Made by a program: the position numbers and the translations under genes
The notes under the pieces: generated by a model
Told to the model about the DNA's origin: nothing
Databases searched by the model: none
Seen by the model: the letters and a program-made list of their open reading frames with translations, nothing else
DNA from: Jaminaea rosea
Taxonomy: Eukaryota; Basidiomycota; Exobasidiomycetes; Microstromatales
Length of the DNA: 64,000 nt
Assembly: GCF_003144245.1 (NCBI RefSeq)
Contig: NW_020289978.1
Coordinates: 620,001 to 684,000, forward strand
Reading direction: 5' to 3'
Shown here: positions 1 to 64,000 of the stretch, piece after piece
Layout: the number at the start of each line of letters is the position of its first letter
How positions within the stretch are numbered: the first letter of the stretch is position 1

Positions 1-47
1 CTATTCAACGCCGCGCTGGCGACCGCTACTGCCTTCTATCCGACAAT

Positions 48-2790
48 TTACTTCTGGAGGAAGCCGGAGGTGAACTCCTTGACGAACGAGGTGATCTTCT
101 CCTCGAGCTCCTGCAAAGGCGCAGACGGGGTGATGGGTCAGCGCTGCGAGCAAGATGAGGGTCATGTTCGCTGCTTACCTTGGGCATGGTTCCCTTGTTG
201 AGCTCGGAGAGGATGGCAGAGCCCTCCGACTCGATGTGCTGACGGAAGGCGTTCTCCCACTCGGTGATCCTGTTGACCGGGACGTCATCGAGCAGACCGC
301 GAATGCCTGCGAAGATGATGGGGATTTGGACCTCGGTAGCCATGGGCTGGTACTGGCCCTGCTTGAGGAGCTCAGTGAGACGGGAGCCACGGTCGAGAGT
401 GGCCTTGGTCGAAGCATCGAGGTCAGAACCGCTGCGAGGATAGGAAGGCACGAAAAGGGGTGGGGTTGACTGGAATCAGTTGCTGCGCTCTGGCAAAGGT
501 CGTCGTGGTGTCGGACTCACAATTGAGCGAAAGCGGCAAGCTCTGCGAGTTTGAAAAGAAGGGTGCGAAAGGGAAGAGCCGCAAAGGAGGAGGTTAGCTG
601 CTGCTGCGCCGGGACGCATTGGTAAGGGGTATCGGATACTTGCCTCGGTACTGTCGTAGTGAAGGGAATGATGGTAGTGAAGAGGGAGAGAGGGGCACGG
701 TAAAAATCGCTGTTAGCCAGGCAGTCCTCTGATGGCGCCACGACCTCGAGGATGAAACGCACCTGGGCAAGGTAGAGCTTAAGACTTCCAGCAACCGACT
801 TGTATGCCTTGCTCTGGGCTGATGGCGAGGAAGGAAGGAGACGCGAGAGAGGCGTTGTGTGGGGTGAAGAGAAGGTGAATAGGTCGTCAGTGACTCTGTA
901 AGACAGCGATGGAGGGCTCAGGTATCGGGAACTCACCAGCAGAGCCTACACGAGACACGGAGAGACCGACGTTGACCGCGGGGCGGACACCCTTGAAGAA
1001 CAGGTCGCTCTCCAAGAAGATCCTGCGATGAGATAGCAGGGAGTACGAAGAATGACGAGGATGGACAAGAGAGAGCAGGGGGAATGGGAGAAAGGGCGAA
1101 GAACAGTGTCAGTAAAGTCTCGACGCCTCGGACGCGTACGACCCCAAATTCGCCCTCGCACTCACTGTCCGTCAGTGATGGAAATGACGTTGGTGGGAAT
1201 GAAAGCCGAGACGTCACCACCCTGAGTCTCAATGACGGGGAGGGCAGTGAGAGAGCCACCGCCGAGCTTGTCGTTCATGCGGGCAGCGCGCTCGAGGAGA
1301 CGCGAGTGCAGGTAGAAGACGTCACCGGGGTAAGCCTCACGTCCGGGGGGACGACGGAGCAGGAGGGACATCTGACGGTAGGCGACGGCCTGCTTGGAAA
1401 GGTCGTCGAAGATGATGAGGGCGTGCTTGCCGTTGTCACGGAACCACTCGCCGATGGCGCATCCGGAGAAGGGGGCGAGGTACTGGAGGGGAGCGGCCTC
1501 CGAGGCGGTAGCAGCGACGACGATCGAGTACTTCATGGCGTCGTTCTGCTCAAGGGTCTGGACGAGCTGGGCAACGGTCGAGCCTGAGGGAGAAGCACAA
1601 TGCATGAGCGAGGGCAGGAAAGTAGTGTGTCAGCATGACGCTCTTCGATGTGGCATATCCTTCGCGAATCGGTGCTCACGCTTCTGTCCAACGGCGACGT
1701 AGACACAGTAGAGCTTCTTGCTCTCGTCGTTGCCATCGTTCCATCGCTTCTGGTTGAGGATAGTGTCGAGCGCGACAGCCGTCTTGCCAGTCTGACGGTC
1801 TCCGATGATCAGCTCACGCTGGCCACGACCAATGGGGACCATGGCGTCGATGGGCTTGAGACCAGTCTGCATGGGCTGGTTGACGGATTGACGGGGCAGA
1901 ATACCGGGGGCCTTGAGCGAGGCACGACGACGCTCGGCGGCCTCGATGGGTCCCTTGCCGTCGATGGGGTTACCGAGGGCGTCGACGACACGGCCAAGGA
2001 GCTTGGGTCCGACGGGGACGTCGACGATCTGGCCGGTACGCTTGACGGTGTCGCCCTCACGAATGCTGCGGTCAGAACCAAAGATGGAGACACCGACGTT
2101 GTCGGCCTCGAGGTTGAGGCACATGCCGCGGACACCGGAAGAGAATTCAACCATCTCCTCGGCTTGAACGTTGCGAAGACCGTAGACACGGGCGATACCG
2201 TCACCGATGGCTGTGAGCAGGGCGAGAAAGGAGGTCAGCCTTGTTCATGTAGCGTAGTGAGATAGGTGTGTGGTACGCACTAAGGACGCGGCCGGTCTCC
2301 TGGACATCACCACTAGCGGCGGCACCAGAGATGCGCTGCTCAAGGATCGAGCTGACCTCCGAAGCGGCTGCGAGGGTGGTAGGAATGGAACGAGAGTGTT
2401 AGCAGACTGACTGAGTGATATCCGTGGTGTCTTTGTTGCTCACCAGGCTTGGCGGTAGCGTAGGTGCGCGCAATCGTGGCGACGGCGGGTGCAGCACGGC
2501 GAGCCTGCGGGGGTTGCAAGGGTGCGAGGTGTCAGAGTTTTCTCGAGTGATGAGCAGATGGATTCCCGCCAGACCGTCCCTACGACATCCAGCACCAATC
2601 TAAAGTCCTTGACCGTTGCGTGCTGCGCTGCGATCTTCTTTGCATCGCAGCATACAACCTCCGCTCGCTCTGGCAGGTTTTCTTTCCCTCATCCTCCCCT
2701 TTGCATTCCTCGTCGCCGTGCACTCACAGCAAGAGGGGCCGCCGAGCGAGCCACGTTGGCTGCTGCGAAACCAGCAGATCGAGCGAGCAT
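48..2790 (-). CDS. ATP1: Mitochondrial F1F0-ATP synthase subunit alpha
   Basis: Alpha subunit of the F1 head of mitochondrial ATP synthase, which forms the alternating alpha/beta hexamer in the matrix. Eleven exons (minus strand, 5' to 3'): 2790-2728, 2504-2444, 2367-2281, 2210-1680, 1583-1166, 1022-937, 818-763, 650-644, 542-521, 431-179, 110-48. They sum to 1,647 nt, giving 548 aa, close to the usual 545-555. Exon 1 encodes an Arg/Ala-rich presequence ([12 protein letters not shown]). Exon 4 holds the nucleotide-binding P-loop (GDRQTGKTA), exon 5 the [12 protein letters not shown] core and exon 10 the C-terminal helical domain. The 7-nt exon is required to rebuild the conserved LAQYRE-LAAFAQFGSDLD stretch; its downstream intron has a GC donor (GCAAGT). 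All junctions keep phase. The gene is the most intron-rich in the window. Long antisense ORFs over it are codon-usage shadows. Confidence 0.95.
644..650 (-). other. ATP1: 7-nt micro-exon of ATP1
   Basis: The exon reads TACCGAG on the minus strand, with acceptor CAG at 653-651 and a GC donor (GCAAGT) at 643-638. Including it restores Y-R-E between exons 7 and 9 and makes the coding length divisible by three. Skipping it would shift the frame. It is inferred from frame and family conservation, not from transcripts. Confidence 0.85.
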
Positions 2791-4026
2791 CGTGGAAAGA
2801 AGACGGTCGGTTGAGAGGTGGTGAGAGAGGAGTGGTGGTAGTGAGGAGGGAGGCTCTGGTCTAACTGAGACGGGCGTGCGCGAAGAAGCCAGTCGAGTCC
2901 CAGTCCAGCCCGCCAGCCAGCCAGCCAACAGCACCGAGTGAGTGAGAGCGAGGGCCGAGCTGCCCGCGCCCCGCCCGTCCGCCCGCCCCGACGAGAGAAA
3001 GTCGACAGACAGCCCAAGAGGCCTGGCGAGGCCAGGCCAGCTCACCGCTCACCGGCACCGGCGAAGAACGGGTTGCCTGCAACCACGTGGGAGAGACCAG
3101 TCACAATGAAGCGGGGCTCACCACGGATGAAGCTCGCTCTTCAATGACGCCGCTCACGCAACGCTCTCAGACGACGCTCGCTCACCACAATGACCACGAG
3201 GGCGACTACAGTCCGGCAGTGTGACAGGCAAGCAAGGAGCAGATCAAGTGGATCACGTCCACCCTTCAATCACCCTCGCGAGACTCGCGAGCTCTCTTCG
3301 ACACCACCCACACCCACGTCTCGATCTTCTCGCGCGAGCCAGTCAAGATGGTGACCAAGACGCGCGCGGCCGCGACGTGAGCCTCTTGAGTTGATGTCTT
3401 CGTCTCCGCGTCATCCGTTGATGTTTCGGTATAGCCCACTTGGTCTCGTCTCGGGGTGCTCCACGTTGTCTTGGCCGTTGTTCTTGTCATCGTGTAGTCC
3501 TCTCTCGGCGAAAGCGGTTGTTGGACCCCGAGCGCGAAAGGCGGCGGCCTCCCAGGGCCGGCCATTGCTTTCTTTGGCTTGACGGTGTAGCGAGACACGG
3601 TGGCGGCGGCTTGGCTTGACCGCGACCCGCGGGAAGAATGGCCGGCCGACCGGGCAGGGCGGGAAGACGGGAGGACGGAATGAGGGCGGCAAGACGGCCT
3701 ATGAGCGAGCTGACCAAGGTGACGGCAAGCGATGAAGAGAGAATAGCAATCAGAAGAAGGACGGCACAGCGTAGCCGTACCCGGATTCCTTGATATTGCT
3801 GTAGCTCATATGTCGTCGTAAGTGGTCCGGATGCAACCTTGTCTTATCACCACCGCCACCACGTAGCCGCCTCTTGGTCAGCTAGTGGAACATCGCACCC
3901 ACGCACGCTAGACATCGACATAAGAAGCGCGGGTTAGCTGCATTCATGGCTCCCCCACACAGCCCACTATCCTAGCCACCCAGCCGACTCATAGCCAACA
4001 ATTCCAACAAAGTGGCATCACGCGTG
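2791..4026. other. Intergenic, ATP1 upstream region
   Basis: This is a divergent intergenic stretch of about 1.2 kb between ATP1 and the Ser-rich gene. It holds C/G-rich short repeats (CCAGCCCGCCAGCCAGCCAG around 2903 and CCCGTCCGCCCGCCCC around 2975). Small ORFs on both strands show no recognisable protein. It presumably contains both promoters, but no clear TATA box was seen. Confidence 0.5.
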
Positions 4027-5424
4027 ATGCTATCAGGCCACAGCTCACCAGTGATCCTTGGCGGCGGCCACTCTCACCGCAACACCCTTGGGGCCATCAA
4101 GCGTCCCACCTCTCGCGGCTCCTCTTCCGGCGGCTGCTCCACTCCCAACAATGGCCTCCTCGTTGGCACGGATGGCGAGCTCCATGACCCAGGCTACAAT
4201 GAGTCATGGCAGGCTCTTAAGGCTCAGCTGGAGAACACCTCCACGGCTAGTCCGCTCGCTCGCAAGTCGACGCTCAACTCGATGAGGAGGCGCAGCATCT
4301 TGCCAGACGACGCCGAGGCTTCGTACGAGGAGGAGGAGGAGCTCGAGTCACCGGCCTCCATTGCACGGCGACAAGCTACAGCTCTTCAGTCGCGTCGATC
4401 GACTCTCGCCCCGACATCTCCTGAGTTCAGCAGCTTTCGCTCTTCTGGCTCACCATCGCGGCCCACCTCGGCTGGGAGCGGCTCATCACGCCCCAGCCCT
4501 ACCCTGTCCAGCAAACGTGGCGGCTCACTCCGCGCCTCCTTTAGCAAGCAAACTCCCATCTCGAGTGCTACAGTCAATCCGCTCGACGACTGGGGTAGCA
4601 GCTTCACTGGGTTGGTAGACGTTCAACGCGAGTCGAGGAGCAGGCGCAACTCCGTCGAGCCCGTAGCGTCTGACGCGGTGTGGATCTCGAGGCCTAGCAG
4701 CCCGGCCAGCTCGACTGTCAGTGGCCGTACAGGCGGCGGCATGGACGTCGAAGTTGCTGGCCCAAGCGCAGGCGTTGGTACTTCGAGGCGTCGTAGCTCG
4801 GACGGCTCAAATCGGCCCGGCTCATCGAGGCGTGTCGCCAACTTTGCCCAGGAGACGCTCAAGAAGGCGAGGAGTGAGAGCGATCCTGCTCCGGCCAAGC
4901 GCGGGGCAATGCCTTCCGCCAATGACGACGACGAGGGAGGGTATCAGCCCATTCCTACCGCGGCTGGACCGACCTCTCATCGATTATCCCCGATCCTCTC
5001 TACGAGCGTTGAAGGGGAGGGGGCGCGACGTCGTAGTGCACACCATGATAATCCCCTGACGCCTCTGGACGAGAATGGAGGATATCTCACTATGACCTCG
5101 GCCCTGTACGGGAACAATGTCAACGAACGGCTCGAGCCGCCCGCCCAGCGCGAAGAACGCGAGCGCTCACATCGCCTGCCCTTGTTGGGACGTAGGCCAT
5201 CGCCGGTGCATCAGAGCCTGGGGGGCGGTGATCAGGAGCACGTTAAGGACAAGCCGGCCGTGAAGACGTCGACCGAGGCAATGGACATAGACGCCCTTCG
5301 CCGCAAGATGCAGAGCATCGGCTTAGGAATGAAGTTCAAGACGATGCGCATCAAGAAGCGTTGGGCAGACGCGGCCGCACACAATGGCACTGGGCGCAAG
5401 CGCAGCGGCAGTGAGAGCAGCTAG
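4027..5424 (+). CDS. Uncharacterised Ser/Arg-rich protein
   Basis: Single-exon ORF of 465 codons from ATG 4027 (MLSGHSSPVILGGG) to TAG 5422. The frame is open slightly further upstream but has no earlier ATG, so an upstream exon cannot be excluded. The protein is almost wholly low complexity: Ser/Pro/Arg runs with many RRxS and SPxxS contexts that look like kinase or 14-3-3 target sites. An acidic patch (EEEEELESP) lies near residue 105. The only part that looks ordered is the basic C-terminus, about residues 415-455, with DIDALRRKMQSIGLGMKFK and RIKKRWAD. No domain, signal peptide or membrane segment was recognised. Function is unknown; a regulatory, phosphorylated scaffold is a guess from composition. 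Confidence 0.7.
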   Translation: MLSGHSSPVILGGGHSHRNTLGAIKRPTSRGSSSGGCSTPNNGLLVGTDGELHDPGYNESWQALKAQLENTSTASPLARKSTLNSMRRRSILPDDAEASYEEEEELESPASIARRQATALQSRRSTLAPTSPEFSSFRSSGSPSRPTSAGSGSSRPSPTLSSKRGGSLRASFSKQTPISSATVNPLDDWGSSFTGLVDVQRESRSRRNSVEPVASDAVWISRPSSPASSTVSGRTGGGMDVEVAGPSAGVGTSRRRSSDGSNRPGSSRRVANFAQETLKKARSESDPAPAKRGAMPSANDDDEGGYQPIPTAAGPTSHRLSPILSTSVEGEGARRRSAHHDNPLTPLDENGGYLTMTSALYGNNVNERLEPPAQREERERSHRLPLLGRRPSPVHQSLGGGDQEHVKDKPAVKTSTEAMDIDALRRKMQSIGLGMKFKTMRIKKRWADAAAHNGTGRKRSGSESS

Positions 5425-6669
5425 CCTGTTGGAGGGGGAGGATCATTGTGCATATCAAGACCGCGTTCACTCTGTGTATTCTTAGCTTGTCCTTGTATCT
5501 CTTCGTCACACGCTGCGCTTTAGCAATCGTACACCTGCCTGTTGCCCCGCCTCATGTTCTCACACGTTGCCACGGACCTCTTCCCAGCGTCGGCCAATGA
5601 ATCAGGGTCCCGTCGACGACGCAGGCGAGCCTTCTTCGTTCCAAAGGTCCGTGGCCCGGGCCACCATGGCTGTCGATCTCCTCATCCACCTGAGATGACG
5701 ACTCGAAATAGGATGGCGATCCTCGATCCAAGTCGCAGCATGTTCTGTTCCAATGCGGGAAGACCAGACACGAAGTGTGGACGGACTTGCGCGGCTAGGG
5801 GTGCGACAATAATCGGCGTGGACATGGGAATACCGGGTGGCAAAGGCTCCAACATCCTGTTGCGAGATACATGAGTCTTCGTGACATTCGATTTGAACAG
5901 CTTGATCTCTAACACACACTGCTCTTGATCAAACGCCATTCCGTCGCACCTTCGCATCGGACCTCGTCTCCGAAGCCAAGACCCCTCCCTCTCTTTCCCC
6001 CACCTCGTAGTCGAAGCTCTGACACTTCGGCGACGCCGGCAACTTTGGCTCCCTCATCTCAGCTCTTGGCACGAAGACAGCGTCATCTCACGTCTCGTGT
6101 CTCGTGTCTCGTGAACTGTTCAGCGGCAGCTTGTACCCGGCGGCATCATCGAAGAGAGGAACAGATTGTGGGATAGCATACGAAGGTCTCGCCGCCTTGA
6201 CACCTCAACGACGCCATTGGTGCGTGGGTGTTTCTGGTCGCGATTCTCCTCTCTCTTTGACCCGTCCGCCGGTCGACTCGCTCTCCGCCCGCGTGTGGCG
6301 TCCGTCGCAAGTCCGAAAGGCGGGCACAGAGGCAAGAGCCAAGGCACGACGCAGCGCAGCCCAACGGGCAACGGGCAACGCACGCATCTTTCTTTCCCTC
6401 ATTCTCGTCTACTTTGATCCTACCAACACCCCTTTCCATTGACTGGGCCTCACGACGCCATCTCTCGCAGGCGTAGACTGGGACGTCTCACTCGATAGAA
6501 GAGCTTGCGACCCTCGACGTCGACTGCGATTGTCTCGCCAATAGCCTCTGTTGAATTCGATTCGACTCGACGCAATTGGCTCCAACTCTCGCCGCTCTAC
6601 ATTCTTCACTCATCCTCATCAGCGGGGAGAGGACTGCCTTCTTCCCTTCTTCACCCACCGCGTCCCGCC
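5425..6669. other. Intergenic
   Basis: This gap of about 1.2 kb holds the 3' end of the Ser-rich gene and the promoter and leader of the DUF3405 gene. Short ORFs around 5542-5957 on both strands have no recognisable content. Three tandem copies of TCTCGTG lie at 6093-6113. No RNA gene was seen. Confidence 0.5.
6093..6113. repeat. Short tandem repeat (TCTCGTG)x3
   Basis: Three perfect head-to-tail copies of a 7-bp unit occur upstream of the DUF3405 gene. They may be neutral or a regulatory motif array; nothing else supports a function. Confidence 0.8.
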
Positions 6670-8981
6670 ATGTCAGAGAAGGCTTTCCTCACGCCGTCTC
6701 TCTCACCGGCCTCGTCGTCCTCCAACAATGGCAACAACGGCGGCAACCCTCCCCCGCCGTATCGCTTCCATCATCTGCCCTCAACTCCCGGCGGCTCATT
6801 ACCCTCGTCAAGACCGGGATCACCACTTCATGGCGGCAGTGTACCGAATCCAGATCAGCCGGGGACGTTCCTCCTGAATCTGGGCAAGTACGGAGGATAC
6901 TACGTGATCACGATTCCCGTCACTTTTCAGAGAGTGCTGGGTATTGCGATTAGAAGATGGAAGACGTTGCTCTTCATTGGCTTGTTCGGCACTCTAGCAG
7001 CCTTTGCCATGTTTGGGGCCATGTGGACCGAGTGGCGGGAGATGACCTACTACCGGTACGCAACGTAGAGATGATTCGCTGCGGGCGAGCGTTGACTGAC
7101 GTATCCTTCTTTGTCGTCTGCCGCAGCGTCGATCCATACCCCGTCGTACCGCAGCGTTCCAACGCAAAACCGTACAAGCCGTACCGCCCGCCGTCGCAAG
7201 AAAAGGCCAAGACGAGCATGCCCAAGCCAACGTACGGCTCCTGCCCCGGCCCTCGCGGCGGCAACCCCATCCCTCACGCCCCTCTGCAGCTCTTTCAGAC
7301 GCCCGACTCCCATCCCATCCCCCTCGTCGGCGACTACAAGCTCATGGGCATGGACCCAAATCAATGCCTCACCTACCGATCGAGGTACGCCATGTACACA
7401 GACGAGGCGTTGGGCATCACATATCGCGCAGAGGTGGACGAGGAGATGGAGAGGCAGAGACTGCGCAAGGCGGCAATGTATGATGAGGACCCGGACAACT
7501 TGAAGCCGGTACATGCGGCCGAGGGTGGGCTGCCCGTCGACCAAACGGCCAGCCAGATCCTCAAGGCGCCCTCGTTCAACAACACCGACCCACTGATGGG
7601 TCCGCAGAAGCCTGCAGAGATGCCAGAGGGAGAGTGGGAGCGCTACTTGCGCGATAGAATGTGGCGAGCGAATGTTAGGTCAGAGGAGTTGGGCCCGATT
7701 TCGTTTCCGGACTGGCGAGCCTTGATGGACGCCTGCTACGAGCAGAGGGAACGGGAGCGCGGACGAGCTGGTGGCGTGGAGCCATTCGACCCGACGACTC
7801 AGCCGATCGCAGACATTATCGAGCAGGAGAATCAAGACGACGACATCCCGTCCAAGTTCAAGACGACGCCGCAGACGAAGCGAACTGCACTCGTCATGCG
7901 CTCGTACGAAGGCTACGTCTGGCGCGAGGACGACATTCTCAACATGCGTGCGCTGATTGCGGAGCTCTCTCTCAACAACCCGAACACGCCCTATGACATT
8001 CGCATCCTCGTCGAGGTGCACGGACGACATCTGGCCGTGTTCACCTCGGAGTGGGACCGTCTCAACGTGTTGCGCTCATCCGTCCCTCGCGAGTTCTGGG
8101 GCATGGTCGAGCTCTGGACAGAAGACGAGATGTGCGCGCTTTATCCCGGTCTGCCAGGCAAGTTCCTCAACCACATGATCGCGCAGAGCTCGTACCGCTC
8201 TTGCTTGATGGCGCTGCAGAAGTTCTACCTCGACCACCAGGAGTACGATTTCATCTGGAACTGGGAGATGGACGTACGCTATGTGGGCAACTACCTCGAC
8301 TTCTTCGAGGGAGTGGAGGAGTATGCGCGCGAGGAGCCGCTGCACGTGGGGATGGACAAGTACGATACTTGGTACGTGAGGAACGTGACGGCGAGCGAGT
8401 CGAATTGGAGGGACGACCAAAATTTGACGAGGGGACGAGGGGAGGAAGCGGACTTGATCACGCTGGGTCCCATCTTCGACCCTCGCGGCTCAGGTTGGTA
8501 CTGGGAGTACGACGTGCAGAATTATCCCAAGGGACAGGGCACTCACAGGCGGGCGTCCATCGGCACGAATATGCGCATGAGTCGATCATTGCTGGACGCC
8601 ATGAATGTCGTCAACGCCGAGGCCAAGAAGTCGTTACACTGCGAAGCCTGGCCCACCACCTTGGTCCTCCATTCGCACCTCCCCTCCTCGCACGACCACT
8701 CCTTCTACCCAGAGGCAGGCTTCACGCACAACCTTCCTCTACCTTTCAAGGGCGTCTTCGCGCCGCATCCCATCTACTTCCGGCACTACTGGGACCCAGA
8801 TGTGCTCCACGCCCGCATCAACCGCGCCGACTTCTACAAGAAGATCAACGAAAAGGTGATGCGCGACTCGAGCTTCTACTACGATGGGAAGCACAGCAAG
8901 GAGATCTACGTGGGGTGGAAGGAGAGGGACGACGTTTGTAGGAGTCCGATGCTGTTGCATCCGATCAAGAGGGTCAACTAG
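6670..8981 (+). CDS. DUF3405 family membrane protein
   Basis: Two exons, 6670-7055 and 7127-8981, joined over a 71-nt GT-AG intron (TAC CG|C GTC), give 746 aa. The start is the first in-frame ATG (MSEKAFLTPS). Residues 1-60 are Ser/Pro/Gly-rich and presumably cytosolic. One hydrophobic segment, about residues 97-118 (LLFIGLFGTLAAFAMFG), is followed by a long luminal or extracellular-type part, so a type II signal-anchor topology is likely. The C-terminal about 450 residues match the fungal DUF3405 family as I remember it: WREDDILNMRALIAEL, the VHG and REFWGMVELW blocks, the IWNWEMDVRYVG block and SESNWRDDQ. The family's activity is not established. The type II topology and the NWEMDVR acidic motif would suit a secretory-pathway glycosyltransferase-like enzyme, but that is inference. 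The next plus-strand gene is far away, so no cluster context helps. Confidence 0.88.
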
Positions 8982-9007
8982 GCGCGAGTGGCGCGAGTGG
9001 CGCGAGT
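8981..9007. repeat. Short tandem repeat (GGCGCGAGT)x3
   Basis: Three perfect copies of a 9-bp unit begin at the last base of the DUF3405 stop codon and run into its 3' UTR. The array looks like replication slippage. Confidence 0.75.
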
Positions 9008-9719
9008 GAGGCGAGCGCGGCCAGGCGAGCGAGCGGTGGAAGCATCGACCCTAGACGCGCGAAGCAAGGTGCGAGCGGACGCTGAGTACGGAGGACGTCC
9101 AGCCGCAGCGAGCTCCACGCCTCGTCGGATGACGCGCCCACGTCGCAGAGCACCCAAAGCAACACGGACAGCAGCGCATCCCCCGTCTATTCCTTTCCCC
9201 ATCTCTTCTACACCTCTCGGAACGTTATCTTTCCCCCGACCCTTCCTCCACCTCCAAATTTCGTCACCCATTACCCCCCGTCTCTCGCTCTTCTGCCTTC
9301 TCTTCGTTCCTTTCTCCTTTATTCCTCTTTCGCACACACAACCATTCCAACTGTGAATAGTCGCGCGCGCCCACCCTTTTTTGCTCTTCTCCTGTTCGTT
9401 AACGACGATGATGACGACGATGGAGTAGAAATGACAAAAGTTGTGAAGCAAAACGCGAGTGAGTCAAGGTACGAGATGCGCGAACGAAGGCGCAGCGCAA
9501 GATGCTCAGTATCCCGCAATAGTCCAGTCTCGCAATCTCCCCTCCGTATCGCCTGCTCTGATGTACAATGCGCTTGTGCGTCGAATGGATTGGTGGCATG
9601 ATCGAGTCGAAGCGTGGCTGTCTCAGGCCCGGCTTGGATGTCTATACGTTACGATGCGATGGCTCCGCTCTTGCCCCGACCCTGCCTGCTGTGTCCGCAA
9701 TGACTCCCCTCCTGATCCG
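8982..9719. other. Convergent intergenic region
   Basis: This is the 3' UTR space between the DUF3405 gene and the convergent mitochondrial carrier. It is C/T-rich from about 9180 to 9350, with a GAT-type simple repeat near 9407-9422. Apparent ORFs are compositional. No gene was seen. Confidence 0.5.
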
Positions 9720-10991
9720 CTACGTCTCCCTCATCTTTCTGCCCGTCCGCCTCTCTAACCTGTCGCTCAAGCTCTCAATCAGCGTCCATGTCAGCCCATG
9801 GCTGATGAAGCTGCGCAGCGCCGACACCCCCAAACCGCGGTAGAGGCGCAAGAAGCGCCGCACGAGCGTGTCCTTGCTAACCAGCGAGCCTTCCGGCGGC
9901 GGTCTCTCGCGCAAGAGGTGTGTAAAGAGCTGATATCCCGTCAACTGCTGAGGATGCCCACTGAGCGTACGCTGCTGCACATTCGTCTTGAGAAGATCCA
10001 CCGGGTACACGAGGAGCCACGATGCTATGCCCGCTGTCGAGCCGGAGAGGAAGGAGACCACAGGCGAAGGTAGGCCGAACAGTGTGCCGTCTTTGGAGTA
10101 TCGCCCCACCATGCTTCGTATCGAGTCGTAGGATCCAAAGTAAAGCATCGTCCCGAGCGTATCTCGCGTGAGGTGGAGGGGAAACCCAATGTAGAAGCCA
10201 CGGATCCCGCCGTGATTGCGTAAGATGTCGGACGCAGCTGCGAAGCCTGATTGTGGTTTGTACTTGGCGGCAGGCGGTGAGGGCCGCCGTGATCCTGCCG
10301 CCCCACCAGTATTTGATGCTCCCGCTTCGCCGATGAGGCCCTTCTGTACCGCAGTAAGGTACTCCAATTGCCTCTGCACTTTGACCAGTTCAAAGGGCGC
10401 CGATCCGCAGCTGATGATGATCCCACTCGTAGCTCCTCCCGCCATCCCGCTCAACGCTACGTCTCTGAGCCTCGATTTGTCCTTGGCATACCCCCGTTGA
10501 TGCAGCGCCTGTTTTGTGTTCACGTATATACTGAAACTCGACGTCCGCACGAAGCTAATCGTGATGAGCGGGATCGTCACTCCGCGGAAGAAGCCTCCGA
10601 TCCCCTCTTCACGGGCTACGGCCCTTGCGCAGCTCCAGATGCTGGGATAATACTTGACTTGGAGGCGCGATTTCAGACTGTCGAATGGGAAGCTGGCCAT
10701 TGTCGAGACCAAGGAGGCCGTTCCCGCCGTGCAGACTGTGCGATAGTCCCAGAGGAGTGAGTCGATTTCCTGCTTGGACATGCCCAGGAAGCCCAGCTCT
10801 CGCCGTTCCCCCGAGCCCAGGAGTGCAGGCAGTGATGATGATGATGATGATTGTGGTGAGAGTATACCGGCGCCCGTGCTGCTTCCCTCGCCCACGGGCG
10901 ATGTTGTTGAAGCGACCGCATATACAGCCCTTGCTATGCAATCGTAGCTGGCATGCTGCAGAGCGTCGGCCGCCGCAGAGAGCGAGTCCAT
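9720..10991 (-). CDS. Mitochondrial carrier family (SLC25) protein
   Basis: Single-exon ORF of 423 aa (start 10991, MDSLSAAADAL). Three mitochondrial-carrier repeats are visible, each with the Px[DE]xx[KR] signature: PFDSLK at about residue 113, PFELVK at about 214 and PVDLLK at about 340. Six hydrophobic helices would place it in the inner membrane. At 423 residues it is longer than the usual about 300. It has an N-terminal Ser-rich leader of about 85 residues, partly from a GAT trinucleotide run that encodes poly-Ser. A Gly/Ser/Pro insert of about 40 residues lies in the second repeat between helices 3 and 4. The substrate cannot be told from the motifs seen. It is convergent with the DUF3405 gene. 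An upstream exon is possible but not needed. Confidence 0.88.
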   Translation of the reverse strand: MDSLSAAADALQHASYDCIARAVYAVASTTSPVGEGSSTGAGILSPQSSSSSSLPALLGSGERRELGFLGMSKQEIDSLLWDYRTVCTAGTASLVSTMASFPFDSLKSRLQVKYYPSIWSCARAVAREEGIGGFFRGVTIPLITISFVRTSSFSIYVNTKQALHQRGYAKDKSRLRDVALSGMAGGATSGIIISCGSAPFELVKVQRQLEYLTAVQKGLIGEAGASNTGGAAGSRRPSPPAAKYKPQSGFAAASDILRNHGGIRGFYIGFPLHLTRDTLGTMLYFGSYDSIRSMVGRYSKDGTLFGLPSPVVSFLSGSTAGIASWLLVYPVDLLKTNVQQRTLSGHPQQLTGYQLFTHLLRERPPPEGSLVSKDTLVRRFLRLYRGLGVSALRSFISHGLTWTLIESLSDRLERRTGRKMRET

Positions 10992-13294
10992 GCGGGCGCG
11001 TTGTAGCCCCCCAGCGGGCGAGCGGCGACGGCTACTGCTGCGGTGTTGATATTCAGAGCCTCGAGGGCAGCGCTGTTGAGTCTGAGTCTGATGATGATGA
11101 TAATAATGGGAAGGACTGCTACGTCGGAGCGGGCGGACGTTGAGGACGACGAAGCGCTGAAAGAGGCGAGATCGAGCCGGTCTGTCCGCCTGTCCGTCTC
11201 ACCCTCCACGAGGCGTCGCGTCTCTCACAACGCCCGCTAGACTCCGCACTAGGGCGACGGACGGTCTGACAAAGATGACGGCAGGCGTCGTGGTCACGGT
11301 GGGGCGAGGTGTGCATTCGATGTGCTGTCATTCAGACGATTGGCGGTCAAGGTGTCATTGCATCGCGTGGTACTGTGAGGCCAATGCTATCCTATCCAGT
11401 CTCGCATGTCTCGATCGAGCAGCCAGCTCCAAGGTGTGTACAAGCAGACGGTGAAGACTCATGAGTGACGGGTGTGCTCATGAAGCTCGCACAGGCGGGT
11501 ATGTGCAGCCATTGAGCCCCGCTAACAGACGTCGATGCTGTCCACCAGGACACATGTCGCCTCGCTACAGGAGAGTAGAAGCTCCAGCGGCGTGCGTCTC
11601 ACCGTGTACCTTGAACAGGCTGAGCGTCGGTCGGTGGAAGCCGAAGGCAAGAGAGTCAGGAGCATGAAAGGCATCGTGAGGTGTTAGCTTCAACCGCGCT
11701 ACGAAGATGCGAGCCATACTCTAGTTCACTGAGAACAGCTGCCTGCCACGGCTCCTTCCATTATAAGCTTAACCTGCTCGCGAGATCGACTCCGCACCGA
11801 GATGCGCAGCTGACTTCTCAAGGGCCGTGGCGCCACGCTCTGCAGACGCCTGAGCAGCTGGACATCGGCTGACGGCAATGTCAAAGAAGCTTTGCTTTGC
11901 GATAGACGATGATCCTGCTCGTCACAAGGAGACGTCGGTAAGCGGAGCCAAGGGCAAGGTGCACGTGAGGGCGTGTAGCTGGTGGACAAGGAGGGCGAAC
12001 GGAGTGGACGAAGCGCTAATGTTGGCGAGAGCGGTCCAGCCGTACGAGGAGGGCTTCCTGGGGCAGCTCATAGCGAGCTGATGTGACAATGGAGTGAACG
12101 ATAGTCTCGCGCAGTAGGCAGCCTCACACGAACCTTCGATCAGTCGACTGTGCCATATTCGGCGGCTAGCTGCCCGACCTCTTAAGACCCACGCCCCACC
12201 TGACGGCTGGGCCAAGGCTGACCGTTTGACCGCTTGAGTTGATCGCAGCATATTGGCTCGCGATTGACTTCGAGACCTGAGCCGCCACGCTTTGGCTCCC
12301 GTGCTAAGCCAAGCGAGCCACGAGCCATCCACGTCGTAGGCGATCGCGTCACGGTGGGTGAGACGACAGTTTCTGTCGACGAGCGCCGCTGACGGGGGCT
12401 TCTGCCGGGCCACTGAGCTATCGAGAGATACCAGTGACTATTCATTGGACTCTCAATGTTGGGTAAGACGTAGCTCAGACTTGAGCCTCGCACGGCTTCA
12501 CAACTTGAGCATCCACCTCGGAGACAATATGTCGCCAGGATGCGGACAGGCTGACTGTGAAGCGAGGAGGTAGCGGATGAACGTTCTAGAGTCGTGAAAA
12601 GACGTTGATCTTCTCGTGTGTGATGCTCGACGGGACGGTGAGCGTCCTCTCATCCGCACTCTGTCTATAGGTGGAGCGATACTGAGCGAGACGCGGCCAG
12701 GATGCGAAGCAAAGCTTGCACCGTGACGGTCGAAAAGAGCCTTTACTCTACCAGTCTGCCCGCCCTTTGAGATGTGTTCATGTCGCTCAGCCGAGGCAGT
12801 GTGTTTACATGCTCAATGTATGACTCGCAGCGAAGCCGGATCTGGTCAGAGCGATGGTTCACGCAGCAAAGTTTTGGAACGAAAGTCTTTGCCTTTCAAA
12901 TCCGGATTGAGCGGGTGCAGAGTCTTGTGAGACACGGTCTTTGATTTTGTTTTGACGAGCTGGTATCTTTGCGCCGCGTCGGGTCGTCGTGGTATCTCAG
13001 CGACACCTCGAGCTGGTAACGAGCAACGATGATTGCTTCAATCCGGCGTCGATGCTGCGGGCCCAGTCCGGCAATCGATTGTGAGCGACTATTATCCCGC
13101 CGACCTGACCTGCCCCGCCGCCGCGCGCAAAGGCTTTCCTCGGAACGGAAGCCGACAATTCCAGGAAGAGCTTCGCCGGGCGGGCGGACGAGCGAGTGAG
13201 AAAGCTGCACGCGGCCAGGCCCAGCTGCCCAAGTTTGGACCTTCGCTTCTCCTTCGTTCATTACCACCACCAACCCCTCCTTACCAACCTCATC
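10992..13294. other. Large gene-poor stretch
   Basis: About 2.3 kb lies between the divergent mitochondrial carrier and uL14 genes. ORFs on both strands are 60-165 codons, overlap each other and show no recognisable protein. No tRNA-like B-box with a matching A-box and no transposon-like terminal repeats were found by eye. The last about 250 bp before 13295 is C/T-rich, as expected for a ribosomal-protein promoter and leader. Confidence 0.45.
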
Positions 13295-14535
13295 ATGTCG
13301 AAGCCTCAGGCTGGTTCGAAGTTCCGTCTCTCCCTCGCTCTCCCCGTCGGCGCAGTCATGAAGTGGGTATTCGACGTGGAAGAAGAAGCGAGTGCGGCAA
13401 GGAGTTGGGGCTGGCAGGGCGCCAAGGTCACGCGTTGGTTGGATGTAGACGACGAGGGAGGGTCTCTAAGGCCATGAGAAATCCTTCTTGAAGTCGTGGG
13501 CTGTCGAGAGTAGAGGTCGGGCACATTAGAAGAGCTCGGAAAGCGGAGGATCGGGCGAAATGCGTCCAGGGAGGCGCCCGGGACCGCGCTACGGTCCTGG
13601 TGGCTTCCAGCGACCCCTAGCCCCTCGCAACACCTTTTAGACTTCAACTGACATCCTCAAAACCTTCCGTACCATCAGCTGTGCCGATAACAGCGGAGCC
13701 CGCAACCTTTTCGTCATCGCAGTGCAGGGCGTAGGAGCTAGGCTTAACCGCTTGCCCGCAGCTGCTTCTGGCGACATGGTCGTTGCATCCGTCAAGAAGG
13801 GCAAGCCCGAGCTCAGGAAGAAGGGTGAGTTGTCCTAGACGAGTCCCAGTATCGCCCCACTCGATGCGAAAGAGCCGCCGAATGATCAGGAAAGGGTCAA
13901 CAGGAGAGGACTGAAGGGTTGCGTTGGCATGGGTCTGGACGGGATTGCGACGCTCTCGGGCGAGATGGCAGAGATGAGGCGACCCAGAGGAGCATCACCA
14001 CGAGCGAGGCGGTCTTGTGATGCCCTTCGGCTGCAGCTCTCCCATCGTCTGGCATCGCCGTCGCCCTCTGGCTGCCCTCGTCAGCCTCTTCGTCGGCTCG
14101 GACGTACGCGATCTCTCTGCACTCACTCTGGCGCTCGCATCTCAGAATGAGACCACTTGCGGAAACACGAGCAATCGCAACTGACAATACATCTCGCTCG
14201 CCCTGCTCGCAGTCATGCCCGCCGTCGTTATCCGTCAGCGCAAGCCCTGGCGCAGGAGGGACGGTGTCTTCCTCTACTTCGAGGACTCCGCCGGTGTCAT
14301 CGTCAACCCTAAGGGAGAGATGAAGGGTTCCGCCATCTCTGGACGTGAGTGATGCCGGCGTCGTCGATGCATCGTGAGAGCTTTGTCTGACTCATTGCCT
14401 CACCCTCATCCCTATCCCCCCTCGTCACCATCACCATCCTCGTCACCTCTGCCTCCTTCTCAACCTACAGCCGTCGCCAAGGAGTGCGCTGACCTCTGGC
14501 CGCGTATTGCCAGCGCCGCTGGCAGTGTAGTCTAA
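13295..14535 (+). CDS. RPL23: 60S ribosomal protein uL14 (L23)
   Basis: Cytosolic large-subunit ribosomal protein uL14, at the subunit interface near the GTPase-factor binding region. Four exons: 13295-13362, 13679-13824, 14213-14344, 14471-14535 (411 nt, 136 aa; the family is 137-140). Exon 1 gives [20 protein letters not shown]. Exon 2 carries [17 protein letters not shown] and the [10 protein letters not shown] block. Exon 3 carries [18 protein letters not shown] and the [10 protein letters not shown] block. Exon 4 carries [14 protein letters not shown]. Every junction restores the family sequence (for example ATG AA|C TGT for M-N-C). Introns 1 and 2 are 316 and 388 nt, far longer than the about 50-90 nt typical here. 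No intronic snoRNA boxes could be confirmed by eye. The gene uses the GTGAGT donor repeatedly. Confidence 0.95.
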
Positions 14536-15581
14536 CGGTCTTTCGACCTTGGACAGCTCGTGCGAGGTCGTAGCAGGTGTAACGAAGGTGTATCGTCGCG
14601 GCAGGTGCCAGACGCTTCCCCTCGCCTCAGTCGTCTCACCGGGCACATCGTGGCTCACAAGGGCTCTATGAGCCTTCCTTGTATCTTTCGCGACTCTTTC
14701 TCCTTCGATTACATCTAAATCGATCACCATCACATCGAGACGACGTTGCGAGACAGTCAAAGGGGCCATGCCGGGGCGTGGCGCAGGTCTCGAGCGGGGG
14801 GAGGGGCAAGCAGCCTGAGCTGACCGACTACCCTTTCATCAGCTCTTCTGGCTATCGATCAACTCGTGCTGAGGGCAGAGAGGACCAGCAGACTCCACCC
14901 GACCGTCATAGCGCGCTGTGAGGTGAGCCTTTGTGCGTCCCGTTTGACCGGAGTGAGACGACGAAGGTATTGACGCGTGGCCAGCCGACTCCGCTCAGGC
15001 TGCAGCTGGGTGACCGCGTAGTGGAGATCACAGCGAGCTTCCTTAGCCTTTCCTGATCAGCATCTCGCAACTACGAATGGCTCACAGACCGAATGTCACC
15101 ACTTCTGCTCGTTACCACCCCGCGTCGCTCATGAATGCAAATGGACGGCGAGCGTCAAGTTGTTGCTTCTCATACGAGGACGTGCACGGCTTCAATATTG
15201 TCAATGTGGAACCAAGGCATGGCCGGCCGACTGGCACTCGCAATCGTACATCGTGACCAAGCGCACGCTCTCTACCTCACGCTGACCACTGCTACGACGT
15301 CCAGCAAGCACTAATGCATCGACGTCGGTAGACACTAGCCGCCGAATCGGTAAACCTCGGCTCGCCGCGTGGCTTGGCGCTGACCCGCAATCAAATCTAC
15401 GCCTTCATTACGCGCTGCAGGACGCTGATCGCGGGATCTCGCTGCTCATTTTCTTCGAACATCGCGCGCCTGATGATTGCTCGTGGATGGTGTGGGCCAG
15501 ACGATTGCTCGCGGATAGTGGTGAGCGAGCAGATTGGCCAGCAAATCGATTGCCTTGGGGACTAGTACCCCCTCGAGCTCA

Positions 15582-15880
15582 GCCCCGCAGCGTTCAGCCC
15601 TCTGCTGGTGCTTCGCCCCCACTTCGACTTCTCCGGCCCCGCATTGATTGGGCAGAGCGAGTAACGGTGGCGGCGGCGGCGGCGGCGGCTGCAACGATAG
15701 TCAATCCCGGTGGGCGAATTGATAGTCACCTCTGCTCTCGAGCACAGCTAATCACCCCTCTGCCCTGCCCAATCACGGCGGCAGAAGAGACCCGAGCTTA
15801 GGCCCCGAGCACTGCCCCGCAGCCGCCCAGTGGTGCTCCGCCCCCACTTCGAAGTTCTCCGCACCCAAAATGATTGCCAT
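15582..15880. repeat. Degenerate direct repeat pair, about 70 bp
   Basis: Copies lie at about 15582-15653 and 15814-15880. They share GCCCCGCAG, then CTGGTGCTTCGCCCCCACTT (first copy) against GTGGTGCTCCGCCCCCACTT (second copy), and TGATTG near the end. The divergence suggests an old local duplication. No target-site duplication or ORF is associated. Confidence 0.6.
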
Positions 15881-16017
15881 GGCCATCGTCGCCACTCGCT
15901 TTTGCCTAATCACAGCGAGCGAGTGTCGTCGAGGTAGAGTCCACGCTGATGGAGCGTCGACGGACTGCTTTGTTCCAGCGTCGACTCGCCCCTAGACTCG
16001 CTCTGCTCGAAAAGAGA

Positions 16018-16023
16018 TATAAA
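16018..16023 (+). promoter_or_regulatory. TATA box
   Basis: TATAAA sits within GAGATATAAACTGC, about 50-110 bp upstream of the first exon-like repeat and about 880 bp upstream of the unknown gene's coding frame. It is the clearest TATA box seen in the window. Assignment to that gene is inference. Confidence 0.45.
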
Positions 16024-16070
16024 CTGCTTTCTCTTCAACGATAAAGACCCCCCTCAGAACAAGCCTCACC

Positions 16071-16387
16071 CCACACCGCACTTCGCCTCGACTCACTCCA
16101 GCCCTCAAGACAAGTTGACCTTGAGGTGAGTCAAGCCTTGGGGTACTGCTGTGCCTTCGTCACCGACTCCCAGCTGACTCGACCGTCTCGCTGCTACCAC
16201 GCGTCAGGACCTCGCTGCTACCACGCATCAGGACCTCACCCATCCTGCACCAAGCCTCGACTCACACCGCGCCTCAACACAAGAAGGAAACCAAGGTGAG
16301 TCTCCCGTCCACAGGCCGCCGTGCTGCCATCATCGAGCTCAGCTGACTCGAATCTCTTTCTGCTACCACGCGCTAGGATCTCATCGA
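16071..16387 (+). repeat. Tandemly duplicated intron-like leader segment
   Basis: Two diverged copies, about 16071-16217 and 16248-16387. Each has an exon-like part (CTCGACTCAC..CCTCAA), a GTGAGT donor (16126; 16296), a CTGAC branch-like site (about 16173; 16343) and an acceptor in the context GCTACCACGC-(G)TCAG or GCTAG (ending 16207; 16376). The implied introns are 82 and 81 nt. A further partial copy of the acceptor end, GCTGCTACCACGCATCAG, lies at about 16214-16231. This looks like a tandem duplication of a 5' UTR intron unit. Confidence 0.55.
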
Positions 16388-16439
16388 GACTCAGCAAGCC
16401 GTCACCAATCCTCCACTGCCTATCCGCCAGTGACGCACC

Positions 16440-16540
16440 TCCTACCGGCCTCACTGCCACATCGCTGCAACATCGCTACCACCTCGCTGCCACCTCGCTA
16501 CCGCCTCGCTACCTGCCACCTCACGACCACCTCACTAGCC
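16440..16540. repeat. Imperfect CCACCTCGCTAC-type tandem repeats
   Basis: About eight imperfect 11-13-bp units (ACATCGCTACC, ACCTCGCTGCC, ACCTCGCTACC and so on) run head to tail in the presumed leader of the unknown gene. They give a long compositional ORF that is not treated as coding. Confidence 0.65.
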
Positions 16541-16898
16541 TCACTACCCCACACTACACTGCGCGCAAGAGTCAAGCATATCAGCTCGGTACCTCAGCTC
16601 CTCACACGCACACACAAACACTAGCAAGCACCGCGCTGTCGACTTGCTGATGGCTGCGGTCACCGCGTTGCTCTTCGGCAGCAACAGCAAGATCGATGAA
16701 AAGAGATCTCTTGCTCGGGTTCACACAAGCTTTCGGCATGACACGTCTCCTCGCACAACTGAGCTCTGCTCACGTCGGACCTTCAAGGCTTCTCCTCGTC
16801 GGTCCGCCTCCTCCTTCCTTCACGCGGTAGGGGCAAAGAGGGGTTCTGAGCGCAGGCTAGTCTAGCCAAGCCAAACCTCAACACTCGCTACATCGCAG

Positions 16899-19014
16899 CT
16901 GCATATCTTCAACCTCCCAAGGACGAGCCACCCCAACACTCTCGCGGATCTTCGCAAATGCATTTTCGCGTATTGCTTGATCCCGCCTCCTTTGGAGGAG
17001 ATCAACGTACAACTGCCCCGCCCTCGTCTGGGTGCTGCTATCCAGGAGCAGCTTAAAGAGGAGGTCGGCAACAGGATCAAGGAGCGCAAGCAGCGACTCG
17101 CCCAGGAGGTCCTCCCAGCTGCGGGCGTGTTCAGTCAATCAGTCGAAGAGGTCGAGGAGGCGCAGCATCACACCATCGCAACCAGGCTGCCATTCAAAAG
17201 GCCGGCAGAGCAGCAAACCGGTCTCCTGGAACAGGCCGCGGGCTCTCGCCGAGGCCTTTCATCCGGAGTCCCCCGTGCGAGCGGTGCTGCTCCTCGCTTT
17301 GCCTCCTCCACAGCGGCGACCACTGTTCAGCGTAGCCCACCGCCAAACGTGCAAGTGCACGTTACCGGCACCAACGCGCGCATCCTCGTCCACTGCGGGG
17401 ACTTCCAGGAGCCCCACCGCGTCGACATCATGAGGTGGCAGCCGGTGCCGTACGCCAACGGAGGAGACGTCACCATCTCCCGCCCGCGCGCCGCCCTCAT
17501 CACCTTCCTACAGCGAGTGCGCCTCGCTTCAACTGCCACGGGTCCCGCCAACGCTGCCCTGGCGAACGACTGGAATGCCCACTGGAAGCACAGCCAGGAG
17601 TTGGCGCTGTTGTCCGCCTTCTTCATCATCAAGCGCTTGTACCAGCATCTGGTCGAGAGGGCAAGCTTCGCAGGCTGGAGATCGGTCGACGCGCTCTGGT
17701 GGGCAGGGGTGGTGCGCGCGTTCGCGGTCGAGACGGGGGTGGAGTGGGATGAGGAAAGGATGGCGGAGCTCGTGGGATTCGACGTCGTGACTTTCACCAT
17801 CAAGAAGGCCGGACCGGCCGTCGATGCATATGAGCTGATTTACAGCTTCGGGGGCCGCTACGTACACGCCCTTCCCCGCCAGGTCAGCCTGCGGGACATC
17901 CCCCTCACCCTCCCTCTCCCCACTCTCGACGACATCGGCCGGGCCTACGGCATCGAAATTGTCGTGAGCGAGGGGCAGGGCGGTGCAGGAGCGCCCGCCG
18001 AACAGTTGGACGCGACGACTCGATTCTTGGGCAGGGCTCATCAAATACGCGCCGAAGGAAGAAGGTGGATGGACCGACGCCCCGATTCGCCCTCCTGTCG
18101 CCGTGCATCCCTACACCATCGAGGAAAAGGCGCAACTCGCCATCGTGGTCAGCGAGCTGGAGGCCGCGGCCGGCGTCGATCTACCTCGCGGCGTTGGCAA
18201 CAGTCTGCCGGCTTTGTTCCTCCCCATCGACTGGGACGATGACGAGATTCTCGCGTTCACGGAGGAGAGGGACCGCCAGGCGGACAAGTGCGATGAGTTC
18301 GGCCCAGTGCCCGCTCGTCTGCCCCATCGCGCCGGCACCGCAGCCACCTCGACGTCCGGATCCTCAGCCATGGATGTGGATCCTCCTGCAGGAGGTGGAG
18401 CAGCCGAGGAGGAGGGGGAGGGGGAGGAAGAAGAGGGAGAGGATGAAGACGGGGAGGAGGTGGAAGCCCTGGATTCTGGAGAGCTCTTCGTGGCGCGCTG
18501 CAGGGCTAACCGGTCTGCCGCCACCCTCTACCTCACCTGGGTCTGGTTGGAGCTCCGGAGTCGACTGAAGACGTGCCCGCTGACGGGAAAGGACCTCACC
18601 TACACCAGAGTCCATCCTCGCGGCCCCCTCACCGCCTCCCTCGCCGCTCACGCCGCTCACGCCGCGCACAATCTGCCCATCAGCTACGGCTGGTCGTCTC
18701 CGTTGCCATCGAGCATCGGTGACTTCGACGAGGGCTCGGTTAATGTGGCGGTGCAGAGCTGGTTTGCCAACAAGTGGCTGGGCAGCTGGCGGGGCCCGTC
18801 TCTCAAGGCAACCCTGCTGCGCCGAGTTGACTGGCTGCCGGTGCGAGGCGCGGAGGAGCTCGGGCTGGGAGCGATGACGGCAGAGGAGATTGCGGCGGTA
18901 AATGTTTTCTGCGGAGGCAGCCATGGAGCGATCTCTTTCCCCTTCTACGCAGCCGCCGAGCGAAATCAGCTGAGGCTCGCTAGACTTGCTCTGCAACATC
19001 CATGGTTGCTTTAA
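16899..19014 (+). CDS. Unrecognised lineage-specific gene, copy 1
   Basis: A coding stretch of about 700 codons that I cannot assign. The frame is open from 16866 and there is no ATG before the region matching copy 2. A splice acceptor at 16898 (ATCGCAG) suggests the start lies in an upstream exon. Copy 1 and copy 2 (19065-21009) share blocks in order: DLRKCIFAYCLIPPPLEEIN, AQEVLPAAGVFSQ, a QTGLL block, RPRAALITFLQRVRL, the ERASFAGWRS block, PLPTLDDIGRAYGI, RDRQADKCDEFGPVPARLP, YLTWVWLELRSRLKTCPLTG and WFANKWLGSWRG. The reading frame changes once between about 17980 and 18035. A 52-nt intron (17983-18034, weak GTGCAG donor) would repair it, but copy 2 aligns through that segment as coding, so a one-base slip is equally possible. 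An acidic Glu/Asp/Gly run lies near 18410-18470. No catalytic motif, signal peptide or transposase feature was recognised. Confidence 0.55.
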
Positions 19015-19064
19015 TCTTCTGTCAGTACCGCAAATCGCACCAACAGCAGACGACTGAACGCATC

Positions 19065-21009
19065 ATGGACCCGACGAGCCCTATCGAAGCCCTGCGCGAC
19101 TGCCTTTTCTCACGCTGCCTTGTGCAGCCGCCGCTGCAAAGCCTCAACGACGAGATACTCCCTCCCCCCCGCATGCCAACCACCGAGGCGGCGTTACGCC
19201 GCGACGTGGAGGAGACGAGGGACCGTTGCCGACAAGCGATAGCTGAGGAGCTTGTGCCATCGGCCGGCGTCTTCAGCCAGGAGGATGCGATGGGCCTCGA
19301 CCAGCAAGAGGAGCCACTGCCTCCCACGGCGGTGCTCAAGCCGTGGCTCCCAACCTTCGCGGGCCGTAATCCGACCGTCTGGCGCCATGCTGCCGACGAA
19401 CAGACCGCTGGCCTGCTGCAGGGACGCTCCTTCTCTGCGCCGGGTGCCTCATCCTCCGCTGCTGCCTCGTCATCGACTCCATCAGCTTCTTCATCCTTCC
19501 TTTCGGCTCGCGCTTCCTCGTCCAGAGCTCGCTACGGCACTGCTCGCGGCCGCCCTGCCAGAGTGGAGCTCCTCATGCTCATAGGCAATCACGACGGGGA
19601 GGAGTTTGTCTTCGGCCAGACCCGCGCTAACGCGCCCTACGCCGCGGGTCAAGGCATCACTATCACTCGCCGCCGCACCGCCCTCATCACGCTACTGGAG
19701 AAGATGAGGCTCAGGTGCGGCGCAGACCTGCCTCCAGTGATGGGCAACCCGTGGACCGGCTTCTGGCGCGGGTCAGTGGAATGTCGCGATCTGCGAGAGG
19801 CGATCAGAGAGCGCGTTACGTAGCGGCTGACAGAGCGCGGTACGTTTGAGGGGTGGACGTCGATCAACCTCCTGTGCCTGGAGGCGACCGTACGCAGCCT
19901 GGCGGCGGAGTGGGGGATCGACTGGGACGCGGACGCGTTGAGTAGGTGGGACGCCCTTAAGAAGGTGACTTTGAGCGTGCGAGCGGGTGGAGGCCACACA
20001 CGTATGGTCTACAAATTTCGCAGTGAGACTGTGACGCTGGAGAAGCAGATCCTGCTGGGCTCGCTGCCCCCGGCGCTCCCGCTGCCCTCGACCGAAGAGA
20101 TCGCCGCCATGTACAACCTCGACATCGACACCACCATCAACATGCCTGGAGGGCAGAATGCTGTCGACCAAGCCGAAGTTGACCTCGCGCGCCGTTTCTT
20201 GGCAGCCTTTTGGGTGGGACCCACCAACATCGCCGACGACGTCGAGGAGGATGTGCCCACTGCCGCCACCACCATCGCCCACGAGTACAGCGCCCTCGTC
20301 TCCTCTATCCGACCTCGAGGCAGCCACCGACAGGGAGTCACCGTCGGCGTCACCACGGCGCAGGGCAACCCAAAGGTCTGTCTCGCCTAACGCCATTCGC
20401 ACTGCCTTGCCGGGGAGGTGGCACGAGCTGAGGCAGCGACTGGTGGAGCTCCTCGCTGAGAAGTGGGAGGCGGAGGAGCACCTGGTGCAGGGGGGCCGTC
20501 GCCAGGCTTATGACGGGGCCAAGCAGCATCGTGCGGAGCTGCTCGCTCGACCGCGACGACCAGGCGGACGAGTGCGACGAGCTTGGACTATATGTGCCGG
20601 CCAGGCTGCCGCCCGTGGCTCAAGAGGGAGAGCACGTCCCCGCGGAGGTGGAGCTACCTTCTGCAGAGCCAGCCGCTCGGGCATCACGCTGCATCTGACT
20701 TGGGTATGATTCGAGTCGGAGGAGCGACTCAGGACTTGCCCAGTCAGCGGCCTGCCCATGCGCTTCAGAGGCGTCGAAGCGGAGCCTCACGACCCTCGTG
20801 CAGCGACGATGGCGGCTCATGGCACGCACGACCTGCCCCTCGCCTACGGCTGGACCAGTCACCGCCCAACGAGCCTCGACCAGTTCACTGGCTTTCCCCT
20901 CAACGTGGAAGTAGTCATGACCTGGTTCGCGAAGAAATGGCTCAACAGCTGGCGCGACGCCCGCTACCCCCTACTTCACCGTTCCTGCATTCCGCTCTTG
21001 CCATCATAG
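19065..21009 (+). pseudogene. Decayed tandem copy 2 of the unrecognised gene
   Basis: Begins 51 bp after copy 1 ends, with a clear ATG (MDPTSPIEALRDCLFSRCLV). It matches copy 1 block by block: IAEELVPSAGVFSQ, RRRTALITLLEKMRL, TERGTFEGWTSINLL, PLPSTEEIAAMYNLDI, RDDQADECDELGLYVPARLP, LHLTWV, LRTCPVSGLPMRF, LPLAYGWTSHRPTSLD and WFAKKWLNSWRD. Coding is interrupted at least three times. There is an in-frame TAG at 19821-19823 after which the same frame continues to match copy 1, a frame change near 20300-20330, and a TGA at about 20707 where copy 1 has Trp. The match ends before copy 1's last about 65 residues. This fits a tandem duplicate that has lost function. Copy 2 keeps the start that copy 1 lacks. 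Confidence 0.7.
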
Positions 21010-21186
21010 GTGTGGTGGCACGGGCGCAATGCTGGTGCGGTGCGGTAGGGGGGCCCTGGGTCTGCGGTGTTGTCTCGACTCTACCTTCCTCGGCCTCAGT
21101 CTGTCAAGCTTTGCTTAATGCCACGTTTTTTCGCATTGCATCGATAGATGTGCGACGTACATATAGGCTCTTTTTGGTAGGCAATG

Positions 21187-23011
21187 CTACTCTTCTTCGC
21201 TCGATGATGATGATGATGATGACGAGTCGCTGCTTCCGTCACTACTGCTGTCTTCTTCCTCTTCCTCGTCGCTGTCGTCATCGTCACCGCTGTCCTCTTC
21301 ACCGCTGGATACCGACTCGAGATCAGCTGCAGCGACAGCCGCGTCTTCCTCCTCTTCGCTCTCTTCCTCTTCCTCGCCTTCATCATCGTCGAAGCCGATG
21401 TAGTCTCGCTGGTCCGCAGCGGCGGCGGTCTCGTCCTTCCTCTTGCGAGGCACAAAGGACAAACCGACGCCGCCCTCCGCATCATCTGGAGCTACCTCCT
21501 CCGCCTCGCCGGCTCGCTTCCTTTTGGACGTCTTACCGTATGAGATGAGCGTTTGCGGTGCAGTGGTAGCAGAGGTGGCTTCGACCTGACCCTCTTCTTT
21601 GGCCTGCTGACCCACGACGTGCATCAACCGACAACCCTTTCTCTCACAGGCCCCCTTCTCGATAAAGTCCGGGCAGTCAAATGTGTGTCTCGCCTCGCAC
21701 TTGCCTCCCTCGTCGCACCAGCCGAAGCGCGCGAATGTACCGCATACAGGGCTCTCCTCGCGCACCGCTTCTGCGTGGACGTAGGTGCACGAGGCGCCGT
21801 TGCGGCAGGAGGTGCGGCCAGAGCGCAGCCAGTGAACGCAGTGGGGTACTCGCTGCGGTTTGGAAGGGTCATGAGACAGAGGACATAGGCCGGAGGGTGA
21901 GGAACAGCCTGTGGGCCGGAGGGCGCCGGGACAGATGGCGAGACGGGCAGCGTCGTGGACGTAAGGGCAGGAGAGGCCGCGTTTGCATTGGCCTGCGGGT
22001 GGGATACGAAGAGGAAGCAGGTGAGCAAGGGGGAGGGGAGGCACGTACCGCACACGCCGAGCAGAGACCTGTCTTGTTGTAGAAGCTGCAAAGGCCCTTG
22101 GTGCGTGGCAAGTTGGCTTGGGATCGGGTTGGCTTGCGGTTGGCAGACCTGAGAGAGGGGAAAGATGACGTGACGTTCACAAAGCCTGCCTCGCTGCTCG
22201 CTGCTGCGCACGCACCTCGTCTTTTCATTGTTGGCAATCTGATCTCCCATAGCTGCCAGGCGCCGCATCTTGGCTGCACTGTCTTTTTGCGCCTTGCGTT
22301 GCTGATGGAGCTCAGCGCTGATGAGGTTGCCACGCTTCGTGCGGATGAAGGACTGGCCATTGACCGAGGTGCGCAAGGGAGCTTTGGATGAGGGTGACGA
22401 GGAGGCCGAGGCAGCTGCAGCTTCGCTACCCTTCTTGACTAGTTTCGTTCCCGTTTCCTCGAATACAAAGACGACGCCATCGACGATGACTTCGCCCATG
22501 TTATCTCCTCGGCGCACCTTGGCCGAGTCGCGCGCAGCTTTGGCTCTCGACTTGGCGGCCGCACGAGCTGTAGCTTTAGCGGCTGTCTTGGCTTCTTGTG
22601 CCGCTTGGAGAGCTGCGACACGAGCCGGTTCGCTAGTGGGAGGCAGAGCCGCAGATCAGTGACCGTAGGCGTTGGCATAGCGAGCGCATATATTCACGTC
22701 TTTTGGTACGAATCGGAGCTGACGAGGCTCATGTTGTGCGTGGTCTTGCGCCTGACCCATGACGAGGACGACGGTGGTGGCGGAGATGATGACGAAGGGC
22801 CGGGCTGCTGCTGGGCGTCGTTGTTGATGACGAGGGTGCGATGTCTGCTGACTTGGGTGGGCGCGGAAGCTCCTCGCCAACCTCTGCCTCGCCAGCCACC
22901 TCTTCCTCGATTGGGTGGCGGAGCAGCAGCGCTCGCGCTTCGATGCTGGTCTATCCTTCCAGATAGCCTCTCGATCTCTGCGAGGAGAGCTGCATCCTCA
23001 CTGGTAGTCAT
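21187..23011 (-). CDS. CCCH zinc-finger protein, Red5/ZC3H3-like
   Basis: Four exons: 23011-22698, 22632-22216, 22148-22069, 21992-21187 (1,617 nt, 538 aa). The start MTTSEDAALLAEIERL is followed by an RGG-like stretch (RGRGGWRGRGWRG) and the FIRTKRGNLI motif typical of ZC3H3. Five CCCH fingers follow. The first, C-x8-C-x5-C-x3-H, spans the exon 3/4 junction (YNKTGQCKRGLSCPYVH). The others start at AICPGALRP, HCVHWLRSG, VCGTFARFGW and DCPDFIEKG. The C-terminus is a long acidic Asp/Glu/Ser tail, perhaps for interaction. Family knowledge: S. pombe Red5 and human ZC3H3 work with Mtl1/MTR4-type complexes in nuclear poly(A) RNA surveillance. Exon 3 has a competing donor (22054) that keeps frame but adds five residues and breaks finger 1 spacing. 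The gene is divergent from DAM1, with 164 bp between starts. Confidence 0.85.
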
Positions 23012-23175
23012 GGGCGTGGCGAAGTGACGAAGTGTGAGGAGCAGCGGATGGATCGAAAGGAGACAATCGACATCTCTCAAACCGCCCGCCCGCCCGCCCG
23101 CGCCGTGTCAGTCCGCCCTGTCAACGCGTCCAAATCCAACAAACACTTTGTTCCTCTCCACTCACCATCACCGAC

Positions 23176-24306
23176 ATGTCCGTCAACAGACCAACGACAC
23201 CTCTGCGAAGAGTCTCACGCGGCTCCATCTCTGCCCTCTCGCAGTCGCGTGGGGCATCATCGACACCTCTGTCCTTTTTGGAGGGAGCCCTGGGCAACCT
23301 CGCAGACGAGACGTCGATCCTATCGTCCAACCTCGAGGACCTCGCATCCATCCACGACGCGCTCAGCACCTTCAATGAGGGATTCGCCATGTTCTTGTAT
23401 GGCCTCAAAGTGGCAGCTTACTGCATCGAATGGTCAGAAGCGCCCCAGGAAGACAACTTTGCCCGAGCTCAAGAGGCGCAGGGTGAGTGCCGAGGGTGAC
23501 GGTGAGCGGAGATACAGGCAAGCTAGTTAGAGCTCACCTTGAGCGCTCTCCCTTTCAGGTTCAATTGCCAATCGAATTGAAGCGGGTGGCCCATCTTCAT
23601 ATGCTCCAGCAGCTCTTGCGGATCAGACGTACATGACAATGGATGACGATGCGAGCTTCGAGGCTCGCGGCCCGGTCACCACGCCCAAGAAGGTGCTCTC
23701 GTCCAAGCCTGCAGCCACCAGGCCAGCGGGAGGAGCGTCTACGACATCACGCCCCGCAGCTAAGGCGCCCACGCCCACAATCTCTGGCTCAAGGTCATCG
23801 TCTGGAACCGCAGCGACCAAGACTGCAGCAGCAAGCTCGACCGCAGCCGCCAAGCCCAAGATTACCCTGGCTCAGAAGAAGAAGCGCGAGGTGAGGGTGC
23901 GATCCTCAACAATGCACGTGCCTGTTCCGACCGCTTACCGCTTCCCATCTCCGCGCTTGTACGGTCAGAAATATGCAGACGGTGTCATTGAGACACTACC
24001 CCTCGAGTACCGCGGCGCAGACCCTACGCAGCGTCGCCTGGCCTCAGGAGTCGTCATGGCGTTGCTAGCTGCCGGAACCTCTGGAGCCAGAATCGCAGAC
24101 ATCGTTCAACCGCCGGACATGCCGCAGGCCAAGGTCAACAAATGCCTCATTGCGCTCGTGGCCGCCAAGCACGTCGTCAAGAAGTCGAACAATGTGTGTG
24201 CGAGGCAACTACAACAAGGTCGGGCAGTCTCGCTGACATCTTCTCCCTTCACGCATAGGGCATCGTCTATTCTCTCGACCCGTCGCGTCACCCTACGTTG
24301 CCTTGA
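23176..24306 (+). CDS. DAM1: DASH complex subunit Dam1
   Basis: Microtubule-ring (DASH/Dam1) kinetochore subunit coupling chromosomes to spindle microtubules. Exons 23176-23482, 23559-24193 and 24259-24306 give 329 aa. The N-terminal family signature is clear: LSFLEGALGNLADETSILSS, SIHDALSTFNEGFAMFLYGL and an EAPQEDNFARA block, residues about 35-100. A linker rich in Ala/Thr/Ser/Pro follows. A C-terminal module (YADGVIETLPLEYRGADP and PPDMPQAKVNKCLIALVAAK) ends in exon 3 with GIVYSLDP. The region 23891-23968 (78 nt, GTGAGG...GTCAG) has intron borders, is open in frame and divisible by three. If spliced, the protein is 303 aa and reads KKRE-KYADGV, which looks more natural. It is divergent from the Red5-like gene and convergent with DUG1, with stop codons about 105 bp apart. 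Confidence 0.9.
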
Positions 24307-24411
24307 TTCACGCTCACCCCTCTATGTACTTGTACGCCGGTCCCAATCTACACTTGCTTCTCTGCTTTGGTGACTCTGATTTGCATTACACCTCCATCTC
24401 CAATGCAGCCC

Positions 24412-25925
24412 TCACGCAGTCGCCGCGGCGATCTCGTGCAGGTACGCACCCAACAACTTGCTCCCCTCGACGTAGTTCGAAACGTCAATCTTCTCGTTCG
24501 TGCTGTGCGCGCCATCGTCTGCCCTTCCCAACGGCAGCAGGAGCAGATTCTTTCCCAAAGTCTCGGCAAAGGTCAACGCGACAGGAATGGAACCTCCTTC
24601 CCTCGTGTAGTCAGGCGCAACACCGTAGATTTTCTGAACCGCTTTCGCAGCCGCCTCGTAGTTCCAGTGATTGGGGTCGGCAAGCCAAGGCTTCCCGCCA
24701 TGCTCTGCCTCGAGACGAAGGGTGTTCTTGCTCCCCAGCTTCTTCCACTCGGCGTTGATGTAGGCCTCGACCAGCTCATTGACCTTCGCAGGCGTCATGT
24801 CGGGAACGAGACGAAGGGAGAACTTGCCTACGATCTTGGCCGGGATGACCGTCTTTGTCCCCGCCTCGGAGAAGGCGCCTTCGATTCCGTGAAGGGAGAG
24901 AGACGGGTAGCGCATGCGGGCCATGAGGATCTTCTCCTTGTCGTCGGCGATGGTCGTCTTTGAGCCCGTGGCGCCCTCCATGTCCTGCACGCTGAAGTCC
25001 ATAACTTGATAGCGCTTGAACTCTTCGTCGGTCAGCGGGGTGACGAGCTCCTTGATGCCCGGAATCAAGATGTCGCCCTGCGGCGTAACCAGCTTGGACA
25101 TGATGGCGAACAAGTCGGTCATGGGCTCGTGGACAACGCCGCCGAACAGACCCGAGTGCAGGTCCGCAGCGGGCCCGCTGATATGCAGCTTGAAGTAGGC
25201 GACACCACGCAGGCCATGCGTGAGGCAAGGCTTCTTTGTACCCAGCCAGTAGTTGTCACTGATACAGCACGCGTCGACGCCCTTGAAGAAGGAGCCTTGA
25301 GCGTGCTCGTGGGCGATGAGCTCGTCGAGGCCGACCGAGCCTGACTCTTCCATGCCTTCGAAGACGAATTTGAGATTGACCGGGAGCTCGACGCCCGCTT
25401 GGCGATGCGCCTCGAGCATGTTGATCCAGCCAATGACTGGGCCCTGTGTGTGTGACGAGGCAGTCAGCACCTAGCTCGATCCCCACTGCCAATCGCTCGC
25501 GTACGCACCTTGTCATCCGTGCTGCCTCGCCCGTACAGCCTTCCAGTCTTCTCGTCGTACTCTAGCTTGAAAGGTTCCGTGTTCCACCCATCTGATTTCA
25601 AAGCAGGCTGCACGTCGTAGTGACCGTAGACGAGGACCGTCTTCTTGGCGTCTGCCTTTCCTTCGCGGTAGTCCGCAAAGACGACAGGCGGCAGTGATAC
25701 CTCCTGACCGTCAAGCGTCTGCTTTCCTAGCTCCTTGAACTTGATGTTCTCGCAGCCTACGCCCTCGAGCGACTTTGCCATCCATTGCGCCATCTGAATC
25801 ACCTGCGGGCGATGAGCTGCGTCGCCAGAGACCGAGGGGATCGCTACGGCATCTGCCAGGCGTTGAATGACGCCTGCGCGGTTGGCGTCGATTTGCGCTG
25901 AAACCTTGTCGATGGCAGAGGACAT
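24412..25925 (-). CDS. DUG1: Cys-Gly metallodipeptidase Dug1 (M20)
   Basis: Cytosolic M20-family di-zinc/manganese dipeptidase (CNDP2/Dug1 type) that splits Cys-Gly and other dipeptides in glutathione turnover. Two exons, 25925-25509 and 25443-24412, with a 65-nt intron (GTGCGT...CACAG), give 482 aa; yeast Dug1 is 481. Start MSSAIDKVSAQID. Metal-site motifs seen: GHYDVQP (His102, Asp104), RGSTDDK (Asp137) and the GMEESGS pair Glu171/Glu172. Near the C-terminus are REGGSIPVALTF and GRADDGAHSTNEKID, the latter carrying the last metal His. An earlier in-frame ATG at 25979 would add 18 residues unlike the family, so the later start was taken. The product is cytosolic, with no targeting peptide. 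Confidence 0.95.
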
Positions 25926-27931
25926 GATGGTGATGAGTAGGGGAAAAGAAGCGGGGCAGCTGATTGAGGCATTGTGCAACGCTATCTCGCGCCGCTCTCT
26001 CCACTCGATCCACCAAGTGTTGCTTAGCCTCCCGCCGGTCGTCGGCCGTTACTCCGAGCGCTCTGCCACGACTGCACTTGCCCCCGTCCCGCACTTCATA
26101 GTCAGTCGGGCCGTGGCGTGAATTTTCGTCTCCTGGTCGACGCAGGCCAGGCGACGCAAGCTACAAAAAGGCGGCGGACACAGCGTCCACTCTTCTTTCC
26201 CTCAGACGAGTGAGTTACCACCACCGAGCCCCCAACTAGCTCCTCAACACCATCAACTGACCGCCTCCTACGCCTTTCCCCTCACCTACTACAGTACTTT
26301 AACAGAATCTGTTTACAGTTCTCTGCTTGGTATTGCTGCTCAATATGAGCCACAAATTTCAAGGTCGACGATGAGCGCTTCGCCGTTCCCTCCGTCAACG
26401 AGCAACACAACATTGCAGCGACCTGCGGATGCCATCCCAAACAGCTTCCTGGGCCCCCCTTTTGCTCGCGCGAAGGGAGTGCTTGCCCGGGATCAGCTGG
26501 GCTCTGCGTTAATGGGTCCATCGTGGCGATGACTTGCCATTGGGCGCTTTGGCCCTCGTTCTTGACCCTTTCGGGGGCACCGAGGTTGCCACGCTCGATG
26601 GGGAGGGACGGATGAGTCTGAGGCTTCCATCAACGCAAGCAGGAGCGAGAGCGATTGCAGGCGTTGACTTGAGATTGTGTGGTTGCGATTGGTGCGGCGA
26701 TGAGCGTGGACATGTAACGACAGGCAATGCGCAATGCGAATGCAGTTTTTTCACGCTATCACTTTCAGTCTGACTCAACGAACCTCTCCTTGACGGTTGT
26801 TGTTCATGCTCCGTGGTACGCATCCTTCTCACCACCATCGGACATCGCCACGGCCCTTTGTCCTGTTCACCCTTGGAATCGCGCCTCGTGACCGGCACGC
26901 TCACCTCGCCCCTTCTTGCTCGCCCCAGAGCGTGTTGCATCCATCGCCTTTGAGAGAAGTAGACTGCGTCGACCACCCGACGTCGCGGCAAGGTCGCGTG
27001 GTTGTGGCATCAGCCTCTTTGACTTACGTCACTCAAGAGATCCCGATGGGACTCTCCTCTTGCCCGCATCCGCACCGCACCGTCTCGCTCGCTGTGCTTT
27101 CAAAATTAGACTTGCTTCTTTCTTCTCAAGATCAGGGCCGACGAATCTCTTGCGTCGCTGAATCTCCTCAATCTCCTACCCGGCTGTGTTCCAAACGTCG
27201 CTGGCTTTGGCTCGTGGTGCTGCGACGGTGTCGACTGACTGGGGAAGGTGAGCGGCGCGCAGGCTAGGGTTTGCCGTGTTTTTTTCTTCTTCTGGCCCGG
27301 CGAGCAGCGAGGGCCCTGATGCGGGCGAATGAGGGGCTCGGTGACCGAGCTAAACATCCAAAGACGCACCGTAGCCGAACGTCATTGCGCGTCATCGATG
27401 GGCGCATGCAGCATGACAGTCTAGCCTCGTACCGACTTTCGAGCTCAGAGGGCTCCGCCGTGGTGCTCCTTGCCGCCCTGTCGCCTTTGCTTACGGCGAG
27501 CGATGTGGACAGGGTCTCGAACAACGGGCGCTGCACGCATACGCACGCCTCGATGCTCGATTCTCGATTTAGAGGCAGGAGGACCCAGCTTCAATTGACC
27601 AAGGGCGGCGCGGGTGAACAAGGGAAGGAGCAGCGGTGCGATGCAGTATGTTGTGGAGGGGGGGTCGAGCGGGTAGAACGATCAACGACTTAAGAGGGTG
27701 CAGAAGCTCGCAACCACGCTTTCCTTTCTTCCTCACACTCTTTTCGCTCTGATTTCACTGATCGTTTCATACCACACGTAGAGTCACTTTGCTCTATCTT
27801 TATATCCTCAATCAGTGCTCATCAGACCAGCTACCCAGCACACGCACACGCACATACGCAAGCGCGCAGCAACACAGCAACAGACTCATCAGCACATATC
27901 ATCCACACCCACCTACGACTAGTCTATCGCC
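25926..27931. other. Divergent intergenic region, DUG1/HAM1-like
   Basis: About 2.0 kb between the divergent DUG1 and HAM1-like genes. Short ORFs on both strands (up to 160 codons) have no recognisable content. A less GC-rich patch lies at about 26290-26360. TTTATAT occurs near 27799, followed by CA-rich leader sequence (CACGCACACGCACATACGCA) that fits the HAM1-like 5' UTR. No RNA gene or transposon was seen. Confidence 0.45.
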
Positions 27932-30399
27932 ATGACTTCCGTTGGCCAGACCGTCTCCTCCGTTAAGGAGACGCCGCAAAAGAATGCCGTCACGCAGGCC
28001 GTCTCCGCCAAGGAGAAGAACGCCGACGTCGACCGCAAGGTGAGCATACACACAAGGGCGAGAAAGTAAACGACGATGACATGGACACGTCGACTGACTT
28101 CCTAGCTCCTCTTCCTCCTCATTCGCGCTCCTCCCAGATCCGCTTCTACGGCGTCATCCAAGCATTCCGCGAGGGTCGCTACCCTGACAACCGTCAAATT
28201 GACGAGACCCTCAGCTTCGTTGAGAAGAATAGCCCCGTCAACCTCGAAGAGCTCTCCGAGGATGGCCGCAAGCTCGTTCAGGACTTCCGTGCTATCATCC
28301 ACACCGCTCGCCAGATGGTGCAGGACAAGAACGCCAGCGAAGAGATTCAGAACTTCCTCTACGCTTCTCGCAAGGCAGCCGTCGCAGACAATGCCGGTGT
28401 CAAGTCGTCGCTGAGCAAGGACGATGCCCGCAAGGATGCAGAGACTGCTGGCGAGGCCTTCCGCACCATCATCAAGCTCTTCCTTCGCAACGGCGAGTTC
28501 CGCAAGCTCGTCAATGACGCTGGTGTCATGGGTCGTGACATCTTTGCCGACGCCGCCGTCAAGGCCAGCGACATGGCTCGTCCCGACGAGGAGAAGCTCG
28601 CTCAGGTAGACCAGCCAGCTCCCGACAATGAGTTCCACGACGATATTCCTCAGGCGCTCAAGACCAAGAGCCCAGAGGAGAAGGAGGCCGCTCAGAAGGA
28701 GAAGGAGGCCGAGAAGGCCGCCGCCAAGGCTCGCGCTCAGCAGGCTGCCAACAACATCGACCCCAACGACCCTACCAACCAGCAGAGCAAGAACGCCGTC
28801 AATGCTCAGGCTCAGGAGCAGAAGGAGGTTCTCCTTTCCAAGATTCCTCAGGAGCACAAGGACCGCATCAACGAGCACAAGGACAAGACGGCCAACTACT
28901 TCAAGGAGAAGTTCCCTGAAGAGCGCCGCGATCACTACATCTTCCGCCTCAAGAAGGTCCTCGTTGAGTGCCAGCGTCACCGTGACTGGCAAGACGCCAT
29001 CACCTACATTCTCAACACCCTTGAGAACTACAAGGGCCACGCCAACGACATCCACACTCAGGTTGAGGGCTCAGCCAAGAACGTCCGTGGCGAGGGCAAC
29101 ATCCAGACTGCCGAGAACGCATTCCGCACCCTCCTCGAGCGATTCGCCAATGGCCGCCCAACGCAGCCCTTCATGAACGCCGTTGACCAGATCTACACGG
29201 ACGTCAAGAACGACCCTGAGCTCAAGGACTGGTTCAAGCGTCTCGACTCGTACATCCGTCGTGCTCTCCTTGAGCCCGGCTACGTCATGAAGGACGACGC
29301 CGACCGTGAGGCTCGTCAGCTCGTCGAGAGCGGCAAGAAGTTCTTCGTCGCGTCGGAGGGTCGTGACCAGGGCAAGTACAAGCCCCACGTTGACGCCCTC
29401 TGGGACGAGCTCACCACTTTCACCAAGGGCATGTCTGAAGACCCGCTCAACGTCAAGTTCGGCGAGCAGTGGAAGACGCTGTTCAACGACCTCATCTACG
29501 ACTCGAGGGGAAGCCCCAAGTTCAAGGCTGCTCTGCTCCAGGACATTGTCCAGACGATCCTGCCCCAGCTCCTCCGTCACGTCTCGTTTGTGCCCCTCCC
29601 GCGCATCGAGTACACCGACTCCGAGGTCGACCTCGTCGTCGAGAACATTGCCGTCGCGCCTATCAACCTCTTGCCCAACCTCTTTGAGTTCGAGGCAAAG
29701 AACTACGTCAAGGCGTCGGCCTTCAAGGGCATCGACAACCGCCATCACCACTCGTTCAAGCTCACTCTCAGCCAAGTCCACCTGGAGATGCGCGACGTCT
29801 ACTTCCAGATCAACAAGAAGACGGGCATGAAGGTACAGGAGCACGGTGTTGCCGACGTCCTCCTCGGCGGCAAGGGCATGACGGTGACGGCCCACATCGA
29901 GGGTGGCAACGAGCCCCGCGGCCGCCGCGCTCGCAACGTCTTTGTCGTCAAGCAGGTCAAGGCTCAGATTGACAACCTCGACTTTGCCATCCGCAAGTCG
30001 AAGCACGACCTCGCCATCAAGATCTTCCGCCCCCTGGCCAAGTCGATCATCAAGAAGCAGGTCGCAAAGGCTGCCGAGGCTGGTATCCGCGACGCCCTCG
30101 AGAAGCTCAACGACCAGCTGACCGAGGCTCGCAATGCCGTCTACGATGCCGAGGAGGGCAAGAAGGGCGACGCTTTGAAGCAGAAGTTCTCCAAGGACAA
30201 GTCCGAGACTGCCACTGCCGGCGAGAAGAAGGGCACTTTCAAGATCCCTACGTCGAAGCGCGACTCGGTTCTCCCCAACCTTGGCTCGAAGGACGGCTGG
30301 ATCCACAAGCTCGACGAGAGGAACGAGGCTGCCAAGGACGCGACCAAGGGTCCACAGGACTGGCACTCGCCTGCGTTCTCCATCGTGGGCCGCTCGTAA
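27932..30399 (+). CDS. HAM1-like lipid-binding (BPI-fold) domain protein
   Basis: Two exons, 27932-28039 and 28138-30399 (98-nt intron), give 789 aa, start MTSVGQTVSSVKETPQKN. It matches the fungal HAM1_N/HAM1_C (formerly DUF4449) family as remembered: the IRFYGVIQAFREGRYPDN block near residue 37, helical repeats through residue about 480, then HVSFVPLPRIEYTDSEVDLV, IAPINLLPNLFEFEAKNYVK-like and VHLEMRDVYFQINKKTG in a BPI/LBP-like fold. A Lys/Glu-rich charged linker with EKEAEKAAAKAR lies near residues 210-240. Family members are large, abundant fungal proteins with a predicted lipid-binding fold and little direct functional data. Codon bias is strong: third positions are mostly C, and the antisense strand is open for long stretches. 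This suggests high expression. A C-terminal Lys-rich tail follows the BPI-like part. Confidence 0.88.
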
Positions 30400-30782
30400 G
30401 CGCGCATCAAGGTGGGACGAGAAGTAGGGTGAGGAGGAGCTATCACAGCGGTCATAGAAACCCTTGGTGCGGCATCTTGTCCTCCCCGCACTGTCGTAGG
30501 AGGACGAGGGGCTACGCACTTACATACCCTGGCCGTTTGAGATAGCTTCTGCTCTTTTCTACGATCCGCACCCGCCCCTCTCGCCCGCCTTCTCCCCCAC
30601 TCTCCCCTCTGCTTGCCTTTTCAAATGTGTGTTCATCTATCTTTGCACGGAATCGTATCCAAATTTTCCATTCTTCTTTCGGCGTGATTCGTCAACCCAT
30701 AGATTCATTGGAGGCAGGACGTTGGTGATCATATACAGAGATTGAAGCGGGACGCGCAAGGGCCTGCCTCCCTCAGCTGTTC
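30400..30782. other. Convergent intergenic region
   Basis: 3' UTR space between the HAM1-like gene (plus) and the DUF427 gene (minus). C/T-rich near 30570-30620. No gene or clear terminator hairpin was seen. Confidence 0.5.
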
Positions 30783-31616
30783 TCACCAACCCATCGTGCC
30801 TGGCCCACCCTTGAACCCTCTCTCCCCACCCGTGATCTCCGGTGTGACCCAGCTGCCGTAGAAGTCGCCCTCCTGTGCCGTCACCTCGTCGTCGTCTACG
30901 TAGCAGCGCCACGTGCCTACTTTGGACTGGGGCGAGGCGTAGAAGCAGAGGTAGTCCTGGCGATCAGGTGCAAGGGCCGGACTGATCAGCATGACAAGCA
31001 ATGAATGGGGAGAGTCGGACGTCGTACTCACCTTGATCGACTTGAATTCCGGCACGGGTTCCGGGTAAGACCAGGCACGACCTCGTGCCGCGATCGTGGA
31101 GTTGTCGCTCGGTAAGACGAGGTCGTGGTACGTAGCTTGGCCCTGTTGAAGCGCGAGCCATGACCGATCAGCACATCTCATGAAAGTGATATTTCGGCAT
31201 CACTGGTTCGCCCGCACTCGCCTTCCATTCACACATCGTTCTGCGAGCCGTCGAGGGGCGCAGTAAGCTCATGTCGATGGAGGAGGGTGGAAAGTAGTAC
31301 TGCGCGATGAAGGTGGATGTTGTCAGACCGTGGCGCCTACATCAAGCGCAGGGAGCCTCCTCACCGTGGGCTGAGCGCATTCAGATGTCGCAGAGAGCAA
31401 TGGTCAGCAAGGTGCGTCTTCTCCTACGTGAGCTCTTTGGCTCACTGGATGGCTAGTCTCAAGCACTCTGTACCCCTTTGTTGTCTCAGCCACGGTGCGC
31501 TTCTCTCCGCCGTCCTTGCTCTCCCAAATGACGCGAAGGCGCGACGATGTAGGCTCCAGGCGAGGCGGGCGAGGGTAATTCCAGACACTCTCAACGGGTC
31601 GTACAGTCTTGGACAT
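30783..31616 (-). CDS. DUF427 domain protein
   Basis: Four exons: 31616-31446, 31299-31222, 31142-31032, 30956-30783 (57, 26, 37 and 58 codons including stop; 177 aa). All junctions are phase 0. Family marks: VESVWNYPRPPRLEPTS at the N-terminus, a RVLETSHP/YYFPPSSIDMS junction, CEWK/GQATYHD, RAWSYPEPVPEFKSIK, WRCYVDDDEV and GDFYGSWVTPEITGG with a final GGPGTMGW. DUF427 is a small beta-rich domain of unknown activity, common in bacteria and fungi. The whole protein is essentially the domain, with no targeting sequence. Intron 2 uses a GC donor (AAG|GCGAGT); the nearby GTGCGG would break the frame. Its bacterial-like distribution is compatible with old transfer, but spliced introns show it is settled in this genome. 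Confidence 0.9.
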
Positions 31617-32604
31617 GGTTGATGGCGATGGCGACGGCGATGTTGATGGCGAGTCGGGAAGGGTGTAGGGGGGCGTGGATGTGGAGCTGACACGATCAAA
31701 GCGAGCGAGAGTGGGAGATGCCGCTGGTTAAATGACCGTGTCTTACACCCGAGCGTGGTGGCCTCCAGAGTCACCGTGCAAAGGCGGGCGAGTATCTCAT
31801 GGCGATAGCCTGGCGCTCTTCTCTCACTTATGACTTCTTCATCACCTCTGCGTGGCATCTCAATGCCCTGAATCTGAAGTCGCCTCTACTGCAATGCTAG
31901 ACGGTGGCGCCGCGAAAGAGGAGGAGGCCGCCGCCGTTCCGGCAAAGTTGGATGACGTACTGCAGCCTCCTCTCCCTTTCCCCGCTAGACTGGCCGAGCT
32001 CACACTCACAGACAGGGACAGAACAGGGACGCCGCATCGTCGTCGTCGCACGGGCGGAGCGGAGGGAGCGGCGAGAGAGACACGGAGGCCGGGGTCTGGC
32101 TGCACCGCGCTGCATCCATCATTCAATCACTCACTCCTCCCTCATTCACGACATTGTCCTGCGAGCAGCGAGCATCGAGCGTCTTGACCTTTCGCTGCTG
32201 CCTTGAGTCACCTTGCCTTCATAAGCTCTACATCTTCTACGCACGGCTCAAATCACAAACAAGAGCGCTACCGGCCGAAGCTGGATACCAGACAGGCAGC
32301 ATGTCTACCCAAGAAGGCGGCGGCACGGCCGCACCGGATGGTGAGTGGAGAGAATGCAGTCAGCTCGACGACCAGGTCGCCCACGCCCGCCTCTTAGTTG
32401 ATCGACGGCATGAACGGGCGTACAACGAAGTGATCCTTGGCCGCCCGTCTACACGCGGGTGCCTGGCCACCTCGATGATCATCCAGCGGCAATGGCGTCG
32501 TCCGATAGCAGGCAGTGCCTGAGCTGCAGTGGCAGTTGCTGCATGGCCCTTTGTTGCTGCTCGCTCGCTGGGTCTCTTCCATTCCACATCTCGTCACCGC
32601 CACA
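31617..32604. other. Divergent intergenic region, DUF427/OSBP
   Basis: About 1 kb. It contains ATG 32301 with a 40-nt exon-like stretch (MSTQEGGGTAAPD) before a GTGAGT donor at 32341. With an acceptor at 32514-32515 this would join in frame to the OSBP ORF and add about 43 residues to it. Other ORFs here are compositional. No RNA gene was seen. Confidence 0.45.
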
Positions 32605-35600
32605 ATGCAGCCATCGAGATCAAGAAGCGCTGACAATTTTCCCCCTTCTCAATCCCATTTGAACCCTCCTACCTCCACTCTGCCCTCACCGTCTCGCCTT
32701 CATCAACCGCCTGGTCGATTGCGGACATTGTCATCCTACAACACTGCTTCGATGCCCTCGCGCACGCGGTCCTATACCATCTCTCCTGTGACCGCCTGCG
32801 CTAATGGTGACGGCAACTTTCGTCTTCCTCTGCTACCCGCCTATCGCCCACAACAACCTCCATCACCAACAGAGGCCGTCTACTCATTTCGCCTCCTCGA
32901 GGCGCTGAGGCAAGGAGATCGCAAGACCTTAGGGCCCTGTCTGGCCAAAGCAGAAAAGGCGGTCAAGGGCGCACCTGTCAAGGAGCTCACAAGCCCGTTG
33001 CACATTGCTGTTCGCTGCGCCGAGTACTCGACGATCGTCTACTGCTTGGAGCACAAGGGTCTGGACATCAATGCCGTAGAGACGCAGCATGGCAATACGC
33101 CCTTGCATATCGCAATGTCTCTGGGCAGGTGCGATGTGGTTCAGCTACTTCTGGAGCAGCCTTCCATCGACGACACGAAGCGCAACAAGGATGGGAGGGA
33201 GCCACTTGAGATGGCAAAGACGCCAGAGGCAGCGCAGCTGATTCAAGGTAAGCGCAGACAAGCCGAACACTCACTTGGTACAGATCATTGACCACCATCA
33301 CACCCTGTCCACGCCGCGCCGGTCAGTCTCTCGCGCAAAGCTCAATGCAGACTTCATGGAGACGCTGTGTGCTTGGGAGGGCAAGATGCCAACCGCGGAG
33401 GACAAGCTCTACGCTTTGCTTGAGTCACCCCGTGTAGGCGCCATTGATCTCAACGTCCAGAGCAAGACTTCGGGTACCACGCTGCTCCACGAAGCCGTCG
33501 CTCGCAAAGACACCAAGATGATCGAGGCGGCCGTCAGGAGAGGAGCAGACGTCTATGCCCGCAACCGCAAGGGGAAGAGCGCGCTCGATAGCTCCAAGGA
33601 TGAGAAGATCAAGGCGCTCCTTCGTCAATTCTCAAACGCAGATGCAGCCATCGCAGCTCAGACGCTTCCTGGCCTCCCTCCCACATTCCGTGGTTACCTT
33701 GCCAAGTGGACCAACCTGGCAGGTGGCTACAAGACGAGGTGGTTTGTGCTCCAAGACGGCATTCTCTCGTACTACCACACGCAAGAAGAGGAGGGCAAGT
33801 CATCAAGAGGTTCAGTCAATTTGAGATTCGCCAAGATCCGTGCTGACAGCAACGACAAACATCGATTCGAGATTATCAGCGAGGCCACGACGAAGAGCTC
33901 GAGCAAGCTCTACCTGCGAGGCTCGCATCCCGTTGAGCGAGCCCGCTGGGTCCAAGTCCTCCAACAGACTCAGCAGCACTTCAATCTCGAGCGTAGTGCC
34001 AGCCGTACCGAATCGATTGCGCCTAACGCTGCAGCGGGCGGCATCGGCTATACTGCGACTACCAACTCTTCAATGACCAATGTCAGCAACGTGCCGTCGC
34101 GTGTAGGCACACCCGCCATCGGCCGCACAAGTACAAGCACCAACAATGCACTGCTCAACGCCGGTGGCGTCGTCGCCCCTCTTGCCGCCCCCTCAGCAGC
34201 TTCATCTACGATGTCACCTCGTGATGGTCACCCGCTACGCACACCTAGTCTCGTCAGCCGCGAGAGCTTCCGCAGCGACCGCGAAGATTCGGATGGTCAG
34301 GCGGACAATGAGCCTCTCTTCGACGCCTCAGGCAAGCCTCGCATGCCTCACGCCGACACATTCCCGCTCATTGCCAATTCGCTCAAGCTCAAGGTCGAGA
34401 TGGCACACTCCCTCGCCTCGTCCATACCCGTCGATGCTCCGGCACCTTCCACAAGCAAGGTTGCGCTGCGAGATGCTCTGGGTCAGATTGAAGACTTGAC
34501 AAATCAATTTGCCCTCCTCGTCGGCGAGCGCGAGGAGTACCTGCTGCGTCGCTACGAGCAAGAGATCCAGGTCAAGCGCCTGTGGGAGGAGAACATGAAG
34601 GCATTAGCTCTGCAACATGCCGAGATGGAGAAGCAGCTGCAGGACGCTGCGCAGGATAATGCGAGGAAGCGGAAGGCTCTGAGAGAGGTGCGAGAGAACT
34701 TTGGCTCGTCGGCCTCGCCCGCTGCTGGAGCCGTTGCGAGCCCGCCGATTGTCAGCCCGACGGCTCGCCGAGGCGCACCTCCTTCCTTCGACGGGACCAT
34801 TGCCGACCGAAGAGAAGGTACAGCGCCGATGGCCTTGGGCGCCATTCCAATGGCACCGGCACTGGCCGAGCTCACACCAGGTCGAGAGTCAGTCGAGGAG
34901 GGTGAGGACGACTTCTTCGACGCCGTCGAGTCTGGCGACTTGCCTGGCCTCAAGGTCGAGACGCCCATCGCGCACGTCAGCGAGGAGAAGAACTGGCCCT
35001 CTTCGTTCAACAAGGACATGCTGGACGAGCACGACTTCGAAGCCAGCCTCGAGCCCTACCGCAAGCTGCGCACTAAGCTGCCATTGGGCAAGGACGACAG
35101 GCCTAGCGTGTCACTGTGGGCCATCTTGAAGAACAATATCGGCAAGGATCTCACGAAGATATCGTTCCCCGTCTCTTTCAATGAACCCACGAGCATGCTG
35201 CAGCGCATGGCTGAGGACATGGAGTTCTCCGAATGCCTCGATGCCGCAGCCACGCAGCAAGACTCGACGAAGCGCATTGCATTCGTGGCCGCCTTTGCCA
35301 TGAGCAATTATTCGAGCACCATCGGGCGAGTGGCCAAGCCGTTCAACCCCATGCTTGGCGAGACGTTTGAGTACATCCGACCGGATAGACACTACCGTTA
35401 CATTTCCGAGCAGGTGAGCCACCACCCGCCCGTCTCAGCATGCGTGGCCCAATCACCACTCTGGGACTACCTAGGCTGCGTGGACGCAAAGTCCAAGTTC
35501 CTCGGTCGTACATTCGAGATTAGGCCAACGGGCGTAGCTCATGTCAAGCTCAAGGTGAAGAAGGACTGGGTCCCTTCCTCCGCCTCCAACAAGCAACCGC

Positions 35601-36490
35601 CTTCTGCTGGACCTGCTTTCAAGGATCTGGTAGAGGAGCACTACACGTGGAACAAGGTGACCACGAGCGTTTCAGGCTTCATCGTCGGCAGCCCCACGAT
35701 CGACCACGTCGGCGACCTCACCGTAGTCAACCACATCACGGGGGACAAGTGCACGCTCACTTTCAAGCCTCGCGGCTGGCGTGGTGCCAACGCGAGGGAA
35801 ATTTCTGGTCAAGTCTGGAACGCTGCGGGCGACTTGGTGTGGGAGATCGCCGGCAGGTGGGACAGCCAGCTTGTAGCACGCAAAGCTGGCGCTGGGCGAG
35901 GGGTTCTGGACCCGGACCAAGCTTATCAGGGTGACTTCTCCGCTGCGCCGCTTCCCTCAAGCGCAGAGTATCTCCTCCTCTGGCGCAACAGCGAGAAGCC
36001 GCCTACCCCCTTCAACCTCACCCCCTTTGCTGTCACGCTCAACGACCTACCACCTACCCTCCCCAAGTGGCTCCCGCCGACGGACTGCCGCGTTCGCCCT
36101 GACTTGGTCAGCTTCGAGGAGGGCCGCTTCGACGAGGCGAACAACCTCAAGCAGTCCCTTGAAGACTACCAGCGTCAAACTCGCCGCAAACGTGAAGCTG
36201 GCGAGATGCCACCGCACGAGCCGCGCTGGTTCACCAAGACGGTCGACGCGGATACGGGCGAAACGCTTTGGCAGCCCAAGAGCGTGGAGATGCCACCGAG
36301 AGGCGCGACGGGCAAGGCGGAGAAGGCTGCTGCTGCTGGGCAGACTATCACTACACCCGAATACTGGGCTGTGAGAGAGAAGGTGGGTGCGAAGGGGGAC
36401 CAGGAGCTTTGGGGCTGCGATCATATCTATGGGAGCTTTGAGAGTCAGAGGGTCAAGACGAGCCAGAGAGTGGGGGCGGCCAAGGCGTAG
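32605..36490 (+). CDS. Oxysterol-binding protein, Osh1/2-type (ANK-PH-FFAT-ORD)
   Basis: Lipid-transfer protein at membrane contact sites. Exons 32605-33247 and 33327-36490, with a 79-nt intron whose splice CAA G|TC restores frame, give 1,268 aa. Domains in order: ankyrin repeats, residues about 125-215 (SPLHIAVRCAEY, GNTPLHIAMSLGRCDVVQLL) and about 260-325 (TTLLHEAVARKDTKMIEAAV); PH, about 335-430 (GYLAKWTNLAGGYKTRWFVL); a Ser/Thr-rich linker; coiled coil, about 610-665; an FFAT-like motif EDDFFDAVE near 743 that would bind ER VAP; and the ORD, about 770-1190, with the signature EQVSHHPPVSA near 909. This is the full architecture of yeast Osh1/Osh2. The start is uncertain: an upstream 40-nt exon at 32301-32340 could join at 32516 and lengthen the N-terminus. 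Confidence 0.93.
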
Positions 36491-37003
36491 TGGTAGCGCT
36501 CATTGAGGTCATGTCGCGCCCGCGTCCCTCTGCTTTCTTTTCCCTCTCTCTGCTCTCCCACATTGCTTGACCGCGATGCTTTGCTTTCAGTAGCCTTGTG
36601 ATTTGGATTTTACGAAATGATTCCCACTTGCTCTCTCAATCTCGTATTCGTTTGCGAAGCAACTGTTTCTATGTCCCCACTAGAGAATTCATAGCGAGCG
36701 AGGCAGCGCGGCGTAATGTGTGTCCAGGGGATGGGAGCGTTGGGAGCTCGCGGAGGTCGGCGGCGCGATGACGCCGGCAGCTGGCCAGCTCGTCTCCGTC
36801 GGCGGCGGGACGAGGGTTGAGCCAACCTGCAGCGCACACACACCTGGCCTTCCTTCCCCAGACTTGCATCATCTCAGCAACCTCACACACGACTGACAAC
36901 CTTGAGACTGACACATCGTCTCAGCCTGAGCGTGGCATAACACACGATCAGAAACACTGGAGCCGATACTTGTCTTCCTCCAGCTGCCCGCCCGCCCGCC
37001 CGC
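36491..37003. other. Intergenic, OSBP 3' end to SNX3-like promoter
   Basis: About 0.5 kb with no ORF of interest. CCCGCCCGCCCGCCCG lies just before the next start codon. Confidence 0.5.
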
Positions 37004-38503
37004 ATGTCGTTCTACGCCTCAACCTCGTCGAATGGTGGGGATGGCGGTCCTCTCGCCCCGGACTTCTCGCCGTGGGGCAACGATAGTAGCAACAACGCAC
37101 CCGCAGCAGGCCTCGATGATGATCCATGGCGAGCTCCAGGCTCCTTTGACGGGGCCAACTTGACAGCGCCCACCTCAAGCAACGCTGCTGGTGGACTCGG
37201 AGGTGGAGGAGGCGGAGGAGGCGGAGGAGGCGGAGGCTTCGGCGCAGCAGATGAAGATGACATGGACGAGCGAGCTGCCTTTGGTGGCAACCCGCTTCCC
37301 CCTCCCAATTCAGCAGCTTCAGCAACGTCGGGATTGGGGGATGGAGGTGGGTTTGGCGGGCCATCGTCACGCGGCGATGCCCTCTCTGGAGGATGGGGAG
37401 CAACATCGCCTCAACAGGACGAGCGATCCTCCTACCTATTCTCACAGCCGGCTACAACGACATCAGCAGCGTCACATCGACGACCCGGCGCAGCTGCTGG
37501 CATGGGAAGCGCTTTCGGACAGGACGAAGCGGTAGCAGCTTCCATTGGTCGACCACCACGTAGCGCGCAGGACGATGATGATGACGACTCTTACCGCTAC
37601 CAGCCTCCTGCCTTTGGCAACGAGGGCTCATCATCAGCAAACGGCAGACGCATGCCAGAGGACGATGCATTCGGCTCAGCAAGCGCACGCCTACCCTCTG
37701 GCGGCTCAACCTCAGGCGGCTTTGCTCCTCGCGCCTTCAACTCACACAATCCTTCCTCCCTCCTCCCACCTGGAGGCGCCCCACCTGGGTTTCACGGCGA
37801 TGACGACGTTGGTCGCCCGGGGAATGGCGAGGGTCCTGATGGCAACGGACGCCAACTCGCCCCTGGCTATCCAATGCCGCAGAGCTTCGCCACTAGCAAC
37901 AACGTGGGCTACTCGCCCTTTGCGCGTGTGGAAAGTTTGGGCAGTAGAAGGGAAGCGCCAGAGGATATGTATGGTGTGCCGGAGAATTTCTTGGAAGTTG
38001 AGGTGCGCAATCCGATGACGCATGGATTTGGCAGGAAGATGTACACGGACTATGAGATCGTAACGAGGGTGAGCACCAAGCGAACAGCCGGAACACGGCA
38101 TCAAGCTGACCAAATGATCTCCCCCTCGTTGCCTCGCAGACCAACATCCCGGCTTTCCGATTCCGCTACTCAACGGTACGACGTCGCTATTCTGACTTTG
38201 AGTACTTCAGAGACGTCCTTGAGCGCGAGACGACGAGGGTCAACATCCCCCCTCTTCCGGGCAAGGTCTTCACTAACCGCTTCACGGATGAGGTGATCGA
38301 GAGTAGGCGTGAGGGGCTGGAGAGGTTCATCACCGGCGTGGCAAGCCATCCTCTGCTTCAGGTGAGAACGCTAGAGAGCTAGAAGCATCGGCATAGTGAC
38401 GGAGGCGAAGCATGCTGACCTGCTCCCTTACCCCCCTCGCCCGTAGACCGGCTCGTCGATCTTGAGTGCCTTTTTGCAAGATCCCGACTTCTCGCGCTTC
38501 TAA
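37004..38503 (+). CDS. SNX3/Grd19-like PX-domain sorting nexin
   Basis: Exons 37004-38068, 38140-38361 and 38447-38503 (355, 74 and 19 codons; 447 aa). The C-terminal about 120 residues are a classic SNX3 PX domain: [20 protein letters not shown], then [20 protein letters not shown] with the PI3P-binding RRYSDF arginines, [27 protein letters not shown] and [13 protein letters not shown]3 binds endosomal PI3P and recruits retromer for recycling of selected cargo. Yeast Grd19 is only about 160 residues. Here about 325 residues of Gly/Ser/Asn/Pro-rich sequence, including a poly-Gly run at about residues 63-78 encoded by a GGAGGC repeat, precede the PX domain. The extension is in the same exon as the PX start and contains no alternative splice site I trust. 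A shorter protein from an internal ATG, for example DMYGVPENF at residue about 322, is conceivable. Confidence 0.9.
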
Positions 38504-38860
38504 TGTGGGCGCACTGTGGCCACTCTATTGTCCTTGCCTAAATGTATACTGCATTGGCATATATTCATCATCACCGTCAGCTCGTCCTAGCCCCATCGTC
38601 ATCGTAGCCTCGTCTAGTTGACTATGCCACGCGCCGTCTCGCGTTCTCTGGTCCGCTGTTGCTTTTGCTGTTGCTCTCCCGGGTCTCAGGGCGGCGGGGC
38701 GGGGCGAGGCAGGGCAGCGCGGGACGTCCGCCGCCGCCTTTGAGATCCGAGAAGTGTGTGTGTTGGACGCAGTCGAGCCTCGAGAGTCAGAGGGGGCGAG
38801 CTTTGCATTGCTTCCACTTGACTCGTCCTCACCGCTTGGCATCATCATTCAGAACGGCGA
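38504..38860. other. Intergenic
   Basis: Short gap between two plus-strand genes. G-rich at 38690-38720 (GGCGGGGCGGGGCGAGGCAG). No gene was seen. Confidence 0.5.
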
Positions 38861-41623
38861 ATGTCCCAACTCGTGTGCAGATGGGGCATCGTAGGGCTGC
38901 CACGCTCCACCGAGGCGAAGCGATTCCTCGAGGAGGTGGTGGCAGTTGGTGGTGAGGCAGCTCAATCAGCTCCTATCCAACACCTCATCGCTGCCTTGGC
39001 ATCGGATGACGAGGAAGGACTACCATTACTAGAAGAATGGTGGAAGCAGGTCATTGCTGCCGTGCCCTCCTCGTCATCAGCATCCACGCAACCACACCTC
39101 CTCGGCTCAATGCAGCATCTCCTCAGCCACACGCCAGCGCAATGTCTCCTCCTCTGCCTCTCGTCACCCTCTTCCTCATCCCACGCCCTCTTCGACTACG
39201 CTCACTCTGCCTTATCCGCTGGCAAGTCGGTGCTGATCCCTCGTCCGGCGAGCTTGCAGCTCTCTAGCAGTCAAGCCAAGGCATTGACGCAACTGGCCAA
39301 AGAGAAGCGCGCCTGGTTGGGCATAATGGTCGTCAAGCGCAAGACTGGCCAGACCAAGGTGGCCGCCAAGAGGCTCACAGCCGTTCAAGAAGCGGCGGTT
39401 GCGCTCAATGGGGCTGCTACCGGTACATCTCACCTCTCTTCGTCGCCTATGTCGCCTACGAGCTCGACTGCGGGCACGGCAGGAGCAGGCAACAGCAACT
39501 CGTTGCGATGGGCTGCGGACGAGTGTGCGAGGTGTAGAGAGAGGGGAATGATTGAGAGTAACATGATTGGGTGGGAGGACAATATCGCATTGCTAGAGTG
39601 TCTGGACGAGATCAGAGCGGCCGAGGGCAGCCTTGCTGCAAGAGCGACTGAGAGACCCTCAGACGAGTCCTCACGGCGAGAGCCAGAGCCAATGGGGGAG
39701 CTGCCAGCACTATCGCCGACCACGTCAGCGAAACCCGCAGGACCATCCGAGGCGGCCGCGTCGGACGTCGTACCAGGCAGGGCGATAGAGTCCACGAGCG
39801 ATCCTCAAGAGGGGACTCAGTCCTCGACGGTTCCACCAACGTCAGCTGCTCGCCAGCCCTCAACGCCCAGAAACCGTATACTCGACATCGGCCCACGCCA
39901 CTTTCGCAGAACTCCTGCTCCCGACCAGCGGCGGGTCGACGAGATCAAGGCGCAAGAAGGTCTTGCGGGGGAGAGCGGCGAAAGCGATGCGGATCGGTCG
40001 GCTGATAACAGCACGAGTTTCACATCGTCGCAGGATGACAGCTGTGATTCGATTTTGGTTGGTCAAGGAGATGGAGAGCTGAAGCAGATACAGCGGGACA
40101 TTGTTGATCTGAGGCATATGCTGAGGCAAAAGGATGCACAGATTGCTGCATTGATGGAAGGCAGAGCAGGGCAAGCACCAGACGGCGGAGGGACCACCGA
40201 TGGTCAGGGCGAAATCATCGTGCCTCTAAGCAAGGCGAAGCTCAGCAAGGGAGCCGGTATACGTCTCTCGATGCCTGCTCAAGGCTATGCAGGCTCGACT
40301 CCCTCAGCCGTAGAAGCATCCCGCCTACCACGACGGAGAGGCAGCAGCGTTGGTAGTCTTCACACCAGCAGCGAGTCAACCACTCCCACACGCGCAACCT
40401 TCCCTTCGATGGGCACACACGAGTCCATCAACCCGCCGCCGAGCGAAGTCAACAGCAGCACCGTCGGTGGTAGTCGAGGAGGTCCATCTCCTGGAGGCGG
40501 CCGATCACGGCGCGACGCTGGAACCACTCCTCCCTCTTCGTCCATCCCGCTGCCCCTGCGCGCGTCGAGCGCGGCGAATGCTCAGGAGCAGCAGCAGCCT
40601 CAGCATCGCGGCTCGCCTGCTGCCACACGCATCAGCCTCAATGGACAGAGCAGCTTGAAAGAGGTCAAGGAGGCCGAGACGGACGTCGACGACGGCGGGA
40701 CCAGCGATCGAGCTCCATCTCAGACGGGCTTCCTCGCTCCGACGCGCGCGAGCGAAAACCGTCGACGAGCCACAAACGACCGGGTACAGGGCATCCCGCG
40801 GTACGTCCGTCGCCCCTCCCTCACCGCCTCGCAAGCGCAAAGTGAAAGGGAGGCCGCCACCTCGCCTTCCTCTCCCGACCCACCCCGAGACCCGAGTCCC
40901 GACCTGGTAGTGCAACGCCTTACAAATGATGTCGAGCACTATCGCTCCTCTCTGGAGACCACGCGCCAACAGCTTTCCTTGGCCCAGAGGAATCTCTCCT
41001 CCTTGCAACGGATGTACGACTCCACCAAAGAGGGGCTTGCCTCAGCACGCGTCGAGTCCGAGCGCCGCGAGACGGCCCTGATGCGAAAGGACAAGAGCCT
41101 TGCGGAGGCACTCGAGCGTGCTCGACGAGCAGAGAGCGAGGTGAAAGAGCTCGGCCGCTCCTCCCGAGAGTGGGGGACGCGTGTCCGCGTAGTAGAAGCA
41201 GAGCTGGGCGACGTGCGTCGCCAGACGGCCAAAGCAGAGGGAAGCTATGAGGCCCTGCGTTCCGCCTGGGCCAATACGCGATCCAAGTGGGAAGGCGAGG
41301 TCCAAGGCCTGCGCGAAGAGCTCAGGAAGACGGTCGCGGAGCATCGCGCTGCTGCTCATGCTGCTCAGAAGAGGCTGGAGGAGGTAGAGGAGCAGTGGAA
41401 GGGACGCGAGGGGCAGCGCAAGGGCCTCGAAGCCGTGTTGGAGGCCCTAAGCGGGGAGAGGGAGAAGGCTAGATTGCAGGTCGTGGCCGAGGTGGGACGA
41501 TTGGTGCAACGCGTTGCGCTGGGTGAGGAAGTGAGGCGCGGGCACGAGGGGGACGTCAAGGGGGTTGTGGAGGAGTTAGAGAGGCTGAAGAGGTTGATGC
41601 GCGCCGGGAGTGGAGATGACTAG
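38861..41623 (+). CDS. Uncharacterised coiled-coil protein
   Basis: Single-exon ORF of 920 aa (ATG 38861, MSQLVCRWGIVGLP). The N-terminal about 180 residues look ordered: alternating helices with LIAALASDDEEGLPLLEEWW and SVLIPRPASLQLSSSQAKAL. A short C-x2-C pair (CARCRERG) lies near residue 223. Residues about 240-660 are disordered Ser/Pro/Thr/Arg sequence, with an isolated helix near 405-425 (ELKQIQRDIVDLRHMLRQKD) that could be a short coiled coil. Residues about 690-915 form a long heptad-rich coiled coil (RLTNDVEHYRSSLETTRQQL onward), ending in LKRLMRAGSGDD. No membrane segment or targeting signal. I do not recognise the family; a structural or scaffold role is inferred only from the coiled coil. 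Confidence 0.75.
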   Translation: MSQLVCRWGIVGLPRSTEAKRFLEEVVAVGGEAAQSAPIQHLIAALASDDEEGLPLLEEWWKQVIAAVPSSSSASTQPHLLGSMQHLLSHTPAQCLLLCLSSPSSSSHALFDYAHSALSAGKSVLIPRPASLQLSSSQAKALTQLAKEKRAWLGIMVVKRKTGQTKVAAKRLTAVQEAAVALNGAATGTSHLSSSPMSPTSSTAGTAGAGNSNSLRWAADECARCRERGMIESNMIGWEDNIALLECLDEIRAAEGSLAARATERPSDESSRREPEPMGELPALSPTTSAKPAGPSEAAASDVVPGRAIESTSDPQEGTQSSTVPPTSAARQPSTPRNRILDIGPRHFRRTPAPDQRRVDEIKAQEGLAGESGESDADRSADNSTSFTSSQDDSCDSILVGQGDGELKQIQRDIVDLRHMLRQKDAQIAALMEGRAGQAPDGGGTTDGQGEIIVPLSKAKLSKGAGIRLSMPAQGYAGSTPSAVEASRLPRRRGSSVGSLHTSSESTTPTRATFPSMGTHESINPPPSEVNSSTVGGSRGGPSPGGGRSRRDAGTTPPSSSIPLPLRASSAANAQEQQQPQHRGSPAATRISLNGQSSLKEVKEAETDVDDGGTSDRAPSQTGFLAPTRASENRRRATNDRVQGIPRYVRRPSLTASQAQSEREAATSPSSPDPPRDPSPDLVVQRLTNDVEHYRSSLETTRQQLSLAQRNLSSLQRMYDSTKEGLASARVESERRETALMRKDKSLAEALERARRAESEVKELGRSSREWGTRVRVVEAELGDVRRQTAKAEGSYEALRSAWANTRSKWEGEVQGLREELRKTVAEHRAAAHAAQKRLEEVEEQWKGREGQRKGLEAVLEALSGEREKARLQVVAEVGRLVQRVALGEEVRRGHEGDVKGVVEELERLKRLMRAGSGDD

Positions 41624-41748
41624 AGTAGATTAGATAGAGGGCTTCTCTGACTGGTGACGATGCTACGAGATTGCTCCGAGACGATAGTGTATATAGGTGC
41701 ATGGACACACTTTCTCCCAGTGGATACCATCATGCTTGCCTATGCCTA

Positions 41749-42970
41749 CTACGCCTTCTGCTGCCCGTTGGGCTCCTCATCTCGTCGTCTCTTTGCCTGC
41801 TCGTCCCAATGCGCTCGTCCCCAAGTAGCCGCCACTAGCAACGGGAAGACAATTGTCGCATCAGCGTACACCTTGACACTCTCCCCTCCCCTCTCTTTAC
41901 TCTTGATCTTCCCCCAACTGATGGCCTCATCCGGCCTGGCTCCACTGTCACTCCCGTCGAACTCCTGCCCTGTATTCACATAGACTGCATAGTCGGCGCC
42001 GTTGCGGAACAGCATGGCGTTGGCAATCTGATGCTTGCAGACCCCACCGCCCAAGACGATCATACCAGCCTTTGGAGCTTTGAGTGACAAGTCATTTAAG
42101 CGGCGGATGTCCTTCACGAGGTCGATTGTGAGATTGGGTGATTTATAGCTGTGGAAGTACAGCATGTCGCCCAGCGAGCCGTCTGTCAAGGCTGGACAGA
42201 AGACGGGGATCTCATTCTGCGAGGGCGAGCCAGCGAAGGCACAAAGGATCAGCCGATGTCACAGCACGCGTACCGCTGCGGCTCAGGCTCACCTTTGCCG
42301 CCCAATAGAGGACACTGCTTTCGTCGCTGATCTCCCTCCCCAACCTCTCGATGACCCTGCTAGGCGTCCAGACATTCTCCACACTCTCACCCTGTTCCTC
42401 CCTCATCTTCTCTAGGATCGGCATGACCCAATCCTCAAACTTGCAATAATTATCGTTAGGCACGACGAGGTTGCCGATCCTGTTCATGCCGCGCTTACGC
42501 AGTTCGCCGCCATCGAGGTGGAAGTCGGCAAGGTAGGTGTGGCCGAGGCATTTGATCAGATCCTCTTCTATTGCACCGGCTGTTGTGACTAGGCAGGATA
42601 CGTATTTGTGCTTGACGAGGAAGAGGAGGACTTCGCGTAGACCTGAGGAGATGAGATTCGATGTGAAGCCAAGGAAGATGGAGCATCGCTGCGGCGTCGG
42701 CTCTGTTGACCCATCATCTCGATCATCGTCCTTGGGCTCTTCTCCTCTCCACCTCCTCATCTTCTCTATAATCTCAACAGCCTTAGCCACGCCGCTCGCC
42801 TGGAATCCGACATTGGCAAAGCTAGCCAGAAGGGAATTGATGTCCTGCGGCTCCTCGAAGTTTGGACCTTGGATTCTCTCGAAGTGCGAAGGGACGGGGG
42901 CGGATTGGACGAAGAGTGAAGCTGAGGCTTCTGATGGGCCGGGTATTGATGACGAAGATGGATCTGCCAT
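41749..42970 (-). CDS. DYS1: Deoxyhypusine synthase
   Basis: Transfers the aminobutyl group of spermidine to a lysine of eIF5A, using NAD, in the cytosol. This is the first step of hypusine formation, needed for translation elongation and termination. Exons 42970-42293 and 42216-41749, with a 76-nt intron, give 381 aa (yeast 387). Motifs seen: [13 protein letters not shown], the [15 protein letters not shown] loop, [33 protein letters not shown]-like before the intron, then the [18 protein letters not shown] block, [20 protein letters not shown] and [13 protein letters not shown] with the predicted catalytic Lys329. An in-frame ATG at 43063 would add 31 hydrophobic residues not seen in the family, so the start MADPSSSS is preferred. 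It is head-to-head with the Elp2-PPAT gene, 185 bp between starts. Confidence 0.95.
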
Positions 42971-43155
42971 GATTGAGAGGAGGAGCTGTTGTGACAGCGA
43001 GAGGATGGCGAGAAGATTTTGGATCTTGAAGGAGGCGGACTGGCGGACTGGAGTCGATTCCATGGGCGGACTGCAAGATTGGACGGACGGAACAGAGGCG
43101 AGGTCCGAGACAAGGAAGCGCGCTTCTCACTTTCTCACCATCGACCATCGTCAGA
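42971..43155. promoter_or_regulatory. Bidirectional promoter, DYS1 / ELP2-PPAT
   Basis: Only 185 bp separate the two divergent start codons, so both genes must share promoter space. No TATA box was seen. If the longer DYS1 start at 43063 were used, the gap would shrink to 92 bp. Confidence 0.5.
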
Positions 43156-46100
43156 ATGGCGACAGCCAGCGACGCCTACATCTCAGCAGGAGTCAATCGC
43201 TCATCACACAATGCAGATTGGACCCTCTACAAGCCCAAAGAGGACCGTCATGAGCCCATCTCGGTGCTCGCCTATGGATCCAGCAGCAGCATTGCAGTCG
43301 CATACAACCTAGGCGACCCCGACTCGAATCATCGTGGCCTGTCCCACTTGGTCGACACGCATTTCACGACGCCGATTACGACGCTCAAATTCATCCCTCT
43401 GGCAGCGGAAGCGGGTTCGCTCGCTTTTGTCGCCGGGGCGGGCAATGGACAGGCGGCTATCTGGGTTGGCAGCGAAGCGTCTCATGACAACGACGATGCT
43501 GCTTCAACGTCGAAGACCTCTTCGCTCTGGAGGCCCCTGAGCTGGCGCATGGCATTCGATCTGACGCAAAAGCCGGCGAAAAGCTCCAAAGCAACGCTTG
43601 TTCCGGTCAAGTCATCTCGTACGGCTGGCTCCTCGGCAGGGACTGTTCAAGCCATTGGCGTCGAACGCGGCGGGCAAGGCATCGACGATACGGCTGCTGC
43701 AACGATCATAGGCATTGGATCTTCAGACGGTACCATCTCGATCTACAGCGTTTCTCTCGCTTCTCTGAGCGCACGGCCGCCCGCAGCAGATGTAGCAACA
43801 ACGCAGCCGCAACTCATTCAAACCTTCACCCCCTCAAAATCCGAGCTAGGTAACGCTCTCCCACTCGACGTCTCCCTCGTCTCACTTCCAGGCAGCAGCG
43901 CCATCCTGATGGCGACCGCAGCCACGGATCGCAAAATTGTATTCTGGCTAGCAGAACAGCGCGGCCAGCCGTTCAGCAAGGTACTGACCCTGCCTGGGCA
44001 CGATGACTGGGTACGATCGCTTGACTTTTCTGCTGCCTTTTCACCCTCCAAAGTGGACGACGGTTCCCACGCTCTCTGCCTCGCAAGTGCCAGTCAGGAT
44101 AGCTCAGTCCGTCTCTGGCGAATCAGGCGGCAAGACTCATCGCCATCGACCGAGCCAGCACCAACAGCACAACCAGCTTCTTCCACCCCGTCAAACGACG
44201 CCTTCGAGGCCCTCGCACGTCAGGTGGAAGATGAAGCCGCGAGCGACTCTGCCGCCTTATCAAGCAAGGTACACACCTTCAGCACCTCCTCCGGTTCAGC
44301 CTCGTGGGCAATCACATTCGACGCTCTCCTCACCGGACACGAGGGCTGGGTGACCGGGGTACGATGGATGCCCACGTCACCGACCACTCCGGCTCAGGAT
44401 CAGCCCGCCGCCCTGGTGAGCTCAAGCGTCGACAATAGCGTGATCCTTTGGACCCCTTCCGGCACCAGCCCCGTGGGCGGCTCAGCCTTGCCCGGCCTAT
44501 CTTCAGCAGAAGCAACCTCCTCCCTCTGGCTGCCATCACACCGCTTTGGCGAACTAGGTGTAGCAGGGGCAGGAGCGATGGGAATGTTTGGTGCCCTTTT
44601 CGATCCGAAGTGGCACCTCAGCCGAGACCATGTCACCGTGGCATCGCATGCTTGGGGTGGACCGGTACACTTGTGGAGCCATGTCGAAGGCGGCGAGGCA
44701 GGTGGTGCAAGATGGGAGAGTCGCCCAGCGATCACGGCGCATGCACTAGCGGTGAAGAGTGCACGCTGGGCACCGAAGGGGGACTGGTTCCTGACGGCCA
44801 GCCTCGATCGCACAGCACGTCTTTTCGGGAAGGTCCGCTCCAGCAACCCTGCCACTGGGTCTTCTTGGCACGAGCTCGCACGCCCACAAACACACGGCTA
44901 CGATTTGCAGTGCGCTGCTTGGCTTCAGGACGGGTTGTCATTCATAAGCGCTGCCGAGGAGAAGGTGGCTCGATTGTTCGCGGCACCGCAGTCTTTTGTG
45001 GATAGTGCGAGGCGACTCGGAGCGACATCACAGGCAACTACAGCTACGCCAACGCACAACTTATTGGCCCTTTCGCTGCCCCGCGAGCTCGATGCGCAAC
45101 AAGGGAGCACGACGCACCTTGAGCACTTGGGCAGGCCGATTCGTGAAGCCGCGGAAATGACTTGCCTTGGACCGAGGCCGCACAGGCTGGTAATCGTGCT
45201 GTGCTCTGCACAATTCGACACGCTCTGCGCTACAGAAGGGGAGGAGTTGGGGCTGGAAACCGTCAGCTTCTCGCAGATTGAGACAATACTGCGCTGGACG
45301 TATGCTCAAGCGTGGGGCGTGGCTGTACAGCGTGACGCTCTCCTGCTGGACGTGGATGCCCTCCTCGTCGGTCAGGCACAGGCGCCGCGCGTTGTGCGCA
45401 AGTGGGGATCGGAGGAGGCGAGTGCGACAGAGAGGCTGCGGTGTGGACGATTCTGGGCGGTGAAGGACTCGACTGCAGTCCTGCCTTTCTTGCTTGCTCA
45501 GAGGCCCGGATCGACGAGCAGCTTGGCGCCAGAATTTTTGCGGTTAGGTCAGGCTGCCGCTCAACCGGATGCTTCCACCAGCGCTGCAGAGGGTAGTGAA
45601 GCCGATGTCGAAAGTCGCCCGCCTTTCCCTCACCATCCTGGCCTCGCCCTAGGCGGGACCTTTGACCACCTGCACTGTGGTCACAAGATCCTTCTCTCTC
45701 TCTCGGCCCTCATTGCCACCGAACTACTCATTGTAGGCATCACAGGCGACTCGATGCTAGCCAAGAAGACGCACCCCGAGCTTGTCGAATCCATCCAAGA
45801 AAGGCGAGCTGCCGTTCGTCAATTCTTGCAGACCTTCACGAGCACCATGCCAAGGAAGAGGAGAATGAGGTATAACCTCGCCGCGTTGAAGGACGTTGCC
45901 GGTCCCGCGGGGACGGAGGTTGAGCTGCAAGCCATGCTCCTCACAGAGGAGACGGTAAGCGGTGGCGACTACATAGACAATGCGCGCAAGGAGCGCGGCC
46001 TCAGTGCTCCGTTGCAGCGGTACGTCATGGGTGTATTAGGCGCGAGTGGAGAGACGGATGTGAAAGGGCAAAGTGCGGCCGAGTTGGCTGCGGCTAAGGT

Positions 46101-47310
46101 GGGGAGTACGGCCATTCGCAAGTGGCTGAGTGAGCAGGGTGCAAGGGTCAGGGCAGAGGCAAGACGGAGGATGCGAGCTATAGTCTCCGAGTCGCAGAAA
46201 GAAGACATAGAGGCTTCTGCGAAGGCAAGCGGTCAGCAGGCGCCAGGATCAGCTCGACCACTCGCTGCGACGGTTCCTGCTCTCGGACTGTCGAATCGCG
46301 CCGTCTACGAAGGGCAAAGCGGAGAGGACACGCAAGTAGACGATCTTGGCCGAACGGTCACTGCCGAAACCAACGGCAGTATCCATTCCCTGAGCGACGG
46401 CACCAGCTCAACATATCCGCGTCCTCCCGTGGAGGAAGAGCTCCTCTCCACGACCCTCTGGCCGGAGCTCGACAAACTCTATGGACACGGGTACGAGCTC
46501 CTCTGCGTCGACTCATCCCCCACTTCCCCCCTCGTCGCTACCTCGTGCCGCGCCACTTCCAGACAACACTGCGCCATCCGGGTGTACGACGCTTCGCAGC
46601 ACTGGAAGCAGGTGGCCATTCTCCCAGGTCACTCTTTGAGTGTCACTAGGATACGGTTCAGCCCAGACGGCAGGTGGATATTGAGCGTGTCTAGGGATAG
46701 AAGCTGGAGATTGTGGAGTGTTGAGCGTGCCGAGAAGGAGGCAGATGGAAGTGATGCTGGCGAATGGCGCTTCGCTGCGTTTGCCGGCGGGGACGGAGAC
46801 GATGATGACGAAGAGACGTCGAAGCAGATACAGCTTCCCCACACCCGCATTGTGTGGGACGCCGCATGGGCCGACGATGGGAAGACCTTCGCCACCGCCT
46901 CGCGCGATCGATCCGTCAAGATTTGGAGATTGGCACCCAGCGCAGTGCTTGCGCAGCGTCAGCAGAAGGGCGCGGATGCCACCGAAGAGGAGGGGCCTGT
47001 CGCTCTCGTCGCTACCGTCTCGCGTCTCGCCGCTGGTGCGACCGCTGTTGCCTTTGACCTTTGGAATCGCTTAGCCGTCGGACTCGACAATGGTACGGTG
47101 GCGGTGTACCAAATTGCGAGGACAGGAGATCCGGAGGAGATGCGCTTGCTCCTGACCTTGCCCGGCCACCACTCTGGCGCTATTAACGAAGTGGCTTGGC
47201 GGCCGCACACGGCGGGCGAGGAGGAAGCCAAAGATGCTACCGGACTTTTGCTGTCGGCCGGGGAAGATGGCGCTGTACGCCTGACGAAGGTGGAGAGCAA
47301 CATCGTCTAG
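43156..47310 (+). CDS. ELP2: Elongator subunit Elp2 with an inserted phosphopantetheine adenylyltransferase
   Basis: One intron-free ORF of 1,384 aa. Residues 1-635 match the N-terminal WD40 half of Elp2: GHDDWVRSLDFSAAF, SASQDSSVRLWRI, LLTGHEGWVTGVRWMP, ASLDRTARLFGKV and WHELARPQTHGYDLQCA. Residues 1036-1384 match its C-terminal half from ATVPALGLSNRA, then LWPELDKLYGHGYELLC, VSRDRSWRLWS, HTRIVWDAAWADDG and TASRDRSVKIWRL. Between them, residues about 637-1015, lies a complete fungal-type PPAT. It has an N-terminal helper region (RLVIVLCSAQFDTLC, LLLDVDALLVGQ), the nucleotide-binding GGTFDHLHCGHK (833-844), LLIVGITGDSML, LTEETVSGGDYIDNAR and KVGSTAIRKW (981-990). PPAT makes dephospho-CoA from 4'-phosphopantetheine; Elp2 is the WD40 scaffold of the acetyl-CoA-using tRNA-modifying Elongator. 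The catalytic residues look intact. It is convergent with THO3 (37 bp). Confidence 0.93.
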   Translation: MATASDAYISAGVNRSSHNADWTLYKPKEDRHEPISVLAYGSSSSIAVAYNLGDPDSNHRGLSHLVDTHFTTPITTLKFIPLAAEAGSLAFVAGAGNGQAAIWVGSEASHDNDDAASTSKTSSLWRPLSWRMAFDLTQKPAKSSKATLVPVKSSRTAGSSAGTVQAIGVERGGQGIDDTAAATIIGIGSSDGTISIYSVSLASLSARPPAADVATTQPQLIQTFTPSKSELGNALPLDVSLVSLPGSSAILMATAATDRKIVFWLAEQRGQPFSKVLTLPGHDDWVRSLDFSAAFSPSKVDDGSHALCLASASQDSSVRLWRIRRQDSSPSTEPAPTAQPASSTPSNDAFEALARQVEDEAASDSAALSSKVHTFSTSSGSASWAITFDALLTGHEGWVTGVRWMPTSPTTPAQDQPAALVSSSVDNSVILWTPSGTSPVGGSALPGLSSAEATSSLWLPSHRFGELGVAGAGAMGMFGALFDPKWHLSRDHVTVASHAWGGPVHLWSHVEGGEAGGARWESRPAITAHALAVKSARWAPKGDWFLTASLDRTARLFGKVRSSNPATGSSWHELARPQTHGYDLQCAAWLQDGLSFISAAEEKVARLFAAPQSFVDSARRLGATSQATTATPTHNLLALSLPRELDAQQGSTTHLEHLGRPIREAAEMTCLGPRPHRLVIVLCSAQFDTLCATEGEELGLETVSFSQIETILRWTYAQAWGVAVQRDALLLDVDALLVGQAQAPRVVRKWGSEEASATERLRCGRFWAVKDSTAVLPFLLAQRPGSTSSLAPEFLRLGQAAAQPDASTSAAEGSEADVESRPPFPHHPGLALGGTFDHLHCGHKILLSLSALIATELLIVGITGDSMLAKKTHPELVESIQERRAAVRQFLQTFTSTMPRKRRMRYNLAALKDVAGPAGTEVELQAMLLTEETVSGGDYIDNARKERGLSAPLQRYVMGVLGASGETDVKGQSAAELAAAKVGSTAIRKWLSEQGARVRAEARRRMRAIVSESQKEDIEASAKASGQQAPGSARPLAATVPALGLSNRAVYEGQSGEDTQVDDLGRTVTAETNGSIHSLSDGTSSTYPRPPVEEELLSTTLWPELDKLYGHGYELLCVDSSPTSPLVATSCRATSRQHCAIRVYDASQHWKQVAILPGHSLSVTRIRFSPDGRWILSVSRDRSWRLWSVERAEKEADGSDAGEWRFAAFAGGDGDDDDEETSKQIQLPHTRIVWDAAWADDGKTFATASRDRSVKIWRLAPSAVLAQRQQKGADATEEEGPVALVATVSRLAAGATAVAFDLWNRLAVGLDNGTVAVYQIARTGDPEEMRLLLTLPGHHSGAINEVAWRPHTAGEEEAKDATGLLLSAGEDGAVRLTKVESNIV

Positions 47311-47347
47311 TGTGCCTCTGATGGAAATGCAATACCTCGATTTCACC

Positions 47348-48519
47348 TTATAATCCCCAGACCCTTACCGTCCCCTCCTGTCCCTGCCCTCTTTCGTCGC
47401 CCGCATAAGCCAACAAATGCCTTGTAGGAGACCAGCTCAGCGCATTGACTGTGCCTACCGCAGGCAGCTTATGCAGCCTGCGTCCATCAACAGTCGACCC
47501 AATCCACACCACTGCATCCTCCCCGCCTGCGGCGATGAACTCGCCGTCGTGGCTGAAGGAAATGGAGCGAGGCGGTGTCTGCAGGTCCCCTCCAGCCATC
47601 CAGTGCGACTGAAGCTCAGGCAGCGTCCAGCAGGCGATTGTGGCATCGGCGCTCCCTGTTGCTAGGTATCGTCCGAGCGGGTCGAAGCGACCACAGAAGA
47701 CGGTGGCCGTGTGCGCCACGAGGGTGTGGACCGGTGGCCAGTCGATTGTTGGCATGGGCTTAGGCGCGGTAGAGTCACTGCCATTGGTCATGTCAGCATC
47801 CTCTCCCACTGTCTGCTTTACCTCGTCCACCAGCTTCTCCGGATCATTATGCGCTCTAGCGTCATACATCCTCACATACCCCTTGCCCGTTGTAGCGATA
47901 AAGATGCTGCCACCGTTGGACCAGCCTATCTCATTGATCTCCTCATTGCTGCTCGATGACCCGGCCTTGATCGTTCCTAGAATCTTGCCGGGTCCATTGC
48001 GCACGTCGATGAGGGAGAGAACGTCTTCCCTGTTGCCGACGGCGAGCAGATGCCCCTTGGGATGGAAGGAAAGATTGATATTGCTGCCAGGGGTCGAGGT
48101 AGTGAAGATGGGCTGCAGGGTACGGGTATCCCATAGTCTGGCGAGTTGGAGTGGAGGATGTCAGGCTGAGTCCCTCACGAGGTTCATACATTCGCCTCCT
48201 CGCTTGCTCACCTGACGGTCCTATCCAGGGCAGCAGTCGCGACCCTCTCCGGATTCGTTGGATCCCACACAAGGGCCTCGACCGTATCCGTATGCCCTCT
48301 CAGCTCTTGGCTGCTTCGATCTAGCGAAGCCCTCTCAGGCTGCCAGATCCTCACTGCCTTGTCACTTCCGCCCGAGGCAAGCTTACGCCCATCACACGAC
48401 CAGGCTAGACATCGTACGGCACGATGATGCCCGCCTTTGAGCTCTTTGGGCGCTTTCCAGGTTGAGAAGCGTGGGTCTCGCAAGTCGCGACGGGCAAAGA
48501 TGTCTTCGTTGTCTTGCAT
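47348..48519 (-). CDS. THO complex subunit 3 (Tex1/THOC3-like WD40)
   Basis: WD40 protein of the THO/TREX complex that couples transcription with nuclear mRNA export. Exons 48519-48212 and 48137-47348, with a 74-nt intron splitting T-V-R|LWD, give 365 aa. WD repeats: HHRAVRCLAWSCDGRKLASG near residue 33, LRGHTDTVEALVWDPTNPER, LWDTRTLQPIF, NINLSFHPKGHLLAVGNRED, INEIGWSNGG, TLVAHTATVFCGRFDPLGRY, SISFSHDGEFIAAGGED and TVNALSWSPTRHLLAYAGDE, ending VRVWGL. The order and spacing, especially the GRFDPLGRYLATGSADA-like and AAGGED blocks, fit THOC3/Tex1 better than other WD families. An in-frame ATG at 48723 would add 68 residues of low similarity. The internal start MQDNEDIFARRD was chosen because it leaves a normal promoter gap to the divergent gene at 48857. 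Confidence 0.87.
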
Positions 48520-48856
48520 CGGATTGCTGTTGGAAGAGGAGCCCGAGGTGGCGAGACTCACGGGAAGGAAGGGGATCTGGAAGAGACAGGAGGAGCGTTG
48601 GGGATTGAATGAATGCAGCTTGTTGGCCAGAGCGCGAAGAAGCATTGGACCATCGCAAGACACGGAAGCAGCACCACGTGGAAACGGAAAGGCGGCGTCG
48701 GTGCGAGCTTTTAGGAACATCAAGGCCCAGTCGACGACGTTGAGGGCAGCAACTTAGCACCCTTGCAATCTCTCATCACCATCGCCGGCCTTTACTTCGT
48801 TGCGCTCATCCTGCACAATGGCATGACGCCTTCTCCTCTCAATCCAGAGCTATAGC
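48520..48856. promoter_or_regulatory. Divergent promoter region
   Basis: A 337-bp gap between the THO3-like gene and the divergent mitochondrial-type gene. Part of it (48520-48723) is open in the THO3 frame and could be an N-terminal extension. No TATA box was seen. Confidence 0.45.
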
Positions 48857-51445
48857 ATGGCCGCCCGACTTGCCCTTCCTTGGCAGCGAGCTAGTCGTAG
48901 CACGACGTCAGGCCTTTTGCCGCCTCCATTATCAAGAGGCTACTTTCACCCACATCCACCGGGAGAGCGCAAATCTCCAAAGAAGCCGCGCAGATCAAAG
49001 GATGGGGTGAAGCGCAATGGGAGGGGTAAAGACAGCTATGGCGCAAAGCCTGCTGCCGACCTTCCCCGCCTCAACATGTCCCACCTGCAGCATCTTTCTC
49101 CCCTCCCTTCACCTGCGCTCGCTACCACGACAGCTTCCGAGCGCGCTGCCCGCCTTTCTCGGCTCTTCACGCTGCTCGATGCAGGGCACTCAGCACCCTT
49201 CGCCGAACTGGAAGCCGCTTTCAGGGACGTTGTAGTACATCTACCCGGAGGTGCCTCTCTCCTCTCGGTGGAGGAGACGCGCTCACTCCTCGCAAGGCTG
49301 GACGGCCGACACGACCTGGGAACGGGCAAAGCCTTGGAAATGGCTCGCATGCTCACGACCTGCGCACGTACGGCGAGGCAGAGATTGGAGGAATACGGCG
49401 GGTCACCGCGCGAGGTCCAGGAGTGGCGACGCTTGTTGGGCGCACAGACGACGGCGAGGACTTTGGTGATGCTCATTACGCGTGGGTCGTGGATGGTCGG
49501 CAAGTCGGACGTGGTGGAGGCCATGGAAGCTTTGCGAATGCTGGATGAAGAGAGACCGATCAGCAGATCGCAGTCAAGGGGCAGCCGGCTGAACCTTTTG
49601 TTGGACGTCGTGGCGCGGGCGGCGTACGATCAGAAGGGGGAGGCAGGTGAGCTCGCAGCGGAAGACCATGTTCCAGGACACACAGAGGAGCTCCTTGACC
49701 CGGAAAGCCATCCGCTCAAGCCTTGGACTTGGCCTGTTCTCACCGATCCAAACAGGCCCTTAGACGTAGCTACGGCTGCGGCGGTGTTCGAACGCATTTG
49801 GACGACCATGGAGACTGAGGGCATGGGGTTCAAAGCCTTTTCGTATGCCTCGAGGCTCAAGATGGAGGGCAAGAAGGCGCGAAGCGAACTGCTGGCCAGC
49901 CTTGCAAAGTGGGCTACCGGCCGCCCAGGAGCGCAGTCGTCTGCCACCGCAGATGCTAAGATCTTCGGCTTCGACCGGGTCCGCCAAAGCCTTGTAGAAG
50001 CCCACGACTTCGGCCTGCTCTCTGCAGCACACATACACGAAGCTCTTGGACAGTATTCGAAGCTGTCCTTTGCACTGCGAGAAGCCATGACAGAGCTACG
50101 CGTTGATGAACACAGGCACCAGCCGATCCTGCGATCCCTACTCGCCGCTCAGTCTCAACGCGAGGCAGAGCGTGCCTTCATCTCAAGATCCAGTGTCACT
50201 GCTGCATCACCGTCGTCCACGCTGCTGCTACCGTCAGTTGATGAGCAGATACGCCAAGTCTACGAAGCGCTACGCTGGAACACTGTGCGAAGCGAGATGG
50301 CTCTGTTGCGCGCGTCGAAGGAGAGAGCGGAGGGTGAAGCAGCAAGGCAGAGGAAGCCTACTGTTTTCGAACAGCTATTCGGCCTCACACCATCACTCGG
50401 CAGGCCTGCTACGTCAATCGCTGCAGCGACTGACCACGAGGCAGAGCCGTACCCACAGCCGGCAGGGGCGACAGCGGAGGAGGTAGTTCCGCTCCTGGGC
50501 ATCCCCTTACCCTCCCATATTCACGCGACGTCAATGACGCAAGAGGTGCTCATACGCCACTACGCCCTCGTCAGCGGAGACTTCAACGCAGTGCAAGAGG
50601 TGGTGGAGGACTATCGCTCTTCCCTCGACCCTGGCGTTGCGCCGCCGAAAATCACGAGCCTCTTCCTCCGCCAACACGGTCAGAACGAAGAGGAGGGAAG
50701 GGAGAGCGAACACCATCCGTTGCGCGTTGGGACCCTCTGCTCCGTCATTCAAGGCTTTTCATTCCGTGGCGTACCTTTTGTCCTGTCCTACGAGGAGGAT
50801 GAAAGTGGGCGAAGACGAGAGGTTTGGCATCCTCGCGAGGACTTACTGACGGATGGAGAACATCCCAGCCTAGCTTGGAACATCAATCACCTTAATACCT
50901 ACGTGGAAGAGCTTCTCATGCTCAAGCCTCGTACTGCGGCTATGCGGATCAAGGAGGCAGAGCGGGAGAAAGAGAGACAGAGATTGGCCAACATCACGGT
51001 CAAGGCCACAATCTCCAAGCTTAGAGAGAACGGGCCGAGCACTGCTGGGGATGAGAGTCAATCTCGTCGCGATGACGCCTCTTCTCCGGCTACGTGGGAG
51101 ACGCAGCTTGATTTGTCCCCTTCACCTCGGCAGGTCTTCTTCATCCTGACGGCGCTGCGACGTTGCATGGGGGACGAGCACGACGGGCGAGTTCTCGATG
51201 TGTGGGAGAGATTGGAGGCCAAGTTCGGATACCGCAGCAGGCTTCATGGCGCGGCAGAGACCTCTTCGTCAAAGACGACGGAGCAGCATAGTCGTCCCAA
51301 TGCTTTCGGGTGGCGCGGCTGGCGTGTTGACAATCGTGTGCGGAGACTGGTCGACTTTCTGAAGGAGAGGGAGGAGGAGAGAGGAAAAGAGGTGCAGAGA
51401 AGGTTGAAGGAGGAGAGTGATGACCAGGAGTATCCTCAATTGTAA
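48857..51445 (+). CDS. Uncharacterised helical protein, probably mitochondrial
   Basis: Single-exon ORF of 862 aa. The first about 60 residues (MAARLALPWQRASRSTTSGL, then a Lys/Arg-rich stretch) lack acidic residues until about residue 36 and look like a mitochondrial presequence. The rest is rich in amphipathic helices of about 30-40 residues (RLSRLFTLLDAGHSAPFAEL, TAAAVFERIWTTMETEGMGF, HALVSGDFNAVQEVVEDYRS-like) without membrane segments. This style resembles the degenerate PPR/TPR-like proteins of fungal mitochondria that handle organelle RNA or translation, but I could not find a clean repeat consensus. The C-terminus (residues about 735-860) contains PRQVFFILTALRRCMGDEHD and a charged end. 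Function unknown. It is divergent from the THO3-like gene. Confidence 0.75.
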   Translation: MAARLALPWQRASRSTTSGLLPPPLSRGYFHPHPPGERKSPKKPRRSKDGVKRNGRGKDSYGAKPAADLPRLNMSHLQHLSPLPSPALATTTASERAARLSRLFTLLDAGHSAPFAELEAAFRDVVVHLPGGASLLSVEETRSLLARLDGRHDLGTGKALEMARMLTTCARTARQRLEEYGGSPREVQEWRRLLGAQTTARTLVMLITRGSWMVGKSDVVEAMEALRMLDEERPISRSQSRGSRLNLLLDVVARAAYDQKGEAGELAAEDHVPGHTEELLDPESHPLKPWTWPVLTDPNRPLDVATAAAVFERIWTTMETEGMGFKAFSYASRLKMEGKKARSELLASLAKWATGRPGAQSSATADAKIFGFDRVRQSLVEAHDFGLLSAAHIHEALGQYSKLSFALREAMTELRVDEHRHQPILRSLLAAQSQREAERAFISRSSVTAASPSSTLLLPSVDEQIRQVYEALRWNTVRSEMALLRASKERAEGEAARQRKPTVFEQLFGLTPSLGRPATSIAAATDHEAEPYPQPAGATAEEVVPLLGIPLPSHIHATSMTQEVLIRHYALVSGDFNAVQEVVEDYRSSLDPGVAPPKITSLFLRQHGQNEEEGRESEHHPLRVGTLCSVIQGFSFRGVPFVLSYEEDESGRRREVWHPREDLLTDGEHPSLAWNINHLNTYVEELLMLKPRTAAMRIKEAEREKERQRLANITVKATISKLRENGPSTAGDESQSRRDDASSPATWETQLDLSPSPRQVFFILTALRRCMGDEHDGRVLDVWERLEAKFGYRSRLHGAAETSSSKTTEQHSRPNAFGWRGWRVDNRVRRLVDFLKEREEERGKEVQRRLKEESDDQEYPQL

Positions 51446-51698
51446 TATAGCACTCAATCATGAGATTCATTGCACGCTTCGACTTTGAATGCTTGTCGAT
51501 GAGTTGCGCTCAGTTAGACTGAAAGCTGTGACGGCGGTGTTGGCCATGGCGCGTGGCTCGGAGTGATTGCTCGGGCTGAGGTCCGGCTGAACCAACCAAC
51601 ACACAAGCCAAGGCGCACCGCCGCCTTGGTTTCTCTCCGCGCCTTCCTTCTAATCCTTCCTACCTCTCTCTGCCACCACCAGCCCTGCCAAGATCAAC

Positions 51699-54005
51699 AT
51701 GGCGTCCGCCATGCGCATACAAGGAGCCGCCAGACTCTTGATTGCAGAAACATCGCCGACGCTGCCCTTCAGGCGGTCACAGCGGTGTCGCGCAAGAAGG
51801 GCGATGGTCTCGACCGGCGCGGTCCCCTCACACATGGCCCAGATGGTCACTCGTCCCTTGTCTACCACTGCGCAGCTGAACAAGCCGCAGCGAACGAGCA
51901 AGGCATCATCAGCTTCCTCATCAACATCCAAGGCGGCGGAAAAGAAGAAAGCAGCCGCCACTCCCACTCCAGCTGATGAAGCTAAGCCTGGAGCAACGAG
52001 CGCAGCAGCTTCATCATCACCATCATCATCTTCGCCCGCCTCGACGTCATCCTCCTCTGACTCGAATGCATCTAGCGCGCCCCCAAAGGGACCAGTCAGA
52101 GTCACAGACAAGCGATCTGACCCAACTACACGGCAAGCAGAGATTGCTGCGAGAGAGGCGGAGAAGCAGCAGCAGCAGAAGTTGGCCCAAGCCGGGGCAG
52201 CATCGACAAAGCTTGGGGATCAGGAGCCGCTAGTGGGTACAGTTAGATCAGCATCGTCTGGCAGAGAGACCCCGATTGCTCAGTCGGCTACCACAGGGTC
52301 AGTGACGCCGGAAGGAACTGCTGGTGGGGCGGGCGAGGCCAGGACTACTGGAGCTGCGCCTTCATCTGCTGCCTCGACATCAAATCCGCACCCCTCAACG
52401 TCGAGCCCGCAAACGAAGTCAGCGCAAACTTCATCAACCTCTCCTGCCTCAGCAACGCCGTCTTCCCCTTCTACACCACAGACATCGCAGCCCTCCTCCT
52501 CCTCTTCCTCCTCCACCTCCTCTCAAGGCAGCTCCTCGTCCTCTTCATCTTCCTCCACCACCACAACAAGCTCATCTGAGCTCCTGAAGCAGCGCCTCCA
52601 ACAAGCCCAAGAAAAGCTGGAGCGACCCCTTCCTTCGATGAACTTGGGGCTCGGTAGCGCCGCAGCTGCGGGCGCGACGACGGGGCCGTGGAATGTTGAC
52701 CGGGATGGGACTATTGTGCAGCAGCCACCTCCAGCAGCGAGTGGGTCTGGAGCAGGGGCCGGGACAGCACCTCATGGAGGACCTGGCGCGGGGCAGCAGC
52801 AGCAGCAGCAGCAGCCAGCCGGCTCAGCAGCGGCAAGTGGCAGTGGTGCCTCCTCCTCTTCGCCTCCTCCACCGCGCCCTGGCCCGGCAACAGGCGTGAT
52901 CCCCTCAGACAGCCCGCCCACCCTCGAAGCAGCAGACCTCGACCCAACGGGCCCAGCCCTGGATCACCTCTTCGACACGCGCGCCTTCGTTCGACGTTTG
53001 GAGGATGCTGGCTTCCTCAATGCGGAGCGCGTCGCCGAGGCGGCAGCTGCGGCCCAGGGAGGGGAGGGGCAGGGCGAGACGATGGAGAGGAGACGAGAGG
53101 TGCTTGACTGGCTTGCAAGGGCACAAGGCGGCGAAACGTCCACTGCTTCAACTCCTCCACCACCACCTCCATCGCAGGATGGCGGGTCCACTTTCGAGCT
53201 CACCCCTCAACCTCCTCACCGTCCACACGACCCAGCAGAAGCAATCCTCGACCTTACCTCTTCCTTCCTTCATCGATCCTCCCGCCACACACTCTCCCTC
53301 CTCCTGGATCGCGTCGCAGTAGAGAACCAACGCTACCTCTTCACGGCCGCTCTCTCTGAGCTCCGCACCGAGCTTCAAGTGCGCGCTCGCAATGATGCCG
53401 CCGCTTTGCGCTCCATCACCACTTTGCTTCAGCGGGAAGTCGACGGATTGAGTCAAAGGATGAAAGAAGACATGGAGACCATGAAGCACGACATAGCCGT
53501 AGACATGAATAATCGCAAGGGCGAAGCAAAGGAAGAGCAGAATAGCCTCGAGCAAGAGATCCAGGATCTCAACAATCGCTTCACCATTAGCCTCAGTGAC
53601 CTCAAGACGGAAATTGAGCAGAGCATCAAATGGGACTTGACCCGTCGAGCCCTTGCCTTGGTATTCGGTATCGCGGCAATCACGGTCATTACGCTCTTTG
53701 CGGCTGATGTTCTCAGTAAGAGAAAGGAGAGGGAACGAAGGAGAGAAGAGGCTGAAAGGGTGGCAGCCGCAGGCGGTAGTGGAGGAGCTGCTACTGCTGC
53801 GGCGGTTGCGGCGAGTAGCAGTAATGGCGGAAGTGAAGGCGGTATCTTCAAGCGGCGCAGTTCGGCTCCACCGCCAGCTGCTCAACCTGCTGCTGTTCCC
53901 ACTCCTGCCGCAGGTACTCCCGGCGCGGGTATGTCGTTGAGACCGGCTGAGGAGCTGGGATTGGTGGAGCAGGACGAGGCGGACCAGGAAGCGAGGTATC
54001 TCTAG
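51699..54005 (+). CDS. MCUR1/CCDC90 (DUF1640) family mitochondrial membrane protein
   Basis: Single-exon ORF of 768 aa, start MASAMRIQGAARLL with an Arg-rich mitochondrial-type presequence. The C-terminal third carries the family: FDTRAFVRRLEDAGFLN near residue 425, a helical VAVENQRYLFTAALSELRTE stretch, a long coiled coil (residues about 560-645) and one membrane helix at about 650-671 (LALVFGIAAITVITLFAADVL), followed by a short basic and Ser/Ala-rich tail. Known relatives are animal MCUR1/CCDC90B and yeast Put6/Put7, inner-membrane proteins linked to calcium uniporter regulation or proline uptake. Most relatives are 200-350 residues. Here about 350 residues of Ser/Thr/Pro/Gln-rich sequence separate the presequence from the conserved part. 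The extreme Ser bias explains the frequent TCC/TCA runs. Which of the two proposed activities applies cannot be told. Confidence 0.85.
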   Translation: MASAMRIQGAARLLIAETSPTLPFRRSQRCRARRAMVSTGAVPSHMAQMVTRPLSTTAQLNKPQRTSKASSASSSTSKAAEKKKAAATPTPADEAKPGATSAAASSSPSSSSPASTSSSSDSNASSAPPKGPVRVTDKRSDPTTRQAEIAAREAEKQQQQKLAQAGAASTKLGDQEPLVGTVRSASSGRETPIAQSATTGSVTPEGTAGGAGEARTTGAAPSSAASTSNPHPSTSSPQTKSAQTSSTSPASATPSSPSTPQTSQPSSSSSSSTSSQGSSSSSSSSSTTTTSSSELLKQRLQQAQEKLERPLPSMNLGLGSAAAAGATTGPWNVDRDGTIVQQPPPAASGSGAGAGTAPHGGPGAGQQQQQQQPAGSAAASGSGASSSSPPPPRPGPATGVIPSDSPPTLEAADLDPTGPALDHLFDTRAFVRRLEDAGFLNAERVAEAAAAAQGGEGQGETMERRREVLDWLARAQGGETSTASTPPPPPPSQDGGSTFELTPQPPHRPHDPAEAILDLTSSFLHRSSRHTLSLLLDRVAVENQRYLFTAALSELRTELQVRARNDAAALRSITTLLQREVDGLSQRMKEDMETMKHDIAVDMNNRKGEAKEEQNSLEQEIQDLNNRFTISLSDLKTEIEQSIKWDLTRRALALVFGIAAITVITLFAADVLSKRKERERRREEAERVAAAGGSGGAATAAAVAASSSNGGSEGGIFKRRSSAPPPAAQPAAVPTPAAGTPGAGMSLRPAEELGLVEQDEADQEARYL

Positions 54006-54225
54006 ACGGTGGGACTTGGGCTCGGGCATGTACACATTCACACGTCTCGCCTATGATAATAATGTCGAAGCATTGCACGTCATTGGACGCGCTGGTATCA
54101 AATTGGATCTTAGTCTGATGCGACGATATGGAGACTATAATGTCGGCCGCAGCAAACGCTTCGAGGTCCTCGCGTCGATCTCCTCTCCCTCGACGTTGTC
54201 CGCCATACACATGGCCACCGCGCCT

Positions 54226-57200
54226 TCACTCCACGGGCCCGAAAGTGGGCGACCAGCCCTCCTCCTCTCCCTGTGCCCTTGACGCGGCTTTCTCCCTCGC
54301 CTCCTGACGACCGCCCCCACTCTGCGGCACACGTTGCTCGTTGCCACGGGTCGAATTACCTTGACTTTGTTGGGCCGACGACGGTATGGTCCGCTGAGCA
54401 GCATCAACAGACGCAGGCGACACGTCCTCCCATGACGTCGAGAAGGTGTCCTGTCTTGAAGCTGCGGAAGGTCTTGTCGGCGGCACTTGATAGTGCGAGC
54501 CCGTAACTGCCGGCGCAGCAGTGCCTCCATGGCCTGTAGCTGAGCTGAGTGGCTCATCGACTGGGCGAGGATGACCAGGCGAATCATCTGGTGATGGGAC
54601 GACATTGAAGAAGCTCTCTTCCTGCGTCATCGAGGTATTGGATGGGGAGGGGTCGATGAAGACTCCGTCCTCCTCCTCTGCAATCTCCTGGCTCGAGGCG
54701 CGGCTCGCTCCGTGTTCTTGGCCATTGCTTTGCTGTTCCACGTCGCGCGGGCCAAAGGGCTTTGCCTCGTCGCGCAGCGGTGTCGGAGGGGATATCGGCT
54801 TCCTTTGCCTAGGTGAAGTGGGAAGCTGGATCGCTTGCGGGCTCTCGTGCTGCTCTTGTGGGCTCGCTGCTTCGCTCGCAGCAGCGTAGGGGAACGGCAC
54901 ACTACTTCCACTCCCGCTGCTCTTGCTCGTCGTCGTTGTCATGCTGCTGTCCGCGCTGGGCGTGGCTTCATCCGTGCGGCTTGAAGGGGCGCCAGGACGC
55001 GACGCGGTCATCGTCGAGGGGCCAATGGTGGTAGAGGATGCTTCTGAGCGCTTTGTTCCCCTCCGCGAAGGATTGCGAGCCGTTGCGTCGGATGCCATCG
55101 AAGAGAGGCGCGGTCGCTCTCGCTCTGTCTCTGTGTCGCGAGACGGCTGCAAAGAAGACGGGGCGGACGCCGCTGTTGTGTAGGTGGCCGTATCCTCAGA
55201 AGTGAGGCTGGGTCGCTCGTCCGTAGATCCCTGAGAAATGGTGAGCATCGTCTTGACGTCCAACTGCCCTCCTTTGTCTCCTTCGTCAGCAGCTCGTTGA
55301 CCCGCAGCGCTGCGTCCCCTGGTCGCGGTGGAATCCTCATCTGCGCCTCTTTCGCTGCCAGTACCTACGTCGCCTTCATCCGTCTGCGAACTCTCCGAGA
55401 AGCTCTCTAGCGAGGGATCGTCATCAACTTGACTTGCCTTCCCGCCTCCAGTGGACAGCCCATCCCCTTCATCGAATTCGTCGTCGTCATCATCATCGTC
55501 CCTCATCCACCTAGGCATTGCCTCCTGCAAACTGAAGATCGGCTTTGGAAGCGACTTGACTCTCGATGCCAGATCGGACAGTGAGGGCTCGATGTCTCCA
55601 GTGTCCGGATCGATATCGACAAGGAAGCCCAGCAGCATTGAGGGGTCCAGGCTGCGCACCGGCATACGGCGGGGGCGATCGCAGTGGTAGGTGGAAAGCT
55701 CGGCGTCAGAGTAGGCGGAGAGATACCAAGTGGTCCGGGCGCGCTCGGATTCGTCGTTCTCGTCCAGCTCCTGGGACACGGCGTCTCCTTGCTCCTTCTC
55801 CCTCCTCACGCTCGCCACCGGCGGCGGTGGATGCTTGAATGGCACCACTCCCCTGACGTGATGCGGATCCAGGTAGAGGAGCTCACCCCCCTGAAACCCT
55901 ACGAAGTAATACGATGACCCAGGCCGGCCACCGGCAATCCCCACGCTTTGTGGGAAGGTGAACAGCTGCCGAATCGAATCGTAGTACGTTGGATGGACAC
56001 CCTCCAAACCCAGACGCACGTTGATCAAAATCAAAACCGGTCGCGCTCTCTTTTCTCCCGCCGAATTTGATGGAGCTTTCGCAGCCCTTCTCACCTCATT
56101 CAGATATACGACACCGTCCGTCGCTGTCGACACGCCCAACCCCGCTTGCGGCCATTCATCCACCAGCTTCCTGATCGCACCCGCAGCGGTACTGGGCCCG
56201 AACCACTCGCCCACCTCTTTGCCGAGGCGTTTGCCCTCGCGAGCCATGCGGTGCACGCTGAACGGGCAAGACGAGGACGGATCGTCCATGAACCAGCTCA
56301 AGAGCTCCACGTAGCGAGCTTGGCGGCGTCGGCTGGCTAGGTAGGCCGCTTGATCTGCTTCGGAGGAGACGACAGGAGGAGGAGAAGCTGGCAGCGGAGC
56401 ACGCCTCCAGTCGCGTCCAAGATGCACCTCGACGAGGGCATTTGCTAGCAGGCTCTGTCCTGTGCGCAACATGCATCCCCACCCTGCGTCCGTGGTCAGA
56501 CCCGAGCGACCTGTCAGCCCTGTAGCCTGAACGGCAGCCGTAGCGCGACCCCAGAGATTGGGAAGAATGCCCATCTTCTCGCTGAGCGACGAGGCAGGCG
56601 CAGGGATAGGGGCAGGAGGTGTGATCGAGGGCGGAGAGGAGGATGTGGTGGTAGTAGTGTTGCTGGTGCTGGGTGATACGCCTAGAGCGGCCCCAAGGGA
56701 GGGGGAGGAGTGCGAGGCGGCCTCCATGCCGGGTGTGGCGTCGATGAGGCGACGGGTCAGCCAGCTGCCAGCGTTGCGCGGGCCTGATGGTGTAGCGGGA
56801 GGTGCGGAAGCGGTGACAGAACCTGACAGAGAGCTAGCAGGGCGCGAAGCCGCTTCATTGCCAGCCGCAGCCTCAGAAGCAGCTGCAGCGATGGTAGCAG
56901 CCGCTTCCTCCGCCTCCTTCGAGATGGTTCCATCCCTGGCAATCGGCCCAAAGTGGTTGCGATATGTGCACCAGATGCGCGACTGAAAGTCAGATTGGAA
57001 GTCGTTTGAAGAGGCAACGCGATGCAGTAGGTCGCCCTTTTGAGTGCTTGTCCCTGGCGAGGACACTGCTGCTGGGCGATGACGGGACGATTTGGGCATG
57101 GGCGGAGAGGTAGCATCGGAAGGCCGTGGCTTTGTTGGGGAGCCTGTAGACGAGGTGGGTGTCTCGGCATAGCTGCGCGGCGTCTCCTCGCTGGCAGTCG

Positions 57201-58974
57201 ACTTGCGCACGCCCGGCCGGTTGTCATCGTCCGAAGGCGGAGAAGGCTCATCGCCACTGCGCTCCTTGACCGGGCTAGTCGGCGCACTAGCCTCCTGAAT
57301 CTCGATGGCAGGGCCGAGACGCTGCGTCACTCCACTCTCGTTCGCCGAAGCTGTCTCTACAGGGGCTCCTCGCCCGCCGTGCTTCACGCCAAGCAACCAG
57401 ATCTCTTCCTCTTGACCGCCCTCATGTATATATCGCAATGCCCTCTCGAGCCCCGCGGTGCTCGCAGCCGCTCCTGCTGCTGCTTGAGCCCTCGCACGGG
57501 CATTGGAAAGGAAGCCAGGACCCGCGTTGTGGTGGTGAGGCTTAGCCACGTTACCTCCGGTGCCGGGGGCGTTGGTACTTTGCGATGACTTAGCTCTGCT
57601 GGAAGCCGAGGCTGTTGACGCCACGGATGTGTTGCTTTGCCGCCGCAAGGAAGAAGGAGGGGATTTGGTCGACTCTGCAGTGGTTGTAGTAGTAGTCGTG
57701 ACCGCCGCACTCTGAGGTGGACTGTCTGACGCTAGTATGTTGAGCAGCCAGCCTGAGAGACGCTTTGGCAAACCTCCCTCACCGTACCCTTCGTCAGGCG
57801 CTGCAAGATGGCGAGCCGCAGAAGCTGATCCGCTACGTGACCTTCCTCCTGGCGTAGCTTGGACATTGGCGCCGGGCAAGACACGGGATGCTACGGCCTC
57901 GATGCTGTGGCGGGGCACAGAGAGGATTGACGCGCTATCACCGCCATCGCCTTCTGAGTGCCGCCCTGACCTAGCATGCAGCCAATCGGGCATGGCCCTC
58001 TCCGCCATGTTGCCCGCTCGTCTGCCGAGGCTAGCCGCAGTGGAGCTGACCGCTGAAGCCGCACCGGTACTGGCCAGGCTGTCCTGAGAAGCATTGAGCG
58101 ATTCTCGAGACACCTCGCCGAGACGATTGCGGCTGCCGATCCTGCGCAACAGGCCCGGTCCCCCACCTCCACCCCCTACTCCTCCTTCCCTTTGCTGGGA
58201 AGCTTCGCTATTTGTCGATGGTCGAACTGGCTGAAAGGAGGGCGAACGAGCAAAGAGCCCCTTGCGTTGTTGAGGCTGAGGCGAGGCAGATGATCGGCGA
58301 GCCGCTTCGGAACTGGCATTGACATCTTCGCCTCCCTTAGCGATTGCATCAGAATCTTTGAAGGCTGCCAGCATGCTGGACCGCGGCAGCTTTCTTCCCT
58401 TGACGGTGATCTGGCCGACATCATCGATCGCGTCCATGTCACTGGTGTGATTACCCAGACTAGAACCGGGACGTAGTCGACGCCATGTGCTTGAGCGTGG
58501 ACGTCCACCAGATGATGACGATGTCGTCTCAACATGGGATGCTGAGCTTGGGGAACGGTCCAGCTTAGGAGGCGAGCGGATGGCATCTATGCCGACAGAG
58601 GCGGATCGATTGCGAGTGTGAGACTGGGTATTTGGAGCCGAAGAAGATGGTGGCGATGACGCAAGGGGTGTCGACGTAGTTGGAGGGCCGTCGTCTCTCT
58701 CTTTTGCCAGGCCAAAGAGCCTATTTGTGCTGTTACTAGCCACCCGGACGAGACTCGACCCGGTGCGACGATGACCCTGTTGACGGGGCTTGCTAGGTCC
58801 TGCCTCGGTCTTATGCTGCGACGTAGGCAGAGGCGGTGGAGCAGGAGAAGAGGTAGATGGATTTGCAGTCGAGGACGACGCTTGTTGGGCTGCTTCCTTG
58901 GACGCCTTTGAGCTAAAGAGGCTCTTGCGGCGAGGCCTTGGCTGAGGGGCACTCCCCTGCCCTTGCGCGGCCAT
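54226..58974 (-). CDS. ATG4: Autophagy cysteine protease Atg4, very large form
   Basis: Peptidase family C54 enzyme that trims and delipidates Atg8. Single-exon ORF; from ATG 58974 (MAAQGQGSAPQP) it encodes 1,582 aa, against about 400-500 in most fungi. The catalytic domain starts near residue 664 (IWCTYRNHFGPIARDG). It is interrupted by about 125 residues of Ala/Ser/Pro-rich insert, then continues with GLTTDAGWGCMLRTGQSLLA (Cys834), PVLILINVRLGLEGVHPTYY, SVGIAGGRPGSSYYFVGFQG and the YLDPHHV motif (Asp1036, His1038). It ends with HCDRPRRMPVRSLDPSMLLG at about 1110. The triad is intact. The N-terminal 660 and C-terminal about 460 residues are disordered, Ser-rich and full of potential phosphosites. 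EDGVFIDP and EESFFNVV near the C-terminus could be LIR-like Atg8-binding motifs. An upstream in-frame ATG (59280) would add 102 residues. Confidence 0.92.
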   Translation of the reverse strand: MAAQGQGSAPQPRPRRKSLFSSKASKEAAQQASSSTANPSTSSPAPPPLPTSQHKTEAGPSKPRQQGHRRTGSSLVRVASNSTNRLFGLAKERDDGPPTTSTPLASSPPSSSAPNTQSHTRNRSASVGIDAIRSPPKLDRSPSSASHVETTSSSSGGRPRSSTWRRLRPGSSLGNHTSDMDAIDDVGQITVKGRKLPRSSMLAAFKDSDAIAKGGEDVNASSEAARRSSASPQPQQRKGLFARSPSFQPVRPSTNSEASQQREGGVGGGGGGPGLLRRIGSRNRLGEVSRESLNASQDSLASTGAASAVSSTAASLGRRAGNMAERAMPDWLHARSGRHSEGDGGDSASILSVPRHSIEAVASRVLPGANVQATPGGRSRSGSASAARHLAAPDEGYGEGGLPKRLSGWLLNILASDSPPQSAAVTTTTTTTAESTKSPPSSLRRQSNTSVASTASASSRAKSSQSTNAPGTGGNVAKPHHHNAGPGFLSNARARAQAAAGAAASTAGLERALRYIHEGGQEEEIWLLGVKHGGRGAPVETASANESGVTQRLGPAIEIQEASAPTSPVKERSGDEPSPPSDDDNRPGVRKSTASEETPRSYAETPTSSTGSPTKPRPSDATSPPMPKSSRHRPAAVSSPGTSTQKGDLLHRVASSNDFQSDFQSRIWCTYRNHFGPIARDGTISKEAEEAAATIAAAASEAAAGNEAASRPASSLSGSVTASAPPATPSGPRNAGSWLTRRLIDATPGMEAASHSSPSLGAALGVSPSTSNTTTTTSSSPPSITPPAPIPAPASSLSEKMGILPNLWGRATAAVQATGLTGRSGLTTDAGWGCMLRTGQSLLANALVEVHLGRDWRRAPLPASPPPVVSSEADQAAYLASRRRQARYVELLSWFMDDPSSSCPFSVHRMAREGKRLGKEVGEWFGPSTAAGAIRKLVDEWPQAGLGVSTATDGVVYLNEVRRAAKAPSNSAGEKRARPVLILINVRLGLEGVHPTYYDSIRQLFTFPQSVGIAGGRPGSSYYFVGFQGGELLYLDPHHVRGVVPFKHPPPPVASVRREKEQGDAVSQELDENDESERARTTWYLSAYSDAELSTYHCDRPRRMPVRSLDPSMLLGFLVDIDPDTGDIEPSLSDLASRVKSLPKPIFSLQEAMPRWMRDDDDDDDEFDEGDGLSTGGGKASQVDDDPSLESFSESSQTDEGDVGTGSERGADEDSTATRGRSAAGQRAADEGDKGGQLDVKTMLTISQGSTDERPSLTSEDTATYTTAASAPSSLQPSRDTETERERPRLSSMASDATARNPSRRGTKRSEASSTTIGPSTMTASRPGAPSSRTDEATPSADSSMTTTTSKSSGSGSSVPFPYAAASEAASPQEQHESPQAIQLPTSPRQRKPISPPTPLRDEAKPFGPRDVEQQSNGQEHGASRASSQEIAEEEDGVFIDPSPSNTSMTQEESFFNVVPSPDDSPGHPRPVDEPLSSATGHGGTAAPAVTGSHYQVPPTRPSAASRQDTFSTSWEDVSPASVDAAQRTIPSSAQQSQGNSTRGNEQRVPQSGGGRQEAREKAASRAQGEEEGWSPTFGPVE

Positions 58975-59344
58975 GACGAAGAAGGGAGAGGTTTGGCCAA
59001 CGAATGGCTCTACCAACAGCGGGGATGCTTTAACCCCTTCGTCGTGAGGCGATGGTGATGACGACGACGATGAGGGACAGAAGATGGAGTTGATTCGAGA
59101 GGTACCGAAGGGAAACGACGACGACTTTGCTCTGGCGCCTCCGCCTCCGCCTCCGCCTCCGCCTTGCCATCGACTTGGGAGCAACGCAACGGCATCGAGG
59201 CTGCAGCGGACTGGCGGCCCTGGATCCCAAGGCGCCGCTTTCCGCTCGCTTTCCTCGCCGCCACCACCACGAAGCCACATTGCTTCTTGCCAGTCGATTC
59301 AAATCAATCAACACCTTGTGAAGGGGGCCCTTCATTAGCGCAAG
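58975..59344. promoter_or_regulatory. Divergent promoter region, ATG4 / POLK
   Basis: 370 bp between the chosen ATG4 start and the polymerase kappa start. A (CCTCCG)n run at about 59139-59164 lies in an open ATG4 frame and would encode poly-Gly if the upstream ATG were used, which argues against coding. Confidence 0.45.
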
Positions 59345-61687
59345 ATGGAGTCCCTCTCCGTCGACGAGCAGCAGGCTGCATCGTCTTCGAGTACTTCACC
59401 TTCTGCCCCTGATACTCGCCCTACCTCCATCTCCCCTCAAAAGCGCCGCCGCGTTGAAGACAGTACAAACGCAGCTCCCCATGCCTCTCTTCTCAAACGC
59501 ATGGGAGGGCCATCAGCAGGAAAGGCTGGCCTCGCATTAGACCAAGCAGAGATCAATCGTCGAATCTATGAGGCCTCAAAGGGGTCCAAGTACTTCGAGA
59601 ACGAGCGTCGCAACGATGAGCGGATCACGCGCAAAGTAGAAGCTATGCTCGCCAGAATGGACGAAAGGCTTCGAGCTGTGCCTGAAGGCGGTCCCGAATG
59701 GCTCGCGATCGAAAAGAAGGCCGATGCTCTTGCTTCCAAGCTAGAGTCTACAAGAGACTTGAGCAGGCATATCGTGCACTGCGACATGGATCAATTCTAT
59801 GGGGCCGTCGAGCTCAAGCGGGACCCCTCGCTCAAGGGCAAGGCGTTCGGCGTAGGCAAGGGAGTGCTAGTCACCGCCTCGTACGAAGCGAGAGCGTATG
59901 GCTGCCGATCAGGCATGGCGACGTACATCGCCGAAGCACTCTGTCCTCACTTGATCACAGTGCCCAATGATATGCAAGCATACGTGGCTGCAAGTCAAGA
60001 CGTCATGTCCATCTTTAGGCGCTTCGACTCGAATTTGGCACAGGCGTCGCTCGATGAGGCGTATTTGGACGTCACGGATCATTGCAGGATCAATGGAGTA
60101 GGGGTGGACGATACGATTGCTGAGCTGCGGAGGCAGGTGAGAGAGGAGACGGGCCTGACGGTATCCGTGGGCGTAGCGCCCAACACCATGCTGGCCAAGA
60201 TAGGCAGCGACAAGAACAAGCCTGACGGGCAATTCAGGCTGGAAGCCACCGCATCAGATTGCATCGACTTCATGCATGCCCTCCCTGTACGCAAGGTACC
60301 TGGCGTAGGTCGCGTAACGGAGCGCATCCTTCAAGCCCTAGGCGTAGAGACTTGCGGGGACATTTGGCGTCTGCGAGTACGCATCGCTCTCGTCCTCGGA
60401 GATGGTGACCTGGAGTGGCTTCTTCGCTACAATCTCGGAATCGCCTCATCGATAGTAGAGCCTGGCAAGAGGGAGGAGCGCAAGTCTGTTGGCCGGGAGC
60501 ATACATTCCAGCCCACGAATGACCCGGAGCGACTATTGGAGCTACTGCGCGAATCGGCAGATCGAGTGGCTGAAGACCTCAAGAAGCTAGACTTTGTCGG
60601 CAAGAGGGTAACGCTGACCTGCAAGGCGGCAGACTTTCAGCGCTTCACCCGTGACCAGACGCAGACGGGGTACGTGTCACAGGCAGACGATATCTTCCGT
60701 ATCACGCGAACTTTGCTGGAGCACGAGCTCAAAATACAGCCAGGCTTGAGCTTGCGGCTCATCGGAGCGAGAGTGAGCACCCTCAAGGACGTGCGCAAGC
60801 CGGAGGATGGAGGGCCACTCAAGAAGCTGTGGAGCGGGCAAGGCCAGAGTGGTAGCGTCCAGAGGCGGCAGAGGTTGCGCAGGGATCTCGATGATCCGGA
60901 CAAGGTCCGCAGCGCAGAAGACGACGCAGAGCTGGACGAGGACGAGGAAGCGCGACAGCTCCGCCTTGCCATCGCGGCTTCGCTGGCGGAGATGGATAGC
61001 CACGGCGGCGGCGGCAACGATGAAAGCGGCAAGTTAGCCCCATCGCCCGCCAATGCATACAGTAGTACCACCAAAGGCCTCGATGACACCGACTTGTCGA
61101 TCAACAATACAACCCCTTGGTCCCCTCCACCCGCAGCAGAGCGCACAGCCAACAGTTTTGCCTCTGAGCTACGACGTTCCACGCCTGAAGGCATGCGACG
61201 CTCTCCCGTCAAGTCGCGCTGCAAGACTCCCACCGAAGAGGAGGTCCTCGTCGCTGTCGAGGAGAGCAACAAGGCGGAGGACATGGCCAAGAGTTGTGGG
61301 AAGAGTGAAACTGCGAAGGGTTGGTTCGAGAAGACCGGCTCTGCTACTGCAACCGAACCTGCTGGCGAAAGAGGAAGAAAGCAACAAGTTTCACAGACTG
61401 CAACGATCAAGCCGCTCGAAGATCCCATCTGCCCCATTTGTACTCAGGCCGTAGTCATGCGCTTTGGCTCTACACTGAGCGGTCGTAATGCTCAGCTGAA
61501 CGCACACATCGATGCCTGCTTGAGCGGCGGGACAGGAGCTGGAGAGAAGCGGAACCCGCCCATTAAGGATCAGCAGGTCAAGACTCGACAGCGAGTCGAT
61601 GGTGCCGGCGGCGGCGGCGGCGGCAGTGGCGGGGCAGGGAAGAAGCGCAAGACGCTTGAGGGCTTCTTCAGCGGACGACGTACTTAG
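59345..61687 (+). CDS. DNA polymerase kappa (Y-family translesion polymerase)
   Basis: DinB/pol kappa, a nuclear polymerase that bypasses minor-groove lesions. Single-exon ORF of 780 aa (ATG 59345). Residues about 50-140 form the N-clasp helical region (LALDQAEINRRIYEASKGSK, FENERRNDERITRKVE). Palm and fingers start at HCDMDQFYGAVEL with metal ligands Asp147 and Met148 backbone, YEARAYGCRSGM, and SLDEAYLDVT with Asp237/Glu238. The thumb has KIGSDKNKPDGQF-like and the RKVPGVGRVTERIL helix-hairpin-helix; the little finger has KSVGREHTFQPT. A C2HC UBZ4 finger (Cys696, Cys699, His721, Cys725) would bind ubiquitinated PCNA. The last residues KRKTLEGFFSGRRT form a PIP-box-like motif. One zinc finger is present, where vertebrate pol kappa has two. 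Divergent from ATG4. Confidence 0.94.
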   Translation: MESLSVDEQQAASSSSTSPSAPDTRPTSISPQKRRRVEDSTNAAPHASLLKRMGGPSAGKAGLALDQAEINRRIYEASKGSKYFENERRNDERITRKVEAMLARMDERLRAVPEGGPEWLAIEKKADALASKLESTRDLSRHIVHCDMDQFYGAVELKRDPSLKGKAFGVGKGVLVTASYEARAYGCRSGMATYIAEALCPHLITVPNDMQAYVAASQDVMSIFRRFDSNLAQASLDEAYLDVTDHCRINGVGVDDTIAELRRQVREETGLTVSVGVAPNTMLAKIGSDKNKPDGQFRLEATASDCIDFMHALPVRKVPGVGRVTERILQALGVETCGDIWRLRVRIALVLGDGDLEWLLRYNLGIASSIVEPGKREERKSVGREHTFQPTNDPERLLELLRESADRVAEDLKKLDFVGKRVTLTCKAADFQRFTRDQTQTGYVSQADDIFRITRTLLEHELKIQPGLSLRLIGARVSTLKDVRKPEDGGPLKKLWSGQGQSGSVQRRQRLRRDLDDPDKVRSAEDDAELDEDEEARQLRLAIAASLAEMDSHGGGGNDESGKLAPSPANAYSSTTKGLDDTDLSINNTTPWSPPPAAERTANSFASELRRSTPEGMRRSPVKSRCKTPTEEEVLVAVEESNKAEDMAKSCGKSETAKGWFEKTGSATATEPAGERGRKQQVSQTATIKPLEDPICPICTQAVVMRFGSTLSGRNAQLNAHIDACLSGGTGAGEKRNPPIKDQQVKTRQRVDGAGGGGGGSGGAGKKRKTLEGFFSGRRT

Positions 61688-62218
61688 GAAACCGTATTCG
61701 AGCCATTGGTCATGTCAATTATCTGTATACCCACGTCAGCAATCGCATCAGTCAGTCAAGTGCAGGACGGAGGCGTAGATCGAGCGAGATGACGATTGCG
61801 CTTGTTTTTTCGCGTCAATTTTCTGTATACAAAGATTCGTCGTTGCAGCCTGGCTCATTGTCGGATGGGTTTGTCTTGATTTCTGAAGGCTCGACGAGGA
61901 GATTGATGGTCTTTGCCGATCGGCGAGATTCGCTGCGGTGGTTGGCCTGATGCTGCCCAAGCCTTTGCCTCCCTGTGTGCTCCTCTCACATTGCCCCCTT
62001 CGATCCTCGCCCACTCCAACACGCCCCTGCTTCAAGTCTATAAACGGTCGCTTTCGCTGGCTCTCGGATTGAATGTGGATAACTTGAGAGACACGCTTGG
62101 CCTTTGCCTTTGCCTCTTCACCCTCGCATCTGCCCTGACACGCCTCCTTCTCCTCCTCGGCATTCGTCAGCTCTCTCTGGTCCTGTCCCTTCTCAGCGGC
62201 TCTGCTGTGCGCGCACGC
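61688..62218. other. Convergent intergenic region
   Basis: 3' UTR space between polymerase kappa and the convergent NAP1. TTTTTTCGCGTCAATTTTC around 61805 and TCTGTATACA at 61721 and 61822 (an inexact repeat of a palindrome-like GTATAC core) are the only features noticed. No gene was seen. Confidence 0.5.
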
Positions 62219-63946
62219 TTACTGGTGCTTGCACTCCTGGGGATCTTGTGACCCAGCCATCTGCGACCCAGCGCCGAGAGACCTACGCTGACGGCCATCG
62301 TCCTCCTCATCCTCATCATCCTCATCATCGTCATCCTCATCGTCCTCGTCCTCAAAGTCATCATCATCGAGATCTTCGTACGCAAGCGCCTTGCCCGAGA
62401 AGTAGTCGACGGCACGCGGGATGATTCTGTCCTTGAGGTCCTCGCCGATCTGGTAGTCGAGCTCGAGACGCTCGTCGATCTCGTCGAGGTCAACATCCTC
62501 GTCGTCGCCGTCCTTTGGTGGGCGAGGGGGATTGAAGAAGTTGAAGACAGAAGAGGTGGGGACGGAGCGCTTGACAGTGCGCGTCTGGTTGGTGTTCTTG
62601 TTGCGCTGCTTCTTTGTCTCGACCTTGTGAGTGAGGTCCTTGCCTGGCAGTGAGTGAGTGAGGTGAAGGAGCCAGCGGAACGTTGGTCAGCCGCCATGCT
62701 CACAAGACAGCAACCGAATGCCGACTGCATCGTGCGGTACACTTACCCTCTTTCCAATGAATTTCGCATCCCTCGGCATGGTCGTAGACGAGGTCACCAG
62801 AGTAGCCGACGCCGTCCTGGTAATAGTAGGTCTTGGTGAGGATCGAGTCGGTGAAGAAGTCATTCTTGGCGGTGTCGAAGACAAATTCAAGCTTGAAGCC
62901 CGATGCGTCGGTAAGGTACGACATGCGAACGTCGGTGAGGGCCTTGAGAGCCTCCTCGTCACGCTCCTCGATGAGCTCAGAAAGGGCAACGTGGTTCTTG
63001 AGGGCGGTGAGCCAAAATTCAGGGATGCCCTCGTTCTTGGCATCGGCGGGAACCTCGGTATCGGCGTATGATTGCTTCTTAACAGGCTCGTCGTCCTCAT
63101 CGTCGCTCTCCTCCTGAGGCTCTGACTCCTCACCCTTGACGACCTCGTCCCTGGTAGGCTCGGCCTTGCCGTTGACGATCTCAGAGCGGCGCTGGTAGAT
63201 TGGGGCGTACTTGGTGGCGTACTTCCTGTGAGCGGCGGGGAAGCATAGGGGAACATGGTCAGGAATACTTGTCGTTCAGCCAAGAAAAGTAGAAGCGGAA
63301 GCTCACTTCTCGAGCTCGAGGATCTCCTTCTGGAACTCGGTCTCGATCTTGGTGTGCTCCTGCACAAGACGAGAGGAGACGGCGAGGTCAGACATGTTCG
63401 ATCAATCGCTCATGGTAATGCTACTCACCACCTGGAGACCCTTGAGACCCTCCACACGACGCTTGATGTGGTCGGGAAGGCTCTCGATGTAGCCAGACGA
63501 GCGTCCGACGAGGCTGTTGAGCTTGTCCTGCATCAAGCCAGCAAGAGCGGGATTGCTGGAGAGGGCAGAGGCGACATCTGAAGAGCGTGATAAAAGCGGT
63601 CAAGGGACAAGTAGGCGTAAGTACGAAGTTCGCGAATGGCATTGTTGACTGGGCTCCCGCTCACCTGCTCCCTCGTCCTCCTCGCCAATGGTGCCGACAG
63701 TAGGACGCGACAGAGCCTCCCTGGTGAGGGGAGCATTGCTCAGCGGCGTATTCTGGGGCGTGGGTGCCACCATGTCGCTGTTGCGGTTCCTGACGGCGCG
63801 AAAGAAGATGAGGGTGAAGGAGAAGAGATGGATGGAGGTCAGCCAACCAGTCCACATTGCCACATCCACGCCATTTGAGGCCCAATCCCTCCGTCCCTCG
63901 CTCTTGGTGCGCCTACTTACTTTCCAATCTCAACGTTGCTCGACAT
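62219..63946 (-). CDS. NAP1: Nucleosome assembly protein NAP1
   Basis: Histone H2A-H2B chaperone acting in nucleus and cytoplasm. Six exons: 63946-63921, 63789-63665, 63577-63429, 63359-63307, 63225-62747, 62643-62219 (1,257 nt, 418 aa; yeast 417). Start MSSNVEIG is in a 26-nt exon. Exon 3 has [20 protein letters not shown], where the Nap1 dimerisation helix begins; exons 4-5 have [20 protein letters not shown]. The core earmuff region shows [47 protein letters not shown] and [19 protein letters not shown]. Exon 6 holds [31 protein letters not shown] and the acidic Asp/Glu tail typical of histone chaperones. All junctions keep phase. All donors are GTGAGY or GTAAGT. Only 54 bp of upstream sequence is in the window. 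Confidence 0.96.
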
Positions 63947-64000
63947 GATGCCTCGAAGTTGCGCAGAGTGTGAGGATGGCAAGGAAGAGGCGATTGATGT

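Follow-up and report, generated by a model that had tools for sequence, protein, structure and literature searches.

A complete PPAT nested within the Elongator subunit Elp2 in one open reading frame of Jaminaea rosea

A 64,000-nucleotide stretch of the Jaminaea rosea genome (hereafter, the window) probably encodes a genuine domain-insertion fusion, in which a complete pantetheine-phosphate adenylyltransferase (PPAT) of coenzyme A biosynthesis is nested in Elp2, a subunit of the tRNA-modifying Elongator complex (Table 1). Both protein families are found in a single open frame, which begins with ATG and runs for 1,384 codons plus a stop; the PPAT core fold is present, key residues are kept, and the PPAT has neither a start nor a stop codon of its own. 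Upstream, an in-frame stop ends at 43029, and no in-frame ATG lies between that stop and the start of the ORF. A first-pass annotation had described a single 1,384-codon ORF containing the N-terminal part of Elp2, a PPAT and the C-terminal part of Elp2, which the open frame and family matches confirm. Sequence and profile matches, the modelled fold and the coding frame all back its reading of this arrangement as a nested gene fusion.

Table 1. Features of the fusion locus and its neighbours (positions within the window)
Feature	Residues	Positions	Strand	Basis
Fusion ORF, order Elp2(N)-PPAT-Elp2(C)		43156..47310	+	Frame, Elp2 and PPAT matches, coding score
Elp2 N-terminal part	1-617	43156..45006	+	Aligned to 8ptx_B up to 474, 5m2n_A up to 472
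Left linker, Ala/Thr-rich	618-633	45007..45054	+	Outside Elp2 and PPAT matches except residue 618
PPAT N-terminal region	634-826	45055..45633	+	Assigned to PPAT by position and presumed Cab4 resemblance
First ATG in PPAT part (Met668, PPAT residue 35), sole one before catalytic motif	668	45157..45159	+
PPAT catalytic domain	827-1024	45634..46227	+	Profile matches and modelled fold
GGTFDHLHCGHK nucleotidyltransferase motif	833-844	45652..45687	+	Pattern and relatives' alignment
GSTAIRKW (ISSTxxR-type) motif	983-990	46102..46125	+	Relatives' alignment
Right linker	1025-1036	46228..46263	+	Model and coordinates
Elp2 C-terminal part, begins AATVPALGLSN	1037-1384	46264..47307	+	8ptx_B 492-821, 5m2n_A 487-684
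ORF with deoxyhypusine synthase first exon, divergent; intron by eye, GTGAGC donor		42212..43063	-	Pfam
THOC3/TEX1-like gene, convergent; interrupted by an intron (by eye), GTGAGC donor		47348..48723	-	Pfam

Results

Elp2 parts and the point of insertion

The outer parts of the protein were matched to Elp2 in a phmmer search of PDB chains, with E-values of 7.1e-92 to 8ptx_B and 8.9e-69 to 5m2n_A, and the best four of 171 matched PDB-chain sequences were all Elp2. The phmmer output itself names the matched chains just Elongator complex protein 2; we take 8ptx to be human, 8avg to be mouse, and 5m2n and 4xfv to be yeast Elp2. Query residues 230-618 align with 156-474 of 8ptx_B and residues 1033-1379 with 492-821, while the 5m2n_A alignment ends at 472 (query 615) and restarts at 487 (query 1032). 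The solved chains thus have 17 or 14 Elp2 residues where the fusion has 414 or 416, comprising the PPAT and its linkers. Both WD40 parts of solved Elp2 (8ptx, 8avg, 5m2n, 4xfv) align with the fusion, as do the ATVPxLGLSN linker, the LYGHG segment and the basic patch, but the fusion is 1,384 aa long versus 788-831 aa for the solved chains.

When WD-like repeats were counted by eye, two of those in the second propeller fell ahead of the insert and five behind it. By this repeat count, the N-terminal part of Elp2 would comprise the first propeller and two blades of the second, and the PPAT would sit inside the second propeller rather than between the two halves, or propellers, of Elp2, as had been proposed in the first-pass annotation. 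In the structure model of residues 506-1384, which was made without Elp2 alignment rows, the Elp2 parts mostly have pLDDT below 50, and modelling gave no confident Elp2 structure alongside the insert (mean pLDDT 49.4).

Residues 201-204 and 552-557 of yeast Elp2, together with R626, R628, R654 and R675, are reported to matter for Elongator activity (PMC5286394). All four single residues are Arg in the fusion (4/4), and both segments show conservative changes: HEDW to HDDW at 201-204, where the counterpart was counted by eye on the phmmer alignment, and EKLYGH to DKLYGH at 552-557.

Family, fold and key residues of the insert

The insert was assigned to PPAT by profile and fold. PPAT profile NCBIfam NF001985 matched residues 831-950 with an E-value of 4.3e-21 and 75.6 bits, under its curated cut-off of 104, and Pfam PF01467, a broader superfamily model, matched the insert with an E-value of 2.8e-05 and 24.8 bits, over its cut-off of 21. 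A profile of our own, built from 66 relatives in archaea and bacteria, gave a single match at 831-958 with 88 bits (E 3.7e-29 in a one-sequence search). The only PPAT chain recovered by a single-sequence phmmer search was 3do8_A (E 0.0018). In the model of the PPAT core, pLDDT averaged over 10-residue stretches was 87-96, with lower confidence in the C-terminal part from about residue 952 onward. The core has the nucleotidyltransferase fold, and its nearest structural match was archaeal 3do8 (E 2.0e-06, TM-score 0.74 by target length); 3do8 chains occupied ranks 1-2 of the fold search and bacterial PPATs ranks 3-10.

The window has a single copy of the pattern GGTFDHLHxGHK, and none of 100 shuffles has one. 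We take HxGH and the ISSTxxR-type sequence to be the named motifs of PPAT; HxGH is kept in the insert, as are S984 and R988 of the GSTAIR motif. Also kept are R883 and R944, both of which occupy columns invariant in 62/62 relatives; the relatives were fetched by a pattern, and these two arginines lie outside it. Two positions deviate: D941 replaces an Asn found in 61/62 aligned relatives, and G983 a Ser found in 53/62. The earlier description of the PPAT motifs as intact is nearly right: it stands for HxGH and for the Ser and Arg of GSTAIR, but not for D941 and G983. Full PPAT activity is not assured, because both of these residues depart from the relatives' consensus.

The first ~190 residues of the PPAT part gave no significant sequence match of their own and were modelled with low confidence. 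This N-terminal region, which presumably resembles an N-terminal extension found in yeast Cab4, is best read in frame 0 (0.075 bits/codon), and its start was modelled as a low-confidence alpha/beta fold. The Met after Met668 is residue 867, past the catalytic motif.

Coding frame across the joins

The reading frame is kept at both joins, and over the insert as a whole frame 0 is the coding one. Its score is similar in the N-terminal part of Elp2, the insert and the C-terminal part of Elp2 (0.130, 0.114 and 0.153 bits/codon, respectively), and the other five frames of the insert score below zero. Frame 0 of the insert contains no stops, while the other two forward frames contain 16 and 11. Just past the left join (45031-45255), the coding score is approximately zero.

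Comparison with known systems

Yeast Cab4 has the catalytic domain in common with the insert; a provisional comparison put the identity at 40% over residues 831-996, which serves as a lead only. Cab4 is a separate monofunctional protein, whereas the PPAT here lies inside Elp2 and lacks a start codon of its own. Archaeoglobus fulgidus PPAT (3do8) likewise shares the catalytic fold and an HxGH-type motif, but is a free-standing chain of 148 residues with neither the N-terminal region nor a fusion. Cab4 belongs to a CoA-synthesising complex scaffolded by Cab3, and the bifunctional mammalian CoA synthase (COASY) corresponds to Cab4 plus Cab5 (PMC8494682). COASY and the fusion both join PPAT to another protein; the partner of PPAT in COASY is the pathway's next enzyme, whereas here it is an Elongator subunit, and a dephospho-CoA kinase is absent from the fusion protein's 23 listed Pfam families (E up to 0.01).

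Protein scans of viral and prokaryotic contigs revealed no PPAT-in-Elp2 architecture, and the PPAT motif pattern had 0 matches in viral contigs. Two viral-contig matches to the Elp2 linker pattern were judged from the surrounding reading frames to be chance. Within the open-access literature, we found no description of an Elp2-PPAT fusion.

Discussion

Overall, the locus probably encodes a working PPAT tethered on a working Elp2 as a single polypeptide, with the PPAT performing its normal housekeeping reaction. One mRNA would give one polypeptide that carries the complete PPAT in a linker of the second Elp2 propeller. The Elp2 propellers would close around the insert, and Elp2 would join Elongator. 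Held by flexible linkers, the PPAT would fold on its own and, tethered to Elongator, convert 4'-phosphopantetheine and ATP to dephospho-CoA. The two activities need not communicate, and the fusion may chiefly set dosage and location.

A more elaborate function, in which PPAT is purposely held at Elongator and the fusion links CoA synthesis with the modification of wobble uridines, which depends on acetyl-CoA, seems improbable to us. Such coupling could operate by local supply if a dephospho-CoA kinase were recruited too, or by a pantetheine/CoA level that alters Elp2 and hence Elongator activity. The case for direct channelling of CoA is weak, because PPAT yields dephospho-CoA, on which dephospho-CoA kinase must still act, and no such domain is among the Pfam families listed; the initial idea of CoA channelling or sensing at Elongator gained no support. 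In yeast, another enzyme that uses CoA, Acc1, co-purified with Elongator, and the authors put its presence down to contamination (PMC10018365).

Alternatively, the locus might yield two products, with an intron or alternative splicing removing the PPAT to leave an ordinary Elp2, and the PPAT arising from an internal start at Met668 or from an internal promoter. An ATG is indeed present at 45157, but a product starting there would lack the first strand, and the greater part of the first helix, seen in the low-confidence N-terminal model. When GTs in 44950-45100 were paired with AGs in 46151-46330, 34/110 pairings left the frame open, although about a third of GT/AG pairings of any kind would be expected to do so. 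The window's two introns, identified by eye, start with GTGAGC and are each < 100 nt, whereas removal of the PPAT needs an intron of ~1.15-1.36 kb that by chance is open in frame. Since none of the five GTs near the left join (GTGGCT, GTTCGC, GTCTTT, GTGGAT and GTGCGA) resembles these donors, splicing-out of the PPAT stretch looks unlikely from the sequence, and the sole GTRNGT of the whole fusion ORF, at 46020, falls within the PPAT. We therefore consider two products doubtful.

The substitutions at D941 and G983 would suit a pseudoenzyme, that is, a non-catalytic insert kept on Elp2 for a structural or regulatory role while a working PPAT is encoded elsewhere. Retention of HxGH, of S984 and R988 and of both invariant Arg columns outside the fetch pattern argues against this, as do the confident core fold and a frame free of stops and frameshifts, and we hold loss of catalysis to be similarly unlikely. 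Less probable still is an assembly artefact that misjoined a PPAT gene into ELP2. In its favour, the fusion was seen in one sequence only, but a misjoin must be in frame at both borders, hit one short Elp2 linker and also remove the PPAT start codon and stop; moreover, no repeat of at least 12 nt is common to the two borders.

A working PPAT tethered on a working Elp2 would unite two conserved housekeeping proteins of separate pathways in one chain, one nested within the other. The yeast CAB genes, CAB4 (PPAT) included, are reported to be essential (PMC8494682), and Elongator to contain two copies of each subunit (PMC10018365). If the fusion is real and conserved in relatives, the WD40 propeller of an obligate complex accepts a 400-residue enzyme in a linker, and the lineage would provide a natural experiment on whether CoA supply and a tRNA modifier that uses acetyl-CoA gain from being close together.

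Elp2 and PPAT in a single reading frame

The Elp2-PPAT-Elp2 frame is preceded by an in-frame stop, without any earlier in-frame ATG. The four PDB chains that match it best (E 7.1e-92 to 9.2e-69) all carry the name Elongator complex protein 2 and come from human, mouse and yeast. The alignment to 8ptx_B ends at query residue 618 (chain 474) and restarts at 1033 (chain 492), while that to 5m2n_A ends at 615 (chain 472) and restarts at 1032 (chain 487). A yeast study (PMC5286394) describes Elp2 residues 201-204, 552-557, R626, R628, R654 and R675 as important; in our alignment the fusion carries HDDW for HEDW, DKLYGH for EKLYGH, and all four arginines.

Scored against the codon usage of ten other ORFs in the window, frame 0 reached 0.130, 0.114 and 0.153 bits per codon over Elp2-N, insert and Elp2-C, respectively, and each of the remaining five frames of the insert scored below zero. 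Within the insert, frame 0 contains no stops and the other two forward frames contain 16 and 11. Another frame outscored frame 0 in seven 150-base windows (43906, 44431, 45106, 45406, 46531, 46606 and 47056), of which two fall within the insert and the other five in ordinary Elp2 sequence, although such single windows are noisier than whole segments. Just past the left join, at 45031-45255, the frame 0 score is about zero. In the PPAT part, Met occurs first at residue 668 (PPAT residue 35) and next at residue 867, past the catalytic motif. Lacking a start and a stop of its own, the PPAT is written, as judged from sequence, as a domain of Elp2: one frame, one gene. The nested gene fusion proposed in the first-pass annotation is supported by a single open frame with Elp2 matches on both sides and PPAT matches in the middle.

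A rival explanation, removal of the PPAT stretch by splicing, is unlikely. Of 110 GT/AG pairs, 34 would keep the frame open, about the one third that chance gives, and these would cut 1.15-1.36 kb, whereas two window introns read by eye, in the deoxyhypusine synthase and THOC3-like genes, are each under 100 nt. Both begin GTGAGC, in contrast to the five GTs in 44950-45100 (GTGGCT, GTTCGC, GTCTTT, GTGGAT and GTGCGA), and the sole GTRNGT of the entire ORF, at 46020, lies within PPAT.

Identity, fold and placement of the PPAT domain

PF01467 matched the middle of the ORF above cut-off, and NF001985 (PPAT) matched 831-950 (E 4.3e-21) with 75.6 bits, below that model's 104-bit cut-off. Our own profile from 66 archaeal and bacterial relatives found one domain at 831-958 (88 bits), and the only PPAT chain recovered by single-sequence phmmer against PDB chains was 3do8_A (E 0.0018). 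A scan for the GGTFDHLHxGHK coding pattern gave a single hit in the window, and all 100 shuffles lacked it. Alignment with 62 relatives gave eleven invariant columns; nine are part of the search pattern used to collect the relatives, hence are no proof, and the two outside it, R883 and R944, are kept, as are A851, G861 and G916. D941 replaces an Asn found in 61 of the 62. The motifs, initially read as intact, retain S984 and R988 but depart within GSTAIR at G983, where 53 of 62 relatives have Ser.

Seven of the PPAT-like loci lie in stop-to-stop frames of about 340-520 codons: L003, L006, L010, L024, L027 and L031 (bacterial, mostly CPR) and L022 (a Euryarchaeota MAG). Given these frame lengths, their PPAT-like domains also seem fused to a further part.

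In the predicted structure, ten-residue pLDDT means are 87-96 over the catalytic core (832-951), 45-86 in the stretch after 951 carrying GSTAIR, and 28-68 in the N-terminal region. Among solved structures, archaeal 3do8 came nearest (E 2.0e-06, TM 0.74 by target length), with bacterial PPATs ranking next. Over its first ~190 residues the PPAT part shows no significant sequence match of its own; we provisionally attribute this region to PPAT from its position and from the extra N-terminal region of yeast Cab4. An approximate Cab4 sequence matches the catalytic part at 831-996 (40% identity, 6.3e-31) but not the N-terminal region (best E 1.1).

Elp2 comprises two WD40 propeller domains (PMC5088202). 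Counting WD-like repeats of the second propeller partly by eye, we placed two (near 528-555 and 579-608) ahead of the insert and five (near 1110, 1158, 1228, about 1290 and 1337) behind it. On this count, the insert would sit within the second propeller, in a linker joining two blades, and not between propellers, which revises its initial placement between two Elp2 halves. A model of residues 506-1384, built from an alignment lacking Elp2 relatives, had a mean pLDDT of only 49.4.

Genomic neighborhood

Window gene content, including HAM1-like, C54 peptidase, oxysterol-binding protein, DUF3405 and THOC3-like genes, fits a fungus; the general impression is of a basidiomycete. The fusion and the THOC3-like gene converge, their stop codons 37 bases apart (47311-47347). 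The C54 peptidase is of the Atg4 type. Further along the 920-aa ORF is a weak SHE3-like match (E 0.0014, below cut-off); this ORF may be an unusual fusion as well, or may comprise two genes. Under the bacterial code, ARAGORN found no tRNA genes in 1-64000.

Coordinates of selected open reading frames
Feature	Position	Strand	Description
Fusion ORF Elp2-PPAT-Elp2	43156-47310	+	1,384 codons from ATG, open throughout
920-aa ORF	38861-41623	+	Gfo/Idh/MocA-like N-terminal match, weak, E 0.0012, below cut-off
C54 peptidase ORF, 1,684 aa	54226-59280	-	Catalytic domain at 759-1222, long low-complexity arms

Possible functional consequences

Because PPAT yields dephospho-CoA and a Pfam search of the fusion chain (E up to 0.01) found no kinase domain to complete CoA, the earlier suggestion of CoA channelling at Elongator is weak. 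Elongator uses acetyl-CoA, and coupling of PPAT to it is conceivable but improbable. In yeast, Cab3 scaffolds a complex that includes PPAT (PMC8494682). Acetyl-CoA carboxylase Acc1 co-purified in one yeast Elongator purification and was judged a contaminant by the authors after co-immunoprecipitation (PMC10018365). Open-access literature, as far as our incomplete coverage extends, yielded no report of Elp2 or Elongator joined with PPAT. The simplest reading is a tether, in which Elp2 would fold and join Elongator while PPAT would act as a passenger on flexible linkers.
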